Assembly (NCBI GenBank): GCA_958295775.1
Contig: CATQHC010000002.1
Span: 779,663 to 843,662, forward strand
Source: Chloroflexota bacterium
GTDB lineage: Bacteria > Chloroflexota > UBA11872 > VXOZ01
Length of the DNA: 64,000 nucleotides
Reading direction: 5' to 3'
Shown here: piece after piece, positions 1-64,000 of the stretch
How positions within the stretch are numbered: position 1 is the stretch's first letter
Layout of the letters: each line of letters starts with the position of its first letter
Translations under genes and position numbers: made by a program
Notes under the pieces: generated by a model
Told to the model about the DNA's origin: nothing
The model's input: the letters and a program-made list of their open reading frames with translations, nothing else
The model's database searches: none

Positions 1-1
1 T

Positions 2-193
2 ATTGAAGCTGAGAGCGAGACTTTTCGCAATGCCCTGGATGGCACGTTGGCGCGAGACTTCGGCACTTTGGCTTATGTCTACCAAATCTACGCTCCCACC
101 GTCGAGGCTGCCTGCGCCCACGCCGTGGACGTGGTGCGCGCGACAGTCAACGGAGTACAGGCCGCCGCCGCACTCAACCTTCGCAACGCCTGA
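2..193 (+). CDS. C-terminal end of an unrecognised protein (cut by window edge)
   Basis: A reading frame open from the left edge ends at TGA 191-193 and encodes 63 residues, including the stretches ESETFRNALDGTLARDFGTL and TVNGVQAAAALN. The composition, rich in Ala, Val and Asp with GC-ending codons, looks like a genuine alpha-helical protein C-terminus. I do not recognise the family. It ends about 28 bases before solute-binding-protein homology begins in another frame, so two unrelated gene fragments abut here. The SBP frame is also open across this stretch, but there it reads as low-complexity Pro/Arg/Thr sequence typical of a shadow frame. Confidence 0.5.
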   Translation: MEAESETFRNALDGTLARDFGTLAYVYQIYAPTVEAACAHAVDVVRATVNGVQAAAALNLRNA

Positions 194-221
194 ACCGGCG
201 TCCCAAGTAAACTCACAGTAT

Positions 222-743
222 TCGGTTGCATTTCAGCGGACTGCCATGATGAATCTGCTCATGGGTCAGTCCGGCCGTTGGGGCGGCCCCGATCCGGAGA
301 GCTTGCCGGTTGTAGCCGTGAAGTTTCTGAACGGTCCGCAAAACGATAAGGTGCCCAGCGGGGGCCGCGTCATGGAGCATTGGGGCAGCACGCAGCAACC
401 CGATGAGGCCTGGGACCTGATGCGCTTCTTCTTGACTGATCTGGAGGTGAATATCGCGACATTCACCATTCTCAAGTCCGGCCTGCCGCCCAACACCACC
501 TATTGGGACGACGAACGCCTTTACGTCAAGTCCGGTCGCCCGCCGCGCGAAATCGAAGCCTACATGGCCACGTTGCGCGAAGGCAAGGGCTACTACTGGC
601 AGGTGAACGGCGTGTGGAGCGCCTGGATCGGCGCCTACCGCACCGGCCAGCGCGCGATCTGGGCCGGGGAAGCTACGGTAGAGGAGGCAATGCAGCAAGC
701 CAGCAAGGAAGCACAGGCAGCGCTGGACGAGTATTACGGCTAG
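222..743 (+). pseudogene. 3' remnant of a family 1 extracellular solute-binding protein gene
   Basis: From about position 222 the frame encodes a protein segment closely resembling residues about 303-480 of the intact solute-binding protein at 2644-4086. Shared segments include FQRTAMMNL against WQRASMMNL, PDPESLP, SGRPPRE and YWQVNG, and both end in DEYY. The N-terminal two thirds, with the twin-arginine lipoprotein signal and the first lobe, are missing. No start codon or ribosome-binding site precedes the homology, and the open frame upstream is not SBP-like. The piece is therefore a truncated paralogue, left by deletion or recombination between duplicated SBP genes or created at an assembly join. 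A functional product is unlikely. Confidence 0.75.
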
Positions 744-791
744 CGAGGCTAATGTCTCTTGCTCCTTGTCTAGAGAAACGCAGGATGCCGA

Positions 792-824
792 ACGCGCCGC
801 TTCTCGCAATGAGTAGCGGCGCGT
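792..824 (+). terminator. hairpin after the SBP remnant
   Basis: ACGCGCCGCT (792-801) pairs perfectly with AGCGGCGCGT (815-824) around a 13-base loop, about 50 bases after the remnant's stop. Only a weak T-rich stretch (ATGTTTC) follows. It could serve the remnant and the convergent subtilase gene. Confidence 0.5.
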
Positions 825-902
825 ATGTTTCAATGTTCCCTCTTGCCAGCGCAGAAGCTCTCCAAATGAAGGCTGTGGCCATCACTCTTTCCCTCTGTTA
901 AT

Positions 903-2306
903 CTAAACCGGCATTTTCAGTGCCAATGCCCCCAATCGTACATCCGCCTGCAAGTAGAGCCTACCCTCTTGCCGCTGCCGCTCAGAGAGTTGGCCCCGAG
1001 GATCGCAGACGACCACCAGGCTGTCCTTACCTTCCGGTATTCGGAAGGGCACCTCACACACCGCTTCCTCGCGTCCGATTACTGTCGGCACTAGTGCATG
1101 TCCCAGTTGCATGCCGCCGCCCTCGTCAATCGGCCCATCAAAGACCATCAGTGCCACGTCGTGTGCGTCAATCACCCCTCTGTTCGCCACACTTACCTGT
1201 ACACGACCGATCTCTCGATTTAACTCAGCTACCTCCACCGCTGCGATTTCCAGGTCGCATTCCACGCGGTCGACTGACACAGCCGCATGGGCATCGATAA
1301 GGCCGTGGCCCATAAACGGATTCCAGCCGCTGCCACCGGCCGGCTGCTTCGCGGTGTTGCGTATTACCATCCTGACCTGCTCGGCCGTAAGGCCGGGATG
1401 TCGCGACCATACGAGCCCCGCGAGGCCGGAGACATGTCCTATTGCCATGCAGCCGCCCGACCACTCCACGTAACCGCCGTGCTCACCGGTAATCGTACTA
1501 AGAACGCCGTATTCCGCTTGGGGATGAGCACCCAGCGCGGCTGCCATAACGTCTCCTTCCGCCAGCGGCAGAATGCGCCGCGAGGGATCATTCGCAAGGT
1601 CGTAGTCACGCCAGCCGGACGGCGCCGCGACCTCCGTGAGGTCGCCGTAGTCGCTAAAATCGGCCATGCGGCCGCTCTTGTCCGCCGAAGCCACATTGAC
1701 CACCCCCGGGCAGAGCGCGGGATACTTGGCGACATTGTGGGCCTGATTGCCGCCGGTGGCATTGATTATGAGCACATTGTGCTGCAGGGCGTACCGGCAG
1801 GCCTCCAGCAGTTCCTCCGAATGCGGCGGAGTCCAGGCGCTGTAGATCGTAGGCAGGCCGTGCTTGGTAGTGTACATGTAGCCCACGTCGCTCAGATTGA
1901 TGACCCGCGCGCCGTTGTCCACGGCAAATCGGATCCCGCGCGCGAGCTCGCCATCGTGGTAGGTATTGACCCGCACGGGAAGAATACGGCACTCCGGCGC
2001 GACCCCGGCAATGCCGATACCGTTGTCAGCGCGTGCGGCAATAATGCCGCAAATGTGGGTGCCGTGATCGGTAGAGTCCTTGTGTTTGCGCGGTCGCGAG
2101 GTGTCGTCCAGGCTATCGTCATCCTCCCACAAGTCCCATCCCGGCAGAATCTGGCCCTCCAGGTCGGGATGCCCGACATCAATTCCTTTCTCGATGACAG
2201 CCACCACCACGTCCGGGCTGCCGCGCGTTGTTTCCCAGGCGTCCGGGGCCCTCATGAGCTGCAATCCCCATTGCTGTGCAAACAGTGGGTCATTAACTGG
2301 CACCAT
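903..2306 (-). CDS. subtilase-fold (S8) protein with altered catalytic residues
   Basis: The 467-residue protein has the S8 subtilase core, but two catalytic positions are changed. The Asp motif normally read as V-I-D-T/S-G reads VAVIEKGID, giving Glu39. His81 is kept in DHGTH. The Ser motif normally read as G-T-S-M-A reads SGGCMAIGHVSG, giving Cys286. The oxyanion Asn187 is kept (ATGGNQ). Residues about 345-467 form a beta-sandwich-like tail with a CARDB-type stretch (VANRGVIDAHDVAL). There is no signal peptide or prodomain. The start at 2306 is chosen over an upstream ATG at 2387 because AAGGA lies 8 bases before it and because the likely promoter at 2390-2418 would start transcription near 2383. 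It may be a cysteine-type protease or a non-catalytic binding protein; activity cannot be decided from sequence. It lies between two related SBP genes, divergent from the intact one. Confidence 0.85.
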   Translation of the reverse strand: MVPVNDPLFAQQWGLQLMRAPDAWETTRGSPDVVVAVIEKGIDVGHPDLEGQILPGWDLWEDDDSLDDTSRPRKHKDSTDHGTHICGIIAARADNGIGIAGVAPECRILPVRVNTYHDGELARGIRFAVDNGARVINLSDVGYMYTTKHGLPTIYSAWTPPHSEELLEACRYALQHNVLIINATGGNQAHNVAKYPALCPGVVNVASADKSGRMADFSDYGDLTEVAAPSGWRDYDLANDPSRRILPLAEGDVMAAALGAHPQAEYGVLSTITGEHGGYVEWSGGCMAIGHVSGLAGLVWSRHPGLTAEQVRMVIRNTAKQPAGGSGWNPFMGHGLIDAHAAVSVDRVECDLEIAAVEVAELNREIGRVQVSVANRGVIDAHDVALMVFDGPIDEGGGMQLGHALVPTVIGREEAVCEVPFRIPEGKDSLVVVCDPRGQLSERQRQEGRLYLQADVRLGALALKMPV

Positions 2307-2389
2307 AGTCTCTATCCTTAATTGGCGCTTGGCACATGGCTTACCCTCAGTGTATACAGAATGGTGTTGGAGAGGCTCAACCTGCATTC

Positions 2390-2418
2390 ACTATAACTTG
2401 CTTAAATAGCCTTTTCAA
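2390..2418 (-). promoter_or_regulatory. promoter of the subtilase-like gene
   Basis: Read on the minus strand: TTGAAA (-35), 17 bases, TATAGT (-10). Each box matches the sigma-70 consensus at 5 of 6 positions. Transcription would start near 2383, about 77 bases before the chosen ATG. Confidence 0.6.
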
Positions 2419-2448
2419 TCCCTTAATGGTGTGAATCCTTCTCTCAAC

Positions 2449-2476
2449 TTGACGACAAGGGATTGAATAGTACATT
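2449..2476 (+). promoter_or_regulatory. promoter of the solute-binding protein gene
   Basis: TTGACG, 16 bases, TACATT; a good -35 and a fair -10. Predicted start near 2483, leaving a leader of about 160 bases before the ATG at 2644. Confidence 0.5.
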
Positions 2477-2643
2477 ATCGGTATGAGTATCAGCGTTCTG
2501 CAGAGCGCCAACTCTGTTTGTTTCGAAAGGGGGGGTTCCAAAAGAGATATTGGCAGGATTGTGTCCATGGCGGATGGCCATGTGCCCAACATCCGCTCTG
2601 GCGATCCGACTGATAGAAACCAAAGTTCAAGAGAGGGAAAGAA

Positions 2644-4086
2644 ATGTCATTTGCACGAAGCCGTATTACGCGTCGACACATGCTCGCCGGTACTGGTGGC
2701 ATTCTTGGCGCGATCGCGCTGGCAGCGTGCGGCACCGCCATGCCGGCCGATTCCGGTGAGATGCCGGAGCAGGAAGACGAAGCGCCCGCCGCCGAAGAAC
2801 AGCAGCCCATGGAGAAGGTCACGGTATCCGTCAGGTGGATTTCCAACGACCTTACGCTGGTGGAACCATTTTACGAAAAGCTCATTGTCGCGAAATTCAA
2901 CGAAGCGTACCCAAACATCGACCTGGATTGGGCTGGTGATACCTACCGCGACACCATGAATCAGCTCAACACGCAGCTTGCGGCCGGCGAGGCACCCGAC
3001 GTGTTCCACAACGACGGGGTCTTCTTCGCCCGAAATCGCGACGCAGGGTACGCCCGCGCGATCACTGAATATATCCAGAGAGATTCCAGCCAGCTTCAAG
3101 GTATTCGCGGCCCTGAATTCTTTACTGATGAGAAGCAGGACGTGTATGGCGTCTCGATGAACATCGGTGGTGCGGCCTTCGCCTACAATACCGACCACTT
3201 CGACCGCTTCGGCATCAACCGCCTGCCGGCTGAAGGCATCGACTGGAACCCGGATGACGGCGGCACACTCCTGGAGATCGCACAGGAGATAACCGGTCGA
3301 GGGGAGAACGAAGACCCCAAGATCTGGGGCTTTTTCAACAATAAGCAAATCACCTTCGACGTGCTAGGTATGCTGATACAGAACGGCACCAACTTCCTCA
3401 CGGATGACTACCGTCGTTCACGGATGCACGAGCCGGAGTTCATCTCGACTATTCAATTCCTGTGGGACCTGGAGTTCAAGCATCGGGTCTCGCCAAGTCC
3501 TGATGACGTTGATGATCTGAACGCCTCGTTGCCGGAAGGCTCAACTTACCACTCGCCATTTGCCTGGCAGCGGGCTTCCATGATGAATCTCGGAATCGGC
3601 CAGTCCGGTTCCTGGGGTTCGCCGGATCCGGAGAGCCTGCCCATCGTCGCCGTACAGTATCTCAACGGCCCGGAAAATAGCGTGGTGCCTGGCGGCGGTC
3701 GCATCGTAGAGATGTGGGGCAGCACTGAGGTGCCCGATGAGGCTTGGGAAGTCATGAAGTTCCCCTTGATCGACCACGAGGTACAGGTGGCAGTCTTCAC
3801 GATCCTGCGTGACGGGTTGCCGGCCAATACCAACACGTGGGGCGATTCACGTCTGCTCGAGCGCAGCGGCCGGCCGCCGCGTGAGGTGGAAGCCTACATG
3901 GCGCCTCACCTGGAAGGCTTGGGCCAGTACTGGCAAGTAAACGGAGCCTGGCGCGAGTGGGTCGGGGCGTTCCGCAGCCAGCAGGCTCGTGCGTGGGCAC
4001 AGGAAGTCACCGTCGAGGAAGCCATGCAAACTGCAAGCGAACTCGCACAAGTTGTCCTTGACGAGTACTACGCCGACCAGGGATAG
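2644..4086 (+). CDS. ABC transporter family 1 extracellular solute-binding lipoprotein
   Basis: This is the 480-residue substrate-capturing lipoprotein of a carbohydrate-type ABC importer. The N-terminus carries a twin-arginine-like SRITRRHML followed by a hydrophobic segment and the lipobox LAAC (Cys29), then an acidic Glu/Ala linker to about residue 55. The remainder is the SBP_bac_1 two-lobe fold (FNEAYPNIDL, AAGEAPDVF, GGGRIVEMWGST). The start is supported by a GAGGGA-type ribosome-binding site. No permease or ATPase gene lies nearby, so it must share membrane subunits encoded elsewhere or be a solitary receptor. A truncated paralogue sits 1.9 kb upstream. Substrate is unknown; sugar is the family default. 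Confidence 0.9.
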   Translation: MSFARSRITRRHMLAGTGGILGAIALAACGTAMPADSGEMPEQEDEAPAAEEQQPMEKVTVSVRWISNDLTLVEPFYEKLIVAKFNEAYPNIDLDWAGDTYRDTMNQLNTQLAAGEAPDVFHNDGVFFARNRDAGYARAITEYIQRDSSQLQGIRGPEFFTDEKQDVYGVSMNIGGAAFAYNTDHFDRFGINRLPAEGIDWNPDDGGTLLEIAQEITGRGENEDPKIWGFFNNKQITFDVLGMLIQNGTNFLTDDYRRSRMHEPEFISTIQFLWDLEFKHRVSPSPDDVDDLNASLPEGSTYHSPFAWQRASMMNLGIGQSGSWGSPDPESLPIVAVQYLNGPENSVVPGGGRIVEMWGSTEVPDEAWEVMKFPLIDHEVQVAVFTILRDGLPANTNTWGDSRLLERSGRPPREVEAYMAPHLEGLGQYWQVNGAWREWVGAFRSQQARAWAQEVTVEEAMQTASELAQVVLDEYYADQG

Positions 4087-4112
4087 GCTCCTATCACACT
4101 TGTCCAATGCGA

Positions 4113-4149
4113 ACGAGGAGGGTGTTTTTCCACCCTCCTCGTTTCTTTT
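4113..4149 (+). terminator. intrinsic terminator after the SBP gene
   Basis: A perfect 12-bp stem, ACGAGGAGGGTG (4113-4124) with CACCCTCCTCGT (4131-4142), has a 6-base loop and is followed by TTCTTTTC. It starts 26 bases after the SBP stop codon. Confidence 0.9.
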
Positions 4150-4329
4150 CGTGCGTCTGAGACACGCTTATCTTCTATGGATTGGATAATCTTCACAAGT
4201 GTGATATTGCTTTGCTTAAGCGGAGATGATTTCGCCTAGAAACGTATGCCAGCATACAGACGAGTGGGTAAACCTACTTTATCCTGGTAGTGAGACCCTA
4301 GCGGACGAGAGCTAACATTCTGAGACTGC

Positions 4330-4360
4330 ACGTCATTCCGAGCACTGCGAGGAATCTTGG
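4330..4360. repeat. dispersed repeat of the CATTCCGAG...GAGGAATCTTGG type
   Basis: GTCATTCCGAG, a short spacer and GCGAGGAATCTTGG resemble an intergenic repeat known from many bacterial genomes, in which ATTCC and GGAAT form inverted arms. Only one copy is seen in this window, so its repeat status rests on recognition of the motif. Confidence 0.5.
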
Positions 4361-4455
4361 GCCAGGGCACAGGACGCTCTTGTGCTCCCGTTCCTCAACA
4401 TGGCAGCTTGCGCAGCACAGCGCTCTCGCGGCACGCTTCAGACGAGCGGTCGCTG

Positions 4456-4469
4456 TCAGTGTACACTGA
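4456..4469. promoter_or_regulatory. perfect 14-bp palindrome upstream of ccdA
   Basis: TCAGTGTACACTGA is a perfect dyad centred 58 bases before the ccdA start. It is a plausible operator for a dimeric repressor, but the regulator is unknown. Confidence 0.4.
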
Positions 4470-4520
4470 TTCTATGACTGGTCGGCAGTGTCCGCGCTGC
4501 ATTAGGAGGTTAGCAGCACA

Positions 4521-5234
4521 GTGACGCCAATTCTCACTGCCCTTATCGCGTTTGGCGCCGGCATAGCCTCTTTTCTCTCACCGTGCGTACTGCCGCTTGT
4601 ACCGGCCTACATTGGTCATTTGGCGGGAACGAGTGTGTCTGAGGAGCAGGACGCCCAAGCAACGATGCGCACCGTCGCCCACGCGGCCTTTTTCGTACTC
4701 GGCTTTTCTACCATCTTTGTGCTGCTTTGGACACTCATCGGACTGGTGGGCTGGGCAATTCAGGGGTACACCTTCTATCTGCGCTACATCGGAGGTGTGA
4801 TTCTCGTCATTTTCGGGCTGCACGTTGCCGGAGTCTTTCGCGTGCGCTGGCTCAACCAAGAGCGCCGAGTCTACGTCGACCGCAGCCGCCCGCGCAGCTA
4901 TCTTACTTCGTGGCTTGTCGGCCTCACATTTGCCGCGGGCTGGACGCCCTGCATCGGCCCGATCCTCGCCGGCATTATCGCGCTTGCCTCTACGCGCGAC
5001 ACGGTGGGCCAGGGCTCGCTGCTCCTAGCCCTCTATTCCGCAGGTCTGGGCATACCCTTCCTGCTGACGGCAGTCGGACTCTCGCGCGCGGTCCCAGTTT
5101 TGCGCTGGATGAATCGTCACGCCCACACAGTGGAGGTAGTGAGCGGCGGGCTGCTAATTTTCATAGGCGTGCTCATGTTCACGAACACCTTTGCCCAACT
5201 CGCGCGTTACTTCACCTGGATACCGGTGTTCTAA
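4521..5234 (+). CDS. ccdA: cytochrome c biogenesis / thiol-disulfide transmembrane protein CcdA
   Basis: CcdA carries electrons across the membrane from cytoplasmic thioredoxin to extracytoplasmic thiol oxidoreductases used for haem attachment to cytochrome c. The 237-residue protein has about six membrane segments and both hallmark cysteine motifs, SFLSPCVLPLVPAY near the N-terminus and AGWTPCIGP in the middle, which supply the redox-active pair. The GTG start follows AGGAGGT with a 10-base spacer. It stands alone, with no resA or ccsB neighbour, but lies next to a molybdenum respiratory oxidoreductase operon, so a general role in respiratory-protein maturation is plausible. A 14-bp palindrome upstream may control it. 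Confidence 0.9.
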   Translation: MTPILTALIAFGAGIASFLSPCVLPLVPAYIGHLAGTSVSEEQDAQATMRTVAHAAFFVLGFSTIFVLLWTLIGLVGWAIQGYTFYLRYIGGVILVIFGLHVAGVFRVRWLNQERRVYVDRSRPRSYLTSWLVGLTFAAGWTPCIGPILAGIIALASTRDTVGQGSLLLALYSAGLGIPFLLTAVGLSRAVPVLRWMNRHAHTVEVVSGGLLIFIGVLMFTNTFAQLARYFTWIPVF

Positions 5235-5289
5235 GCAAATCCAAGCCGACGTGGACATTGCGGCAAGTGCGATGCGCTAATATCGGTAG

Positions 5290-5398
5290 CGCGGGTTTGA
5301 AACCTGCGCCTGCTTGCAGTGCGAAAAGCCCCCCCCCCCCCGATTCACCCATCGAACTTTCGACAAGCTCAGGACAGGCACGCTCAGGGCGAACGGAA
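5290..5398. repeat. composite of dispersed repeats with a 13-base C tract
   Basis: This non-coding stretch has three parts. GCGGGTTTGAAACCTGC (from about 5291) is an inverted-repeat unit. A run of 13 consecutive C occupies 5329-5341. At 5342-5398, CATCGAACTTTCGACAAG, CTCAGGACAGGC and CTCAGGGCGAACGG resemble a dispersed repeat I know from many environmental genomes. The C run is prone to replication slippage and sequencing error. Confidence 0.5.
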
Positions 5399-5453
5399 GG
5401 GAACCTCCGTGACAAAGAATGACCCAACGGTCGCCCTAGCCCCTTAAATGCAC

Positions 5454-5479
5454 GAACGTGGAGTGTTTGCTCCACGTTC
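5454..5479. terminator. hairpin between convergent ccdA and molybdoenzyme genes
   Basis: GAACGTGGAG (5454-5463) pairs perfectly with CTCCACGTTC (5470-5479) around a 6-base loop. It lies between convergent genes and can act on both strands, although neither side has a long T run. Confidence 0.6.
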
Positions 5480-5521
5480 TCAGGTGCGTTCAATCTCGCG
5501 ATTGCGTCTCCAACAACGGCA

Positions 5522-8305
5522 TCAAGGCACGCGATAGACCTCCGCCGCCGGTTTTACGGGGCGTGGAATCCACAGAGGACGGCGCAACGCATTCGCGCCC
5601 GCCGCCGGCCGCGTCTTCTTCAGCCATTCCAGGTAGACTTCGTGTGACTTATTGGTATCCACGAAAACGTCACCGTAGCGGTCGTCGGCTGCCGCGGCTC
5701 CTACCGTGACCTTCTGATGCCAGCAATGCATGCCGCTTACCGGATCGGGATGGACGGGAAACGTCAGATTCTGATGCACGCCGGAATCTTTCCACCAGAC
5801 GCGGTCTGAATCCGGGTCCGGGCTCTTGAACGGTCCCACGCCTTCAATTTGGCGCATGAACCACTGCCCATCCTTCACTTGCTTCAAGTCCACGTGGGCC
5901 GTCGACCAGCGCTCGCCACCAGTCTCCTTGGAAAGACGCCAGCGTCCCAAATGGTGCGAACAGGCCACAATCCCCGGTCGGATGCCTTCGGTAACCCACA
6001 CTCGGATCACAAAATACCCAACTTCAGTATTCACCCTTGCCAAGTCGCCGGTTTCAAAATTGAGACGCTCGGCGTCCTTTGGGTGCACCCAGAGCGGATT
6101 GGTGTGCGAAATCTCATACAGCCACTTGGCATTTCCCGCCCGCGTATGGATGAGTGTCGGCAGACGGAACGTTGGCAACAGAACGTACTCACCCTTGCCG
6201 TGATCGATGTTATCTCGATGCACGTGACTCCTGATGTAGGTCGGCACGGCGTATTCCGACCACTTGAACTCGCGCATTGTATCGGAGAAGAACTCCAGCT
6301 TGCGGGAAGGTGTATGGAACCCTTCAACCGCCGTGCCATCCACCTCTACTCCAAGCACTTCACCGTTCTTCCGCACCTGGTGCGTAACGGGATCAACCTC
6401 TGCCCCGTCAAGCTGCTCGGCGGTCAGCGGGTTTTCATGCACAGCGTAGGTGTCCCGCTTCACTTCGAATGCGCCATACTTGCGCATATACGCGAGGGGC
6501 GCAAGCTCCTCTTTCTCCGCAGCCTCCGGCAGTCCCGGTACACTATTCTCGAATATCCACTGGTAGTATTCGCTTATCGTCAGCTTTTCACCGGGACGGT
6601 ATGGAGACTCGAAGAATTCCCGCACGCCCAAGCTGCCGTCGGGGTCGATGCGCCACGAGAGCTCGATCCAAAACTCATCCTCTTCCCACACTTCACCGGG
6701 ATTTGCTTCGTAAGTGAACTCGACGGCATCACCGTTTTTCTCACGCGCCACCCGCAGCACCGGTTGCCGAAACGCGATCCACGCGCCGGCCTGCGTCTCC
6801 TGGCTCATCAGGTCGTGGCGCTCCGCGCCGTTACCCATGGGCAGTACGTAGTCCGCGAACCACGCCGTTTCGCTCCAGACCGGCGTCAATGCCGCGTGCA
6901 CGCCGACCTTTTCTTCGTCGCTGAGCATCTCAATCCACGAGGCCCCGTCCGGATTCGTCCACACGGGATTGTAGACGCGGGTGAAGTAGGTATCCACCTT
7001 GCCGCGTCCCTCTTTAAGGAAGTGCGGCAGCAGAATGCTCATCTCGTGATGCGCCAGCGGATACTCCTTCGGCCACAGAAGCTCGCTCCACACCTGCTGT
7101 GGCGGCGGCTTGATGTAGGGCGCGGGCGCAAATTTATTCCAACTGTTGGGAGAGGTGCCGCCGCGCGTACCGATACTGCCAGTCAGCACACCGAGAAAGG
7201 TCAGGCAGCGTGACACCTGCCAGCCACCCTCGTTGCCGGAAGCCGCGCTGCGCCAGACATGGCTGGCAAAGGCTGTGCCCGCCGCGGCGATTTCACGCGC
7301 CACCGCCACGATCTGGCTAGCATCTACCCCACTCTCCTGCTCCGCAAACTCCGCTGTGTACGAGGCATAAAACTCTTTGATGGCGGCAATAAAATTGTCG
7401 AATGTTGCATCCATGTCAGGATGCTCAGTGCGCATGTACTCGTGCCAATTCAGCCACTTCTCCATGAATTCGCGGTTGTAGAGGTCTTCCTGCAAAATGA
7501 CATTCGCCATGGCAAGCAGCATTGCTGCCTCAGAACCCGGCCACGACGAGAGCCAATAGTCGGCGCGCGAGGCCGTGTTGGAGAGCCGCGTATCGATTAC
7601 GGCGATCTTCGCGCCGGAGAGTTTGCCCTCGATGATGCGCTGGGCATGGGGATTGAAATAGTGTCCAGTCTCAAGATGAGCGCTGATGAGGAGCATAAAC
7701 CGTGAGTTGGCATGGTCGGGCGAGGGTCGGTCCGCGCCTTGCCAGAGCGTGTACCCAAGACGCGCGCCGGATGAGCAAACATTCGTGTGGCTGTTGTGCC
7801 CGTCCACACCCCAAGCCTGGAGCACTCGGTCCATGTAGCCATCATGGCCGGGACGGCCGACGTGGTACATCACCTCGGTGCGGCGGTCTTCCTGTAAGGC
7901 CTTACGAATACGCGCCGCGAGGGAATCGAGTACTTCATCCCACGTGGTGCGTTCCCATTCACCTGAGCCGCGGGGCCCGGTGCGCTTCATGGGATAGAGG
8001 ATGCGCTCAGGATCGTGCACTTGGTTGATGGTCGCCGGACCCTTCGCACAGTTACGGCCGCGACTGCCAGGATGCGCCGGATTGCCCTCAAACTTGCGGA
8101 TGCGCATGTCTTCTTTATCGATATATGCCAGCAGGCCGCACGCGGCCTCGCAGTTGAAGCACACCGTCGGCACCAGCATATAATTCTTGGGGACTTTCTG
8201 GGGCCAGGCTTCCGGGTCGTATTCAGTCCAGTCGTCCCACTGCTCTACCGGAGGGTAGTTCGCAAGCTGACCTGACTCGGGAAACTGTGGTTTGAAAACC
8301 GACAT
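5522..8305 (-). CDS. molybdopterin oxidoreductase catalytic subunit (DMSO reductase superfamily, PsrA/PhsA-like)
   Basis: This 927-residue protein is the molybdenum-bis-MGD subunit of a complex iron-sulfur molybdoenzyme. Near the N-terminus C49-x2-C52-x3-C56-x29-C86 binds a [4Fe-4S] cluster. HTNVCSSGARLGY places Cys177 as the probable molybdenum ligand, as in polysulfide, tetrathionate and arsenate reductase-type enzymes. The C-terminal region has the molybdopterin-dinucleotide-binding fold (THTNPLWVHPKDAERLNF). No twin-arginine signal is present at the N-terminus, so the enzyme appears to work in the cytoplasm, unlike most PsrA relatives. GAGGAG lies before the ATG. It begins 19 bases after the fused ferredoxin-NrfD gene and forms an operon with it. 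The natural substrate cannot be read from sequence. Confidence 0.9.
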   Translation of the reverse strand: MSVFKPQFPESGQLANYPPVEQWDDWTEYDPEAWPQKVPKNYMLVPTVCFNCEAACGLLAYIDKEDMRIRKFEGNPAHPGSRGRNCAKGPATINQVHDPERILYPMKRTGPRGSGEWERTTWDEVLDSLAARIRKALQEDRRTEVMYHVGRPGHDGYMDRVLQAWGVDGHNSHTNVCSSGARLGYTLWQGADRPSPDHANSRFMLLISAHLETGHYFNPHAQRIIEGKLSGAKIAVIDTRLSNTASRADYWLSSWPGSEAAMLLAMANVILQEDLYNREFMEKWLNWHEYMRTEHPDMDATFDNFIAAIKEFYASYTAEFAEQESGVDASQIVAVAREIAAAGTAFASHVWRSAASGNEGGWQVSRCLTFLGVLTGSIGTRGGTSPNSWNKFAPAPYIKPPPQQVWSELLWPKEYPLAHHEMSILLPHFLKEGRGKVDTYFTRVYNPVWTNPDGASWIEMLSDEEKVGVHAALTPVWSETAWFADYVLPMGNGAERHDLMSQETQAGAWIAFRQPVLRVAREKNGDAVEFTYEANPGEVWEEDEFWIELSWRIDPDGSLGVREFFESPYRPGEKLTISEYYQWIFENSVPGLPEAAEKEELAPLAYMRKYGAFEVKRDTYAVHENPLTAEQLDGAEVDPVTHQVRKNGEVLGVEVDGTAVEGFHTPSRKLEFFSDTMREFKWSEYAVPTYIRSHVHRDNIDHGKGEYVLLPTFRLPTLIHTRAGNAKWLYEISHTNPLWVHPKDAERLNFETGDLARVNTEVGYFVIRVWVTEGIRPGIVACSHHLGRWRLSKETGGERWSTAHVDLKQVKDGQWFMRQIEGVGPFKSPDPDSDRVWWKDSGVHQNLTFPVHPDPVSGMHCWHQKVTVGAAAADDRYGDVFVDTNKSHEVYLEWLKKTRPAAGANALRRPLWIPRPVKPAAEVYRVP

Positions 8306-8324
8306 TACGCGGTAGCTCCTCTCG

Positions 8325-9884
8325 CTAGCTCAGCGGCAGCGCTTGACCGGCCTTAACCCAAATGCTTTCGAATGCCAGGAGTCCCACTAGGGCGAATACA
8401 CCCGCCGCAGCGGCCACGAACTCATACCCGCCGACAGTATTAGCTACCAGCATTGCAACTGGCACGACATGCCCCACGAGCACAACCCGTATCCAAAAGC
8501 CCTGCGCGAATTGACCGCGCAGAATTAATTGCGCAGCCTTGGCGGCATCTCTCGTGCCGTGCGGCAGCCACAACTCACCCACCAAAATTATGAAGAGATT
8601 GGCAATAAGGCTCCAAAGCAGCACGGTGCCGAGGAATTCTTTCGTTTGCTCCGTGGTCTCAACCACTAACCCCAAGATTGCCAGTGCCGCGGCGCCGGCG
8701 AGCGCGGCCTGCACCAGCAAGTGCATTGGCAGCGCGGGACTCAGCCACAAATCTCGGGCTTTGGACTGCGCAAAGAGAAAACCGGTATATATCGCGGCTA
8801 ATATTGCAAGAATGCCGCCCGGCCACCAGAGGAATTGCATTACGCCGCCGGCCCCCATGAGCGCAGCGAGGAGGCTCAGTCCTACAACAGCGCCAAAGAA
8901 GAGCAAAATGAACGTGCCGATGGCAACCCACGACCGCCATTGCGGGCGGATGAGAATTGTATAAAAACGGTCGGGCCGCTTAAGGTCCCAAACCAGCAGG
9001 CCGGCCGTTATTGCCAGGAAGATCAGGGCAAGTATTGGGCCTCCCCACGCCAGGAGCGGGTTATCCGCCACCAAACCCAGCGCAAGCCCGGCTGCAGGCA
9101 GCAGGAACGCGCCCGCGGCGATTGACTTCGTCCAAATGTAGGCGCTTACCTTCCAGCCCCAGGGCGATGGATGTTCCACGTCGTACACCGTCTTGGCCGA
9201 CTTTGCCACCAGATCCTGCAGCAAATTCTCACTGTCCTTGAGCATGTTTAGGTTGTGGCCGTTGCCGTTGGTATTCGGCATTTCATTCCACATGCCGTAA
9301 TCCTTGACTGGAGTCGAGGCCGAAGGGGTCAGGGTGCTCTCGTCGGCATCGATATAGAAGAGCTTCGGTACCGTGCCTTTCTCGGGCTTGCGCACCTGCA
9401 CCGGCTCGCGTGAAATCAGCTTGGAGATGTAGCTCGTCGGATCGTCCAAGTCTCCCGATACAATGGCCTGGGTCGGACAGACAACCTGGCACGATGGCTC
9501 CAAACCTACCTCAACGCGATGAGCGCAGAAGTTGCACTTTGCGGCGGTATGGGTATCAGGATCGATATGCAAGGCATCGTACGGGCACGCCTGCAGGCAC
9601 ATCTTGCAGCCAATGCACCGCTCGGGATCGAAGTCCACAATTCCGTCCTGCTCGCGCCGATACAACGCCGTGACCGGACAAGACGGTATGCAGGGGGCAT
9701 CATCGCAGTGGTTGCAGCGGAGCACCGTGAAGTGGCGGCGGTTGTCGGGAAACTGACCCGTCTCGACGTACTTCACCCAGGTGCGGTAGACCCCCAAGGG
9801 CACGTCATGCTCTGACTTGCACGCAACCGTGCACGCATGACAACCAATGCACTTGCGATTGTCAATAAGAAAGCCAAAATTCAT
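8325..9884 (-). CDS. fused [4Fe-4S] ferredoxin and NrfD-type quinone-interacting membrane subunit
   Basis: Residues 1 to about 200 are an NrfC/PsrB-type ferredoxin with four cysteine groups (CIGCHACTVAC, CNHCDDAPCIPSC, CIGCKMCLQAC, CNFCA...CQVVC), enough for four [4Fe-4S] clusters. After a linker of about 45 residues, about eight hydrophobic helices match the NrfD/PsrC membrane anchor that exchanges electrons with the quinone pool. In most systems these are separate proteins; here they form one 519-residue chain. The start at 9884 (MNFGFLIDNRKC) follows AGGAG; an ATG 39 bases further upstream lacks a comparable site. It is co-transcribed with the catalytic subunit. Electron flow should run between quinone, clusters and molybdenum centre; its direction is unknown. 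Confidence 0.9.
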   Translation of the reverse strand: MNFGFLIDNRKCIGCHACTVACKSEHDVPLGVYRTWVKYVETGQFPDNRRHFTVLRCNHCDDAPCIPSCPVTALYRREQDGIVDFDPERCIGCKMCLQACPYDALHIDPDTHTAAKCNFCAHRVEVGLEPSCQVVCPTQAIVSGDLDDPTSYISKLISREPVQVRKPEKGTVPKLFYIDADESTLTPSASTPVKDYGMWNEMPNTNGNGHNLNMLKDSENLLQDLVAKSAKTVYDVEHPSPWGWKVSAYIWTKSIAAGAFLLPAAGLALGLVADNPLLAWGGPILALIFLAITAGLLVWDLKRPDRFYTILIRPQWRSWVAIGTFILLFFGAVVGLSLLAALMGAGGVMQFLWWPGGILAILAAIYTGFLFAQSKARDLWLSPALPMHLLVQAALAGAAALAILGLVVETTEQTKEFLGTVLLWSLIANLFIILVGELWLPHGTRDAAKAAQLILRGQFAQGFWIRVVLVGHVVPVAMLVANTVGGYEFVAAAAGVFALVGLLAFESIWVKAGQALPLS

Positions 9885-10102
9885 GGCCGCTCCTGTGCCT
9901 ATGGTGAGATCACGGTTGCCCAATTATACAATAGTGCTTGCGGCGCTACCACCCTGAAGCCTACGCCCGGCGCCGCCAATCGGCCCGGACCGTATCCCAT
10001 TCGTGCGCGGAACGCCGAGCACCCAACCGGCCGCGGTTCCGCCCTGCCCTTGACGCCTGCTATAGCTTTGCCGCAATCGCACTCGGACTCGCTCCAGCGG
10101 CT

Positions 10103-11662
10103 TCAGTCTTCCCGCTCGCAGAAGACGCGCGCGCCCGGATAGGTTTGGTCGAGCAGCGCGCGGTGAACGTGGTCGTTGACGCAACTGTTATCGGGATAGA
10201 CGACGTGCCTGTGGTGAGAGGTCTCTACCAAGTAGCCGTTGCTCAGCGTCTCGGTCACCAGTTCCTCGGATTCACTGAAAGGCGTGGCCGGGTCGGTGTG
10301 GTTGCCGATCACCAGGATGGGCACGCCGCCGCCGTCCAGAGGCACAGCGAGCGGCTCAGGCGCGAACTGGTCGTAGAACGGGCAGGCGCTTGGGATCGAC
10401 AGATTCGCCGCCGCAATCAGAGGCAGTCTTGTTGCGACGAGGGCGTCGAAGAGCGTCGCGTCCGCCAAATGCGTCGCGCGGTCCAATTCCGGTTGCAGCG
10501 ACAGGCCGTCCAGGCAATTGACGTGTTCGGTGAAGCTCGCCGCGGTAGGATCTTCGCCCAGTTGCACCTCGGCGAGGGCGAGCAGAATGCTCGGGTCGTC
10601 GTTCTCATTTAGTTCGAACAGGCTTGCCCAGAGAATAGGCCAGAATTCTTCGCTATACAGCGGCGTTACCACGGCGACGAAGCCGGCCGCGGCATTACCC
10701 CCCGCCGCCTCGTTCACCAGGGGCAGCTTCTCGACTGCGCGCTTATAGTAGCCAATCGGGTCGCCATCGTTGTATATCGGACACTCGGCATCGTCACACG
10801 CCAAGAGCGCCTGTTCGAGCAGCGTCTCGAATGTCGAGATTTCCTCGATGCTCTGGTTCACGCGTTCCTCCTGGCTAGCGGCTTCGTCAACCGGATTGTC
10901 GGCGCCGTCAACCACCATCGCCCGTACCGAATCCGGGAAGAGCGTGGCGTACCAGACACCTAGTGTCGAGCCATAAGAAAAGCCCAGATAGGAGATTTGC
11001 GCCGCGCCCAGCGCCTTGCGTATCTCATCCATGTCCCTGGCTACGTATTCGCTGTGCAGCAGGCCGCCGACCGGCCCCATGGTCTCGATGCACAGCAGGG
11101 CTGCCGCTTCGCCAGCCGCTACCTCCTCCGGGGTATCCACCTCATCCTTGATTGCGTTCAGCAGCGCCAGCCGTTCGCCGGGAGCGCCGCAGGCGAAGAA
11201 CGGCTCCGACGCGCCGACCCCGCGCGGATCGAACCCCACAATGTCGAAGCGCGCGGCCACCTCATCGGAGAATTGGGTTGCAGCACTCTGAACGAACTCC
11301 ACGCCGCTCACGCCGGGTCCGCCGGGGTTCACCAGCAAATAGCCGATCCGCTCGCCCTGAGAAGCCACGCGGCGCACGGTGATGGCTATCTGTATGGTAC
11401 CCGCGCCGGGATCCCGGTAGTCGGCAGGAACTTGCACAAAGCCGCACTCCAGCCCTTCCGCGCACGGACTCCACGCTACCGTCTCAGCCGCGGTCGGCGC
11501 CTCCGCGTCGGCCGCACTCGACGTCCTCGTCTCGTCCGGCGGCTGTGCGGGTGTAACGGCCTCTTCTCCGAGCGTGGCGCATCCAACCAGAGCGAACATA
11601 CCCGCTAGCAACGTCAATCCAATGCAGAATCCAATCGTGAACCGGATCCTTGCGCGGAGCAT
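10103..11662 (-). CDS. secreted alpha/beta-hydrolase lipoprotein, tripeptidyl aminopeptidase-like (TAP family)
   Basis: This 519-residue protein has a lipoprotein signal ending in LVGC (Cys28) and a low-complexity Ala/Glu/Thr linker. The alpha/beta-hydrolase core shows the oxyanion segment NPGGPGVSG, the nucleophile elbow GFSYGS with Ser229, the acid in GNHTDPATPF and a His near the C-terminus. The TAP-like C-terminal domain includes the Cys-containing stretches typical of SlpD/SlpE-type tripeptidyl aminopeptidases. It probably releases short peptides from protein N-termini outside the membrane, although some relatives are esterases or proline iminopeptidases. AGGAAGG precedes the ATG. It is a single gene upstream of, and in the same direction as, the molybdoenzyme operon, with about 220 bases between. 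Confidence 0.85.
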   Translation of the reverse strand: MLRARIRFTIGFCIGLTLLAGMFALVGCATLGEEAVTPAQPPDETRTSSAADAEAPTAAETVAWSPCAEGLECGFVQVPADYRDPGAGTIQIAITVRRVASQGERIGYLLVNPGGPGVSGVEFVQSAATQFSDEVAARFDIVGFDPRGVGASEPFFACGAPGERLALLNAIKDEVDTPEEVAAGEAAALLCIETMGPVGGLLHSEYVARDMDEIRKALGAAQISYLGFSYGSTLGVWYATLFPDSVRAMVVDGADNPVDEAASQEERVNQSIEEISTFETLLEQALLACDDAECPIYNDGDPIGYYKRAVEKLPLVNEAAGGNAAAGFVAVVTPLYSEEFWPILWASLFELNENDDPSILLALAEVQLGEDPTAASFTEHVNCLDGLSLQPELDRATHLADATLFDALVATRLPLIAAANLSIPSACPFYDQFAPEPLAVPLDGGGVPILVIGNHTDPATPFSESEELVTETLSNGYLVETSHHRHVVYPDNSCVNDHVHRALLDQTYPGARVFCERED

Positions 11663-11826
11663 TTCTTCTGCCTTCCTAGTGTGACTTCAATCTATTGCGC
11701 AACACTGTAGCACACGAAAGAGGTGCGCGCATGCTTGGCAGACGTCTTAGGAGGAGACCTGTCAATGATACGCACGTCGCGTCTTGCTCTAGCAGCGTCG
11801 GTGGCGAACCATCCGCAACTTCATCG

Positions 11827-12855
11827 CTACCGCCGCGTGGCAGGCGTGAAAGCAGGCCCATCCAATTCGTCGCGGGGCGCGCGCTCCAGCAACTCAATCG
11901 TCGCTTGCGCCACCGTGGTACCGCCGGAGAGTACGTCGTGCAGCAACTCGGTGATCGGCAGTTCCACATCGAGTTGCCGCGCTAAGCGCACGGCGGCGCG
12001 GGTGGTCGGCACACCTTCGGCCACGTTTTCCATAGACTCGAGAATTTCATCGAGCGACTTGCCCTGCGCCAGTTGCTCGCCAACGTGGCGATTCCGGCTC
12101 TGTTTACTGGCGCACGTTGCCATCAGATCGCCGAGACCCGCCAGCCCGGCAAAGGTGAGGGGATCCGCGCCCATCGCCACGCCGAGTCGTGTCATTTCAG
12201 CCACGCCGCGTGTCAGGAGGGCCGCCTTTGCGTTATCGCCAATCTGCAAACCGTCGCAGATGCCGGCCACAATCGCCATGACATTTTTCAGCGCCCCACC
12301 CAATTCGACGCCAAAGACATCGGCGCTCGTGTAAATGCGAAAACGCGGTAGCATCAGTAGTTCCCGCGCCTGCCGCGTAAGGCCGGCGTCAGTACCCGCG
12401 AGCACCGCAGCCGCGGGCTGGCCTTTGGCGATTTCGCGAGCGAGATTAGGGCCGGAGAGCACCATTGCGTGGCCGGGCGCAAGTTCCGGCAATTCCTCCC
12501 TTATCAGCGTTGACATCGTCTTGCCCGCTTCGGCATCAAGGCCCTTGGTAGCGGAGACAACAATCGAATCAGCGGGCAGGTATTGGGCAATCCACCGGAG
12601 GTTGCGGCGCATCGCTTCGGAAGGCACCACGAGCAGAACCAGATAGCTCTTGGCAAGCGCTGCTTCGGGATCGCTCGTTATGTGCGCAGCGGGCGGGATT
12701 GGAATTCCCGGCAAGAATCGACTATTCTCTCCCGATTCGCGCAACCGGTTCGCTTCCCCATCTGTGCGCGCGAGCCAATGAATGGGTCGATTCGCTTGTG
12801 CAAGTTGCACCGCCAGCGTGGTACCCCACGTGCCTGTTCCGACGATAGCAATCAC
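11827..12855 (-). CDS. gpsA: glycerol-3-phosphate dehydrogenase [NAD(P)+]
   Basis: GpsA reduces dihydroxyacetone phosphate to sn-glycerol 3-phosphate, the backbone of membrane phospholipids. The 342-residue protein starts with the dinucleotide-binding motif IVGTGTWGTTLA. It also has the substrate-site segments SGPNLAREIA, GGALKNVMAI with the catalytic lysine, and GLGDLMATC. Length is normal for the family. The start is GTG, with only a weak GAG-type ribosome-binding site. Neighbours on the same strand (a 2-hydroxyacid dehydrogenase upstream and a peptidase downstream) are separated by more than 150 bases, so it is probably transcribed alone. Confidence 0.95.
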   Translation of the reverse strand: MIAIVGTGTWGTTLAVQLAQANRPIHWLARTDGEANRLRESGENSRFLPGIPIPPAAHITSDPEAALAKSYLVLLVVPSEAMRRNLRWIAQYLPADSIVVSATKGLDAEAGKTMSTLIREELPELAPGHAMVLSGPNLAREIAKGQPAAAVLAGTDAGLTRQARELLMLPRFRIYTSADVFGVELGGALKNVMAIVAGICDGLQIGDNAKAALLTRGVAEMTRLGVAMGADPLTFAGLAGLGDLMATCASKQSRNRHVGEQLAQGKSLDEILESMENVAEGVPTTRAAVRLARQLDVELPITELLHDVLSGGTTVAQATIELLERAPRDELDGPAFTPATRR

Positions 12856-13076
12856 GTTCTCAACTCGCCATTCAGTTTCCTGCGATGATCTAGAGCACTC
12901 AGAAGCGCGGTCACTCGCTCAGCTAAGCCGCATGAAAGCAACGATGGCATCCCCTTGCCTATGGGAATTCAGGCACAGGACCGTGACCGGCAAACGTACG
13001 TGAAATGCACATCGGTCTCCTGCCCGATTGATGCACCCATCGGAGTCCCATAGGCTACTGATCCGCAAGACCGTCG

Positions 13077-14033
13077 TTAGTAACCCGCTTCCTTGTCCAC
13101 TATATTCAAGAGCGGTTCACCATCGAGAAATCGTCGGAAATTCTGTACCAGCAAGTCAAAGAAATTGTCAGCGTTGTGGGGAGCGGTTCCCGATGTGTGT
13201 CCCGTGATGATGACGTTCGGCAAGTCCCATAGCTCCGCGTCGGGCGGCAGCGGCTCAGGGTCGGTGACGTCAAGACCGGCGCCCCCGATCCAGCCTTCCT
13301 TCAGCGCTTGAAGCAATGGCGCTGCCTGAATGATCCTGCCCCGGCCAATGTTGTAGATGTAAGCAGTCGGCTTCATCAAGCGCAACTCCTCTTCCCCAAT
13401 CAGACCCACCGTTGCGGGGGTGAGTGGACAGCACACCGCCACGTGGTCGGACTGCCGCAAGAGATCGTGGAGGCCGTCTGAGCCTACGAGCGCATCGACA
13501 TATGGCGGCGGTTGCTGCGGATTGCGGCGCAGACCGATAACGCGCATGCCCAAGTGGTGGGCCTTGCGCGCCAGCGCGGCGCCAATGCCACCCATGCCAA
13601 CTACGCCGAGCGTCTGACCATTCAAACAGAAGGGATGGAACACGGGCGCCCGCCAGACGTGTTCGCGTTGCGCCAAGAAGACTTGCTTGAAGTCACGCGC
13701 GAACGCCAGCATCATGGCGAGCACGTGCTCGGAGATCTGCACTGCGTGCAGACTCTGGGCATTCGTGACAACGACGTCTGCTGCTACTATCGCCGGTGTC
13801 AGCAGCCGGTCAACACCGGCGCCTTCACTTTGAATCCACTGTAGATTGCGCGCTTCCGCAAGCATGTCTTGAGGAAATCGCCCCACGATAGCGTTAGCGT
13901 TGGGAATGACCCGGGCGTACTCCGCATCGTCACTTGGCAGTACGAACTCAATCTGCGAGAATTCATGCCGTAACCGGTCAAACTGTTCCTCGCTCAAACT
14001 CCAACTCGAAATGACAACCGTTATCGACGTCAT
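13077..14033 (-). CDS. D-isomer-specific 2-hydroxyacid dehydrogenase
   Basis: This 318-residue NAD(P)-dependent enzyme interconverts a 2-oxoacid and a D-2-hydroxyacid. It has the Rossmann motif GMGGIG and the catalytic Arg in NIGRGRI, Glu in DPEPLPP and His in TGHTSG. The N-terminal catalytic domain (about residues 1-100) is shorter than in phosphoglycerate dehydrogenases and no regulatory ACT domain follows. The true substrate is not predictable; glyoxylate/hydroxypyruvate-type substrates are possible. The ATG lacks a strong ribosome-binding site. It is divergent from queA, with 75 bases between the two starts. Confidence 0.9.
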   Translation of the reverse strand: MTSITVVISSWSLSEEQFDRLRHEFSQIEFVLPSDDAEYARVIPNANAIVGRFPQDMLAEARNLQWIQSEGAGVDRLLTPAIVAADVVVTNAQSLHAVQISEHVLAMMLAFARDFKQVFLAQREHVWRAPVFHPFCLNGQTLGVVGMGGIGAALARKAHHLGMRVIGLRRNPQQPPPYVDALVGSDGLHDLLRQSDHVAVCCPLTPATVGLIGEEELRLMKPTAYIYNIGRGRIIQAAPLLQALKEGWIGGAGLDVTDPEPLPPDAELWDLPNVIITGHTSGTAPHNADNFFDLLVQNFRRFLDGEPLLNIVDKEAGY

Positions 14034-14108
14034 TGGGAGACTTTATTCCTATGCGTTGTGCACTTTACGGCCACAGAGGATTGCCCACCCCATGATAGCA
14101 GAGGACTC

Positions 14109-15143
14109 ATGATTCGGCTTGAAGACCTTGATTACGCATTGCCGCCACAGTATATTGCGCAGCAGCCCTGTGAGCCGCGCGATGCCGCGCGCATGCTCGT
14201 GTACCAACGGCGGACAGGAGAGATAGCGCACAGCCGCGTGGCGCAACTCGGCGACTTTTTGCAACCAGGAGATCTGCTGATAGCGAACGACTCCCGCGTT
14301 ATTCCGGCGCGCCTTCAGGGCAAGCGGGAACCGACCGGGGGCCAAGTAGAAGTGCTCTTGCTGCGCCCCCGCGATACGCACTGCTGGGAAGCGCTGGTGC
14401 GGCCTTCGCAGCGTCTCAAGCCAGGCGCCCGCGTGCTCCTGGAAGATGAAACCGGCAGCAACTCTGAAGTCCTTGAAATCGGCGATAGGTTGCCGCACGG
14501 CAAGCGCATAGTCCGTTTTGAGCGCGACCCTCACGCTGTGCTCGAACGCCACGGCGCGCTCCCGCTGCCGCCGTACATCCACGAACCGCTTATAGATCCA
14601 AGTCGCTACCAAACAACCTATGCCCGAGTGCGAGGTTCCGCTGCCGCCCCTACAGCGGGTCTGCACTTTACGCCGCAGCTCGTGCGGAGCCTCGAGGAAT
14701 ATGGCGTGCGTTTCGCCTTCATTACCCTCCACATCGGCTTGGACACATTTCAGCCCATTCGTGAAGTGGACCCGCTGCAGCACCCCATCCACAGTGAGTA
14801 TCTCGAAGTGCCGAGAGAGACCGCGCAACTCATTCAGGAAACCAAGGCACGCCAGGGCAGAGTGGTGGCCATAGGCACTACGAGCGTCCGTGCCATAGAA
14901 AGCGCTGCTGACACCCAGGGGACGATCAGTCCTTATGCAGGCGAGACGCGGCTGTATATCTATCCCGGCTATCGCATGCGAGTGGTGGACGCCATCATGA
15001 CGAATTTTCACCTGCCGCGTTCGACGCTGCTGCTCCTCGTGGCTGCGTACACTGGCTTGGAGGAACTGAAGAAGATTTACCGGACCGCCATTGCAGAGGA
15101 CTATCGATTCTATAGCTTTGGTGACGCCAGCTTGCTGCTCTAG
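14109..15143 (+). CDS. queA: S-adenosylmethionine:tRNA ribosyltransferase-isomerase
   Basis: QueA transfers and isomerises the ribosyl group of S-adenosylmethionine onto preQ1 in tRNA, giving epoxyqueuosine. The 344-residue protein shows the family motifs FDYALPPQYIAQ-like near the start, NDSRVIPARL, APTAGLHFT, HIGLDTFQPI and TNFHLPRSTLL. The start at 14109 is preferred over an in-frame upstream codon because MIRLEDLDYALP matches the family N-terminus and GAGG lies 4 bases upstream. The gene ends 6 bases before the stop of the convergent pcrA. No tgt or queG neighbour is present. Confidence 0.95.
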   Translation: MIRLEDLDYALPPQYIAQQPCEPRDAARMLVYQRRTGEIAHSRVAQLGDFLQPGDLLIANDSRVIPARLQGKREPTGGQVEVLLLRPRDTHCWEALVRPSQRLKPGARVLLEDETGSNSEVLEIGDRLPHGKRIVRFERDPHAVLERHGALPLPPYIHEPLIDPSRYQTTYARVRGSAAAPTAGLHFTPQLVRSLEEYGVRFAFITLHIGLDTFQPIREVDPLQHPIHSEYLEVPRETAQLIQETKARQGRVVAIGTTSVRAIESAADTQGTISPYAGETRLYIYPGYRMRVVDAIMTNFHLPRSTLLLLVAAYTGLEELKKIYRTAIAEDYRFYSFGDASLLL

Positions 15144-15149
15144 ACACTG

Positions 15150-17360
15150 CTACGAGAGTTTCTCAAGCGGCGCGAACGAGGCGGACAGGCGCTTGATGCC
15201 GATGTCGGGGAAAGCGATCGTGACTTCTTCATCCGAATCGGTCAGCTTGCTGGAAACCACTCTGCCTTCGCCGAAAATCGTATGCCGCACGCGGTCTCCG
15301 TCGCGGAACTTCAGCTCATGAGCGGTTTCGCTGCGCCGGGGGCGGGACGCAGTCTGCATTCCCTGCCAAGCGGGATCAACCGGCGACTTTGCCTGCATCA
15401 TGGGCCCGGTGACAAGCTCCGGCGGCAATTCGGTAAGAAAGCGGGAGGGCAGACGCGCGAGCGAGTTGCTGCTGTAGCGCCGCGCGGCATAGAGCAGGTA
15501 AAGTCGTTCTTTCGCTCGGGTCAAAGCCACGTAGCAGAGCCGTCGCTCCTCCGCCAACTGCTCCGGATCGTCAAGCGAGCGAATGTGCGGAAATAATTCT
15601 TCCTCCATGCCGGTGACAAACACCGCTGGGAATTCCAGGCCCTTGGCATTGTGCATGGTCATGAGGGTAAGACCCCCTTCCGCATCCATGCGATCCACGT
15701 CGGCAGCGAGCGTGGCTTCATGGAGAAAGAGGCTCAGCCCCTGCGGGGGTTCCACGTCGTCAAAGCGCACGGCGGCAACCACCAACTCATCCAAGTTCTC
15801 CTCACGATCAACCGCCTCTTCAACGTTATCGCCCTTGCGAACGTGCTCTAAGTAGCCGCTCTCTCGGACCACCATGTTCACGAGCGCGCTCAGCGGCAGG
15901 CGTACCGCTTCCTCGCGAAACTTACTCAACAAGAAGCCCAGGTTCTCAAGTGCGGCGCGCGCGCGGGCCGTAACCGGCAAGGGATCCGTGAAGGAATCGC
16001 CGGCGAGGCGCAATACCGCCTCTGCCGGTGAAATGCCCTGCATCTCAGACCACAACGTGAGGGCTGCGAGAGTCTTCGCGCCTATTCCGCGCGGCGGCAC
16101 GTTCGCGACGCGGGAGAAGCTTACGGTGTCGCCCAAGTTTTGGATCACCCGCAAGTAAGCGATCGTGTCCTTTACCTCTCGTCGCTGGTAGAATGCGACG
16201 CCGCCTACCAATTGATACGGCATGCCGTGTGTAACCAGCGCGTCCTCCAGTGCGCGCGACTGGGCATTGGTGCGGTACATGACCACGCAGTCGCTGAGGC
16301 TAAGGCCCCCATCCTGCAAGCGGCGCACGTTGTTGACGACAAGGCGCGCTTCATCTTCCTCATCGTGCGCAGGCAATACGACCAACGGCGCCCCGCTGCC
16401 CTGGGTGGTCCACAGCTTCTTGCCGCGGCGGCGCGGCAAGCGGTTGATAATGCTATGGGCAGCATCCAGGATATTTTGTGTTGAGCGATAGTTTTGCTCA
16501 AGCTTTATGACGGCGGCGTCCGGATACTGCCGCTCAAAGTCTAAAATGTTGCGAATATCGGCTCCGCGCCAGCTATAGATCCCTTGGTCATCGTCACCAA
16601 CGACGCAAATGTTGCGGTATTTTGCTGCAAGCAATCGCACAAGCTCGTACTGGGCGTGGTTGGTGTCCTGGTACTCGTCCACCATTACGTAGCGGTAGCG
16701 GTCTTGATAGTGGTTAAGGACTTCCGGTGACTCGCGAAATAACTGCACGACGAACATGATGAGGTCGTTGAAGTCAAGGGCATTGGCATCGCGCAAGACC
16801 GCTTGGTAGCGTCGATACACCTTGGCCGCAGCTTCCTCAAAGGGCCCTTGCGCGTGCTCGGCGAACACGTGTGGAGTGATGAGTTCATCCTTGGCACGGG
16901 AAATGGCATTCAAGACGGCGCGAGGGCTCAGGCTCTTATCGCTAATGCTGAGCGACTTCAACACGTCCTTGACCACCGTCAACTGGTCGGCATCATCATA
17001 AATGGTGAAGCCCTCTTCCCAGCCAAGTTTTGGTAGCTCGCGCCGCAGAATACGCGAACAGAACGAGTGGAACGTGCTCAGGAGCACATTTTCGCCAATG
17101 GGACCGACGAGGTCCTTAATCCGCTGCCGCATCTCCTGGGCGGCTTTGTTGGTGAAAGTGACGCCCAAGATCCGCCAAGCCGGCACCCGCTTGGCAAGCA
17201 TCAGATAAGCTATGCGGTGGACGATTACGCGCGTCTTGCCGGAACCTGCCCCAGCCAGAATCAGCACTGGACCGTCCGCGGTCTCTACTGCATGCCGCTG
17301 TGGATCGTTGAGGTTTTCCAGCAGAGATTCCGGGTTGATAACCACGAAGTACAATTCCAC
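15150..17360 (-). CDS. pcrA: ATP-dependent 3'-5' DNA helicase PcrA/UvrD (superfamily 1)
   Basis: This 736-residue UvrD-type helicase unwinds DNA in excision repair and replication. Motifs in order: Q motif LNDPQRHAV, Walker A GAGSGKT, GVTFTNKAAQEM, DEYQDTN with the Walker B acidic pair, VGDDDQGIYSWRGA, KLEQNYRST, TMHNAKGLEFPAVF and VALTRAKERLYL. The last about 90 residues form the variable tail and Tudor-like end (FGEGRVVSSKLTDSDEEVTIAFP), typical of PcrA. The likely start is GTG at 17360 or GTG at 17345; neither has a strong ribosome-binding site. It converges with queA and is probably monocistronic. Confidence 0.95.
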   Translation of the reverse strand: MELYFVVINPESLLENLNDPQRHAVETADGPVLILAGAGSGKTRVIVHRIAYLMLAKRVPAWRILGVTFTNKAAQEMRQRIKDLVGPIGENVLLSTFHSFCSRILRRELPKLGWEEGFTIYDDADQLTVVKDVLKSLSISDKSLSPRAVLNAISRAKDELITPHVFAEHAQGPFEEAAAKVYRRYQAVLRDANALDFNDLIMFVVQLFRESPEVLNHYQDRYRYVMVDEYQDTNHAQYELVRLLAAKYRNICVVGDDDQGIYSWRGADIRNILDFERQYPDAAVIKLEQNYRSTQNILDAAHSIINRLPRRRGKKLWTTQGSGAPLVVLPAHDEEDEARLVVNNVRRLQDGGLSLSDCVVMYRTNAQSRALEDALVTHGMPYQLVGGVAFYQRREVKDTIAYLRVIQNLGDTVSFSRVANVPPRGIGAKTLAALTLWSEMQGISPAEAVLRLAGDSFTDPLPVTARARAALENLGFLLSKFREEAVRLPLSALVNMVVRESGYLEHVRKGDNVEEAVDREENLDELVVAAVRFDDVEPPQGLSLFLHEATLAADVDRMDAEGGLTLMTMHNAKGLEFPAVFVTGMEEELFPHIRSLDDPEQLAEERRLCYVALTRAKERLYLLYAARRYSSNSLARLPSRFLTELPPELVTGPMMQAKSPVDPAWQGMQTASRPRRSETAHELKFRDGDRVRHTIFGEGRVVSSKLTDSDEEVTIAFPDIGIKRLSASFAPLEKLS

Positions 17361-17709
17361 CTATCGCTATCGAAGGAAAAACTCTGGAATAGGAGACGGC
17401 GAGCATATCGAACAGAGCGCTCACCAAGTCCCCACTCACAGCGATTCTATCACCATGTCCAGAGGCACGCACCCTGGCTTACCGCAACTACGAGGGTCGT
17501 AAATGCCTACCAATTCCCTGGGTAATAAATCCCTTCCTCAACTTGCTCACGCTCTGGCACGGCATGTTTCGTCTTCAACCGAGACACCTAGACTGTGTGC
17601 AAATGACTAACAGACGCCACCAGCGGCTTATGATACAGTCTCATTGATCTATATTAAGAGCCATTAATTTAATTCCTAGCTATGTTCTAGGTATTATCCC
17701 CAGATTCGC

Positions 17710-17763
17710 TTGACTCATGCGAGAAGTTAGGGTACCCTAACTTAGACGATTAGGTATCCCTTT
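17710..17763 (+). promoter_or_regulatory. promoter with tandem metalloregulator-like operators
   Basis: TTGACT (17710-17715), 17 bases and TACCCT (17733-17738) form a candidate promoter. A perfect 20-bp palindrome, AAGTTAGGGTACCCTAACTT (17724-17743), covers its -10 region. A second copy of the core pattern TTAGGNNNCCCT lies at 17750-17763, 23 bases further on. The TTAGG...CCTAA layout resembles DtxR/IdeR/MntR-type boxes, and the downstream genes import iron, so metal-dependent repression is the natural inference. Confidence 0.55.
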
Positions 17764-17773
17764 GGTGTCGTTT

Positions 17774-17808
17774 TGCCGGTGCTGGGAGTTGCTCCACAAG
17801 CACCGGCA
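17774..17808 (+). promoter_or_regulatory. leader hairpin of the iron transport operon
   Basis: TGCCGGTGCT (17774-17783) pairs perfectly with AGCACCGGCA (17799-17808). Inside the loop GGAG and CTCC can add four pairs. No T run follows, so it is more likely a protective or regulatory leader structure than a terminator. Confidence 0.45.
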
Positions 17809-17918
17809 GATCTCGCTTGCGGGAGCCCTGGTTAGTCATGCACGTGCTCAGATGCCTTGAAGCGCACGACAAGTGAACGAGTATCGGATTGAAGTGGCAC
17901 GAAAAGGAGCCATAATTC

Positions 17919-18968
17919 GTGTTAGTGAATCGTCGTACTCTGCTTAAGGCGTCGCTCGCATTGTTGCCCGTGGTAGTCGGGGCGGCATGCGGCAGAGCCG
18001 TTGTTTCTCCCAGCGAGACGGCAGCGACCTCTGTGGGCGAACCATCCTCCCTGACCGTGTATTCCGGTCGCAATGAGAATCTCGTGGGACCGCTGCTGGA
18101 GCAATTCGGGAAAGACACCGGCATTGCCATTCAGGTTAAGTACGGTGGCACTGCGGAAATAGCCGCAACCATATTAGAAGAGGGCGCGAACAGTCCTGCA
18201 GACGTTTTCTACGCCCAAGATGCCGGCGCGCTCGGCGCGCTCTTGGCGGAAAACCGCCTCAGTGCGCTGCCCGATGCAATCCTCAACGCAGTGGAGCCAC
18301 GCTTCCGCTCGCCACAGGGGCAGTGGGTCGGTACATCCGGCCGCGCTCGCGTGGTAGTGTACAACACTGAGGACGTAAAGCCGGCAGACCTGCCGGCTTC
18401 AATCTTAGATTTCGTCGCTCCCGAGTGGAAGGGTCGCATCGGCTGGGCGCCAACGAACGGTTCATTCCAAGCGTTCATCACCGCCATGCGGGTGAAACTT
18501 GGCGAAGACCAAACCCGCGCGTGGCTGAATGGCATTAAGGCAAATGAGCCGAAGGTGTATCCCAAGAATACACCCACGGTGCAGGCCGCGGTTGATGGGG
18601 AGATTGCCGTTGGTTTCGTCAACCACTACTACCTCTTCCGCATTCGCGCCGAGCAGGGCAACGTGCCGGCGGAAAACTACTTCCCGCCCAACGGCGATCT
18701 TGGCTCACTCATAAACGTGGCTGGCGCCGGTGTCATTGCCGGGTCGCAGAACCAAGCCGCCGCGGAGCAGTTTGTTGCCTTTCTGCTCTCGCAGCAGGCG
18801 CAAGAGTATTTTGCCACCGAAACCTACGAATATCCGCTGGCGCATGGCGTGGCCGCTCATCCCGATCTGCCGGAGCTCGCTACAATTCAGACGCCGGACA
18901 TCGATCTCAGCGATCTCGCCGACCTGCGCGGCACGCTCCAACTCCTGCAAGAGGTGGAATTGATCTAA
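17919..18968 (+). CDS. fbpA: iron(III) ABC transporter substrate-binding lipoprotein
   Basis: This 349-residue ferric-ion-binding protein delivers Fe(III) to the permease encoded next. The N-terminus has NRRTLLK, a twin-arginine-like motif, then a hydrophobic stretch and the lipobox GAAC. The mature part opens with LTVYSGRNENLVGPLLEQF and carries the tandem tyrosines NHYYLFR that ligate iron in FbpA/FutA proteins. AGPNGSFQ-like and NVAGAGVIAGSQN segments match the same family. The GTG start lies 9 bases after AAAAGGAG. It is the first gene of a binding protein-permease-ATPase operon with short gaps, preceded by a probable metal-regulated promoter. Confidence 0.9.
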   Translation: MLVNRRTLLKASLALLPVVVGAACGRAVVSPSETAATSVGEPSSLTVYSGRNENLVGPLLEQFGKDTGIAIQVKYGGTAEIAATILEEGANSPADVFYAQDAGALGALLAENRLSALPDAILNAVEPRFRSPQGQWVGTSGRARVVVYNTEDVKPADLPASILDFVAPEWKGRIGWAPTNGSFQAFITAMRVKLGEDQTRAWLNGIKANEPKVYPKNTPTVQAAVDGEIAVGFVNHYYLFRIRAEQGNVPAENYFPPNGDLGSLINVAGAGVIAGSQNQAAAEQFVAFLLSQQAQEYFATETYEYPLAHGVAAHPDLPELATIQTPDIDLSDLADLRGTLQLLQEVELI

Positions 18969-18983
18969 CAGCCAAAGGAGACT

Positions 18984-20615
18984 ATGGCGACTTCGCCGAA
19001 GTCCGCGATTTCCATTGCGCTGGACAAGACTATTCTCGGCGGCCGGCGGACCCACTGGTCTGCCGGTCCGCCGCTGCCTCTCGTGGCCGCAAGTTTTGTC
19101 GTCGCTATCGGCATCCTGCTGCCGCTCGTGTATCTGATTCTGCGCGCCGCAGGCGCGGGCGATGAACTCTGGCGGCTCTTGTTGCGGACACGTACTGCCG
19201 TCATCCTCTTCAATAGTGTTGCCTTGGCCTCCGCTGTTACCTTGAGCACTATCGTCCTCGCCGTCCCGCTGGCCTGGCTGGTCGTACGCAGTGACTTGCC
19301 CTTGCGACGCCTCTGGACCGGCCTTCTGATCGTTCCGCTCGCCGTGCCCAGCTATGTCGGCGGCTTTGTGCTAATTGGGGCACTCGGCCCGCGCGGTATG
19401 CTGCAAAGCGTCTTGGAACCGCTTGGCGTTGACCGCTTGCCGGCGATCTATGGCTTTCCCGGCGCTTGGCTGGCGCTGACCCTTTTCACGTATCCGTACG
19501 TCTTCCTGGTCGTGCGCGCCGCCTTGCAAGGCATGGACTACACGCTTGAAGAAGCCTCACGCAGCCTCGGTCATAACAATTGGTCGACATTCCGGCGCGT
19601 AACTTTGCCTCAACTGCGACCGGCAATCGCTGCGGGCGGGCTTCTCGTGGCGCTTTACACCTTGAGTGACTTTGGCGCGGTGTCGCTGCTGCAGTTCGAT
19701 TCGTTTACACGCGTCATTTATGTCCACTACCAAGGCTCGTTCGACCGGCACCTCGCCGCAGGACTGGCGCTCGTGCTTGTCTTTATGACGCTGATGATTC
19801 TCGTTCTCGAGCACTGGAGCCGCGGGCGTGCCCGCTACCACAGCGGCAACAACCCAGGATTGCGGCCGCTGCGCCGCATGCCGCTTGGCAAATGGCGCGT
19901 GCCGGCCATTCTACTCTGTGGTAGCGTCGCACTCTTCGCGCTGGTAATGCCCGCTGCCACTGTCGGTTACTGGCTGGTCCGCAGCGTCTCCCATACTGCG
20001 AGCTTCACCGCGCTGCCAGGATTAGCGTGGAATTCGCTCTGGGTCTCTGCCGCCGCCGGATTCGCCGCGGTCGTCCTTGCCTTGCCGATAGCATATCTTA
20101 CCGTGCGCTTTCCCCGCCGCCTCATCAAACCGTTTGAGTACGTCATCTATTTGGGCTACGGTCTACCGGGCATTGTCATCGCGCTTTCACTCGTTTTCTT
20201 TGGGGCAAACGTCGCCCCCATCATCTATCAGACATTCTTCATTTTGATTGCCGCATATCTGATTCGCTTCTTGCCGCAAGCGTATGGCAATGTCCGGACC
20301 TCATTACTGCAGGTGGATCCGTCGCTCGAGGAAGCCTCGCGCAACCTCGGCCGCTCTTGGCACGCGACCCTCCGCGCCGTCACGTTACCGCTCGCGCGGG
20401 GAGGGGCGACCGCGGGCGGCATTCTGGTTTTCGTGACCACGCTCAAGGAACTCCCCATCACGCTGCTGCTTGGTCCAATTGGCTTCAAAACGCTGGCCAC
20501 CGAGGTGTGGACGGCAACCGCGGAGGGATTCTTTGCGGAAGCCGCGCCTACGATATTTGTGTTGCTAGCCATCTCGATGCTGCCGACTTTGCTTTTTGCA
20601 GGTAAGGAGCCTTAA
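18984..20615 (+). CDS. fbpB: iron(III) ABC transporter permease
   Basis: This 543-residue membrane protein is a fusion of two homologous permease halves, each with about six helices and an EAA loop. The loops read EEASRSLGHNNWSTFRRVTLPQ (first half) and EEASRNLGRSWHATLRAVTLP (second half), the contact sites for the ATPase. This two-domain architecture is typical of FbpB/ThiP-type ferric iron permeases. AAAGGAG lies before the ATG, 15 bases after the binding-protein gene. It forms the inner-membrane channel of the iron importer together with the flanking genes. Confidence 0.95.
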   Translation: MATSPKSAISIALDKTILGGRRTHWSAGPPLPLVAASFVVAIGILLPLVYLILRAAGAGDELWRLLLRTRTAVILFNSVALASAVTLSTIVLAVPLAWLVVRSDLPLRRLWTGLLIVPLAVPSYVGGFVLIGALGPRGMLQSVLEPLGVDRLPAIYGFPGAWLALTLFTYPYVFLVVRAALQGMDYTLEEASRSLGHNNWSTFRRVTLPQLRPAIAAGGLLVALYTLSDFGAVSLLQFDSFTRVIYVHYQGSFDRHLAAGLALVLVFMTLMILVLEHWSRGRARYHSGNNPGLRPLRRMPLGKWRVPAILLCGSVALFALVMPAATVGYWLVRSVSHTASFTALPGLAWNSLWVSAAAGFAAVVLALPIAYLTVRFPRRLIKPFEYVIYLGYGLPGIVIALSLVFFGANVAPIIYQTFFILIAAYLIRFLPQAYGNVRTSLLQVDPSLEEASRNLGRSWHATLRAVTLPLARGGATAGGILVFVTTLKELPITLLLGPIGFKTLATEVWTATAEGFFAEAAPTIFVLLAISMLPTLLFAGKEP

Positions 20616-20624
20616 AATAGTTTC

Positions 20625-21674
20625 ATGAGTATTAGCCTCTTTGCAATAAGCTGCAAGAACGTCACCAAGCGTTTTGGTTCGGTCCTTGCCGTTGACCAGG
20701 TTGAACTAACCGTAGCTCCTGGCGAGTTCCTCAGCCTCTTAGGTCCGAGTGGGTGTGGAAAGACTACTTTTCTCCGCCTTATCGCCGGATTTGAGGTGCC
20801 GGATACCGGAACAATCGAGATTGGCGACGTCTGCGTTGTCGGCCCCAAGCGCTGGATTCTCCCGGAACGGCGACGCGTGGGCATGGTATTTCAAGATTAC
20901 GCGCTCTTCCCCCACATGACGGTCGCGGAGAATGTGGCCTTTGGCGTGCGCAAGTGGCCGGATCAACGCGAGCGGGTCGGGGGCGCGCTCCGGCTGGTCG
21001 GGCTGGACACTCAGCGAGACCGTATGCCGCATGAACTCTCCGGCGGACAGCAGCAGCGCGTGGCGCTTGCCCGCGCGTTAGCCCCGGAACCCGACGTCAT
21101 CCTCATGGACGAACCTTTTTCCAATTTGGACGTAGCCCTGCGCGCGCGCATTCGCGCGGAAACGCGCGAAATTCTCGCCCGCGCCGGCGCAACGGTGATT
21201 TTCGTAACCCACGACCAGGAAGAGGCATTGAGCCTTGCCGATCGGGTTGCCGTCATGTGGGGCGGCCGGATCGCTCAGGTCGGCGCGCCGGAAGAACTCT
21301 ACCGCAATCCGACTTCGCGAGAAGTGGCGGAATTTGTGGGAGGCGCGAACTTCCTTTACGCCCATGCTGCCGACGGCCATGCCCAGTGCGCGCTTGGCAG
21401 CTTTGCGCTCAACGGCGCCGCCCACAACGGCGAACTCGATCTCATGTTTCGTCCCGAGGACATCGCACTAACCGTTTCCCCGGATGGCGCGTCGCGTGTG
21501 GTCGACGCTACCTTCTACGGCCACGATAGTACGGTGACAATCCGCCTTGATACCGGCGAGCACGTGCAGGTACGTCTGCTGGGTGCGCCGCTCGCGCCGG
21601 GTACCCGCGTTCACTGTCAGGTAACGGCGGAACCGCGCACCTTCCTGCGCGAGCCGCAAGCCGCGCCTTCCTAG
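20625..21674 (+). CDS. fbpC: iron(III) ABC transporter ATP-binding protein
   Basis: The 349-residue ATPase energises the iron importer. It shows Walker A GPSGCGKTT, the Q loop in MVFQDYALFPHMTV, the signature LSGGQQQR, Walker B VILMDEPFSNLD and the switch histidine in VTHDQEEA. Residues about 240-349 form a TOBE-like regulatory tail (MFRPEDIAL, HVQVRLLG). AGGAG lies upstream of the ATG, which begins 9 bases after the permease stop. It is the last gene of the operon; the next gene is 72 bases away. Confidence 0.95.
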   Translation: MSISLFAISCKNVTKRFGSVLAVDQVELTVAPGEFLSLLGPSGCGKTTFLRLIAGFEVPDTGTIEIGDVCVVGPKRWILPERRRVGMVFQDYALFPHMTVAENVAFGVRKWPDQRERVGGALRLVGLDTQRDRMPHELSGGQQQRVALARALAPEPDVILMDEPFSNLDVALRARIRAETREILARAGATVIFVTHDQEEALSLADRVAVMWGGRIAQVGAPEELYRNPTSREVAEFVGGANFLYAHAADGHAQCALGSFALNGAAHNGELDLMFRPEDIALTVSPDGASRVVDATFYGHDSTVTIRLDTGEHVQVRLLGAPLAPGTRVHCQVTAEPRTFLREPQAAPS

Positions 21675-21746
21675 TACGGTCGATCGTGGAAGATTCATTG
21701 AGTCCCAAGCTACCCGTAGCGATATTCAGGGAGCCCCTGCCGTCCC

Positions 21747-22904
21747 ATGGCAACCTATGATGTAGCCGCAGTGCGCGCTAACATTTCCTTGCTCCAAGAC
21801 CGGGTCTACCTCAATACCGGCACGGAAGGGCTACTTGCCGAACCGGTCCTCGCAGACTACCTCGCGGCGCTCGCGCGGCAGGAGCGGGAAGGGCACGTGG
21901 CGCTCGCATGGCGCTATGCGGAACTTGAACGCGCGCGCGAGGCAGTTGCGCGACTCCTGTACACCCATCCGGATACGGTCGCCTTTACGCGCAACGCCAC
22001 CGACGGACACAACCTTGTGCTCCAGGGAATTCAGTGGCAGCCGGGCGATGAACTTCTGATCTCCAACGAGGAGCACCCGGCGCTCAGCCATCCGTCAGCG
22101 TACCTACAAGACCGCGCGGGACCAAGCGTGCGTGTCTTTGACGTCGACGCGAATCCACAGGTGACTTTGCAGAACATTCGCGAGGCCTTGAGCCCCAGGA
22201 CTCGACTCATTGCATTCAGCCACGTGAGCTGTGAGAGTGGGGTCCGTCTCCCAGCACAGGAAATCTCCCAACTGGCCCATGCGCAAGGCGCGTGGTCGCT
22301 GTTGGACGGAGCGCAATCGTTGGGCGCGGTCTCCGTGGACGTGGCGGATTTGGAATGCGACTTCTTTGTCAGCAATGGGCACAAGTGGTTGTGCGGCCCC
22401 AAGGAAACAGGCATCTTCTATATTCATCCGGACCGGCTCGCAGACCTGACTCTGCGCGCGGTTGGGGCCGGCACTTTTGAGCGTTTCGCTTGGAGTCATG
22501 AGGAATTCAGCTACAACCTGCGTCCCAGCGCGCGCCGTTTCGAGTTTGGCACGCGCAATCAAGCCGCGCTCTCCGGTTTGCATGCTGCAATTGCATGGCT
22601 GGAGCAATTGGGCTTTGAGAGTGTCTTCGCACACATTCGAGAGGTGGCTGCGCAGGCGCGCGACTTGCTCGCTGAGATTCCAGGCGTTGACGTGCTTACC
22701 CCGCTCTCTCGTGACCGGTCAGCGGGGCTCATAACCTTTCACCTGCAAGGAAGGGAACAGTCGGAAGTAGCGGAGACGCTCTGGGAAAAAGGCATCATCA
22801 CGCGTCACACAACAACCCCGCCCGGTGTGCGCGCCTCAGCCGGCTACTTCAACACCCGGCATGACTTCGAGCGGCTGGCAGCGGCCTTGCGCTCGCTTGC
22901 GTAA
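21747..22904 (+). CDS. class V aminotransferase (PLP-dependent, isopenicillin-N-epimerase/EgtE-like)
   Basis: This 385-residue fold-type I PLP enzyme has the Schiff-base lysine in SNGHKWLCGP (Lys213), the cofactor aspartate/glutamine in LLDGAQSLG and the phosphate site in RNATDGHNLV. The C-terminal segment PPGVRASAGYFNTRHD resembles isopenicillin N epimerases and ergothioneine C-S lyases. The catalytic-cysteine loop of SufS/IscS desulfurases is not apparent, so a role in iron-sulfur assembly is unlikely despite the iron-transport neighbours. Substrate is unknown. The gene lies 72 bases after the ATPase gene on the same strand and could be a distal part of that operon. Confidence 0.85.
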   Translation: MATYDVAAVRANISLLQDRVYLNTGTEGLLAEPVLADYLAALARQEREGHVALAWRYAELERAREAVARLLYTHPDTVAFTRNATDGHNLVLQGIQWQPGDELLISNEEHPALSHPSAYLQDRAGPSVRVFDVDANPQVTLQNIREALSPRTRLIAFSHVSCESGVRLPAQEISQLAHAQGAWSLLDGAQSLGAVSVDVADLECDFFVSNGHKWLCGPKETGIFYIHPDRLADLTLRAVGAGTFERFAWSHEEFSYNLRPSARRFEFGTRNQAALSGLHAAIAWLEQLGFESVFAHIREVAAQARDLLAEIPGVDVLTPLSRDRSAGLITFHLQGREQSEVAETLWEKGIITRHTTTPPGVRASAGYFNTRHDFERLAAALRSLA

Positions 22905-23051
22905 GTTGACTTGAAGCACGTGCAGCAATCGTCAGACACCCTTGAAACCCTAGCCGTGTTGTGACACTGTGGAAACGCGTGCAAGGTGAATGGTTGCGCT
23001 ATCCGCATTCCTGATGACGTGAGGCCCCAACGAGAAAGTAATCCGCTGCCC

Positions 23052-24245
23052 ATGACGAGAAGTCAACGCCAACTCCGCATTCTTGTTACCGGCGGCGGCT
23101 CCGGCGGCCATGCGACACCTGCGCTCGCGACGGTAGCGGCGATCAAGACTCTTGCCGACCGGGATGGCACGTGGCAGCCCACGTTTCTCTATGTCGGCAG
23201 TTACGGGGGAGTCGAGCGTCAACTGGCGCGAGGAGCCGCGATACCTTTCACTGCCATCGCTACCGGCAAGCTCCGCCGCTCGCATCATCTTCTCGGCCAC
23301 TTTTCGTGGCGCAACCTGCTCGACGCGCTGCGGTTGCCGTGGGGCGTAGCGCAGGCGCTGTTCGCGGTAATTCGCTTTCGACCCCACGTGGTCCTCAGCA
23401 CCGGGGGTTTCGTTTGCGTACCATCCGTGATTGCAGCCTGGTTCTTGCGCGTCCCGGTGATTACGCACGAGCAAACGGTGCAGATGGGATTGGCAAATCG
23501 CATTGCCTCACGCTTTGCGCGCCGCATTGCGCTCACCTTCGATTCCGCCCGTGACGACCTACCGGCGCGTTTGCGGTCCAAAGCCTTCGTGACCGGCAAT
23601 CCGGTGCGGCCCATCATCTTCAATGGACAGCGCGCGGCAACACTCGCTCTCGGCGTTTTTGGAAGTGATGAAGAACTGCCAACTCTGTACATTACCGGCG
23701 GCGCCCAGGGCGCGGGACACATCAACCGTGCTGTAGCAGAGGCCTTGCCCGACCTGCTTGGCCTGTGCCGGGTTTTCCATCAGTGTGGCCGTCAGACCGT
23801 GGATCACGTCCCACTTGTTGAGCACCTGCGGCAGGACCGCGCCGCCCTGCCCAGCCATCTGCAAGACCGTTACTACGTGGCCGATTTTGTTACTGATGAG
23901 ATTGGCGACATCTACGCGCTTGCCGATGCCGTGGTGAGCCGGTCGGGCGCGGGAACGCTGGCGGAGCTTTTCGCCTTGGGCAAGCCGTCGATACTTATCC
24001 CCTTAGTGCCGACGGGCGGCGACGAGCAGCGGCGCAATGCGCAGCACGCGCAACAGGCAGGCGCGGCTATAATCATCGAGCAAGCAGACCTGACCGGTGA
24101 TCGCCTCATTGGCGCCGTGCGTGAACTCCTCACCAATCGGGAAATGAGGAAGGCAATGTCGCGTGCCGCCACTGGGCTCGCCAAGCCTAATGCGGCTCGG
24201 GAGCTGGCCCAGGCTGCCATTGACCTGGCAACCCGATCAGATTGA
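23052..24245 (+). CDS. murG: UDP-N-acetylglucosamine:lipid I N-acetylglucosaminyltransferase MurG
   Basis: MurG adds GlcNAc to lipid I at the inner face of the membrane to form lipid II, the last cytoplasmic step of peptidoglycan synthesis. The 397-residue protein has the N-terminal glycine loop TGGGSGGHATPA, the second loop STGGFVCVPSVIAAW, TGNPVRP between the domains and TGGAQGAGHINRAV at the start of the UDP-GlcNAc-binding domain. SRSGAGTLAEL and IPLVPTGGDEQRRNA form the donor site. The start at 23052 places the glycine loop about 10 residues in, as usual; an in-frame ATG at 22986 would add an unlikely tail. No other mur or fts gene is nearby. Confidence 0.9.
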   Translation: MTRSQRQLRILVTGGGSGGHATPALATVAAIKTLADRDGTWQPTFLYVGSYGGVERQLARGAAIPFTAIATGKLRRSHHLLGHFSWRNLLDALRLPWGVAQALFAVIRFRPHVVLSTGGFVCVPSVIAAWFLRVPVITHEQTVQMGLANRIASRFARRIALTFDSARDDLPARLRSKAFVTGNPVRPIIFNGQRAATLALGVFGSDEELPTLYITGGAQGAGHINRAVAEALPDLLGLCRVFHQCGRQTVDHVPLVEHLRQDRAALPSHLQDRYYVADFVTDEIGDIYALADAVVSRSGAGTLAELFALGKPSILIPLVPTGGDEQRRNAQHAQQAGAAIIIEQADLTGDRLIGAVRELLTNREMRKAMSRAATGLAKPNAARELAQAAIDLATRSD

Positions 24246-24262
24246 GCGCTGCCGGACCAGCG

Positions 24263-24811
24263 TTACTCACATTCCACGGCATAGATGCTGAACATCGAGT
24301 CGCCGTGCTGACGCCGGCGCAGCAGGTACAGACTTCCCCACTGTTCCTCTGGCAGCTTCTTCTTCCAGTGTCCAACGACGACGATCGTTTCTCCCTTGAT
24401 CGCGCGTGACTTGGCAAGTGCCGGCAGCCAGTCCTCGTGATCGACGGTGTGGTAGGGCGGGTCTGCCAGGATTAAGTCGTAAGGCTCTTGCAGGCGCTTG
24501 AACACGCCCGGCACCCGCGCCTGGATCACGCGCGCCCGTTCGCGCAATGCCGCGGTGCGCAGGTTTTCGCGGATCGCGCGGCACGATGCGGGTAGCACGT
24601 CCACAAAGTCGCACCGCTCTGCTCCCCGGCTCAAGGCTTCGATCCCCAGCGCCCCTGTGCCCGCGAAGAGCTCCAGCACCCGACCGGTCTCGCCACTCGC
24701 GCCGAGCGAATTGAAAATGGCATGTTTCACCTTGTCGAGCGTCGGCCGCACCAAATCCGTCTTTGGCGCGCGCAGCCTTCTGCCCGCGGCGGTCCCACTT
24801 ATGATGCGCAT
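24263..24811 (-). CDS. rsmD: 16S rRNA (guanine(966)-N(2))-methyltransferase
   Basis: RsmD methylates G966 of 16S rRNA in the small subunit. The 182-residue protein begins MRIISGTAAGRRLRAP, has the SAM-binding motif VLELFAGTGALGIEALSRGA, and the catalytic LADPPYHT motif of N2/N6 amino-methyltransferases. The start at 24811 is chosen because GGAAAG lies 7 bases upstream and MRIISG is the conserved N-terminus; a further upstream ATG would add 19 unrelated residues. It ends 17 bases from the convergent murG. It is the last gene of a fakA-recG-nudix-rsmD series on the minus strand, though a 152-base gap separates it from the nudix gene. Confidence 0.95.
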   Translation of the reverse strand: MRIISGTAAGRRLRAPKTDLVRPTLDKVKHAIFNSLGASGETGRVLELFAGTGALGIEALSRGAERCDFVDVLPASCRAIRENLRTAALRERARVIQARVPGVFKRLQEPYDLILADPPYHTVDHEDWLPALAKSRAIKGETIVVVGHWKKKLPEEQWGSLYLLRRRQHGDSMFSIYAVECE

Positions 24812-24963
24812 ACTTATCTTTCCGTTACACTCGTTGCGGGCTCTGACTTCAGATGAAGGGTGAGCCAAGTATCACAAAACAGTCTGCTTCACCCACTATA
24901 GGCGTAGGAAGCCTGTGCGAATCTGGTTTCTCCCCGCACTGCACTCCTAATGTCGCGATGGTC

Positions 24964-25641
24964 TCAAATCGAAATGTGGGGAAAGTCCTTGTACATCAAG
25001 TCGGTCTGCACGCACAAGCGGTAGAAGTAGCGGTCGGCCAGCAATATAAAATCTTCTGCGCGAACTCTCTGTTCCGCGAGCCACGCTTCATTGGGGTGAC
25101 AGCGCTGGTTGCAGAGCGCCTTGACCGTAATCTCAGCACACTTGCCCGTAAACAGGCTCAAGGCAGCGGGTATGGGTATCTCCACGAGGGCCGCAACCTC
25201 GGCGGGATTCGGCGCAAATGCGTTGAGCGGCAAGTTGGTCCGATGTAGGAAGACATACTGCACCTCGTAGTCGCGCACGCCGGGCTCGACATCAAGCGCA
25301 GCCTGACGTACCCCCAAGGGCAAGAGTTCGTCCATAGAAAGTGAGAGTCCAATCTCCTCTTGAGACTCGCGCAGGGCCTCTTCCACGGATTCGCCGGCAG
25401 CCAGGTGTCCACCCACAGTCGCATCAAGTTTTCCCGGCGAAGTGTCCTTGGCCTCAGAACGCCGTTGAAAGACCACGTACGGCGTGCCGTCGGGCTGCTG
25501 ACCAACGACCCAGCAGTGCAGCGACCTATGCCAGTCACCGTCCCGGTGCACGTCCGCGCGGCGTTTGCGCATTCCGAGCGGACGACCCAATGAATCGCAG
25601 ACGTCGAACAGCTCATTGGGGTCTGTGTACAAATCGCTCAC
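24964..25641 (-). CDS. Nudix hydrolase
   Basis: This 225-residue protein has a Nudix box, GGHLAAGESVEEALRESQEE followed by IGL, which binds the divalent metal used to cleave a nucleoside diphosphate linked to another group. Compared with the classical GX5EX7REUXEEXGU signature the helix appears one residue short, while the E-E pair is intact. The N-terminal segment FDVCDSLGRPLG and WHRSLHCWVVG resembles the isopentenyl-diphosphate isomerase/YfcD-like branch. The start is GTG, overlapping the last four bases of recG, which implies translational coupling. Substrate is unknown. Confidence 0.9.
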   Translation of the reverse strand: MSDLYTDPNELFDVCDSLGRPLGMRKRRADVHRDGDWHRSLHCWVVGQQPDGTPYVVFQRRSEAKDTSPGKLDATVGGHLAAGESVEEALRESQEEIGLSLSMDELLPLGVRQAALDVEPGVRDYEVQYVFLHRTNLPLNAFAPNPAEVAALVEIPIPAALSLFTGKCAEITVKALCNQRCHPNEAWLAEQRVRAEDFILLADRYFYRLCVQTDLMYKDFPHISI

Positions 25642-28076
25642 GAGAGTTCACTCTCCACGTGCCAGAATTCGGAAACGCGCTTAGCAAGACCTGCATGCTG
25701 TGGCGCCTGCAACCTGGGGTCATCGGCAAAGAGCTGCTTGGCTTCTGTTCTGGCGAGCTCCAATGTGGATAGATCCGAGAGTTTTGCCACCTTAAGGGCA
25801 GGCAGCCCCGCTTGGCGCGTGCCAAAGAACTCGCCCGGCCCACGCAGCTCCAAGTCTTTCTCTGCCAAGGCAAAGCCATCGCGTTGCTCCTCCAGGATCC
25901 GCAGGCGCTCGTTCTCCGCCGCATTCGCCGAGTCTGAAAGGAGCAAGCAGTACGACTTATGCTCGCCGCGACCCACACGGCCCCGAAACTGGTGAAGCTG
26001 GGCCAGGCCGAAGCGCTCGGCGCTCTCAATCATCATCACCGTAGCGTTGGGCACGTCAATGCCCACCTCGACGACCGGCGTACTCACCAGGATGTCGGTC
26101 TCTCCCTCAGCGAAAGCACGCATGGCCTTCTCTTTTTGCCTGCTCGTCAGTCTGCCGTGAAGCAACCCCAGCGTGAATTGCGGGAATACCTCTTTCTGCA
26201 GCCGTTCGAACTCCGTCTTGGCGGCGCGCACTTCCAGCGTTTCCGATTCCTCGATCAGAGGGAAGATTATGAACGCCTGACGCCCCTGTTCAATTTGCTT
26301 AGCGACAAATCCATACGCCGGCACGCGCTTTTCTGACGGCACCCAGCGGGTCGCAATCGGCAAGCGTCCCTTGGGCATTTCACGAATTACAGATACGTCC
26401 AAATCGCCATAGAGGGTGAGCGCCAACGAGCGCGGAATTGGCGTCGCCGTCATCACCAGCACGTGAGGATTGCGCCCTTTGCGCCGCAGCACCGCGCGCT
26501 GCCGCACGCCAAAGCGGTGCTGTTCGTCTACAACCGCCAGACCCAGGTCGTGGAACACCACGTCATCCTGTATGACGGCGTGCGTGCCCACCAGCAGGTC
26601 GATCGCGCCGGCCTCGAGGTCTGCCAAGATGGCCCTGCGCTCGCGCTTGCGCGTACTGCCTGTCAAGTGTGCACAGCGTACGTTGAACGATTCGAGGAAT
26701 CCCGTAAAGGTGATGATGTGCTGTTCCGCAAGCACCTCAGTAGGCGCCATGACCACTGTTTGGAAGCCGTGTTTCGCCATTTGCAGGGCCACGGCTGCCG
26801 CAACCACGGTCTTCCCCGCGCCCACGTCGCCCTGCAAGAGCCGGTTCATCGCCGCCGGTTTGCGTACGTCGCCAAGAATTTCATCTAGTGCCGTGCGCTG
26901 GTCGTTGGTAGGTGCAAAGGGAAGAGAGCTAAGAAACGACTGTGTGACTGCCGGTGCGGCGGCAACCGGAATGCCGGGCTGGTCGAGTTGCCACTCTCGC
27001 CGCCGCAACAACGTGCCGAGTTGAATGAACAAGAACTCGTCGAACGCCAAACGGTGCACGGCACGGTCATGCTGCGCTTGACTCTCAGGAAAGTGCATCT
27101 GGCTCAGCGCTTCTTGGACGCCCAAAAGGTCATTCCGCACCAGAATGTCATCCGGTACCGCCTCCGCCACCCCGTGCAGCGCCAATTCCAACGCGGAGCG
27201 AACCCAGCGCCGCATCCATTTGCCCGAGAGTTTGGCCGTCAAAGGATAGACGGGCACCAAGCGCCCCACGTGCAGCCCTTTCTCGGGACTCTCGGCAAAC
27301 TCGTGCTCAGGGGAGCGTAACTCCAGCCCGGAGCGGCTGATGGAGACCATCCCAGCCACCGTCACGCGCCGCTTATTCGTCAAGCTCCGCAGCAGATAGG
27401 GCTGGTTGAACCACACCGCCTTGATGTAGCCCGTGCTGTCCGCCAGGGCCGCCTCGGTGATCACCATGCGGCCCTGGGTGACCCGGCGATTCTCCACCTG
27501 CATCACATTAGCCACGATCGTGGCTTCTTCACCGGGCTTGAGATCGGCAATAGTCTTGATGCTGCTGCGGTCGATGTGCCGGTGCGGGAAGTGCTGGATT
27601 AGGTCGCCCAGCGTCGTGAGACCGAGCTTCTCTAAGCGGTTGGCGTCCTCAGCCTTCAACATCGGCACCACGGTGAGCGGCGAATCAAGATCGGCTCGCG
27701 GTCCGGTCGCATTGACCTTGCGGGACCGCTTTTTCTGCGACGCAGCTTTTGTCGAAGGTGTGCGCGCTACCTGGGCCTTCTGAGAGTCTTGCCTCGCGGC
27801 TGTAGGGCCCGCTTTGCTATCGAGGACCGCAAGCGCGTTTCTTACGCGAGACTCCCGCTCCGGCGGTGTTAGTCCCTGGTACCCCTGCAGTGTTTGCCCA
27901 ATTGCACCGAGTGCCGAGGAGCTGTTCGCGCTCTTAAGGGCACTCTCCGCCTCCCAGTTGGCAAGAAATCGCTCCAGGCCGCCGATTACTGCGCCATCGT
28001 CGTAACCTCGCTGTGCCTCCTGCTTGAGAATGCGGCGCAGGGTCTCACTGCGGTCGCGCGGTTCGGATTGGAGCAT
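25638..28076 (-). CDS. recG: ATP-dependent DNA helicase RecG
   Basis: RecG remodels stalled forks and branches Holliday junctions. The 812-residue protein has an N-terminal extension of about 150 residues rich in Ser/Ala/Lys before the conserved wedge domain (LTVVPMLKAEDANRLEKLGL and HFPHRHIDRS). The helicase core follows: Walker A GDVGAGKTVVAAA, the DEQH box VVDEQHRFGVRQR, TATPIPRSL, and the C-terminal motifs VVEVGIDVPNATVM and QFRGRVGRGEHKSYCLL. The extension makes it longer than the E. coli type (693 residues), as in several Gram-positive and Chloroflexota-like bacteria. It starts 6 bases after fakA and overlaps the nudix gene by four bases, so the three are one transcription unit. Confidence 0.95.
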   Translation of the reverse strand: MLQSEPRDRSETLRRILKQEAQRGYDDGAVIGGLERFLANWEAESALKSANSSSALGAIGQTLQGYQGLTPPERESRVRNALAVLDSKAGPTAARQDSQKAQVARTPSTKAASQKKRSRKVNATGPRADLDSPLTVVPMLKAEDANRLEKLGLTTLGDLIQHFPHRHIDRSSIKTIADLKPGEEATIVANVMQVENRRVTQGRMVITEAALADSTGYIKAVWFNQPYLLRSLTNKRRVTVAGMVSISRSGLELRSPEHEFAESPEKGLHVGRLVPVYPLTAKLSGKWMRRWVRSALELALHGVAEAVPDDILVRNDLLGVQEALSQMHFPESQAQHDRAVHRLAFDEFLFIQLGTLLRRREWQLDQPGIPVAAAPAVTQSFLSSLPFAPTNDQRTALDEILGDVRKPAAMNRLLQGDVGAGKTVVAAAVALQMAKHGFQTVVMAPTEVLAEQHIITFTGFLESFNVRCAHLTGSTRKRERRAILADLEAGAIDLLVGTHAVIQDDVVFHDLGLAVVDEQHRFGVRQRAVLRRKGRNPHVLVMTATPIPRSLALTLYGDLDVSVIREMPKGRLPIATRWVPSEKRVPAYGFVAKQIEQGRQAFIIFPLIEESETLEVRAAKTEFERLQKEVFPQFTLGLLHGRLTSRQKEKAMRAFAEGETDILVSTPVVEVGIDVPNATVMMIESAERFGLAQLHQFRGRVGRGEHKSYCLLLSDSANAAENERLRILEEQRDGFALAEKDLELRGPGEFFGTRQAGLPALKVAKLSDLSTLELARTEAKQLFADDPRLQAPQHAGLAKRVSEFWHVESELS

Positions 28077-28082
28077 AGCACC

Positions 28083-29759
28083 TCATTCGAGCGTCAGCAG
28101 GTAAGGATAGTGCGGCTGGCCGCCGTAGACAATCTCAACTTCAAGCGAAGGGTATTGTGTTTGAATTCGACCGCAGAGCGCGCTTGCTTCTTCTTCGGAT
28201 ACGTCGTCGCCGTAATAACAGGTGAGCAATTCCGCAGAATGAGGACCCATGCCCTCGACGGCTGCCTTCATTGAATCTAGGATTTCGTCATCAGCGGCAC
28301 AGACGTGACCGTTCGCCAAAGCCAGCCACTGGCCCTGCACGACGCGCACACCATCCACGGTCGCATCTCGGGTGGCGCGTGTAACTGAGCCATACTGCGT
28401 GCTCTCTGCCATGTCTCTCATGGCATCATCATTCTCTTTGGGGTCGCGGCCATCTTGGTAGCCAAGGAGCGCCGCAATGCCCTGCGCCATCGAGTAAGTC
28501 GGCAGCACGTGCACCACACAATCCGCCAAGTCTCGTGTCTGCTCGGCCGACAGAATGACATTCTTGTCATTCGGCAGCACGAAGACGTGACTCGCGTTCG
28601 CGGCTGCTATCGCCTCAAAAATCTCCTGCGTACTGGGATTCATCGTTGGGCCGCCGCTGACCACTGTTGCCCCCATCTGCTCATAGATCTCTGTGAGGCC
28701 CGCGCCGTCCGCCACGGCGACCACACACTGTTCGCGCGGCTCCTTTTCATCTTCAATTGCCACCGCTTCAATGCCGGGCAGATCGCCGTCCGCCAGCGCC
28801 GATTGCAACCGCTCGTACTGGTCGTCCATATTGAATATCTCGATGCGGTGGAGATTGCCCGCGCCGCGCGCAAGATCGAGTACGCTGCCTGGATTCTCGG
28901 TGTGGACGTGAACCCGCACCAAGTCCTCGTCGCCAACGACGACAACAGAATCGCCGCGCTCGGCAACAGCTTGGCGCAAGTCCATGACATCGAGATCGCT
29001 GCCACTCACTAAGAATCCCGTGCAATAGCCATAGAGGATTTCGGTAACCGCCGCGATTTCGGGGAGAAGCGCACGCTCGCCGGTAGGGAGTGCCACCTGT
29101 TCAACCGATTCACCGGTGACATAGCGCCGCGCGCCTTCCAGCAAGAGCCATAGCGCTTGGCCGCCGGCGTCGACCACACCGGCATCCCGCAAGACATCCA
29201 GCAACTGCGGCGTGCGCGCGACGGACCGCTCCGCCGCGGTCACTGCGGTCGCCAGGGTTTCTCCAATTCCCGCATCCGAGGGCTGTAGTTCGCAAGCCTC
29301 TGCGGTTTCACGAGAGACCGTAAGCATCGTGCCTTCTTGCGGTTCCTGCAAGGCGGCATAGGCGGAGTCCGAGGCCCCACGCAGCGCCTCTACAATCCCC
29401 GCTACGGTGATCTCTGCAGCGTCAACGAGGGCATCCGCAATCCCGCGCAGACATTGCGAGAATATGACACCGGAATTGCCGCGCGCGCCCATCAGAGCGC
29501 CGCGATACACTGCCTGGGAGACCAGATCCGCCCGCGTGCTGGACTCCTGCTTGCCAGACTGCAAAGCGGCTTCCAAAGTGAGGAGCATGTTCGTGCCGGT
29601 GTCGCCATCCGGCACCGGGAAGACGTTCAGCCGGTTGATCTCTTCCTTGTTGGCTGCAAGCAAGTGATACCCGTATTCCAATGCGCCAATCAGACTACGC
29701 CCGTCGCAATTTGCCTTAGTCTCTTCTTGCACGTCTTGACCAGACTGTGTGTAATTCAC
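28083..29759 (-). CDS. fakA: DAK2/FakA-family kinase (probable fatty acid kinase subunit FakA)
   Basis: This 558-residue protein has an N-terminal Dak2 (dihydroxyacetone-kinase-like) domain with the metal/ATP-binding segment NVFPVPDGDTGTNM and GARGNSGVIFSQ. A middle domain and a C-terminal domain follow, with VLPNDKNVILSAEQ and LLTCYYGDDV. In Gram-positive bacteria such a protein phosphorylates exogenous fatty acids bound to FakB. No degV/fakB gene lies in the window. The start is GTG with AGG upstream. It heads a fakA-recG-nudix operon, an arrangement also known in Firmicutes, and is divergent from rpmB. Confidence 0.9.
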   Translation of the reverse strand: MNYTQSGQDVQEETKANCDGRSLIGALEYGYHLLAANKEEINRLNVFPVPDGDTGTNMLLTLEAALQSGKQESSTRADLVSQAVYRGALMGARGNSGVIFSQCLRGIADALVDAAEITVAGIVEALRGASDSAYAALQEPQEGTMLTVSRETAEACELQPSDAGIGETLATAVTAAERSVARTPQLLDVLRDAGVVDAGGQALWLLLEGARRYVTGESVEQVALPTGERALLPEIAAVTEILYGYCTGFLVSGSDLDVMDLRQAVAERGDSVVVVGDEDLVRVHVHTENPGSVLDLARGAGNLHRIEIFNMDDQYERLQSALADGDLPGIEAVAIEDEKEPREQCVVAVADGAGLTEIYEQMGATVVSGGPTMNPSTQEIFEAIAAANASHVFVLPNDKNVILSAEQTRDLADCVVHVLPTYSMAQGIAALLGYQDGRDPKENDDAMRDMAESTQYGSVTRATRDATVDGVRVVQGQWLALANGHVCAADDEILDSMKAAVEGMGPHSAELLTCYYGDDVSEEEASALCGRIQTQYPSLEVEIVYGGQPHYPYLLTLE

Positions 29760-29928
29760 GGGGGCGGCTAACCTCTCAATATTGTGCGGTGTCGACCATC
29801 TTCACTGGCTGGATGGTAGGTAGGAAACTCCTGGCACTCGACCGGAATTCCAATCACTATAGACTCTGTTCACGAGCTCTATCGGCGAGGACTCTAGGGG
29901 ATCAAAGTGCGCCTCTATCCCCAACGAA

Positions 29929-29958
29929 TTGAGCGCACGGCTACTTCTATGCTAACAT
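29929..29958 (+). promoter_or_regulatory. candidate rpmB promoter
   Basis: TTGAGC (29929-29934), 18 bases and TAACAT (29953-29958), each matching 4 of 6 consensus bases, lie 88 bases upstream of the rpmB start. The remaining intergenic sequence back to fakA (29760-29928) shows nothing distinct. Confidence 0.4.
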
Positions 29959-30046
29959 TGAGGCTTGGTGACAGAATCATCATAGCGACACAATGAATGC
30001 ACGGTCAACATTGGCTTTGACGAGCACGTAGACTGAGGATTGGCTC

Positions 30047-30259
30047 ATGGCTGTTTGCGAAGTGTGCGGCAAGGGCGCCCAAGTAGGTCACAACATACAG
30101 CACCAGGCATCCGGACAATGGCGCTATCGAGCGCCAAAGACGCGCCGAGTCTGGAAAGCGAACGTACAAAAAGTGCGCCTGCTAGTCGAGGGACAACTCA
30201 AGAAGATCAACATCTGCACGCGCTGCCTGCGCACGCAGGCTAAGGCTGCGGCGGAGTGA
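30047..30259 (+). CDS. rpmB: 50S ribosomal protein L28
   Basis: The 70-residue protein has the L28 layout: CEVCGKGAQVGHNI at the N-terminus, the basic segment KTRRVWKANVQKVRL in the middle and CTRCLRTQAKAA at the end. The two CxxC pairs form the zinc-ribbon version of L28. GAGGA lies 7 bases before the ATG. It is a single-gene unit with its own candidate promoter and a strong terminator, divergent from the fakA operon, an arrangement common in Gram-positive bacteria. Confidence 0.95.
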   Translation: MAVCEVCGKGAQVGHNIQHQASGQWRYRAPKTRRVWKANVQKVRLLVEGQLKKINICTRCLRTQAKAAAE

Positions 30260-30296
30260 TCGCAGTTTAGCCTTCGCCCTATACACATGGAAAGAA

Positions 30297-30335
30297 GCAA
30301 AGGAGAAGACTCGTGGTCTTCTCCTTTGCTTTTGC
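30297..30335 (+). terminator. intrinsic terminator of rpmB
   Basis: GCAAAGGAGAAGAC (30297-30310) pairs perfectly with GTCTTCTCCTTTGC (30316-30329) around a 5-base loop, followed by TTTTGC. It lies 38 bases after the rpmB stop. Confidence 0.9.
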
Positions 30336-30504
30336 TCGCTCGACCGAACATGGAGACGTTGTTTTAAAAGTGTCCGTTGCTATCGCGTTCTTGCGTGAGA
30401 GCGATCTGAACATTGCACGTAGTTACACCGCCAATCAAACGAGAGCGTCGTGAGGGGCCTAGCCCAGTAAGCCGTCCGTGGCGCACGTCTGCCGGAGAAA
30501 TCGT

Positions 30505-31518
30505 GTGAAGAGGCCGTTCAGCCCAGTCGTCGTAAGCTCCATGCACTGTCCGGAGCAAATAATTGCGGAGTACCTTAGCCGATTCACGGTGATACAAGGT
30601 CCACGGCAGTCGGTATGGGGTAAAGCTGAAATTCTCGCGCGCGCGCCGCAAGCGGCAGCGATCATTGCGCGGGGCGGGGCTCACGAGCGGGTCGATGAAG
30701 AATTGATTCTGCGGATGCCAAATCTGCGCATAGTTGCAAATGCCGCGCTTGGTTACGACAACTTAGACATTTCGGCATTGGAAGCGCTTGGGGTTTGGGG
30801 CACGAATGAACCCGATGCGTTTACTGTCCCAACTGCCGAGATTACACTGGGTCTGATGCTGGATGTCCTCCGACGCCTCCCTGAGAGCGATCGCTTTGTT
30901 CGCGCGGGCAAGTGGCATGCCTACGCCCCAGGTCTCTTTGACGGCGAGACAACCGTCGGCAAGACGATTGGCTTGGTCGGCTTTGGCAACATTGGGCAAG
31001 CAGTTGCCAAACGGCTGCAGGGCTTCGACGTGGAAATCCTCTACTACGCCCGCAACCGGCGGCCTACAGATGTGGAGTCCAGACTGCGCGCGCGCTTCAC
31101 GCCGCTGGACAATCTGCTCGCGGAATCAGACATCGTCAGTCTGCACGTGCCGTTGACCGGCGCGACACATGGCATAGTAAATCGGGACTTCCTGGCAAGA
31201 ATGCGTCCCGGGGCCTTTCTCATCAACACGACGCGGGGGGCGGTAGTGGACGAATCCGCGCTTGTCCGGGCGTTGCAATCAGGCCACCTCAGGGGTGCGG
31301 GACTGGATGTCTTTGCTGACGAACCGCACGTACCCCCAGAGCTCTTGGAGATGGAGAACGTCGTGCTGCTCCCGCACATCGGTGGCGGAACCCTCCAAGC
31401 ACGTTCGGCATCAATGGCAAACGCCGCGGAAAACGTCCGACTCGTTCTCGCCGGCAAACGCCCCAAGACACCGGTTGCTATCCCGCGGCACCCAAGGGTG
31501 CCACTCGCTTGCAGTTGA
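30505..31518 (+). CDS. D-isomer-specific 2-hydroxyacid dehydrogenase (glyoxylate reductase-like)
   Basis: This 337-residue enzyme has the Rossmann motif GFGNIG and the catalytic set Arg in NTTRGAVVD, Glu in ADEPHVPPE and His in LPHIGGGT. It matches the GyaR/hydroxypyruvate-glyoxylate reductase group more closely than the other 2-hydroxyacid dehydrogenase of this window (13077-14033). The GTG start at 30505 has GGAG 7 bases upstream; an earlier in-frame start at 30478 does not. It stands alone between rpmB and the convergent nusB. Substrate is inferred only from family resemblance. Confidence 0.9.
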   Translation: MKRPFSPVVVSSMHCPEQIIAEYLSRFTVIQGPRQSVWGKAEILARAPQAAAIIARGGAHERVDEELILRMPNLRIVANAALGYDNLDISALEALGVWGTNEPDAFTVPTAEITLGLMLDVLRRLPESDRFVRAGKWHAYAPGLFDGETTVGKTIGLVGFGNIGQAVAKRLQGFDVEILYYARNRRPTDVESRLRARFTPLDNLLAESDIVSLHVPLTGATHGIVNRDFLARMRPGAFLINTTRGAVVDESALVRALQSGHLRGAGLDVFADEPHVPPELLEMENVVLLPHIGGGTLQARSASMANAAENVRLVLAGKRPKTPVAIPRHPRVPLACS

Positions 31519-31547
31519 TCGTAATGAGAAATGTAGGAACGGCCGAA

Positions 31548-32015
31548 TTACGACTCAATTTCTTCCGGCCGCTCTACCGATTCGCGCTCGAAGATTGTGC
31601 CGAGCACGCCGTTGATGAAGCGGGGGGCGCTGTCGGAGGCGTAGACCTTGGCGAGTTCTACCGCTTCGTTGATGACTACTTTTGGAGGAATCTCCGTTAC
31701 ATAGAGCAGTTCGTAGACGGCGAGCCGCATGATGGCCTTATCAACCAGGGCCATTTGGTCTATGGGCCACAACGACGCGGCATGCTCAATCTTCTCATCG
31801 ATCAGCGCCTGGTGGGCGCGGACGCCCTGAATGAGTTCCAACAGGAGCTGGTGGGCATCTGCCCTGGTTTCCCCCATTCGCTCCACCTTCTCCAGCACGA
31901 CATCCGGTAATTCTTCGGACATTTCAAGGGCAAACAGTACCTGAACGGCAGCTACCCGCGCGTGATGGCGTGGGTGAATGCGTCGCGTGGATACTTCCGC
32001 TGAGCCTGCCGTCAT
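31548..32015 (-). CDS. nusB: transcription antitermination protein NusB
   Basis: NusB, with S10/NusE, binds boxA RNA to promote antitermination on rRNA operons. The 155-residue protein is almost entirely helical. It contains [15 protein letters not shown] near the start, [14 protein letters not shown], and the C-terminal hallmark [16 protein letters not shown] followed by [11 protein letters not shown]. It lies downstream of accC on the same strand with a 121-base gap, so it may be the last gene of the fatty-acid cluster. Confidence 0.95.
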
Positions 32016-32136
32016 TAATTTTCCCTCATTTTCGTCGTGCTACTATGGCGTACTGCAGTGCTCCTTGCCGCAGCAGCCGCAGGTGAAATTTACACTCGTA
32101 AATCAGGCCCCGGCGCAGGAACCACCCATGGACGCG

Positions 32137-33471
32137 CTAGCCAATATTAAGCAGATTCGCGTCAAAGCTGCCCTTGCGGAAACTCTGAGCGCGCAGAATC
32201 TTGCAGTGAAAGTCAGTGTTCGTCTTCACCCCGTCGATTACACATTCATCGAGGGCTCTCAGCATGCGCTCAATGGCTTCCGTGCGGCCGGACGCCCAGG
32301 CAATGACTTTGGCAATCAGGGAGTCATAGTGGGGCGGGATGGTATAACCCGAATATAGGTGAGAGTCAATGCGAATGCCCGGTCCGCCCGGTGCAAGGAA
32401 ATTTGTCACCTCGCCGCTCTCCGGTCGAAAGTCGTGCTCCGGGTCCTCAGATGTAATGCGGCATTCGATGGCGTGACCCCGAAACGCAATATCATCCTGC
32501 CCAAAGGCCAAAGACTCGCCCGCCGCGATCCGAATCTGCTCCTGCACTAAGTCAATGCCCGTGATGCTCTCCGATACGGTGTGCTCAACCTGCAAGCGGC
32601 AGTTAATCTCCATGAAATAGTAGTTCAAGTCTGAATCCACCAGAAATTCGACCGTGCCCGCCGAGGTATAGTCAACGGCGGCGACCCCTTGCAGCGCGGC
32701 CTCACCAATAGCGCTTCGATGCGCAGCGTCAAGCACGGGAGACGGCGACTCTTCAATGAGCTTTTGGTACCGCCGCTGAATGGTGCAGTCCCGCTCGCCG
32801 AGCTGGACCGCGTTGCCATCGCCGTCGCGCAGAATCTGGACTTCGATGTGGCGTGCCGGCGAGATGTACTTTTCCACGTAGAGCCGTGGATTGCCAAAAG
32901 ACGCCTGGGCTTCTGCCTGGGCCACGGGAATTGCCACCGCCATCTCTTCTTCGTCGCCCACAAAGCGAATCCCTCGCCCACCGCCGCCGCCAGCGGCCTT
33001 GAGCACCACTGGGTATCCGATCGACTCCGCAACCTCCAAGGCATCTGCCACATTTCTTACCGGCGTATCTCGACCCGGAATTACCGGCAGGCCCGCTTTG
33101 CGCATCTCCGCCTTGGCATTTGTCTTATCGCCCATTGCATGGATGACGTCCGGGCCTGGACCGATAAAGGTAATGCCATACTTTTCGCAAATCTCGGCAA
33201 AGTACGTGTCCTCAGCCAAGAATCCAATGCCGGGGTGGATCGCCTCAGCGCCGGTAATATAGGCAGCGCTGATGATATTCGGCACGTTGAGGTACGACTT
33301 GCTCGCAGGCGCGGGGCCGATGCATACGGCTTCATCCGCGATGTGCACCGGTAGTGAATCCCGGTCGGCATCGGAGTACGCCACAACCGTCGCGATTCCC
33401 ATTTCGCGGCAGGCGCGAATGACCCGTAGCGCCGTCTCGCCGCGATTGGCGATGAGGATTTTCTGAAACAA
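32137..33471 (-). CDS. accC: acetyl-CoA carboxylase, biotin carboxylase subunit
   Basis: AccC carboxylates biotin on AccB using ATP and bicarbonate, the first step of fatty-acid synthesis. The 444-residue protein has the ATP-grasp architecture: KILIANRGETALRVIRACREMG at the start, KAAGGGGGRGIRFV as the glycine-rich ATP loop, and QVLRDGDGNAVQLGERDCTIQRR-like core motifs. The catalytic region reads MEINCRLQVEHTVSE where most relatives read EMNTRIQVEHPVTE; the key Arg, Gln, Glu and His are kept. The start is TTG with GAGG 8 bases upstream. No accB, accA or accD gene is adjacent. Confidence 0.93.
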   Translation of the reverse strand: MFQKILIANRGETALRVIRACREMGIATVVAYSDADRDSLPVHIADEAVCIGPAPASKSYLNVPNIISAAYITGAEAIHPGIGFLAEDTYFAEICEKYGITFIGPGPDVIHAMGDKTNAKAEMRKAGLPVIPGRDTPVRNVADALEVAESIGYPVVLKAAGGGGGRGIRFVGDEEEMAVAIPVAQAEAQASFGNPRLYVEKYISPARHIEVQILRDGDGNAVQLGERDCTIQRRYQKLIEESPSPVLDAAHRSAIGEAALQGVAAVDYTSAGTVEFLVDSDLNYYFMEINCRLQVEHTVSESITGIDLVQEQIRIAAGESLAFGQDDIAFRGHAIECRITSEDPEHDFRPESGEVTNFLAPGGPGIRIDSHLYSGYTIPPHYDSLIAKVIAWASGRTEAIERMLRALDECVIDGVKTNTDFHCKILRAQSFRKGSFDANLLNIG

Positions 33472-33613
33472 GAAATCTACCTCGCGTTAAGTCATGACCC
33501 CTACGTTGCAAAAGCCACTCCCCAAACGGCTCACGCTGGCAGGGAGCAGCGAAATCCACACGCAAATAATCTATCTAGGTCAGACAGCCTTTTCATGCAG
33601 GGCGACGCGACCT

Positions 33614-34354
33614 CTAGTACATCATGATGCCGCCGTCAACAATGATGATTTGACCGGTAATATACGAAGCGTCTTCAGACGCCAAGAACGCCACCGTAGC
33701 CGCGAGCTCGTGGGGTTCGCCGTAGCGTCCAGTTGGGATGATTTTGAGAATAGTCTCGACCATGTCGTCCGGAATTTTGTCCGTCATGGGACCGCCGAAA
33801 TATCCTGGTGCGACACAGTTCGCAGTAACGTTTCGAGTCGCCACCTCACGCGCCAGAGAGCGGGTGAATCCCCACAGCCCTGCTTTCGAGGCAGAGTAGT
33901 TCGCCTGACCCGGGGCTCCCATAAAGGCTCCGATCGAAGAGACATTCACGATGCGACCGTAGCGGGCGCGGAGCATGTTGCGCACCACGGCCTTGCTGCA
34001 CAAGAATGCCGATTTTAGATTGGTTTCCATTACGGCGTCCCAGTCGGCCTCTGACATGCGCACGAAGAGCGTATCCCGCGTGATGCCCGCGTTATTCACG
34101 AGAATGTCGATCTTCTCGTGCTCTTGGTGAATGGTCTTGACCATCTGTTCAACTTCGTCGCCATCCGTCACATTGGCCTGAATTGTGCCCGCGCTGCCTC
34201 CTGCCGCGATTATGTCCGCAACTACCCGTTCAGCCGCTTCCGCTCCGCGGTTGTAGTGCACTACAACATGCGCTCCTTCACCCGCAAGCCGCTGGCAAAT
34301 TACCGCACCCAAGTGACCCGATCCGCCGGTTACGAGCGCAACCTGCCCTTTCAT
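33614..34354 (-). CDS. fabG: 3-oxoacyl-[acyl-carrier-protein] reductase
   Basis: FabG reduces 3-oxoacyl-ACP with NADPH in each elongation cycle. The 246-residue short-chain dehydrogenase shows the cofactor loop TGGSGHLGAVI, NNAGITRD, the catalytic Ser in NVSSIGAFMG, and Tyr/Lys in YSASKAG. Length and C-terminus (ITGQIIIVDGGIMM) match FabG. AAGGA lies 6 bases before the ATG. Its position between fabD and accC supports the fatty-acid role over other short-chain dehydrogenases. Confidence 0.9.
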   Translation of the reverse strand: MKGQVALVTGGSGHLGAVICQRLAGEGAHVVVHYNRGAEAAERVVADIIAAGGSAGTIQANVTDGDEVEQMVKTIHQEHEKIDILVNNAGITRDTLFVRMSEADWDAVMETNLKSAFLCSKAVVRNMLRARYGRIVNVSSIGAFMGAPGQANYSASKAGLWGFTRSLAREVATRNVTANCVAPGYFGGPMTDKIPDDMVETILKIIPTGRYGEPHELAATVAFLASEDASYITGQIIIVDGGIMMY

Positions 34355-34512
34355 AGTTCATCCTTCGTGTGCGTAGACTGTCGCATGCTGGTACATTTCA
34401 CGAGATTTACAGGAGATTCGCCGCATAGGTTGACACTGAGGCGCAAAACAATCGAGTAGGTCATTTGCTGGCACGAAGCTTCCAAGATATATCCCAGACG
34501 AGTCCCTCCCAA

Positions 34513-35493
34513 CTATGCCGCGAGACCTGCTGCTGCCTCCCGACGCGCCCCCGCAAATGAATCAATTGATACTGCCCTTGTGTCGGTGGCAACGTTGCCA
34601 ATCATTCGTGTAAGCACGGCACCTGGGCCAAACTCGAAAATAGGATCAAGGTTTCTGCGCATGAGAATGTCGATAGTCGCTGCCCAGCGCACCGGTGACG
34701 TGAGCTGCAGCGCCAACTCCTGCCGCAAGGCGTCCGCCGCGGTAACGATGTTGGCCGTCGCATTCGCCACCACAGGAATGTTTGCCGGCCGCAGGGGTGC
34801 GTCCGCCACTACCGCGTGCCACTCAGCTTGTACTGACACCATTGCCTGCGTATGAAATGCGCCGCTTACTTTCAACGGAACGACGCGCCGTGCGCCGCGC
34901 TCCTTGAGTAACGCAGTCGCCCTGTCCACTCCCGCAACATCACCCGCGATAACAACCTGCTGAGGCGTATTGAAGGTGGCAATGCTTACTATACTTTCCA
35001 CGTCGGCGCTGCGCGCTCGGGCGCAGAGTTGCAAGACAACCTGGGGCGATACGCCAATAATCGCCACCATCTTTCCGGGCAGGTCCGCGACGGCGCGCTG
35101 CATGAGTTCGCTGCGGGCCCGCACTAAACGCAGCCCATCCTCTAGCGAGATTGCGCCCGCCGCGTACAGCGCGGCAAACTCACCAATGCTGTGTCCTGCG
35201 ACTAGCGCCGGCTGTAACGCTTCCGGCAATTCCGCAACGGACTCTACGCCGCAAGCTTCGAGATAGGCCGCTAAGCAAGCTACGCTAGCCGTGAATATGG
35301 CTGGTTGCGCATTGCGTGTTTCGGTCAGAGTCTGCTGAGGGCCCTCTACGCTCAGAGCGCTCAAATGCATGTCAAGGACTGCGTCCGCGGTGGCGTACAC
35401 TTGCTTTGCTGCCGCTGAGTGTTCCATCACATCAGCGCCCATGCCCACTCGCTGCACGCCCTGTCCCGGAAAAACAAACGCTCGATTTCCCAT
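34513..35493 (-). CDS. fabD: malonyl-CoA:ACP transacylase
   Basis: FabD moves the malonyl group from CoA to ACP. The 326-residue protein has the oxyanion motif FPGQGVQRVGMG at the N-terminus, the nucleophile in GHSIGEFAALYAAGA, an Arg in RLVRARSELMQ and the catalytic His in VSGAFHTQAM. The start at 35493 puts FVFPGQG near the N-terminus, as in relatives; a further upstream codon would add 15 residues. The gene lies 158 bases before fabG. The usual partners plsX, fabH and acpP are missing from the cluster. Confidence 0.95.
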   Translation of the reverse strand: MGNRAFVFPGQGVQRVGMGADVMEHSAAAKQVYATADAVLDMHLSALSVEGPQQTLTETRNAQPAIFTASVACLAAYLEACGVESVAELPEALQPALVAGHSIGEFAALYAAGAISLEDGLRLVRARSELMQRAVADLPGKMVAIIGVSPQVVLQLCARARSADVESIVSIATFNTPQQVVIAGDVAGVDRATALLKERGARRVVPLKVSGAFHTQAMVSVQAEWHAVVADAPLRPANIPVVANATANIVTAADALRQELALQLTSPVRWAATIDILMRRNLDPIFEFGPGAVLTRMIGNVATDTRAVSIDSFAGARREAAAGLAA

Positions 35494-35905
35494 AGCTCTG
35501 CTATCCAATTTAATTAAGTGACTGAGGAAAGCGCTCAAGACCGCTCAATGCCTGCTCGAACTAATTTCGCTGCAAAACACCTCTAGGAGACCCTACAACT
35601 ACGCTCATCACACAGGTGTCGCAGGATTTCAGACAAAGAAACTCTAAAGTCCTGTTCTTCTCACACACACTCCGTGCTCCTCTAGCTTACCAAGTGCGCA
35701 GAGACGTAGCTACTTGCGGCCAAGCTGCACGGGAGGGATAACTCACACCCAAATAGCCGGCTGGATGACTTGAGGAGAATTGAACTCGGAGGAAGGCAAG
35801 CGCGCAGCAGTATCCCCACAATGAGCGCAAAAGAATTCGCACATGCCATTGCAAGACATGCGCGACTGTAGGACCCGCCAATTGCGGCTTCTGCCGGAGA
35901 CGCAC
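35494..35905. other. 412-base gap between rpmF and fabD with no supported gene
   Basis: Many relatives have plsX and fabH at this position. Open frames here are short, lack ribosome-binding sites and read as low-quality sequence. A weak minus-strand promoter for fabD (TTGAGC at 35533-35538, TAATTA at 35511-35516) is possible. Confidence 0.5.
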
Positions 35906-36097
35906 TTAGGAGCTTGGGGTCTCGATCTCCAGGACTTCCTGCCCACGATAGTACCCGCAGAACGAGCATACCGTATGCGACGGCACAGGTTGGCGGCAGC
36001 GCGGGCACGCTACCAAGTGAACGCTCAAGTTGTTTAGATGCGAGCGTCGCTTGCCCTGTCGAGACCGCGAAATTTTCTTCTTCGGTTGTGCGCCCAT
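35906..36097 (-). CDS. rpmF: 50S ribosomal protein L32
   Basis: The 63-residue protein starts MGAQPKKKISRSRQGKRRSH, the basic L32 N-terminus, and ends with the zinc ribbon CPRCRQPVPSHTVCSFCGYY then RGQEVLEIE. AGAGGT lies 5 bases before the ATG. It follows yceD by 29 bases, the classical yceD-rpmF pair, and is probably co-transcribed with it. Confidence 0.95.
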   Translation of the reverse strand: MGAQPKKKISRSRQGKRRSHLNNLSVHLVACPRCRQPVPSHTVCSFCGYYRGQEVLEIETPSS

Positions 36098-36126
36098 TCT
36101 TACCTCTTGCTATCAGTGTACCACGA

Positions 36127-36681
36127 TCATGCCGATGTATTCTGCCCCAATTGCTGGAGCATTTCCTGTATTGGAGCCATCCGTATGTCGACAGCCTGCT
36201 CTTCGCAGTTGCAAAGCAAGCTATTGCGGTCGGCTCCGCACTCCGAACAAATGCCTAAGCATTCCGGTTGACACCGCGGCGTGAGCGGTTGGCTGATTTC
36301 GATGTGTTGCCTCACCGCTTCGGTGAGATCTAAGCGATCTACATTCTCAATTAGGAACTCAGGTTCAATGTCGTCGTATTCCAGTCGCAGCGCACTTCCC
36401 GTAGCCAAGTCTACGACCGGAAAGTACATTTCGTCGAAGTCTACCTGGATTCTCTGATCGTAGGGTTCAAGACACCGGCAACAAGCTAGTTCAATCGATG
36501 TAGATAGATTGCTTCTAACCACAATGCCTTTGCCGGCACGGTATAGTTCTAAGTTGCCTGAAATCGGCGTGACGAGCAAAATCTCGTCCCAATGCGGGTA
36601 GAAGTCATCGATTTCAAGGCGGCGGGCTGTGCCGGAGGCCTCTTGCAGTAAACCTGCCACGTTGATGGTTAAGCGTTCCAT
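36127..36681 (-). CDS. yceD: YceD (DUF177) family protein
   Basis: This 184-residue protein belongs to the DUF177 family, linked to 23S rRNA maturation and almost always encoded next to rpmF, as here. Visible landmarks are the CRCLEPY segment in the middle and a cysteine cluster near the C-terminus (CQPECLGICSECGADRN), which may bind metal. It is the third gene in a minus-strand series coaD, coiled-coil protein, yceD, rpmF with gaps of 25-85 bases, suggesting one transcript. Confidence 0.85.
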   Translation of the reverse strand: MERLTINVAGLLQEASGTARRLEIDDFYPHWDEILLVTPISGNLELYRAGKGIVVRSNLSTSIELACCRCLEPYDQRIQVDFDEMYFPVVDLATGSALRLEYDDIEPEFLIENVDRLDLTEAVRQHIEISQPLTPRCQPECLGICSECGADRNSLLCNCEEQAVDIRMAPIQEMLQQLGQNTSA

Positions 36682-36706
36682 AATCGATTCTACTCTAGTG
36701 GCTCTC

Positions 36707-37198
36707 TTACGAAACGCGTTCGCCCCGCCCGCGAGCGGAAGGGATATCCTCAGGTTCCGTATCTGCCATCGCCTCTAGGAATATCTGAACTCGTTCGTGC
36801 AACTGTTCAAGTCGTGTTCGCAAATCAGTCAGCGAGCGCACAGCATAGTCATCTGATTCTCGTTGGACTTCAACGGCCTGCTCCTCGGCTTCACCCAAGA
36901 TTCTACGGGCATTCTCTTCCGCTGCCTGCACGAGGCCGTGCTCAGAAAGAATTTCCTCTGCTTGTTCGTGGGCAATTGCCACGATGCGCTCCGCCTCCAA
37001 CCGCGCCTGTTCGGGGATGCGACTCCGTTCCTGAAGCATCCGTCGAGCTTGGCGCACCTCATCGGGGACCGACATGCGCATTTGCGCGATGACATCGAGG
37101 CATTCCTGTTCATCCAACATAATTTTGTTCACAAAGGGTACCCGCTGGCCTGTGTTGACGAGCGCCTCTAACCGTTCAATCAGGGCAAAAATGTCCAT
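36707..37198 (-). CDS. coiled-coil protein of unknown function (DivIVA/ATPase-b-like)
   Basis: The 163-residue protein is almost wholly helical. Residues about 1-50 (MDIFALIERLEALVNTGQRV and a DEQECLDVIAQMR segment) form a conserved head, and the remainder is a long charged coiled coil rich in Glu, Arg and Ala (RLEAERIVAIAHEQAEEIL). Proteins of this type are often found beside coaD in Gram-positive bacteria and Chloroflexota, annotated as ATP synthase b-like or DivIVA-like; function is not established. The start at 37198 is preferred because AGAGGT sits 7 bases upstream. Confidence 0.75.
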   Translation of the reverse strand: MDIFALIERLEALVNTGQRVPFVNKIMLDEQECLDVIAQMRMSVPDEVRQARRMLQERSRIPEQARLEAERIVAIAHEQAEEILSEHGLVQAAEENARRILGEAEEQAVEVQRESDDYAVRSLTDLRTRLEQLHERVQIFLEAMADTEPEDIPSARGRGERVS

Positions 37199-37282
37199 CC
37201 TGGCTAACCTCTTTGTCATCCACCCATATTATGCTCTCATACCAGACCGGGCCGCATCTGCATGAAGGCACGCGCTGGGCAA

Positions 37283-37762
37283 TCACGCAGTTTGAATTTC
37301 ACGCAACCGTGCCGCTACCACCGCTGGCACGAATGCGTCTACATTGCCACCTAGTTTCGCTACCTCTTTTACCAGGCTCGCGCTTAAGAACGAATACTTA
37401 ACAGACGTCATCAGGCAGACAACCTCTAATTCTGGGCGAAGCTGCTGATACATTGCGGCGAGTTGAAACTCGTACTCAAAGTCCGTTACCGCCCGCAATC
37501 CTCGCACCAACGCTTGAGCACCAATCTCGCGCGCGCACTCCACCGTGAGATTAGCAAAACTCTTGACCTCAACGTTCGGCCACCGCTCCACGGCTGTGGT
37601 CAGCATTCTCACACGGTCTTCCAATGAGAAGACTATATCTTTCCTGGGATTGGCATACACCCCTACAAAGAGCCTATCGAAGAGTTGGGACGCCCTGGCA
37701 ATAATGTCCAAATGCCCATTTGTAACCGGATCGAAACTACCAGGATAAAGCGCCGTGCGCAC
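37283..37762 (-). CDS. coaD: phosphopantetheine adenylyltransferase
   Basis: CoaD makes dephospho-CoA from 4'-phosphopantetheine and ATP, the penultimate step of coenzyme A synthesis. The 159-residue protein has the nucleotidyltransferase motif YPGSFDPVTNGHLDII, LVRGLRAVTDFEYEFQLA and the C-terminal KYSFLSASLVKEVA. The GTG start at 37762 gives the usual family length and has GAGG 5 bases upstream; a TTG at 37792 would add ten residues. It is the first gene of the coaD-coiled-coil-yceD-rpmF series, divergent from the pyr operon. Confidence 0.95.
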   Translation of the reverse strand: MRTALYPGSFDPVTNGHLDIIARASQLFDRLFVGVYANPRKDIVFSLEDRVRMLTTAVERWPNVEVKSFANLTVECAREIGAQALVRGLRAVTDFEYEFQLAAMYQQLRPELEVVCLMTSVKYSFLSASLVKEVAKLGGNVDAFVPAVVAARLREIQTA

Positions 37763-37993
37763 GTTCTCCTCTGCCTTCTCCGCGCTAGACAAACCACATT
37801 GTACAGCAATAACCCCAGCACGTCACACAATCGCCGGACTCTAGTTGCGACTCATGCTGACGCGTGGGCATGTAGCAACTCGCATTAGCTCACTTTTCCC
37901 TGCGGTATTCTACCAACGACTGGCTACAAAGACAACTTCTCCATGAAGCGCTATCTTGCTTTGCTAAGAATTCGTCGGCAGGCGCCGATCGAA

Positions 37994-38022
37994 TTGCATC
38001 TATACCGGATCTCTGCTATTCT
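37994..38022 (+). promoter_or_regulatory. candidate promoter of the pyrimidine operon
   Basis: TTGCAT (37994-37999), 17 bases and TATTCT (38017-38022) lie just upstream of the attenuator, giving a predicted start near 38029. The -35 is weak and the -10 fair. Confidence 0.45.
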
Positions 38023-38030
38023 AGATGTAG

Positions 38031-38732
<702 letters not shown>

Positions 38733-39680
38733 ATGCCGTTGGACCGCAAGGATCTCCTCGATCTCGATGACTTTTCGTCTGACGAAATCATGCTCCTCCT
38801 GGAGACAACCTCCGCAATGGCGGAGATTCTCTCACGACCGATTCGGCGTGTTCCCACGCTGCGCGGCAAGACCATCGTAAACATGTTCTATGAGGCCAGT
38901 ACCCGCACGCGGTCGTCCTTTGAGCTTGCGGCAAAGAACCTCTCCGCAGACCTCGTGAACGTCTCCGCCAGCCAGAGCAGTGTCGATAAAGGCGAATCAC
39001 TCATCGACACCATGCGGACACTCCAGGCGCTTGGCGCTGACATGATTGTCATGCGCCATTGGGAAGCCGGCGCGCCGTACCTCGCCGCCTCATGGCTGGA
39101 CGCAGCAATAATCAACGCCGGGGACGGCTGGCACGCCCATCCCAGCCAAGCGCTGCTCGATCTCTTTACGGTGCAGGAGCGGATCGGCACGATCGCGGGG
39201 CTGAAAATCGTTATTGCAGGAGACATTCTGCACAGCCGTGTGGCGAGATCAAACCTCTGGGGCTTTGGCAAACTGGGCGCCCAAGTCGTGCTCTGCGGAC
39301 CGCCCACGCTCCTCCCGCGAGGTCTTGCGGAGATAGCCGAAACAGAGTCCCGCATCACGATCTCTTACGATCTCGATGAAGCAATTGTAGACGCCGACGT
39401 GGTGATGATGCTGCGGCTGCAGCGAGAACGCATGGCAAGCGGCTTGCTGCCCTCGACGCGTGAGTATTGCGCTCGTTTCGGCCTGTCACGAGAGAGAATG
39501 CGGCGTGCACGTCCGCATGCCCTCATCATGCACCCGGGTCCAATGAACCAGGGCGTGGAAATTACGCCAGAACTCGCTTACAGCGAACAGGCAGTGATTG
39601 AAGAGCAGGTCACCAATGGCGTGGCAGTCCGGATGGCAATCTTCTACTTGCTTGCGAGTACGCCGGAGCGTTTAGCATGA
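38733..39680 (+). CDS. pyrB: aspartate carbamoyltransferase catalytic subunit
   Basis: PyrB condenses carbamoyl phosphate with aspartate, the committed step of pyrimidine synthesis. The 315-residue protein has the carbamoyl-phosphate loop ASTRTRSSFELA, SSVDKGESLIDTM, the segment HAHPSQALLDL and the C-terminal MHPGPMNQGVEI. The ATG directly follows the pyrR stop codon, with AGGAGG 8 bases before it. The last four bases overlap pyrC (ATGA). No pyrI regulatory subunit is present, as in Gram-positive-type pathways. Confidence 0.95.
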   Translation: MPLDRKDLLDLDDFSSDEIMLLLETTSAMAEILSRPIRRVPTLRGKTIVNMFYEASTRTRSSFELAAKNLSADLVNVSASQSSVDKGESLIDTMRTLQALGADMIVMRHWEAGAPYLAASWLDAAIINAGDGWHAHPSQALLDLFTVQERIGTIAGLKIVIAGDILHSRVARSNLWGFGKLGAQVVLCGPPTLLPRGLAEIAETESRITISYDLDEAIVDADVVMMLRLQRERMASGLLPSTREYCARFGLSRERMRRARPHALIMHPGPMNQGVEITPELAYSEQAVIEEQVTNGVAVRMAIFYLLASTPERLA

Positions 39681-41014
39681 AGAACAACTGGCTTATCAAG
39701 GGAGCGCGTGTGCTCGATCCGGCAAACAATTTTGATGCCGTGCGTGACCTTTTCATAAAGAGCGGCACAATTGCGGACATTGGCGAGGAATTCTCGCATG
39801 ATAATGTGCCGGTCATTGACGCCCACGGACTTGTGCTTGCCCCAGGCTTCGTAGATCTGCATTGCCATCTGAGAGAACCGGGCTTCGAGTACAAGGAGAC
39901 TATCGCCACGGGCACCCGTGCCGCCGTGCGCGGCGGATTCACGACCGTGTGCAGTATGGCAAATACAGACCCCGTCGTGGATACGCCGGCAACTGTGGAG
40001 TTTATTTTGGAACAAGCGCGCGCCGCTGCCGCCGCGCGTGTCTACCCTTTGGCCGCAGTAACCCAGGGATTCGGGGGCACGCAACTGGTGGAGATGGCAA
40101 TGTTGGCAGAAGCCGGCGCCGTGGCATTTTCCGACGACGGCATGCCGGTAGCCGATGCCCGCATCATGCGGCACGCGTTGGAATACAGCCTGCTCGTGGA
40201 TAAGCCAATCGTCAATCACTGCGAAGACCCCGCTCTCGCCCAGGGAGGGGTGATGAATGAAGGGCTGACCTCACTGCGATTGGGGCTGCGCGGGATGCCC
40301 GCGGAAGCCGAGGAGACGATGGTTGCGCGGGACGCGCTCCTGGCCCGCCGCACAGGCGCGCACATACATATCGCGCATGTTTCGACACAGGGCGGCGTCG
40401 AGATCATTCGTGGGGCAAAGCAGGCCGGCATTCGCATCACTGCGGAAGTAACACCCCATCACCTCACACTTTCGGATGCGCTGGTTGCAGGGAGACGCCA
40501 GGCGGGAGCCGGATCATCTCTTGCCTATGACACCCACGCCAAAGTCAAGCCGCCGCTGCGCACCCAGGCTGACATCGATGCTCTGATCGAGGGACTGAAC
40601 GACGGCACGCTCGACGCGATTGCTACCGACCACGCGCCGCATAGCACTACGGACAAGCTCTGTGAGTACAGTGAAGCGGAATCAGGCATCTCGTGCCTGG
40701 AAACAGCCTTTTCGCAGGTCCATCAGTTGGTCCAGGACGGCCGCGTGCCGCTGCAAACACTCGTGAGCAAACTTACGACAGAGCCGGCAAGAGTGTTCGG
40801 CTTGCCGCGAGGTACGTTAGCCGTGGGGGCGGCGGCGGACATTACCCTCCTTGACCTGGAGGCTGCGTGGGATGTCGATCCGGAAAAGTTTGCTTCGAAA
40901 GGCAAGAATACGCCAATCGCAGGCTGGACACTGCCGGGACGGGTGGCGATGACGTTCGTCGACGGCAAGCTCGTCCATACTGCTGACGGCTACGAACAGA
41001 GAGGTGCTCAATAG
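39677..41014 (+). CDS. pyrC: dihydroorotase
   Basis: PyrC cyclises carbamoyl aspartate to dihydroorotate. The 445-residue amidohydrolase has the zinc-binding DLHCHLREPG near the start, EVTPHHLTL with further metal ligands, and DAIATDHAPHS with the catalytic Asp. Length and motifs fit the class I bacterial type (PyrC of Bacillus). Its ATG overlaps the pyrB stop, so translation is coupled. Confidence 0.95.
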   Translation: MKNNWLIKGARVLDPANNFDAVRDLFIKSGTIADIGEEFSHDNVPVIDAHGLVLAPGFVDLHCHLREPGFEYKETIATGTRAAVRGGFTTVCSMANTDPVVDTPATVEFILEQARAAAAARVYPLAAVTQGFGGTQLVEMAMLAEAGAVAFSDDGMPVADARIMRHALEYSLLVDKPIVNHCEDPALAQGGVMNEGLTSLRLGLRGMPAEAEETMVARDALLARRTGAHIHIAHVSTQGGVEIIRGAKQAGIRITAEVTPHHLTLSDALVAGRRQAGAGSSLAYDTHAKVKPPLRTQADIDALIEGLNDGTLDAIATDHAPHSTTDKLCEYSEAESGISCLETAFSQVHQLVQDGRVPLQTLVSKLTTEPARVFGLPRGTLAVGAAADITLLDLEAAWDVDPEKFASKGKNTPIAGWTLPGRVAMTFVDGKLVHTADGYEQRGAQ

Positions 41015-41016
41015 AC

Positions 41017-42222
41017 GTGCCAGACTTAAGCGCTCATCCCCAGGCGCTGCTCGCACTGGAAGACGGCAACGTCTTCTTCGGCCGGGCCTTTGGTTCCACC
41101 AAAGATGCCGCGGGAGAGTTGTGCTTCAACACCAGCATGACCGGCTATCAGGAAATCTGCACCGATCCATCCTACCGCGGGCAGATCGTTACTCTCACCT
41201 ATCCTCTCATCAACAACTATGGCGTCTCCACCATAGACATGGAATCGGTGCAGCCATGGCTTTCCGGGCTTGTGGTGCGGGAAGTCTGCTCGCATCCCAG
41301 CAACTGGCGCGCCACGAGTGAGCTGGATGAATTCCTAAAACAGCACAACATACCGGGTGTGTATGGCCTTGACACGCGAGCAATCACCCGACACCTCCGC
41401 ACCTTCGGCTTCAAACGCGCGGTACTGGCGGTAGCGCCGCCGGGGATCCTGACCGAGGAGGCCCACGATTCGTTCCTGTGGGCGAGCGGCCGTGCCGCCG
41501 GCATGGAAGCGTTTGCAAACGAGTGTATTGCTCGCGCCAAGCGCGTCACGCCGCTTTCAGACCATAACGTGGTGGGTGAAGTCTCTGTGAACACCGGCAC
41601 CTACACGGCCCACGTGCCCTGGCAGCCCTGGGCGCCGCCGCCCCAGCATGCGGCGCGCAAACGAATCGTCCTGGTTGACACCGGGGCGAAACACAATATC
41701 GCGCATTCTCTGACCAGTCGCGGCGCTGAAGTGATCTGGGCGCCGTATGGCTCGAGATCTGAAGCAATTCGCGATCTCGAGCCTGACGGCATTGTGGTTT
41801 GCAACGGACCTGGCGATCCCGATGTGGACGCGGTAGCCGCGACAGTCGAGACCACAGCCGCGCTCATGAAGCGGTACCCAATGTTGGGCATCTGCCTGGG
41901 GCATCAAATCATCGCACTCGCTGCAGGCGCCCGCACCAGCCGGTTAAAGTTCGGACATCGCGGCGCCAATCACCCCGTGCAAGACCTCGCGAGCGGCAAG
42001 GCGCACATCACGACGCAGAATCACGGGTTTCAAGTTGACGCAGGCAGCATTCCAACGAACAGCGGCTTCCGTGTCAGCCACGTGAGCCTCAACGATGGTT
42101 CGGTTGAAGGCCTCCGCCACCAAGACCTGCCGGTTTTCAGTGTGCAGTATCACCCTGAAGCGTGTCCCGGCCCACAAGACAACCAGTATGTATTCGACGA
42201 GTTCTTAAAGCAATTGGCGTGA
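41017..42222 (+). CDS. carA: carbamoyl-phosphate synthase small (glutaminase) subunit
   Basis: CarA hydrolyses glutamine and passes ammonia to CarB. The 401-residue protein has the N-terminal CPSase_sm_chain domain ([34 protein letters not shown]) and a C-terminal class I amidotransferase with nucleophile Cys in [11 protein letters not shown] and the His/Glu pair in [10 protein letters not shown]. The GTG start lies 2 bases after the pyrC stop with GAGAGG upstream. Its stop overlaps the carB start (GTGA). Confidence 0.95.
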
Positions 42223-45200
42223 ATAGCAAACCAGCGAAAGTGCTCATCGTCGGCTCCGGGCCCATCATTATCGGCCAGGCTGCGGAATTTGACTATGCCG
42301 GCACACAAGCATGCAAAGCCATGCGCGAGGAGGGCGTGACGTCCATCCTCGTGAACTCCAATCCCGCCACCATCATGACGGATGAGGACATTGCCGACGT
42401 TGTGTACATTGAACCGCTCACCGTACCCGTTATCGAACGCATCATCGCGCGCGAACGACCCGACGGACTCATTCCCACCCTAGGCGGGCAGACCGGATTA
42501 AATCTCGCGGTGGCCCTCGCAGAGGCAGGGGTGCTCGAAAAGTATGCGGTGCGACTGCTGGGCACGCCGCTGTCGGCGATACAAAAGGCGGAAGACCGGG
42601 AACTCTTCCGGCAAACCATGACCCAGATTGGCGAACCGATTCCCGCCAGCAGGACCGTACACTCCGTCCCGGAAGCGGAAGCGTTTGTGGCTGAGATCGG
42701 ACTGCCCGTCGTTATCAGGCCCGCCTATACGCTCGGCGGCACCGGCGGCGGCATTGCACATTCAACTGACGAATTACGTACGGTGGTTGCAAGCGGTCTT
42801 GCCGCCAGTCCGATCGGTCAGGTGCTCGTGGAAGAGTATCTGCTGGGTTGGAAAGAGATCGAATACGAGGTCATGCGGGACAGCGCCGACAACTGCATCA
42901 CCGTGTGCAATATGGAAAACTTCGACCCCATGGGCGTTCACACCGGCGATTCGATTGTTGTCGCTCCCAGCCAGACGCTCAGCGACCGGGAGTACCAAAT
43001 GCTCCGCACCGCGTCGCTCAACATTATCCGGTCTTTGGGCATCGAGGGTGGCTGCAACGTGCAACTCGCCTTGGACCCTCACTCCTTCGCGTATCGCGTG
43101 ATCGAAGTCAATCCCCGGGTAAGTCGCTCTTCTGCCCTGGCCTCCAAGGCCACCGGCTATCCAATTGCCCGGATGGCAGCAAAAATAGCGATTGGCCGCA
43201 CCCTCGACGAGCTACCTAATCCCATCACGGAACGGACTACCGCTGCCTTCGAACCGGCCCTCGACTACGTCGTCGTCAAAATTCCGCGTTGGCCGTTCGA
43301 TAAGTTTCCCTCTGGCGACCGCGTGCTCGGCACGCAGATGAAGTCTACCGGCGAGGTTATGGCGATAGACCGAACCTTAGAAGCAGCGCTGCAGAAGGCG
43401 GTGCGCGGACTTGAAATCGGCGATCGCAGCCTCATGTGGGAAAATGAGCAGTGGCAAAATGACCCGGCAGCGATTTGGCAGCACATTACCGAGGCAAGTG
43501 ACGAGCGGCTGTGGGCAGTAATGAGCGCGCTGCGTCGCGGGACTAGCGTAGAAGAAATCTCGCAACGCTCCCACATTGATCCGTTCTTCGTACAAAAGCT
43601 TGCCAATGTCCGCGACATGGAGCAGCGCCTCCTATCGGAGACCCTCACCCCGGGGCTGCTGTGGGAAGCAAAGCGTCTGGGCTTCGCGGACTCCCAGATC
43701 GGCAACCTCGCCGACGTCCTCCCTGCCCGCGTGCGCGAAATGCGCAAGCAGTGGGGCATCGTGCCGGTGTACAAGATGGTGGACACCTGCGCCGCGGAAT
43801 TCGAAGCGCAGACTCCATACTTCTACAGCACGTATGAAATCGAGAATGACGCGCCTTCATTGACCGCAGAGCGAGCCGCCGTTGTTGGGTCCGGTCCAAT
43901 CCGCATCGGCCAGGGCATCGAGTTCGATTATTGCTCTGTGCACGCGGCGTGGGCGCTGGCCAGCGCAGGCGTGCAGAGCATCATGGTCAATAGCAATCCT
44001 GAAACCGTTTCCACCGACTACGATACTTCCGATCGCCTCTATTTCGAGCCATTGGATACAGAGAGTGTCCTCAACGTCCTGGATAATGAAGGCGTGCCGC
44101 CAACCATTGTGCAATTTGGCGGACAGACAGCCATAAACCTCGCCGAACCGCTCACACTCGAGAATGTCGCGCTCGCGGGGAGCGGCGTCGCGGCCATCGA
44201 CCTGGCCGAAGACCGGCGCAAGTTCGAGGCATTCTTGGATAGACTCGGCATCCCGCAACCACCCGGCGCGGCCGTGACCAACGTTGACGATGCCCTTTCA
44301 ATTGCGTCCAACATCGGCTATCCGGTACTCGTGCGGCCCTCCTACGTGCTAGGGGGACGGGCTATGGAGATTGTCAATGCTGCGGATGACTTGAAGCGCT
44401 ATGTGGCGAATGCCGTGCAACTCTCTACGCGTCACCCTGTGCTGATCGACAAGTATCTCCAGGGCAAGGAAGTAGAGGTTGACGCCATCTGCGATGGTAA
44501 GAGCGTGCTCATTCCGGGCATCATGGAGCACATTGAGCGCGCCGGCGTGCATTCCGGCGACAGTTTTGCCGTCTATCCGCCCCGCGACTTGCACATTCAC
44601 CTCGAACAGACCATCGTAGATTACACCACGCGGATCTGCTTGGAGTTGGGCGTATTGGGGCTGGTGAACATCCAGTATGTGATCTTTCAGGATGAGGTAT
44701 TCGTGCTTGAGGTAAACCCGCGCTCTAGCCGGACGGTGCCGTTCCTGAGCAAGGTCACGGACGTACCCATGGTGCGCCTCGCCACGCTGGCTATGCTTGG
44801 CAAGTCGCTTGAAGAGATGGGGTATGCAGGCGGCCTGCGGCCGAAGCAACCCCTGGTTGCGGTGAAGGCGCCGGTATTCAGCATGGCCAAGCTGCGCGGT
44901 GTGGAAACGTCTGTGGGGCCGGAGATGAAGTCCACCGGCGAGGTGATGGGCGTGGACGTGACGTTCGAGGCGGCCTTATATAAGGCAATGGTCGCATCCG
45001 GCCTGAGTATGGAGGCCGGGAGCACGCTGCTTCTCTCAATCTCCGATGCGGACAAGGACGCCATTCGTCCCATCGTCCGCCAACTTGCCGCTGCCGGGTA
45101 CAAGTTCATGGCAACGGAAGGAACTGCGGTGATGCTCGAGTCGATGGGTATTCCGGTGCGTATGATCAGCAAGCGCTTGCAGGGCACGCCGAACGTGGTC

Positions 45201-45419
45201 TCGGTGATTCAAGACGGCGAAGTGCAAGCCGTGATCAACACGCTCACCGGCGGTCGCGCCGTCCTGCAGGACGGATTCTTCATCCGGCGCGCGGCGGTAG
45301 AACGCCAGATTCCCTGTCTAACGTCATTGGATACGTCACGAGCGCTCGCGACCGCGCTCTCGTTGCGGCAGGATGCCTACCAAGTGCGGCCGCTCTGGGC
45401 ATACCGCGATCAGGGCTAA
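42219..45419 (+). CDS. carB: carbamoyl-phosphate synthase large subunit
   Basis: CarB makes carbamoyl phosphate from bicarbonate, ammonia and two ATP. The 1066-residue protein contains two homologous ATP-grasp halves. The first begins [20 protein letters not shown] and contains [12 protein letters not shown]; the second begins [22 protein letters not shown] and contains [14 protein letters not shown]. The C-terminal MGS-like allosteric domain follows ([25 protein letters not shown]). The chosen GTG start overlaps the carA stop by four bases; open frame before it runs inside carA. Confidence 0.95.
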
Positions 45420-45444
45420 CCGTGAAATTAGGCGTGCGCCAACC

Positions 45445-46263
45445 ATGAGCGTAATCCAAGAACACGCCAGAATAGTTTCCAATGAGCCTGTGGCCGACGG
45501 GCTCTTCATCGTGCGCTTGCACTCACCGCAAATCGCGGCGCAGTGCCAACCCGCGCAGTTTGTCCATACGCGCTGCGGCGACGGCATCGATCCGCTGCTG
45601 CTCCGCCCCTTTAGCATGCTGACCGCCGACCGCGAAGCCGGCACCCTCGACATCCTCTATCAGGTGGTCGGACGAGGAACTGAATTACTGAAGAACCGGC
45701 GGGCCGGCGACGAGATCATGCAACTGGGGCCGTTGGGCAAGACCTTCTCCGTCCCACCCAATCAAGCAAACCTGCTGATGGTTGGTGGCGGCATTGGCAT
45801 TGCCCCGCTGGTCTTTCTGGCAGAATTGATGATTCCCAAGGGATATACGGTAACCTTGCTGGCCGGGGCCCGCACGGCGGCGCGGCATTTGCCGGCAGAG
45901 CATTTGCCCCCGGCGGTAGAGTACGTGTTGGCTACCGATGATGGCTCCGCCGGGCACCACGGACCGGTGACGGATCTCATTGCTGACTACTACCTCTGGA
46001 GTGACGCCGTCTACGTCTGCGGCCCGTGGCCCATGCTCACCGCAATTGACGCCGCCTACCAAGCGCGACTCTGGGGCTGGAATAGCAAGAAACCCATTCA
46101 AGTCTCCTTGGAGAACCAGATGGGATGTGCCATGGGCGTCTGTCTCGGGTGCGTAGTAACTACACCGCAGGGCTATCAGCGCGTCTGCCGCGACGGCCCG
46201 GTCTTCTCCTTGGGAGATCTCCACCAGGAAGTCGTCTCCCGTCCCGGAGTGGGCTCGCACTGA
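45445..46263 (+). CDS. pyrK: dihydroorotate dehydrogenase electron-transfer subunit
   Basis: PyrK carries FAD and a [2Fe-2S] cluster and passes electrons from dihydroorotate dehydrogenase PyrD (class 1B) to NAD. The 272-residue protein has the FAD-binding LLLRPFSML, the NAD-binding MVGGGIGIAPLVFLAEL, and the cluster motif MGCAMGVCLGCVV with a fourth Cys in RVCRDGPVF. Normally pyrD follows directly; here pyrK is the last gene of the operon and pyrD is not in the window. The start at 45445 gives the expected N-terminus, 25 bases after carB. Confidence 0.92.
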   Translation: MSVIQEHARIVSNEPVADGLFIVRLHSPQIAAQCQPAQFVHTRCGDGIDPLLLRPFSMLTADREAGTLDILYQVVGRGTELLKNRRAGDEIMQLGPLGKTFSVPPNQANLLMVGGGIGIAPLVFLAELMIPKGYTVTLLAGARTAARHLPAEHLPPAVEYVLATDDGSAGHHGPVTDLIADYYLWSDAVYVCGPWPMLTAIDAAYQARLWGWNSKKPIQVSLENQMGCAMGVCLGCVVTTPQGYQRVCRDGPVFSLGDLHQEVVSRPGVGSH

Positions 46264-46388
46264 GTTGCGCATGCCGGCGCCAGCGGGCCACCGGGAACGC
46301 CTGCCGCGCGCCGCCTACCGAAGAGCTACCTGAAGGTCACTTTATGTACACTTGCTGCACTGCGTGATTCTGTGTCTTCAGATACGTC

Positions 46389-47492
46389 CTACGGAGAAAA
46401 CTTCAGGCAAACGGGTGTCGGCACCGCGGCGACGTGTCCGGTAGGCTCGAGGTTTCCGGTGTGCTGATCGATGCGAAACGTCACGATGTTGTCGGTATCT
46501 TGGTTTGCGGTAAGCAAGAAGGCGCCGGTGGGATCGATCACGAAGTTGCGAGGCACCTCGCCTCCGGATGACTGATAGCCAACCAAACTCAGTGTGCCGT
46601 CCGTCTCATTCACCGCGTAAATGACGATGCTGTCATGGCCGCGATTGGAGCCGTACACGAACTTTCCTGAGGGGTGCACGTGCACGTCCGCGGTATGGCT
46701 GGTCTCATTGAATTCCGGCGGCAAGGTGGGGATAGTCTGCAATTCGGCCAACGCGCCGCGGTCCTGGTCGTAGGCAAAGACCGTAATGGTATTGCCGATC
46801 TCATTGATCACGTAGACTATCCGTCCGTTTGGGTGAAAGTCGAGGTGGCGAGGGCCCGCGCCGGGGTGGACCGTCGCAAAGGCCGGATTGTTCAGGGGCA
46901 ATGCGCCCCGCTCGAGATCGAGGCCGTACACAATTACCTGGTCGAGCCCGAGATCGCACGCCAAGGCAAACCTATTTTCCGGATCGGGCGTAAAGGAGTG
47001 CGCGTGGGGCTCGCCCTGACGGTCCGGATTGACGCTGGAGCCTACATGCTGCACCCAATCAGTTGGCGGTCCCAGACTCCCATCAGCGGCAATTGGCAGC
47101 ATAGCCACGCTACCGCCCATGTAGTTCGCCGTAATGACGTAGTTGCCCGTCTGCTCTACACTCACGTGGCAAGGGCCCGCGCCCTGTGAAGGTTGTCGAT
47201 TGATGAAGTCAAGCGCGCCGGTGGCGGAATCCACCGCAAAGGCGCTCACGGCTCCGCCCGCATGGCCGTCGATCTCCGGCACGGCGTTCACGGCATAGAG
47301 CAACGGGCGCTCCGGATGCAAGTTGAGATAAGAGGGATTCGGCACGTCCGGCACCGAGTGAATCAGAGTTACGGCGCCGGTGGCCATGTCCATTTGGCAC
47401 ACGTAGATGCCTTCGGCTCCGCCGCCAAGTTCAGTCTCTCCCGTAAACGTGCCAACATAGATGAATCTCGTATCTGTTGCTGGTGCACTCAT
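46389..47492 (-). CDS. lactonase-family beta-propeller protein (6-phosphogluconolactonase YbhE-like)
   Basis: This 367-residue protein has the seven-bladed propeller of the YbhE/Pgl lactonase family: FIYVGTFTG at the start, then repeated blades such as PSYLNLHPERPLLYAVNA, GPCHVSVEQTGNYVITANY, GPRHLDFHPNGRIVYVIN and PRNFVIDPTGAFLLTANQ. Members hydrolyse 6-phosphogluconolactone or related sugar lactones; no pentose-phosphate neighbours confirm this. An AGAGGAG site near 47500 favours a start at 47492 or 47495 over an upstream ATG at 47573. No signal peptide is seen. Confidence 0.85.
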   Translation of the reverse strand: MSAPATDTRFIYVGTFTGETELGGGAEGIYVCQMDMATGAVTLIHSVPDVPNPSYLNLHPERPLLYAVNAVPEIDGHAGGAVSAFAVDSATGALDFINRQPSQGAGPCHVSVEQTGNYVITANYMGGSVAMLPIAADGSLGPPTDWVQHVGSSVNPDRQGEPHAHSFTPDPENRFALACDLGLDQVIVYGLDLERGALPLNNPAFATVHPGAGPRHLDFHPNGRIVYVINEIGNTITVFAYDQDRGALAELQTIPTLPPEFNETSHTADVHVHPSGKFVYGSNRGHDSIVIYAVNETDGTLSLVGYQSSGGEVPRNFVIDPTGAFLLTANQDTDNIVTFRIDQHTGNLEPTGHVAAVPTPVCLKFSP

Positions 47493-47593
47493 CATTGTCT
47501 CCTCTGAATCCATTCTTGAAACAAGGGCTTCTTCTTTCGTCAGCATCTCGTCATCGCCTGACGCCTGCGACACGAGCCAATCAGAGCCAACTC

Positions 47594-48517
47594 CTAGACT
47601 TTAGACTTCCCACGCAGAATGTCATGCAACGCATCCTGGACCGTATGGTATCGGAACTCAAATCCCGCCTCCGCTAGCCGGGCAGGCAGCGCGCGCTGTC
47701 CGTGCAATACAATTTCTGCCATCTCACCCATCCCCAGACGCAACGCCCACGTAGGCACGCGCAACAAAGCCGGCCGTCGCAGCGCACGTCCAACCGTTCG
47801 GGCAAATTCGTCAAACTGCACCGGTTCAGGGCCGCACACGTTTACGGGACCGGAAATCCTGTCATGCGTCAAGAGCAACTCTATCGCTCGCACCGTGTCT
47901 TCGATGTGAATCCAGGGCACCCACTGCCGCCCGCTGCCCAAGGCGCCGCCCGCGAAAAAGCGGAATGGCAGAACTACGCGCGGCAACACACCGCCGTCCG
48001 CACTCAGTGAGAGTCCCAGACGCATGAGCACCCGGCGTGTCGACGTGTCCTCCAGCGCTGCCGAAGCGAGTTCCCATTCCTGACACAAATCGGCAAGAAA
48101 GTCCGAGCCCGGTGCTTGCTGTTCGTCCACTTCCGTGTCGTCGGTGTCACCGTAGTAGCCGACGGCGGATGCCTGCAGCAGTACTGCCGGCTTGCGCGCT
48201 GCAGCTCCAATGGCGGCGACAATCCCGTTCGATGACTGTATCCGGCTGTCACGCAATCGTCGCTTTTGCGCGTACGTCCAACGCCTGCCGGCGATGTTCT
48301 CTCCAGCCAGATTCACCACAGCATCCGCATCCTCTACCAGTTCTTCCCAGCCCTCGCTACTGTTGCCGTCCCAGTAAGCAACATCGGCGCCAGCGGGCAA
48401 CTCCGGCACCTGCAACGGCTGCCGGGATAGGACAACGACGGCATAGCCTTGCGCGCAAAGATGATGGGTAAGCGCACGACCGATCAAGCCGCTACCGCCC
48501 GCGATGATCACGCGCAT
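47594..48517 (-). CDS. TIGR01777-family epimerase (YfcH-like NAD-dependent epimerase)
   Basis: This 307-residue extended short-chain dehydrogenase has IIAGGSGLIGRALTHHL at the N-terminus, the active-site segment ASAVGYYGDTDD with the conserved Tyr, NVCGPEPV and a C-terminal DUF1731 segment (RVPTWALRLGMGEMAEIVLH). The reaction of this family is unknown. GGAGG lies 7 bases before the ATG. It is downstream of the IS element's left end and 101 bases before the lactonase-like gene on the same strand. Confidence 0.9.
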   Translation of the reverse strand: MRVIIAGGSGLIGRALTHHLCAQGYAVVVLSRQPLQVPELPAGADVAYWDGNSSEGWEELVEDADAVVNLAGENIAGRRWTYAQKRRLRDSRIQSSNGIVAAIGAAARKPAVLLQASAVGYYGDTDDTEVDEQQAPGSDFLADLCQEWELASAALEDTSTRRVLMRLGLSLSADGGVLPRVVLPFRFFAGGALGSGRQWVPWIHIEDTVRAIELLLTHDRISGPVNVCGPEPVQFDEFARTVGRALRRPALLRVPTWALRLGMGEMAEIVLHGQRALPARLAEAGFEFRYHTVQDALHDILRGKSKV

Positions 48518-48598
48518 CTATGTTCCTCCACTCGTTTCCATCCCCAAAAACATGCGGATGTGACGTAGGCCGATTCTGCCCGCCGTTGCTGGCATACA

Positions 48599-48606
48599 CA
48601 CACTTG
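48599..48606. repeat. left target-site duplication of the IS element
   Basis: CACACTTG is repeated exactly at 51013-51020. Eight bases is the usual duplication length for IS1595-family elements. Confidence 0.85.
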
Positions 48607-48631
48607 GGGAATTACAAGATATAGGCTTGAC
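48607..48631 (+). repeat. left terminal inverted repeat (25 bp)
   Basis: Exact inverse of 50988-51012. Its inner end CTTGAC supplies the -35 box of the transposase promoter. Confidence 0.93.
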
Positions 48632-48655
48632 TACCTGTAGAGCGTTTGTTACAAT
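48627..48655 (+). promoter_or_regulatory. transposase promoter embedded in the left inverted repeat
   Basis: TTGACT (48627-48632), 17 bases and TACAAT (48650-48655), each 5 of 6 to consensus. Predicted start near 48662. Confidence 0.65.
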
Positions 48656-48674
48656 ATATTTAGGAGGTTGAGAT

Positions 48675-48899
48675 ATGCTCTACTCAGAGTCAGGAATGTT
48701 GGGCGTTGGGTACGCCGATTCCACAACTTCCATTGACCAGTGGAGTGTTGCTGTTGCTCGTTCCTTCGCTTGTGCCACAGTGGTAATCTTCGGCTCTTTT
48801 GGGATGAAGCGGCTTGCGAGCTCCCACGCAATCTCCATCTTGCGCTTTTCGTATTCCCATCTGTCTCCCATGATCGCTCTCCCTGGAGGTGCTGCATGA
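48675..48899 (+). CDS. possible 74-residue upstream frame coupled to the transposase
   Basis: An ATG at 48675 follows AGGAGG (48662-48667) by 7 bases, and the frame's TGA overlaps the transposase ATG (ATGA at 48896-48899), the arrangement of a translationally coupled leader frame. Against it: the encoded sequence (MLYSESGMLGVGYADSTTSI...) has no recognisable domain, reads less like a protein than the opposite strand, and fully overlaps the minus-strand frame at 48680-48871. It may regulate transposase translation rather than encode a functional protein. Confidence 0.3.
   Translation: MLYSESGMLGVGYADSTTSIDQWSVAVARSFACATVVIFGSFGMKRLASSHAISILRFSYSHLSPMIALPGGAA
48680..48871 (-). CDS. possible 63-residue charged helical protein in the IS element
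   Basis: The minus frame from ATG 48871 encodes MGDRWEYEKRKMEIAWELAS and so on, a charged helix-rich small protein with normal codon use. AGGGAG lies 7 bases before the ATG, a strong ribosome-binding site. I do not recognise the family. It is antisense to the possible upstream frame of the transposase, between the left inverted repeat and the transposase. Whether it is expressed, for example as a regulator of transposition, is not shown by the sequence. Confidence 0.5.
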   Translation of the reverse strand: MGDRWEYEKRKMEIAWELASRFIPKEPKITTVAQAKERATATLHWSMEVVESAYPTPNIPDSE

Positions 48900-49753
48900 A
48901 TCTTATCGCCATTGTACAACAGTTCCCTACCCAGGAAGCCTGCATTGAGCACTTGGAACGCATCAAGTGGAACGGCACGCCGGTTTGCCCCTACTGCGAC
49001 AGCGAGAAGGTCGCCCGCAAGAAAGAGCGCAACCATGTCGGCCGCTGGAATTGCCGTAACTGTCTCTCCAGCTTCAAGGTCACTTCCGGTACCATCTTCC
49101 AGGGCACGAAGATACCCCTACAAAAGTGGTTCGCGGCAATCGCTATTCTGCTGAACGCCAAGAAGTCAGTGAGTAGCTGCCAGCTTGCCCGTGACCTGGA
49201 GCTCACACAGCAAACGGCCTGGTACATGGCGATGCGCATCCGCAAGGCTATGACTGACGACGGTGCCCTGCTGCGCGGGATCGTTGAGGCGGATGAAACC
49301 TACATCGGCGGCAAGCCGCGCGGTCCGAGACTCCCCGGCCAACGCCGCGAGAGCAAGAAGACTCCCGTGATTGGCGCCGTCGAGCGCGGCGGCAAGGTCA
49401 GAGCCGAGCCAGCGCCCCGCGTGACCACCAAGCTCATCAACTACTTCCTGCGCCGCAACGTGGACCCGCGCTCGATGCTCGTGACCGACTACTTCTCCGG
49501 CTACAACGAAGCCCGCGACTGGATATACCACGAGCGCATCAATCACAGCATCGAGTACGTGGACGGCCACGTGCACACGAACACGATAGAGGGCTTCTGG
49601 GCGTTGGTGAAGCGGGCTATCTCCGGCCAGCACCACCACTACACGGTCGAACACGCCGGCATGTACATCGACGAAGCGAGCTACAAGTACAACACGCGCA
49701 AAAGCGAGACGCCCTGGAATGACTTCATGCTGCGGGCTTGCGGCGTGGGTTGA
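48896..49753 (+). CDS. IS1595-family (ISXO2-like) DDE transposase
   Basis: The 285-residue transposase moves the surrounding element. Residues about 25-60 form a zinc ribbon (CPYCDSEKV...WNCRNC). A helix-turn-helix-like region follows (SSCQLARDLELTQQTAWYMA), then the ISXO2-like RNase H-fold domain with acidic residues Asp133 (EADETYIGGK), Asp198 (VTDYFSGY) and Glu232 (NTIEGFWALVKR). The start at 48896 follows GGAGG by 6 bases; an upstream in-frame ATG adds unrelated residues. The frame is intact, so the element may be active. Confidence 0.93.
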   Translation: MNLIAIVQQFPTQEACIEHLERIKWNGTPVCPYCDSEKVARKKERNHVGRWNCRNCLSSFKVTSGTIFQGTKIPLQKWFAAIAILLNAKKSVSSCQLARDLELTQQTAWYMAMRIRKAMTDDGALLRGIVEADETYIGGKPRGPRLPGQRRESKKTPVIGAVERGGKVRAEPAPRVTTKLINYFLRRNVDPRSMLVTDYFSGYNEARDWIYHERINHSIEYVDGHVHTNTIEGFWALVKRAISGQHHHYTVEHAGMYIDEASYKYNTRKSETPWNDFMLRACGVG

Positions 49754-49896
49754 TAGTGCCACGGACGCCGCGTTTTCATGACAAGCTCAAAGATAGGTGC
49801 GTCGAGAGCTGCGAGTTCAAGTCGGGCTTTAAGCTCCTGACGGCGCAGGCAGGCGTCACACTTGACGCACGAAGGACAAGACGGTACTGTAGACAC
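49681..49896 (-). CDS. possible 71-residue zinc-finger-like protein in the IS element
   Basis: The minus frame from GTG 49896 encodes VPSCPSCVKCDACLRRQELK and further helical sequence, with two CxxC pairs resembling a small zinc finger. AAAGG lies 8 bases before the GTG. Its last third is antisense to the transposase 3' end. It lies just downstream of the HExxH gene, beyond the hairpin at 49933-49958. Antisense overlap and the lack of a known family keep confidence low. Confidence 0.35.
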   Translation of the reverse strand: MSTVPSCPSCVKCDACLRRQELKARLELAALDAPIFELVMKTRRPWHYQPTPQARSMKSFQGVSLLRVLYL

Positions 49897-49932
49897 AGCA
49901 CGTGCCTTTCTACTCCTAACGGAGTGGTGGTT

Positions 49933-49967
49933 GGGCTGCCAGTTTCCGCTGGCAGCCCGTTTGCTTT
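49933..49967 (+). terminator. terminator between transposase and passenger gene
   Basis: GGGCTGCCAG (49933-49942) pairs perfectly with CTGGCAGCCC (49949-49958) around a 6-base loop, followed on the plus strand by GTTTGCTTT. It insulates the two convergent transcription units of the IS element. Confidence 0.85.
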
Positions 49968-49990
49968 AACTGCCCCTATTCTAACATGTA

Positions 49991-50815
49991 TCAGCGACAC
50001 AAAATGTCGTGCGAGTGTCCTTGGTCGAGGGGATGGCTGCCGTGTCTGTGGTACCCGCCTATTTGGACTACGCAGGTTCCGCCGCTGCCGGCATTCCCCA
50101 TCTGCTGAATGCGGCGCTCCAGGGCTGCGATACGTCGTTCCAGTGCCGCAATGCGAGCATCCGCGCTCTGCTGCGGAGCGGGCGCAGGTGTGGGCGCTGG
50201 CTTGGGTGCGGGTGCTGCTGTCTGCCCTAGTCTGCAGTAGTCTTTGAGGAGCTCGCGCATGAAGTTGCTAAACCGATTGGCTTCTTTGCCGTTTTCAATG
50301 TCTCTATAGTCCTGACGAAACAACCAAGCAGTATAGTTGGCGTGTCCTATCCTGGGGTTGTCCGTGTCGGGGTGTCCTGCCTCCCCATACCTTTTGCTCC
50401 ACCACCCCGCCGCCCTCTGTTCGGCCAAGTACTCATTCGTAAAGCAATAATCGAGGGCCCATCCCTCTGCATCCCTCGGCCTGGCCCCGTACTTCGTCCA
50501 GGGATAGCCCGCATGGAACAGCTCGTGCACCAGCAGGTAGGCGATCACTTCGAGCGGTTGGTGGCGCATGGATTCGTCAACCGTGATGGTGTTCGTGGGA
50601 ATGTGGTACTGCGCCAGGTGCTCGATGTTGCCGAAGGTGAACTTTGTGCCTTTCGTGGTCACTGCACTATATTCACCATAGACGTGCCCCGGCCAGGTTT
50701 CCTCGATCATGTTCAGGGCACCTTGCAGGCGCGGGTCGATTTCATCGGCGTGTAGCGGAGTTGCGGAGAGGAGTAGAAGAATGAGTACGAGGAAGATTGC
50801 GGCGATGCGTGGCAT
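49991..50815 (-). CDS. secreted HExxH metalloprotease-like passenger protein of the IS element
   Basis: The 274-residue protein has a signal peptide (IAAIFLVLILLLLSATPLHA, cleavage probably after Ala23). The central domain has a zinc-protease-like motif His97-Glu-Leu-Phe-His101 followed, 15 residues later, by Glu117 in AEGWALDY, a plausible third metal ligand. A Pro/Ala linker (APAPKPAPTPAPAPQ) leads to a short coiled coil (ARIAALERRIAALERRIQQM) and a His-rich C-terminus ending HSHDILCR. The start at 50815 is set by AAGGGGG just upstream. It has its own promoter in the right inverted repeat and a structured leader. Neither the exact family nor a substrate is recognised; extracellular proteolysis is inference. 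Confidence 0.8.
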   Translation of the reverse strand: MPRIAAIFLVLILLLLSATPLHADEIDPRLQGALNMIEETWPGHVYGEYSAVTTKGTKFTFGNIEHLAQYHIPTNTITVDESMRHQPLEVIAYLLVHELFHAGYPWTKYGARPRDAEGWALDYCFTNEYLAEQRAAGWWSKRYGEAGHPDTDNPRIGHANYTAWLFRQDYRDIENGKEANRFSNFMRELLKDYCRLGQTAAPAPKPAPTPAPAPQQSADARIAALERRIAALERRIQQMGNAGSGGTCVVQIGGYHRHGSHPLDQGHSHDILCR

Positions 50816-50962
50816 AGAGCCCCCTTGTAGAGATGAGAAGGTGTAACTGCCTAGATTGCACCAGAGCGCAACCCCACAAGGGGACAGGAGCATACACCTG
50901 TCTCTCTCGCTGGCCGTGAGGCACACGGCACGGAGGTTGCGCTGCTCAATCTAGGCAGTTAC
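50816..50962 (-). ncRNA. structured mRNA leader of the passenger gene (three-way junction with anti-ribosome-binding strand)
   Basis: On the minus strand GTAACTGCCTAGATTG (50962-50947) pairs with CAATCTAGGCAGTTAC (50858-50843), and GCGCAACC (50942-50935) with GGTTGCGC (50873-50866). They enclose two hairpins: GCCGTG/CACGGC (50929-50924, 50918-50913) and GACAGG/CCTGTC (50902-50897, 50888-50883). The junction strand CCCTTGTGG (50882-50874) can instead pair with CTACAAGGG, which contains the ribosome-binding region (about 50830-50822). Competition between these states could control translation. The same inverted repeat could form a DNA cruciform. Confidence 0.6.
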
Positions 50963-50963
50963 C

Positions 50964-50992
50964 ATCCTAACAAGCAGCTATCTATGCGTCAA
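50964..50992 (-). promoter_or_regulatory. passenger promoter embedded in the right inverted repeat
   Basis: On the minus strand TTGACG (50992-50987), 17 bases and TAGGAT (50969-50964). The -35 box lies mostly within the terminal repeat. The predicted start near 50957 falls in the first helix of the structured leader. Confidence 0.55.
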
Positions 50993-51012
50993 GCCTATAT
51001 CTTGTAATTCCC
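50988..51012 (-). repeat. right terminal inverted repeat (25 bp)
   Basis: Exact inverse of 48607-48631. Confidence 0.93.
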
Positions 51013-51020
51013 CACACTTG
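51013..51020. repeat. right target-site duplication of the IS element
   Basis: CACACTTG, identical to 48599-48606. Confidence 0.85.
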
Positions 51021-51025
51021 ACGCA

Positions 51026-51054
51026 TTGAGCTTATCTCCCAAAACTGCTATAAT
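51026..51054 (+). promoter_or_regulatory. promoter of a leaderless transcript
   Basis: TTGAGC (51026-51031), 17 bases and a perfect TATAAT (51049-51054). The GTG start codon at 51061 lies seven bases after the -10 box, at the expected transcription start. Confidence 0.75.
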
Positions 51055-51060
51055 AATACA

Positions 51061-51987
51061 GTGAACGACCTACGCACACTCAGACCCATCGACGCCCTGG
51101 CCGAATCCGGTTCTCTCCTCAATCGGCGCCTATGGCTTGTTCTCTTGCCGATCGGAATTGACCTGCTCATTTGGTTTGCGCCGCGCATCATGTTAGGAGC
51201 AGAACTCATTCCATTAGCGGAGGGGTCCTCCGCAACTTTGGATGAAAGCGCGGACCCTGAGGGCACGAGCATCTTCACACTTGTCCGCCAGTCGAACTTG
51301 CTCTCGCTTGTCCTTGGAATTTGGGTGCCTTCGCTTGGCGTTGCCGTATCCGGGGAAGGGCCGGGGGCAACGGTTGTCTTGGAGTCATTCCAGGAATTCC
51401 TGTTAGCCCTTGTACTCTTACTTCCAGTGAGTTTCTTGCTGGGTGGTACCTACCTTGCCCTGATTGCAGCGCAAGTGCAAGAACGTGCCTTGCCTTGGGA
51501 GATTCTATTGCCTCGGGTCCTGCGGTTGGCCAAGCGACTGGGTGGGCTTGTCGGAATCATGCTGGTAGTTACGGTGGTGCCCTTCGCCGTCGCCAGTCTC
51601 ATGCTTTCGTTTGTACCGTTACTTGGCGCGTTGCTGCTCTTACTTTCGGTAGCCCTGCTCCTCTGGGTCGCATTCTACGTATTTTTCATTGTGGATAGCA
51701 TTGCGCTAGTGCGCCAGAGTCTGCCGAGAGTGATTCGGCTGACACTGGACGTGATCCATGCAAACCTGTGGTCCTCAGTCGGATTCTTCTTCCTCTACTG
51801 GCTCATCGTCTTTGGGACCGGCGTTCTTTGGGGCCCGATCCTGAGTTGGGAAGTCTTGAGTTTCAGTCTAGGTAGATTCATTGCAACTATTGGGAACGCC
51901 TATGTGGGGACCTGGGTAACAATCGCTCTGTTCAAGTATGTGTGGAATCGAATTCTCCTTCATCGTGGGGACACAAGTTCTGCGTAG
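51061..51987 (+). CDS. multi-pass membrane protein of unknown function
   Basis: The 308-residue protein has about six hydrophobic segments: LWLVLLPIGIDLLIWF, a pair around LLALVLLLPVSFLLGGTYLALIA, LGGLVGIMLVVTVVPFAVA, LLGALLLLLSVALLLWVAFYVFFIV, SVGFFFLYWLIVFGTGVL and a C-terminal one. A charged soluble segment sits between the first two. I do not recognise a named family; the layout recalls general integral membrane proteins of the DUF975/GDPD-anchor type, without proof. The GTG start coincides with the predicted transcription start, so the mRNA is probably leaderless. It lies 33 bases before gyrB and may be co-transcribed with it. Confidence 0.8.
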   Translation: MNDLRTLRPIDALAESGSLLNRRLWLVLLPIGIDLLIWFAPRIMLGAELIPLAEGSSATLDESADPEGTSIFTLVRQSNLLSLVLGIWVPSLGVAVSGEGPGATVVLESFQEFLLALVLLLPVSFLLGGTYLALIAAQVQERALPWEILLPRVLRLAKRLGGLVGIMLVVTVVPFAVASLMLSFVPLLGALLLLLSVALLLWVAFYVFFIVDSIALVRQSLPRVIRLTLDVIHANLWSSVGFFFLYWLIVFGTGVLWGPILSWEVLSFSLGRFIATIGNAYVGTWVTIALFKYVWNRILLHRGDTSSA

Positions 51988-52020
51988 CAGTCCAAGATAC
52001 TCTTTCGCGAAGGGACAACT

Positions 52021-53988
52021 ATGGCAAAGAACACTCTAGAAACTGAAACCAATACAGCGACACTGGATTCCAACAACGGGCCCACAGAGGACGCCTTAGA
52101 CGATTACACCGCTGCCGACATTCAGGTTTTGGAAGGCCTGGAACCCGTCAGAACTCGGCCCGGCATGTTCATTGGCAGCACAGACGTCCGCGGCCTTCAC
52201 CATCTCGTCTATGAAGTGGTGGACAACAGCGTCGATGAGGCGCTCGCGGGCCTTTGCGACCGCATTTGCGTCACTATACATGAAGATTGCAGCGTAACAA
52301 TCGAAGACAATGGCCGCGGCATTCCCGTTGACGTCCACGAGAAGACCGGCGTTTCCGCGTTGGAGACGGTGCTGACACGACTGCACGCCGGGGGCAAGTT
52401 TGGGGGCAAGAGCTACAAGGTTTCCGGTGGACTTCACGGTGTCGGCGTCTCCATTGTGAACGCGCTTTCGCAGCGGCTAGTTGCCACGGTCCACCAAGCG
52501 CCTCACGTCTATCGGCAGGAGTATCGCAACGGCGCGCCCCTGGGCAGAGTGGAACGAATTGGCAAGACCGATAAGAACGGCACTATCATCCACTTTCTCC
52601 CGGACACGGAGATAATGGAAACCCTGGACTATGAATTTAATACCCTCGCGCAGCGATTCCGCGAGGTTGCCTATCTCTGTCCCGCGCTGCGCATCGAGTT
52701 TCGCGATGAGCGGACGAGCCGCGAACTTACCTTCTACTTCGAGCGAGGAATTCGCGCCTTCGTCCGCCAGATGAATCGCCGCAAGACCATTATCAACAAT
52801 GAAGAAATCTTCTTCGCCGGCGCTGCGAATTCTCTCCAGTTGGAAGCTGCATTGCAGTACACGCAGAGTTTTGACGAACGCATTTATGCATTTGCAAATA
52901 CCATCAACAACGTGGATGGCGGGACTCACCTCACCGGTTTTCGTTCCGCATTGACGCGCACCCTAAACGATTACGCCCGCAAGCAAAACCTCATCAAGGA
53001 AAAGGACCTCTCCCTCACAGGCGACGATGTCCGCACCGGACTGACCGCCGTGATTAGTGTGCGGCTCACGAATCCTCAGTTTGAGGGGCAGACCAAGGCG
53101 AAACTGGGCAACTCCGAAGTCCGCGGCTTTGTTGAAACGACAGTCAATGAGAAGCTCGGTCAATACCTGGAAGAGCATCCCAGCGAAGGCAAGGCCATCA
53201 TTGAAAAGTGCCTGAACGCCGCTCGGGCGCGCGTTGCGGCGCAAAAAGCGCGGGATATGGTGGCGCGCAAGGGCTACCTGGACGTCTCCACGCTACCAGG
53301 AAAGCTTGCAGACTGTTCTGAACGCAGTATGGAAAATGCCGAAATCTTCATCGTTGAGGGCGATTCTGCCGGCGGCAATGCCAAGCAAGGTCGTGAACGA
53401 CGCTTCCAGGCAATCCTCCCCCTGCGGGGCAAGATTCTCAACGCGGAACGTACGAATCTCGACCGCATGCTCTCCAATACTGAGATTCGCGCAATGGTAA
53501 CCGCGATGGGTACCAGCATTGGTGAAACCTTCGATATTACAAAGCTGCGTTACGGCAAGATTATTATCATGACTGATGCAGATGTTGACGGCGCCCACAT
53601 CCGCACGTTGCTGCTTACATTCTTCTTCCGCTTCATGCGCGAAATCATCACCAACCAGCGCCTCTATATCGCGCAGGCGCCGCTCTATCGCGTGGCTCGC
53701 AACCGCGATGTCCTTTATGCATGGGACGACGAAGAACGCGACCGGGTTCTCAAGCAGTTCAATCGCACCAATGTGTCAATTCAGCGTTACAAGGGTCTTG
53801 GCGAAATGAACGCGGACCAGTTGTGGGAAACGACTATGGACCCGGCGCGCCGCAAGCTCCTGAGAGTGATTCTCGAAGACGAGGCCGCCGTCAGTGGCGT
53901 GTTCGATCGCCTCATGGGCGACGACCCTCAAGCCCGCAAGCGTTTCATTCAGGCCCATGCCAAGGAAGTCCAGCATCTCGACGTATAG
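52021..53988 (+). CDS. gyrB: DNA gyrase subunit B
   Basis: GyrB provides the ATPase and part of the DNA gate of gyrase, which introduces negative supercoils. The 655-residue protein has the GHKL ATPase motifs YEVVDNSVDEALAG, DNGRGIPVD and GGLHGVGVSIVNAL. The transducer domain follows, then the TOPRIM domain with VEGDSAGGNAKQGRERRFQA, PLRGKILN and IIMTDADVDGAHI, and the C-terminal GLGEMNADQLWETTMDP. An acidic N-terminal extension of about 30 residues precedes the ATPase. No gyrA or recF is adjacent. Confidence 0.95.
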   Translation: MAKNTLETETNTATLDSNNGPTEDALDDYTAADIQVLEGLEPVRTRPGMFIGSTDVRGLHHLVYEVVDNSVDEALAGLCDRICVTIHEDCSVTIEDNGRGIPVDVHEKTGVSALETVLTRLHAGGKFGGKSYKVSGGLHGVGVSIVNALSQRLVATVHQAPHVYRQEYRNGAPLGRVERIGKTDKNGTIIHFLPDTEIMETLDYEFNTLAQRFREVAYLCPALRIEFRDERTSRELTFYFERGIRAFVRQMNRRKTIINNEEIFFAGAANSLQLEAALQYTQSFDERIYAFANTINNVDGGTHLTGFRSALTRTLNDYARKQNLIKEKDLSLTGDDVRTGLTAVISVRLTNPQFEGQTKAKLGNSEVRGFVETTVNEKLGQYLEEHPSEGKAIIEKCLNAARARVAAQKARDMVARKGYLDVSTLPGKLADCSERSMENAEIFIVEGDSAGGNAKQGRERRFQAILPLRGKILNAERTNLDRMLSNTEIRAMVTAMGTSIGETFDITKLRYGKIIIMTDADVDGAHIRTLLLTFFFRFMREIITNQRLYIAQAPLYRVARNRDVLYAWDDEERDRVLKQFNRTNVSIQRYKGLGEMNADQLWETTMDPARRKLLRVILEDEAAVSGVFDRLMGDDPQARKRFIQAHAKEVQHLDV

Positions 53989-54138
53989 GCGTCCTTGCCC
54001 TATACTTAGGCAACAAACGCCGACTAGGTAGCGTTAAGGCACATCGAGACCCGCTGAGTCGATACGCTGATGGGTCCATCCTAGCTCGGCACGCGACCGC
54101 AAGGATTCAAAGAAGCATCCTTAGGTAATGGAGCCGGC

Positions 54139-55446
54139 GTGGCAATAGGCATCGCCCCCAACAACGCTCAATTTGTCTTGCTCAGCTTTGAGGGCCCCGA
54201 CCGCTACTCGCAAGCCGGTGGACTGGGAACACGGGTTACCGAGCTTGCGCGAGCATTGGCAAATGCGGGATTTACCACTCACCTGATCTTCATCGGCGAC
54301 CCAGGCTTGCCCGCTGAAGAGACCATCGAGAATGGCAATCTGCACCTCTACCGCTGGTGCCAATGGATTAGCCATTCTCACCCCATTGGCGCCTACGAGG
54401 CAGAGTGGGACAAAGTCATCGACTTCGGCAACAGCGTTCCCTGGTTCGTCACAGACAGACTCGTGCGTCCTGCAGCCGATGCCGGCCAACTCACTGTCAT
54501 TATGGCGGAAGAGTGGCACACAACAGAAACTCTGGCCCGGCTGAGCGATTCCCTTCACTTCAACGGCTTGCGACAGCAGTGCGTGCTGCTGTGGAACGCG
54601 AATAATGAATTCGGGTTTGGCCATATTAACTTCCCACGCCTCGATTTCATCTCCACCATAACTACCGTCAGCCGTTTCATGAAGCATCGACTCTGGGATT
54701 GGGGGTTGAATCCGCTCGTCATGCCCAATGGCATCCCCCGTCGCCTGCTTGAGAAAGTACCCCAGGCACCGGTGACAATGCTCCGCAAGGGCATGGCAGC
54801 CGACTTCTTGCTGCTCAAGATTGGGCGGTACGATCCGGACAAGCGTTGGTTCCAAGCCGTTGAAGCCGCGGCACAGTTAAAGCACGCCGGTCACCGTGTA
54901 CGGTTTATCGCGCGTGGCGGACTAGAGCCCCATGGCGGTGACGTGTTGCATCGCGCAAGAGAGTTGGGCCTTGTAGTTCAGGACGTCCACAGCGACAACT
55001 CTAACCTTGATGAGACACTTAATTCCATACTGGCCGCTGCCGACGCGGACGTCCTGAATCTCTGCCAGTTTGTTCCTGAGGATTTGCTGCGGGTCTTCTA
55101 TTCGGCCGCCGATGCTGTTCTAGCCAATAGCGGGTATGAGCCTTTCGGCCTGGTTGGACTCGAAGCGATGGCGTGCAGCGCCGTGGTGGTCACGGGCACT
55201 ACCGGAGAAGACTACGCCATACAACTCCACAATGCGCTTTCCGTAGAAACTGATGATCCGGCAGAGCTTGCCAGCTACCTCCAGTACATCCATAGTCAAC
55301 CGGACGTAATTCGCCAGATTCAGCGCCACGCCCGCCAGACTGCGGCTCTATTCACGTGGGAATCGACCATTCGGGACCTGCTGGGCAAGGTCGAGTATCT
55401 GGCGGAGAAACAGGGCGTTCAACTGCAGAGCAACGGAGATGGCTGA
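54139..55446 (+). CDS. glycosyltransferase family 4 protein
   Basis: This 435-residue GT-B glycosyltransferase opens with the acceptor-side loop QAGGLGTRVTELARALANAGF, typical of starch/glycogen synthase-like GT4 enzymes. The C-terminal half contains LKIGRYDPDKRW and the donor-site motif NSGYEPFGLVGLEAMA with the conserved Glu-x7-Glu. The GTG start follows GGAG. It overlaps the next gene, a family 57 glycoside hydrolase, by 8 bases, so the two are translationally coupled and probably act on one alpha-glucan. Substrate, such as ADP- or UDP-glucose, is inferred from context. Confidence 0.85.
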   Translation: MAIGIAPNNAQFVLLSFEGPDRYSQAGGLGTRVTELARALANAGFTTHLIFIGDPGLPAEETIENGNLHLYRWCQWISHSHPIGAYEAEWDKVIDFGNSVPWFVTDRLVRPAADAGQLTVIMAEEWHTTETLARLSDSLHFNGLRQQCVLLWNANNEFGFGHINFPRLDFISTITTVSRFMKHRLWDWGLNPLVMPNGIPRRLLEKVPQAPVTMLRKGMAADFLLLKIGRYDPDKRWFQAVEAAAQLKHAGHRVRFIARGGLEPHGGDVLHRARELGLVVQDVHSDNSNLDETLNSILAAADADVLNLCQFVPEDLLRVFYSAADAVLANSGYEPFGLVGLEAMACSAVVVTGTTGEDYAIQLHNALSVETDDPAELASYLQYIHSQPDVIRQIQRHARQTAALFTWESTIRDLLGKVEYLAEKQGVQLQSNGDG

Positions 55447-56644
55447 CAATCTCGTAATCTACGTAGTTGCCCACCAGCCCCGGCGCGTGCGACTGCCCGC
55501 AAACGCTATTCCGCCCGGCGCCGCCCCCCAGGACATGGCGCCGTTGCTTTTCGATGAGGGGATGAACGAGCGGTATTTCCGCAAGGTCGCCCGCTACTGC
55601 TATAAGCCCGCCACCGAGCTCTGGTTGCGATTGCTCGATGACGGGCTGAAACTCTGCTTCGGCATTTCACTCTCTTTGATTGAGCAGGCAAGGCGCTGGG
55701 ACCCGTCCGTGCTTGCTGGCTTCAAGCGCATCGTCGCTCATCCCAACACTGAATTGATCGGCGTTGATCCTTACCACTCATTCCTCTTGCTCATCGATCT
55801 GCCCGCCTTTGCCGCGCGCATGAACGCGATGGCGGATGATCTTGAGCAACTCTTCGGCAAGCGGCCTCAAGTAACCGATACGACTGAAATGCTCATGTCT
55901 GAGTCGATTGTCGGGGCGCTCGAAAAAGCCGGCTTCAGTGGCGCATTCATGGATGGGCGAGAATGGTTACTGGGCTGGCGGGAGCCAACGCATCTCTACT
56001 ATCATCGGCCTGGCGTGAAGTTGCTGGCACGCCACTACGAGCTAAGCGACGATGTCGGCTATCGCTTCTCTCAGCGCCAATGGTCAAACTGGCCGCTGAT
56101 GGCGGATGACTACGCGCGTTGGATATGCGAAGCAACCGGCCCACTGGTTATGGTGGGCTGGGACTTCGAGACCTTCGGCGAGCACCAATATTACGATAGC
56201 GGCGTCTTTGAGTTTATGGAGGCGTTGCCACGCTATCTCAAACACGAGGGTGTGATGCCGGCCACCGCCACTGAAGTGATTGATACCTACAGCGGCCAAG
56301 CGCATCAACTCTCGCTGCCGCCCTTCCCTGCAACTTGGGCAGGCTCAGGCGGCGCCGAGTTTTTCTTGGGAAATGAGCCGCAGCGCGCGCTCTTCCAACT
56401 CATGACTGCCTGCTACCATAAGGCGCGCCTCACTGGGAATGAGCAGCTCATCGACCTCGCCCTGTGGCTGATCCAGTCCGACAACCTCCACCTGATCAAT
56501 TGGTGGGGACAGTGGGGCTCGGAGGCAGAGGTATCCGTCTACTTCATGCCCGATGAGTGGTGGGGGTTAGGCGTGGATGGGATCATCTGGGAGCAGCAGT
56601 GCGTCTACAAAAACTTTCTGAGCGCACTTGACAGCTATCTCTAA
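55439..56644 (+). CDS. glycoside hydrolase family 57 protein
   Basis: The 401-residue protein matches GH57, which contains alpha-amylases and branching enzymes. Visible landmarks are the N-terminal YVVAHQPRRVRLP, VDTTEMLMSES-like region (VTDTTEMLMSESIVGAL), GWDFETFGEHQYYDSGVFEF, which carries the conserved catalytic aspartate and His, and a C-terminal helical domain with HLINWWGQWGSEAEVS. It lacks a signal peptide, so it acts inside the cell. Together with the overlapping GT4 gene it suggests synthesis and trimming of glycogen or a related glucan. Confidence 0.88.
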   Translation: MADNLVIYVVAHQPRRVRLPANAIPPGAAPQDMAPLLFDEGMNERYFRKVARYCYKPATELWLRLLDDGLKLCFGISLSLIEQARRWDPSVLAGFKRIVAHPNTELIGVDPYHSFLLLIDLPAFAARMNAMADDLEQLFGKRPQVTDTTEMLMSESIVGALEKAGFSGAFMDGREWLLGWREPTHLYYHRPGVKLLARHYELSDDVGYRFSQRQWSNWPLMADDYARWICEATGPLVMVGWDFETFGEHQYYDSGVFEFMEALPRYLKHEGVMPATATEVIDTYSGQAHQLSLPPFPATWAGSGGAEFFLGNEPQRALFQLMTACYHKARLTGNEQLIDLALWLIQSDNLHLINWWGQWGSEAEVSVYFMPDEWWGLGVDGIIWEQQCVYKNFLSALDSYL

Positions 56645-56727
56645 CCGAACTCATTTGCGCCGGCACGAAGAAGCCGGAGCGAATCGCAGATATAGCGCTG
56701 GGGTTCAATGCCGAAGTCTGTTTGAGG

Positions 56728-56746
56728 GGCGGTATTTGAAACCGCC
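56728..56746. terminator. small hairpin between convergent genes
   Basis: GGCGGT (56728-56733) pairs with ACCGCC (56741-56746) around ATTTGAA. It lies between the convergent GH57 and sulfatase genes. It could be a weak bidirectional terminator or a dispersed-repeat unit similar to the one near 5291. Confidence 0.4.
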
Positions 56747-56762
56747 TGAAATGCCACAGCTT

Positions 56763-58223
56763 CTACAAGCTCATGCGTTCGTCCGCACGGGCCTTCCACT
56801 TGGCGTAATTTGGTGACTGTAGGAGAGCTTCGTTGGTTTGGACTACCAATTGACCGTTCTGTCCCCGCGGGTCACCGCGCTGCTCGTTGACTTGGGCAAG
56901 GAGCGCGCGCAACTCCTCAATGCGCCCATTGGCTTCGGCATGCCCGGCCAAATTGCGGCACTCTTGCGGGTCCTCGACCAGGTTGAAGTAGCGTTCCCTT
57001 CCCGTATGATGGAACCAGGTGTATTTATCTCGCTTCGTCGCGATGAACTGCATGCCTTGGTCCCAGCCGTGGATTCTGGTCTGTTCCCCTTGCAGGTACT
57101 CGCGCCATTCAGTTGCTTCGCCTCGCGCGAGCGGCAGCAGGCTCTTACCGTCGACCGATTCAGGGATCTCCACCCGCGCGGCTTCGAGCACTGTCGGCAT
57201 GAGATCGCGTAGTTCAATAATCTCGTCGCAAGACCCGCCGCGCTCCTCATCCCACGTGTCCGGATACTTGATGAAGAATGGGATACGCGCGGAGCCGTCG
57301 TTGGAGTAGCCCTTGCGCCACAGACAGTGGTCGCCGAGCATATCGCCATGGTCTGAGGTAAAGATGAAGAGGGTGTTGCGCAAGGCCTCGCGATCGCGCC
57401 AGCTACACTCGTAGAGGAAACGGCCCACTTGATGGTCGATGAATGAGATGCTGCCGTAGTAAGCCGCACGTGTGCGGCGCACCTGCGCTTCAGGGGCCCG
57501 GCCCCGCCAAGCAGTGGTGCTGGCAATCGGCTCATCGAATTCCGCGGCCCAGTCGCCCATAGGCGGCATTGGGATATCGGGGTTGTCCTTGTACATATCG
57601 AAATAGACCGGTGGAGGATCGTAGGGCGCATGGGGACGCGTGAACGACAGCCACAGAAAGAACGGACAGGTAGGATCGCGCCGCTCGATGAACTTGACCG
57701 CTTCGCTCACGGTCCAATGGGTGGCGTGCAGGTGTTCCGGCAAGTGGCTTGGCCGACCCATCAAGCTATTCCACTCGAGTCCATGGTCGAGGTCACCGAT
57801 CTTCCCGGCTGTTTCTTCGCGCAGCCAAGCCATATAGTCTGTCCAGAGACCACGGCCCGTGCTATCCTGCACTGCTTCGTAGAACCCGTAAAGCGCGCGG
57901 CGGGGGAATTGGTCCGACTTCCCTATGCTGGCGGTGTGGTACCCAGCCTTCATCAGCTCGCCCGCCAACGTCGCCGGGAAGTCCAAGGCGTCTTGGCCTG
58001 CGCCACTGCCAAGCCGTCCGTGATTCCACTGGTCCATGCCCGTCATCATGGCGGCCCGCGACGGCAAGCATGACGGTGAACTCGTATAGCACCGCGTGAA
58101 CTTCACGCCACGCCCGGCGAGCTGGTCGAGATACGGCGTTTCCAGGACCGGATTTGCGTACCCAATGCAGTCCGACCGCTGCTGATCGGTAATGATTACA
58201 ACGATATTCGGGCGTCTTGGCAT
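56763..58223 (-). CDS. type I sulfatase
   Basis: This 486-residue member of the alkaline-phosphatase-fold sulfatases hydrolyses a sulfate ester. The signature SCLPSRAAMMTG has Cys52 as the residue to be converted to formylglycine. NIVVIITDQQ at the N-terminus gives metal ligands, and FTSDHGDMLGDH gives the rest of the metal site. No signal peptide is present, which suggests intracellular action on imported sulfated substrates. No formylglycine-generating enzyme or anaerobic sulfatase-maturase is seen in the window. GGGAG lies 8 bases before the ATG. It is the last minus-strand gene of a probable carbohydrate-use region. Confidence 0.92.
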   Translation of the reverse strand: MPRRPNIVVIITDQQRSDCIGYANPVLETPYLDQLAGRGVKFTRCYTSSPSCLPSRAAMMTGMDQWNHGRLGSGAGQDALDFPATLAGELMKAGYHTASIGKSDQFPRRALYGFYEAVQDSTGRGLWTDYMAWLREETAGKIGDLDHGLEWNSLMGRPSHLPEHLHATHWTVSEAVKFIERRDPTCPFFLWLSFTRPHAPYDPPPVYFDMYKDNPDIPMPPMGDWAAEFDEPIASTTAWRGRAPEAQVRRTRAAYYGSISFIDHQVGRFLYECSWRDREALRNTLFIFTSDHGDMLGDHCLWRKGYSNDGSARIPFFIKYPDTWDEERGGSCDEIIELRDLMPTVLEAARVEIPESVDGKSLLPLARGEATEWREYLQGEQTRIHGWDQGMQFIATKRDKYTWFHHTGRERYFNLVEDPQECRNLAGHAEANGRIEELRALLAQVNEQRGDPRGQNGQLVVQTNEALLQSPNYAKWKARADERMSL

Positions 58224-58383
58224 GGTAGCGTCTCCCAGAGAAATAGCTCACGCAAATGGGTTATGAAATCGTAGAAGTGTCAGATCGCAGCGCGAGCGTG
58301 CGAAATGACTCACATACTGTATTCGTCCGTGCTGCGTCCGTCGAAGCGCATACTTCGCGAGATGCCAAACGTCGCGACAGTCT

Positions 58384-59616
58384 CTACGTCGTAGCCGCTT
58401 CGAGTTCCCGGCTCACAAACTCTTTTATGTTTACCCACTCACCATCGCGCCGGATCGATTCCTCCGCCGCCAGACAGATGACCGTGCTCTCCATACCGGC
58501 TTCAGGAGTTGCCGGTGTTGTTTTGTTGTGGGCGACGCAGTCCAAGAAGCGAAAGGCTTGCGTCAGGTCGCCGGAGTGCCCCGGCATGTTACTGTCGCGG
58601 CTGAAGTGGTACACGGCTTTTTCATTGAGCGGCCTGCGGCCGTAGACCTCCACCGAGCCGCCCTTCACGATTATGCGCCCGTTGGCTCCAACCGCATCCA
58701 GAACTGCGCCAGGGCCGGTGGAAGGCGGGGAAAAGAGGCAGAGCTGCAAGCAGCCCTTCGCGCCGTTCTCGTACTCCACCAGCACCCACGCGTGGTCGAT
58801 GATGTCGTTATTTTCCGTCAGCACGTGCTGGCCGCCGATGCCCATCACGCGTGCGGGCTTTGAATCGACAAACCAGTTGAAGAGATCGAAGCTGTGGCAG
58901 TCTTTTTCATTAAGCGCGCCGCCGCTCTGGGACTGGCTGTAGCGCCAGGGCGTCGGCGCAAACGGTGGGCGTATTGTCCGCGCCAGTACCATCTGAGGCT
59001 GACCGATCTGGCCGCTCGCCACAATTTCGCGGCCTTTGGTCACCGCCGGATTGGAACGCTCGTTGAACCCCATAAAGCACTTGCCGCCGCTGCGGTGGGC
59101 GGCGTCCACGATTGCCTGGCAGTCCGCTACCGTGGTCGCCAGCGGCTTGTCGCAGAGCACCCAAGCACCGGATTCCAGCGCTGCGACAGCGATCTCCCGA
59201 TGGGTGAAATTCGCGCTGACCACGACGACGGCGTCAAGATCGGCCTCGTCCAGCATGCGGCGATAGTCGGTATAGGCTACTGGCGCATCCCGCCCGAATT
59301 CTTCAGTGAGGATCTCAGTGGCTGTCGCCAGGTGATCTTCCTGTACGTCACACACGGCCACGACGTCGGCCTTGAGGTCGCGGGTCTCCACGATGCCGTA
59401 TTCCTCGAGACTGCGAGCGTACTGCTTATACATCTCCTCAGGAAAGGCAATGTCGCGCGATTCACGCAGCACAGTGCCCCAATACGACGTCCGCTTGGCA
59501 TGACTCCAATGCCGGTCTGCGCCCAAGTAGGCGCGGCGATCGACTTCGCTAATCCACCGCAAGTAATTTTGGCCGCGGCCGCCAATACCGACGACGCCTA
59601 CCCGAATTGCGCTCAT
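58384..59616 (-). CDS. Gfo/Idh/MocA-family oxidoreductase
   Basis: The 410-residue NAD(P)-dependent enzyme has the Rossmann start RVGVVGIGGRGQNYLRWISE, the SANFTHREIAVAALESGAWVL segment and the CDKPLAT motif where most relatives have EKP, then FNERSNPAV and a C-terminal substrate domain with GGALNEKDCHSFDLFNW. Such enzymes oxidise or epimerise sugars, inositols or sugar acids. AGAGGA lies about 10 bases before the ATG. It lies 160 bases before the sulfatase on the same strand and may act on the same imported carbohydrate. Confidence 0.88.
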   Translation of the reverse strand: MSAIRVGVVGIGGRGQNYLRWISEVDRRAYLGADRHWSHAKRTSYWGTVLRESRDIAFPEEMYKQYARSLEEYGIVETRDLKADVVAVCDVQEDHLATATEILTEEFGRDAPVAYTDYRRMLDEADLDAVVVVSANFTHREIAVAALESGAWVLCDKPLATTVADCQAIVDAAHRSGGKCFMGFNERSNPAVTKGREIVASGQIGQPQMVLARTIRPPFAPTPWRYSQSQSGGALNEKDCHSFDLFNWFVDSKPARVMGIGGQHVLTENNDIIDHAWVLVEYENGAKGCLQLCLFSPPSTGPGAVLDAVGANGRIIVKGGSVEVYGRRPLNEKAVYHFSRDSNMPGHSGDLTQAFRFLDCVAHNKTTPATPEAGMESTVICLAAEESIRRDGEWVNIKEFVSRELEAATT

Positions 59617-59807
59617 GTATCAAGATCCTCTTTCTCTTGTCTTCGTGCTGCGGTCAATCAGTCGGCCCAAACTCAGGACATCATTGCAATAGACTACGGA
59701 GTAGGTTTTTTGCATGCTCTTGGGCGCTAAAGGCGCCTGTTCGTGATTCGAGATGCTCATTGCGATCCAGTTTAATGGAATGCCCACGAACTGGGCATAG
59801 CGCCTCT

Positions 59808-59850
59808 AAATGACATCTCCGCAGATGAATGCTCTGCGGAGATGTCATTT
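59808..59850. terminator. strong 17-bp hairpin after the sugar-binding protein gene
   Basis: AAATGACATCTCCGCAG (59808-59824) pairs perfectly with CTGCGGAGATGTCATTT (59834-59850) around a 9-base loop, 36 bases after the stop of the minus-strand SBP gene. Neither side has a long T run, but position and strength fit termination or 3'-end protection. Confidence 0.7.
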
Positions 59851-59886
59851 ATTCTCAAGTGGAATTCAAGGCTGCTTCTGTGGCGA

Positions 59887-61272
59887 CTATCCCTGCAGCC
59901 TGCCAGTCTCCTCCAGGCGCGCGACCCACATCGCATCGAGTTCCCGGGCCACCTCTTCGACTGACTTCGTGCCTTCCCAGATCTGTGGCAGCGCCTGGCG
60001 CGCGCTTTGGTCGAAGAATCTGCCGTCCCAACTGCCGCCAAAGGGCACCACGGCGAATTCGGGGTTCTGCAAGAAGCGCGTGCGATTTTCCGGCGTGGTG
60101 AGATACTCATTCCAAAAGTACTCATTGGCTGCGATCAACGCGGACGGAGAACCGGAGGGGAATGAAATTGCCCGCGCCATCCCCCACTCGCCGCCGTCGA
60201 AGTTCGTAAACCATTTCAGCACCTCCCAGGACGCGTCCTGGGCGTCGGACGTGCTGAACATAGAGGCGCCGCCGGAGCCGAAGAACGTAAACCTACCTTC
60301 GGGTCCCTGGGGCATGAGTCCGACGTCGAAGTCAAGCCCCTCTACACCTGCTAAACGCACTGCCGCCCACTCGGGCAGGAAAGAGATTGCTATCTTGCCT
60401 TGGGCAAAGCCATTATTCCAGCCCAGCGCCGGGTAGGGATGGGTGCGGTCCTTGAGCATCAGGTCGGCCAGATACTGAAGCGCGGCAATTGAGCCAGGTT
60501 CCGTGATGACAGACCGGGTGTTGTCATCGGCCAGGAAGCCACCGCCAAACGACCGCAGCACGTGATCGATGCGCACCAGCCGGAACTCAACGCCCCACGA
60601 TTCCGGTTCGTTGTCATTATTCGCGTCCTTCGTCAGGACACGCGCCATCTCGCGCAGGTCGTCCCACGTCCAGTCTTCGCCCGGTTCGTCTAATCCGGCC
60701 TCCGCGAGCAGTGTCTTGTTGTAGTAGACGCCTTCCGTGGCATGGTTCCACGGCAAAGCCCATTGCCCGCCTTCAGGCACCCGGTAGAACTCGGTGACAC
60801 GCGGATAGTAGGCCGCGATGTCGAAGTTCGTATCTGCCTTGATGTGGTCATCCAAGTTTACCAGCACGCCCTCGGCCGCATAGGTAAAGTGCCCGCCGGA
60901 CATGTGCAGCACGTCCGCATTGGCGCCGGCGGCGACAAACGTGGCGATTTGCTGCTGATAATTCGTGCCCGCCTCCGCGATGATCAGCTTGATCTGGATG
61001 CTCGGATTCTTTTCATGGAAGTTCGCCAGCCACGCATCCATGGCGTCGACGCTGCGCCCGGCAAAGGGGCCGATTAGGAACTCGACCTCGGTCGGCTCAG
61101 CCGGTGCGGGCGCCTCCTGCTTGGCCTCTTCTTCCTTCGGCGCCATGGCTTCTTCTTCCGCAGCCGGTGCCGTGGCAACAGTGCCGCACGCCGCCAAACC
61201 CACCATGCCCAGCGTTCCGCCCATGCCCTGCAAGAGCCGGCGACGACTCAATCCAACAGAACTCGACCGCAT
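59887..61272 (-). CDS. ABC transporter family 1 extracellular solute-binding lipoprotein
   Basis: The 461-residue sugar-binding lipoprotein has the twin-arginine motif SRRRLLQGMGG, a hydrophobic stretch and the lipobox LAAC, then a Glu/Ala/Pro-rich linker to about residue 60. The SBP_bac_1 fold follows: FHEKNPSIQIKLI, ALPWNHATEGVYYNKTLLAEAGL with WTWDDLREMARVLTKD, GKIAISFLPEWA and FGSGGASMFST. The start at 61272 is preferred because AGGAGG then lies 8 bases upstream; an ATG two codons earlier would be too close. No permease genes adjoin it. It is only distantly similar to the SBP at 2644-4086. Confidence 0.92.
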   Translation of the reverse strand: MRSSSVGLSRRRLLQGMGGTLGMVGLAACGTVATAPAAEEEAMAPKEEEAKQEAPAPAEPTEVEFLIGPFAGRSVDAMDAWLANFHEKNPSIQIKLIIAEAGTNYQQQIATFVAAGANADVLHMSGGHFTYAAEGVLVNLDDHIKADTNFDIAAYYPRVTEFYRVPEGGQWALPWNHATEGVYYNKTLLAEAGLDEPGEDWTWDDLREMARVLTKDANNDNEPESWGVEFRLVRIDHVLRSFGGGFLADDNTRSVITEPGSIAALQYLADLMLKDRTHPYPALGWNNGFAQGKIAISFLPEWAAVRLAGVEGLDFDVGLMPQGPEGRFTFFGSGGASMFSTSDAQDASWEVLKWFTNFDGGEWGMARAISFPSGSPSALIAANEYFWNEYLTTPENRTRFLQNPEFAVVPFGGSWDGRFFDQSARQALPQIWEGTKSVEEVARELDAMWVARLEETGRLQG

Positions 61273-61857
61273 GTTCATACCCTCCTGTACGTTTCAAACT
61301 TCATCCGAACAGCATACGTTTATTGCCAAGTAGATTATCATACAACCTGCCAAGCCTCAAATCGCTATTGTTGGTCGAGATCTTATCACCATCTACCCCC
61401 TCCTACTGTATGGCTCCCAAATGTGCAAGACTGCGCCGCCCAATTCAGGACAGCGCTCGCCATAGCAACTTCTGTCGTCTCATCGTTTTGTACAGAGATT
61501 GACCCAGCCGCGGACGGCCCAAATTCGGCTGGCCCTCGAGAAACAAATGAGCATTGATGCAACTTTCCACGTTTCAAGCGACATCTCCGCTCAATACACG
61601 CCCAGACTGCCGCGCTATACTGGGATGAACTCTTATCAGCCTTGACCAAGCTGTAAGACCGTACCGCGATCACGTGGGGTGATGTTGTCGGGAAACCGCG
61701 AGCATGTCTGTGAAATGTGGAATTGACAGATCGGATTCTTCCTTGTACAAGTCCAGGCCTCAGTCCTCTTGAGCGCTACTATAGGAAAACCTTCACGGGT
61801 GCGCAGCGCAGCGCCGTCCGAGAGTCCCGGCTACTATAGCAGTGGCGAGGCGCAAGC
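61273..61857. other. 585-base divergent intergenic region
   Basis: No gene is supported; open frames here are short and lack ribosome-binding sites. The only clear element is the plus-strand promoter at 61723-61751. Confidence 0.6.
61723..61751 (+). promoter_or_regulatory. promoter of the EamA transporter gene
   Basis: A perfect TTGACA (61723-61728), 17 bases and TACAAG (61746-61751). Predicted start near 61758, about 100 bases before the ATG. Confidence 0.55.
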
Positions 61858-62733
61858 ATGACCCCGCTTGCGTTGCTGCTTGTGCTGGCAGCGGCATTGG
61901 CGCATGCCACGTGGAATTTGCTTCTCAAGCGCAGCGGCAGACCCCTCATCTACACCTGGAACATCTGCGTTGCCGGTACCATTGCAACGCTGCCTGTTGC
62001 AATATACATACTTTCCAGATCGACGATTTCGCTCACCGGCTGGGGGTTTTTTCTAGGAACCGCCATCATCCACGCGTTCTACTTCACGCTGCTCGCACAG
62101 GCCTACGAGCATGGCGACATGTCGCTCGTCTATCCGCTCGCCCGAGGCATGGGTGTGGCGCTCACACCCATCGGCGCGGTGCTGATCCTGGGCGAGCACA
62201 TCACTCTGCCGCAAGGGCTCGGCATTGCCGGCATCGTCCTAGGACTCTTGATCCTCCAGATTCCCGCAGACTTCTCACGCCAGACGCTGGCCGCGCACTT
62301 CCGCCCGGCGGCCGGACTCATTTTCGCCGTAATTACCGGCGTCACCATTGCCACGTACTCGCTCTGGGACAAGGTGGGTGTTTCGCACGTGCCGCCATTG
62401 TTATATGTTTCGGGGGCGTTTCTCGGTCCAGCCATTACCATGTCGTGGCTGCTCCGCCGCCGGGTGAGAGAGTTAATCGACACGTGGCGGGCGCATCCGG
62501 TTACCATGGGCGCCGGGGCGTTGCTCTCCCCGCTCGCCTATAGCCTTGCGCTCGTGGCTCTCTCGATCGCGCAGGTAAGCCAGGTAGCGCCGCTACGTGA
62601 AGTTGGAGTCGTCATCGGCACGGTGCTTGGTATCGTGATACTGCGCGAACAATCGCCGGTGCCGCGCATCGGGGGCGCAATCGTAATCGCCTTGGGGGCT
62701 ATCGTGCTCGCGTATAGCAGCGTGACGGTCTAG
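61858..62733 (+). CDS. EamA/DMT-family transporter
   Basis: The 291-residue protein consists of two EamA repeats with ten predicted helices in all, beginning LALLLVLAAALAHATWNLLLKRSG. Characteristic EamA features are the SLVYPLARGMGVALTPIGAVLILGE-type segment in the first repeat and the matching VAPLREVGVVIGTVLGIVILREQ in the second. Such carriers export metabolites or move nucleotide sugars and amino acids; no substrate is implied by context. The ATG follows GAGGCG by 5 bases. It is transcribed alone, convergent with the isomerase gene. Confidence 0.88.
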   Translation: MTPLALLLVLAAALAHATWNLLLKRSGRPLIYTWNICVAGTIATLPVAIYILSRSTISLTGWGFFLGTAIIHAFYFTLLAQAYEHGDMSLVYPLARGMGVALTPIGAVLILGEHITLPQGLGIAGIVLGLLILQIPADFSRQTLAAHFRPAAGLIFAVITGVTIATYSLWDKVGVSHVPPLLYVSGAFLGPAITMSWLLRRRVRELIDTWRAHPVTMGAGALLSPLAYSLALVALSIAQVSQVAPLREVGVVIGTVLGIVILREQSPVPRIGGAIVIALGAIVLAYSSVTV

Positions 62734-62791
62734 TTGTCCCAAATGCCCTTGCTAATAGAAGCAAGTACAGCGGCAGTATTTAGGTAAATAG

Positions 62792-62810
62792 GCGGGGGAC
62801 AAGCCCCCGC
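62792..62810. repeat. dispersed hairpin repeat (GCGGGGG...CCCCCGC type)
   Basis: GCGGGGG (62792-62798) pairs with CCCCCGC (62804-62810) around ACAAG and is followed by GCTACG, an intergenic motif I recognise from many environmental genomes. A second familiar motif, CTCACCTTGGGGTGAGGGG, lies at about 62915-62933. Confidence 0.4.
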
Positions 62811-62833
62811 GCTACGTCTTGAATTGATGCAGG

Positions 62834-62862
62834 GCCTGCTCTGCGGCATGCTCAGAGCAGGC
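62834..62862. terminator. hairpin between convergent EamA and isomerase genes
   Basis: GCCTGCTCTG (62834-62843) pairs perfectly with CAGAGCAGGC (62853-62862), 9-base loop. No T run follows on either strand. Confidence 0.5.
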
Positions 62863-62957
62863 GCGGACTCCCAGTACGATGCATAGACCCAGCCGGCAAG
62901 CGAAGAGTCTCTCTCACCTTGGGGTGAGGGGAGCCTTCAGGCACTAAAGCCGCACCG

Positions 62958-63824
62958 CTAGTCGCCGGATTGCGCTGCCTGTGCCAGCACACTGTCGAGT
63001 GCCTGCTTGGCAATGCTCACCGCGACTTCCCGGTCCTGATTGCGGAACTCGTCGTCAAATATCTCGATGGCGACGTAGCCGTCGAAGCCGATCTCGGCAA
63101 TGGCCTGAAACCACCCCGTCAGGTCGATCACCCCCTTACCCGGCAGCACGCGGTCCGTGTCTTCCAGGGTCATTGCGTCGGCATGCGGCGCGTCGTTCAC
63201 GTGCAGGTGCACGATGTCCTCCGCGCGCAGCGAGCGGATCTGCGCCAATTCGCCGCCGCTTGTGAAATAGTGGAACGAATCCAGGATCAAGCCGACGTTG
63301 GGTCTGCCGGTCTCGCGCAGCATAGCGATAGTATCAGGTATGTTGTTGAGGAAGGCGTGGGGTTCGTCCAGCCGAAACGTGCGCAGCCCGAGAAATTCCA
63401 GCCCAATGGCAATGCCATGGGGTTCCGCCCGCTCAGCCAGAACTTTCGTGCGATCTCGTAAGATTCTCCGCGCCTCGTCCGGCGGCATGGACATGCGGTT
63501 GGGGAAATACGAGCCGGTACGCCGGCAGCCCACCGACGCCGCGATTGCGCAGTTCTCCGAAAACTGCTCGAGCGACTGCATGAACTCTGCCTCAGGCGCA
63601 AAAATCCCTGCCGGGATGAAGCCCATGTACGCGGGCAACGCATTGTGCGCGGCAAAGAGATCGCGCGCAGCCGCAGCGGACGTATCGTCAATCAAGGCCC
63701 GCACTGCGCCAAAAGAGGCATCTACGCCGGGAATCCCGAAGCGCTGCGCCAGGTCGAGCATCTCTTCCAGCGAATAGCCCGCTTTCAAGATGGATGCGTG
63801 TAGAGACGGTTTCGGTAAAGACAT
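62958..63824 (-). CDS. sugar phosphate isomerase/epimerase family TIM-barrel protein
   Basis: This 288-residue AP_endonuc_2/xylose-isomerase-like barrel has LHASILKAGYSLEEMLDLA at the start and metal-site segments IGLEFLGLRTF (Glu), GLILDSFHYFTSGG (Asp, His), VHLHVNDAPHAD and YVAIEIFDDEF (Glu), the usual set for inosose dehydratase, hydroxypyruvate isomerase or sugar epimerase relatives. The exact reaction is not identifiable. The start at 63824 has GGAG 9 bases upstream. It lies 45 bases after the stop of the partial gene at the window end and is probably in the same operon. Confidence 0.88.
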   Translation of the reverse strand: MSLPKPSLHASILKAGYSLEEMLDLAQRFGIPGVDASFGAVRALIDDTSAAAARDLFAAHNALPAYMGFIPAGIFAPEAEFMQSLEQFSENCAIAASVGCRRTGSYFPNRMSMPPDEARRILRDRTKVLAERAEPHGIAIGLEFLGLRTFRLDEPHAFLNNIPDTIAMLRETGRPNVGLILDSFHYFTSGGELAQIRSLRAEDIVHLHVNDAPHADAMTLEDTDRVLPGKGVIDLTGWFQAIAEIGFDGYVAIEIFDDEFRNQDREVAVSIAKQALDSVLAQAAQSGD

Positions 63825-63869
63825 GGTCGCGTTCTCCAAAACTATTTGGTTGCCGTGCAAGATTCGGTG

Positions 63870-64000
63870 TCATTCAGTTTTCGCGTCAGCAGTGTAAGAG
63901 AATTGCCAAAACTGCTCTTCCTCCAGCAGAGAAGGTGGAACGGGGGGCCAGCCCTCGCTGCCAATCCGCGCCGCGAACATGTTGAGCGCGCGCTGCTTCT
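63870..64000 (-). CDS. C-terminal end of an unrecognised protein (cut by window edge)
   Basis: The minus frame ending at TGA (63872-63870) is open to the right edge. It encodes 42 residues, including KQRALNMFAARIGSEGWPPV, then a Glu/Phe/Trp-rich tail. Composition and the 45-base spacing to the isomerase gene suggest a real upstream operon member. Too little is visible to name it. Confidence 0.5.
   Translation of the reverse strand, partial: KQRALNMFAARIGSEGWPPVPPSLLEEEQFWQFSYTADAKTE

Follow-up and report, generated by a model that had tools for sequence, protein, structure and literature searches.

The stretch that precedes the passenger gene of an IS1595-family element in the genome of a Chloroflexota bacterium forms a genuine RNA structure, conserved in evolution and located at the start of an mRNA, and it belongs to a structured RNA family that has no Rfam entry, is partly mobile and occurs in one Chloroflexota class. 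The window, that is, the whole stretch of 64,000 nucleotides that was analysed, carries this leader on its minus strand (Table 1). Including the window leader, we count at least 26 distinct leaders (at least 25 others), spread over 12 of the 41 genomes searched in this class. Their common plan consists of a promoter, the helices P1 and P2, a helix b/b' of about 13 bp and, usually, a second long-range helix a/a'; the ribosome-binding site (RBS) always lies in b' and the start codon follows a few nucleotides on. The window leader has the same plan, with P1 and P2, a b/b' helix that holds the RBS, a/a' and a start codon right after b'. Judging from the pairing and its conservation, we consider it probable that the leader is a cis-acting translational lock in which a pseudoknot would sequester the RBS.

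Table 1. Features of the IS1595-family element and of its structured leader in the window (window positions; strands of the leader are given as RNA).
Feature	Position	Strand	Remarks
Complete IS1595-family element, 2406 bp	48607..51012		8-bp target-site duplication CACACTTG at 48599-48606 and 51013-51020
IS1595 transposase, 285 aa	48896..49753	+	PF12762 E 3.5e-32, NF033547 E 3.1e-53
Passenger gene (exported protein of 274 aa, HELFH motif)	49994..50815	-
Structured leader (5' UTR)	50816..50963	-	z -5.33; matched by model R2
-35 box TTGACG	50987..50992	-	read from sequence; TTGAC within the right terminal inverted repeat
-10 box TAGGAT	50964..50969	-	read from sequence; 17-nt spacer; conserved in leaders L003 and L028
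P1 5' strand	50947..50962	-	16 bp with P1 3' strand, 100% complementary; swap test z -11.7
P1 3' strand	50843..50858	-	C-G to U-A change relative to L205
P2 5' strand GCGCAACC	50935..50942	-	8 bp; swap test z -8.8
P2 3' strand GGUUGCGC	50866..50873	-	two double compensating changes relative to L205
P3 hairpin, 6 bp (50929-50924/50918-50913)	50913..50929	-	variable among relatives
P4 hairpin GACAGG/CCUGUC, 6 bp (50902-50897/50888-50883)	50883..50902	-	partly conserved among relatives
b, anti-RBS strand CCCCUUGUGG	50874..50883	-	22-leader covariation test, 0/500 shuffles; swap test z -5.9
b', RBS strand CUACAAGGGG	50821..50830	-	ends beside the start codon at 50815
a, GAGAGAGA(C)AGGUGU	50894..50908	-	overlaps P4 5' arm; swap test z -9.7
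a', ACACCUUCUC(A)UCUC, linker between P1 and RBS	50830..50844	-	U-A to C-G change relative to L205

The element that carries the leader encodes an ISXO2/IS1595-type DDE transposase and shows both terminal inverted repeats (a perfect repeat of 27 nt, flank included, at its two ends) and the 8-bp target duplication, which assigns it to the IS1595 family. Contig C9 of this genome carries transposase, passenger and leader once more, in an identical copy; beside this copy, a 474-aa frame (L018, G000:C9:960762-961289) contains a relative of the passenger with 39% identity. The passenger of the window belongs to no Pfam or NCBIfam family and has no relative among PDB sequences. The -35 box upstream of the leader draws its TTGAC from the right terminal repeat; the left one (window 48605-48675) likewise provides TTGAC as the -35 box of a transposase promoter (TTGACT...TACAAT). 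The earlier note placed the predicted transcription start at the 5' end of the leader. A promoter can indeed be read just upstream, and since its -10 box ends at 50964 the predicted start should lie some 6-7 nt on, near 50957, so that the outermost 5 bp or so of the 16-bp helix are probably outside the transcript. The conserved part of P1 in relatives likewise begins some 5-7 nt past the -10 box. In most of the members inspected by eye a promoter-like -10 box stands a few nucleotides upstream of P1, which makes the leader a 5' UTR over its whole length.

The helices of 16 and 8 bp and the two 6-bp hairpins described previously were found at the same positions, and the leader folds with a minimum free energy of -79.8 kcal/mol, a stability equalled by none of 200 shuffled sequences (z -5.33). 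A coding reading of this stretch was rejected: the frame of the passenger is open upstream to 50926, yet its signal peptide begins at 50815, and relatives keep the pairing, not the codons. An attC site of an integron was discarded as well, no attC core motif being seen by eye. Beyond these local helices, the strand b pairs with the RBS strand b' over 10 bp, or more if P2 frays, and this complementarity was matched by none of 2000 shuffled tails and by 0.5% of the cases when the leader was shuffled instead; the anti-RBS strand proposed in the earlier note is therefore borne out. That note had not contained a second long-range pairing, a/a' (p=0.0015 against shuffled tails). Because a and b are in the same order as a' and b', the two long-range helices cross, and because a shares the 5' arm of P4, this hairpin and a complete a/a' helix would exclude one another.

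The family came to light from the genome of the window itself, in which a further IS1595 element, with a transposase diverged to 82-83% identity, is present in three copies that fall into two variants. This element has the same promoter and a leader whose stem sequences are unrelated (z -5.4), and the passenger behind it is another one, coding for a membrane protein of 53 aa. A related IS1595 leader from another species of the genus (L028, z -4.2) precedes a lipoprotein gene. When the first IS leaders were aligned, 13 contiguous pairs between the RBS and the inner strand were present in every sequence, though both strands differ. A covariance model (R1) was built from two or three divergent IS leaders; run on the 41 class genomes, it detected members before different genes. 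The second model, R2, was built from ten leaders with the window leader left out; it detected more than ten further leaders beyond its training set and recovered the window leader at 18 bits (E 0.002). Finally, a model with the b/b' helix as its sole structure (R3) added four more convincing leaders. Weak matches of the models were not counted when they were coding, tRNA-associated or devoid of b/b' (L144, L145, L163, L180, L181, L200, L193); L141 looks degenerate, and antisense matches arise from the palindromic stems. Among 400 genomes sampled evenly across the phylum no true leader was found outside the class, the structure being absent from the two weak R2 matches there (L180 and L181), and viral contigs contained distant transposases only. 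The window has no Rfam match at gathering level, nor have the leaders, compared at three type A loci and in 11 other members, any at E<=1. In the open-access literature, where most subscription journals are absent, we found no earlier description of such a leader family.

The evidence that the pairing is maintained through compensating changes comes from covariation. For P1/P2, 87.1% of the cells are paired and both partners have changed in 12 pairs; covariation reaches 0.421 versus 0.225 after shuffling and collapses if the partner strand is slid by one column. For b/b', 95.5% of the cells are paired in 22 leaders and seven pairs show double changes, with 19 double-change cells for 6.4 expected. 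Neither value was attained in 500 shuffles, counts that are not to be taken as probabilities since the leaders share ancestry. Natural variants of b/b' include CUCCUUGCGG/CUGCGAGGAG, CUCCUCGCGG/CCGUGAGGAG, CCCCCUCACGGUC/GACCGUGAGGGGG and CCUCCUAUCCGG/CCGGAUAGGAGG, and those of a/a' include ACACGAUUGAACAAU/AUUGUUUAAUCGUGU in L160, CAGUCGGAC/GUCCGACUG in L146 and CAGCGGGAUG/CAUCCCGCUG in L143. An alignment-free swap test on 19 leaders, in which the strands of each leader were compared with strands exchanged between leaders, gave the same picture: own strands pair better in all four helices (z values in Table 1). With b/b', swapped strands still reach -20.7 kcal/mol versus -24.9 for own strands, because every RBS is purine-rich, and part of this complementarity is thus trivial. 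The nearest relative of the window leader (L205, from genome G004, 89% identical) differs from it by one compensating pair in P1 (C-G to U-A), two in P2 (G-C to A-U and A-U to G-C) and one in a/a' (U-A to C-G). Among the four members found through b/b' alone, P1/P2 is significant in three, not in L203, and a/a' in two, not in L203 or L204. Homologues whose helices lack compensating changes had been named in the earlier note as what would refute its reading; instead, covariation is seen for P1, P2 and the anti-RBS helix in sets of 10 to 22 leaders, a result that supports the reading.

The leader is not tied to one type of gene or to one type of locus. Most downstream genes code for small membrane proteins or for exported proteins, which belong to unrelated families, and the only Pfam matches among them are tRNA_anti-like and, weakly, DUF5067, DUF6782 and SprT-like. 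An exported domain that has no Pfam family, marked by the motif HLW/HLY...GGDTRAL or LGDTRAL, recurs in several of the genes behind leaders and in a homologue of the passenger that is a fusion (L165, L206, L220, L187, L138). L205 lies on a decayed IS1595 copy before another exported gene, whose product shares with the window passenger only the C-terminal metallopeptidase-like part (31% identical). Conversely, a passenger 78% identical to that of the window (L137, G004:C60:53745-54581) has lost the structured leader; it retains the RBS strand CTGCAAGGGGGC with a promoter-like sequence just upstream. The other cargo of L205 and the leaderless passenger of L137 together indicate that the leader is modular, one leader type being combined with different cargo. 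At another locus (L216, G005:C5, 3780-6550), perfect terminal repeats of 28 bp enclose leader and cargo in an IS1595-like element; its transposase is only 37% identical, and the same leader type stands before a 90-aa membrane protein. An IS1595-type transposase or a fragment of it was found nearby in eight of 20 further loci tested, several members lying within 3 kb of one; where there is no transposase match, the neighbours are ordinary chromosomal families and one phage terminase. The leader had been described as an element of an IS1595 passenger gene, which holds for some copies, but others are apparently chromosomal and the RNA is thus not specific to IS1595.

How the lock might operate can be sketched from these pairings. 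Transcription would begin at the base of P1, just past the promoter whose -35 box lies in the IS end, and P1 and P2 would close co-transcriptionally, presenting an inner loop with strand b. Once the tail is made, strand b would capture the RBS strand b' through some 13 bp; the linker a' could, in most members, also pair with the neighbouring a, creating a candidate pseudoknot across P1-P2. A 30S subunit could presumably not bind before b/b' opens, and this sequestration is expected to lower translation. P4 and a/a' may alternate, and their competition would be the likely control point, where a protein, a standby ribosome, a ligand or temperature could act; we presume that some trigger relieves the block. 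A broader reading, which we put forward only tentatively and regard as rather doubtful, is that one lineage-specific RNA switch constitutes an IS1595-borne mobile regulon of scattered exported and membrane accessory genes, built around an RNA sensor, in which the alternation of a/a' and P4 would answer one common signal.

The earlier note had seen in the leader a translational control element, possibly ligand-dependent; covariation supports the former, and we obtained no positive support for a ligand-binding riboswitch. A metabolite- or ion-binding riboswitch, of which P1 to P4 would be the aptamer and whose ligand would open or close b/b', would nonetheless account for the place in the 5' UTR, the junction architecture and the RBS sequestration, all typical of translational riboswitches, for the conserved structure that sequesters the RBS in 22 leaders and for the presence of one structure before many genes. 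Aptamers usually show invariant columns at unpaired loop positions, whereas the invariant and nearly invariant columns of the 22 leaders fall almost all in b and b', although the alignment of the core is poor. P3 and P4 vary, the downstream genes have no common pathway and the leaders lack Rfam matches at E<=1, and we therefore hold a riboswitch to be unlikely. The comparison with the preQ1-II, SAM-II and SAM/SAH translational riboswitches is instructive: like the structure proposed for the leader, they form a 5' UTR pseudoknot with the RBS in its 3' strand, but the leader has far longer helices (an RBS helix of about 13 bp, long P1 and P2), no evident conserved unpaired core and unrelated downstream genes. 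That pairing alone is conserved, not sequence, would also agree with an RNA thermometer, or with a plain kinetic silencer that holds cargo expression low without any specific regulator, and an IS would presumably benefit from quiet cargo. Yet the stability of RNA thermometers is usually far below that of a b/b' helix of about -25 kcal/mol together with a P1 of 11-16 bp, and a silencer would not require such prolonged maintenance of P1, P2 and a/a', which extends to apparently chromosomal loci; we give such explanations little credit.

Insertion sequences do use RNA in their own control: in IS10, IS50 and IS200, RNA structures hide the RBS of the transposase. The leader resembles them in that the RBS of a gene in an insertion sequence is hidden by RNA structure, and it differs in that the control would fall on a cargo gene that has a promoter of its own, and in that the RNA also occurs outside IS. 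Could the palindromes instead act as DNA, as a transposon end or a recombination site, or block transcripts from outside, as in IS10/IS50? The leader does adjoin the terminal repeat and several members are close to a transposase, but no transposase match lies near roughly half of the tested members, covariation reaches the RBS and ends at the start codon, and the promoter lies inside the element, upstream of the structure, which makes this explanation very improbable. Another parallel is the tisB +42 mRNA, a type I toxin mRNA with a highly structured leader in which the RBS is sequestered and a 5' pseudoknot is essential (PMC7708055). On this model ribosomes would load at an upstream standby site beside the 5' pseudoknot while the RBS is sequestered, and an antisense RNA or cleavage may regulate; several downstream genes do encode small hydrophobic proteins of 53-90 aa. 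Others encode exported proteins of 180-470 aa that are not toxin-like, and the cargo is not toxin-like in general; moreover, the tisB pseudoknot is near the 5' end with the RBS elsewhere, whereas in the window family the RBS is itself a strand of the putative pseudoknot. A tisB-like mode of action thus seems improbable to us, and we retain the pseudoknot lock on the RBS as the preferred reading. Structured RNA candidates from Chloroflexi or near transposases have been proposed before, for example Chloroflexi-1 (RF01698) and Transposase-resistance (Weinberg 2010, PMC2864571). The former is an Rfam family without match to the leaders; the latter has no Rfam number in the table of that paper.

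In other phyla, IS1595 relatives, many of which carry methylase cargo, are mostly without a structured leader, and no R3 match was obtained at their IS1595 loci. Another structured leader class (z about -7) was observed at the right ends of Poribacteria IS1595 elements (L042, L050, L068, L106), with a stem GACCAAAC.../GTTTGGTC and a segment TGGGTATCCC that pairs with the downstream GGGATACCCA, conserved in four elements. The leader of an IS1595 passenger in Latescibacterota (L059, about 3560-3700, minus strand) is also strongly structured (z -5.8), and the 3' strand of its P1 is likewise complementary to the RBS region. In L037 (COS1_bin_21, about 2750-2850), the strong fold near the IS1595 right end is due to a tRNA-like sequence inside the element.

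Taken together, these results add to a poorly studied class, with sponge-derived members, a family of structured RNAs that covaries strongly and is absent from Rfam. Some insertion sequences of this class transport cargo behind this conserved RNA, a probable lock that also stands before apparently chromosomal genes. The crossing long-range helices, with a hairpin arm that has two partners, define a concrete and testable candidate switch. If the reading as a mobile regulon were true, insertion sequences would move ready-made, RNA-controlled cargo.
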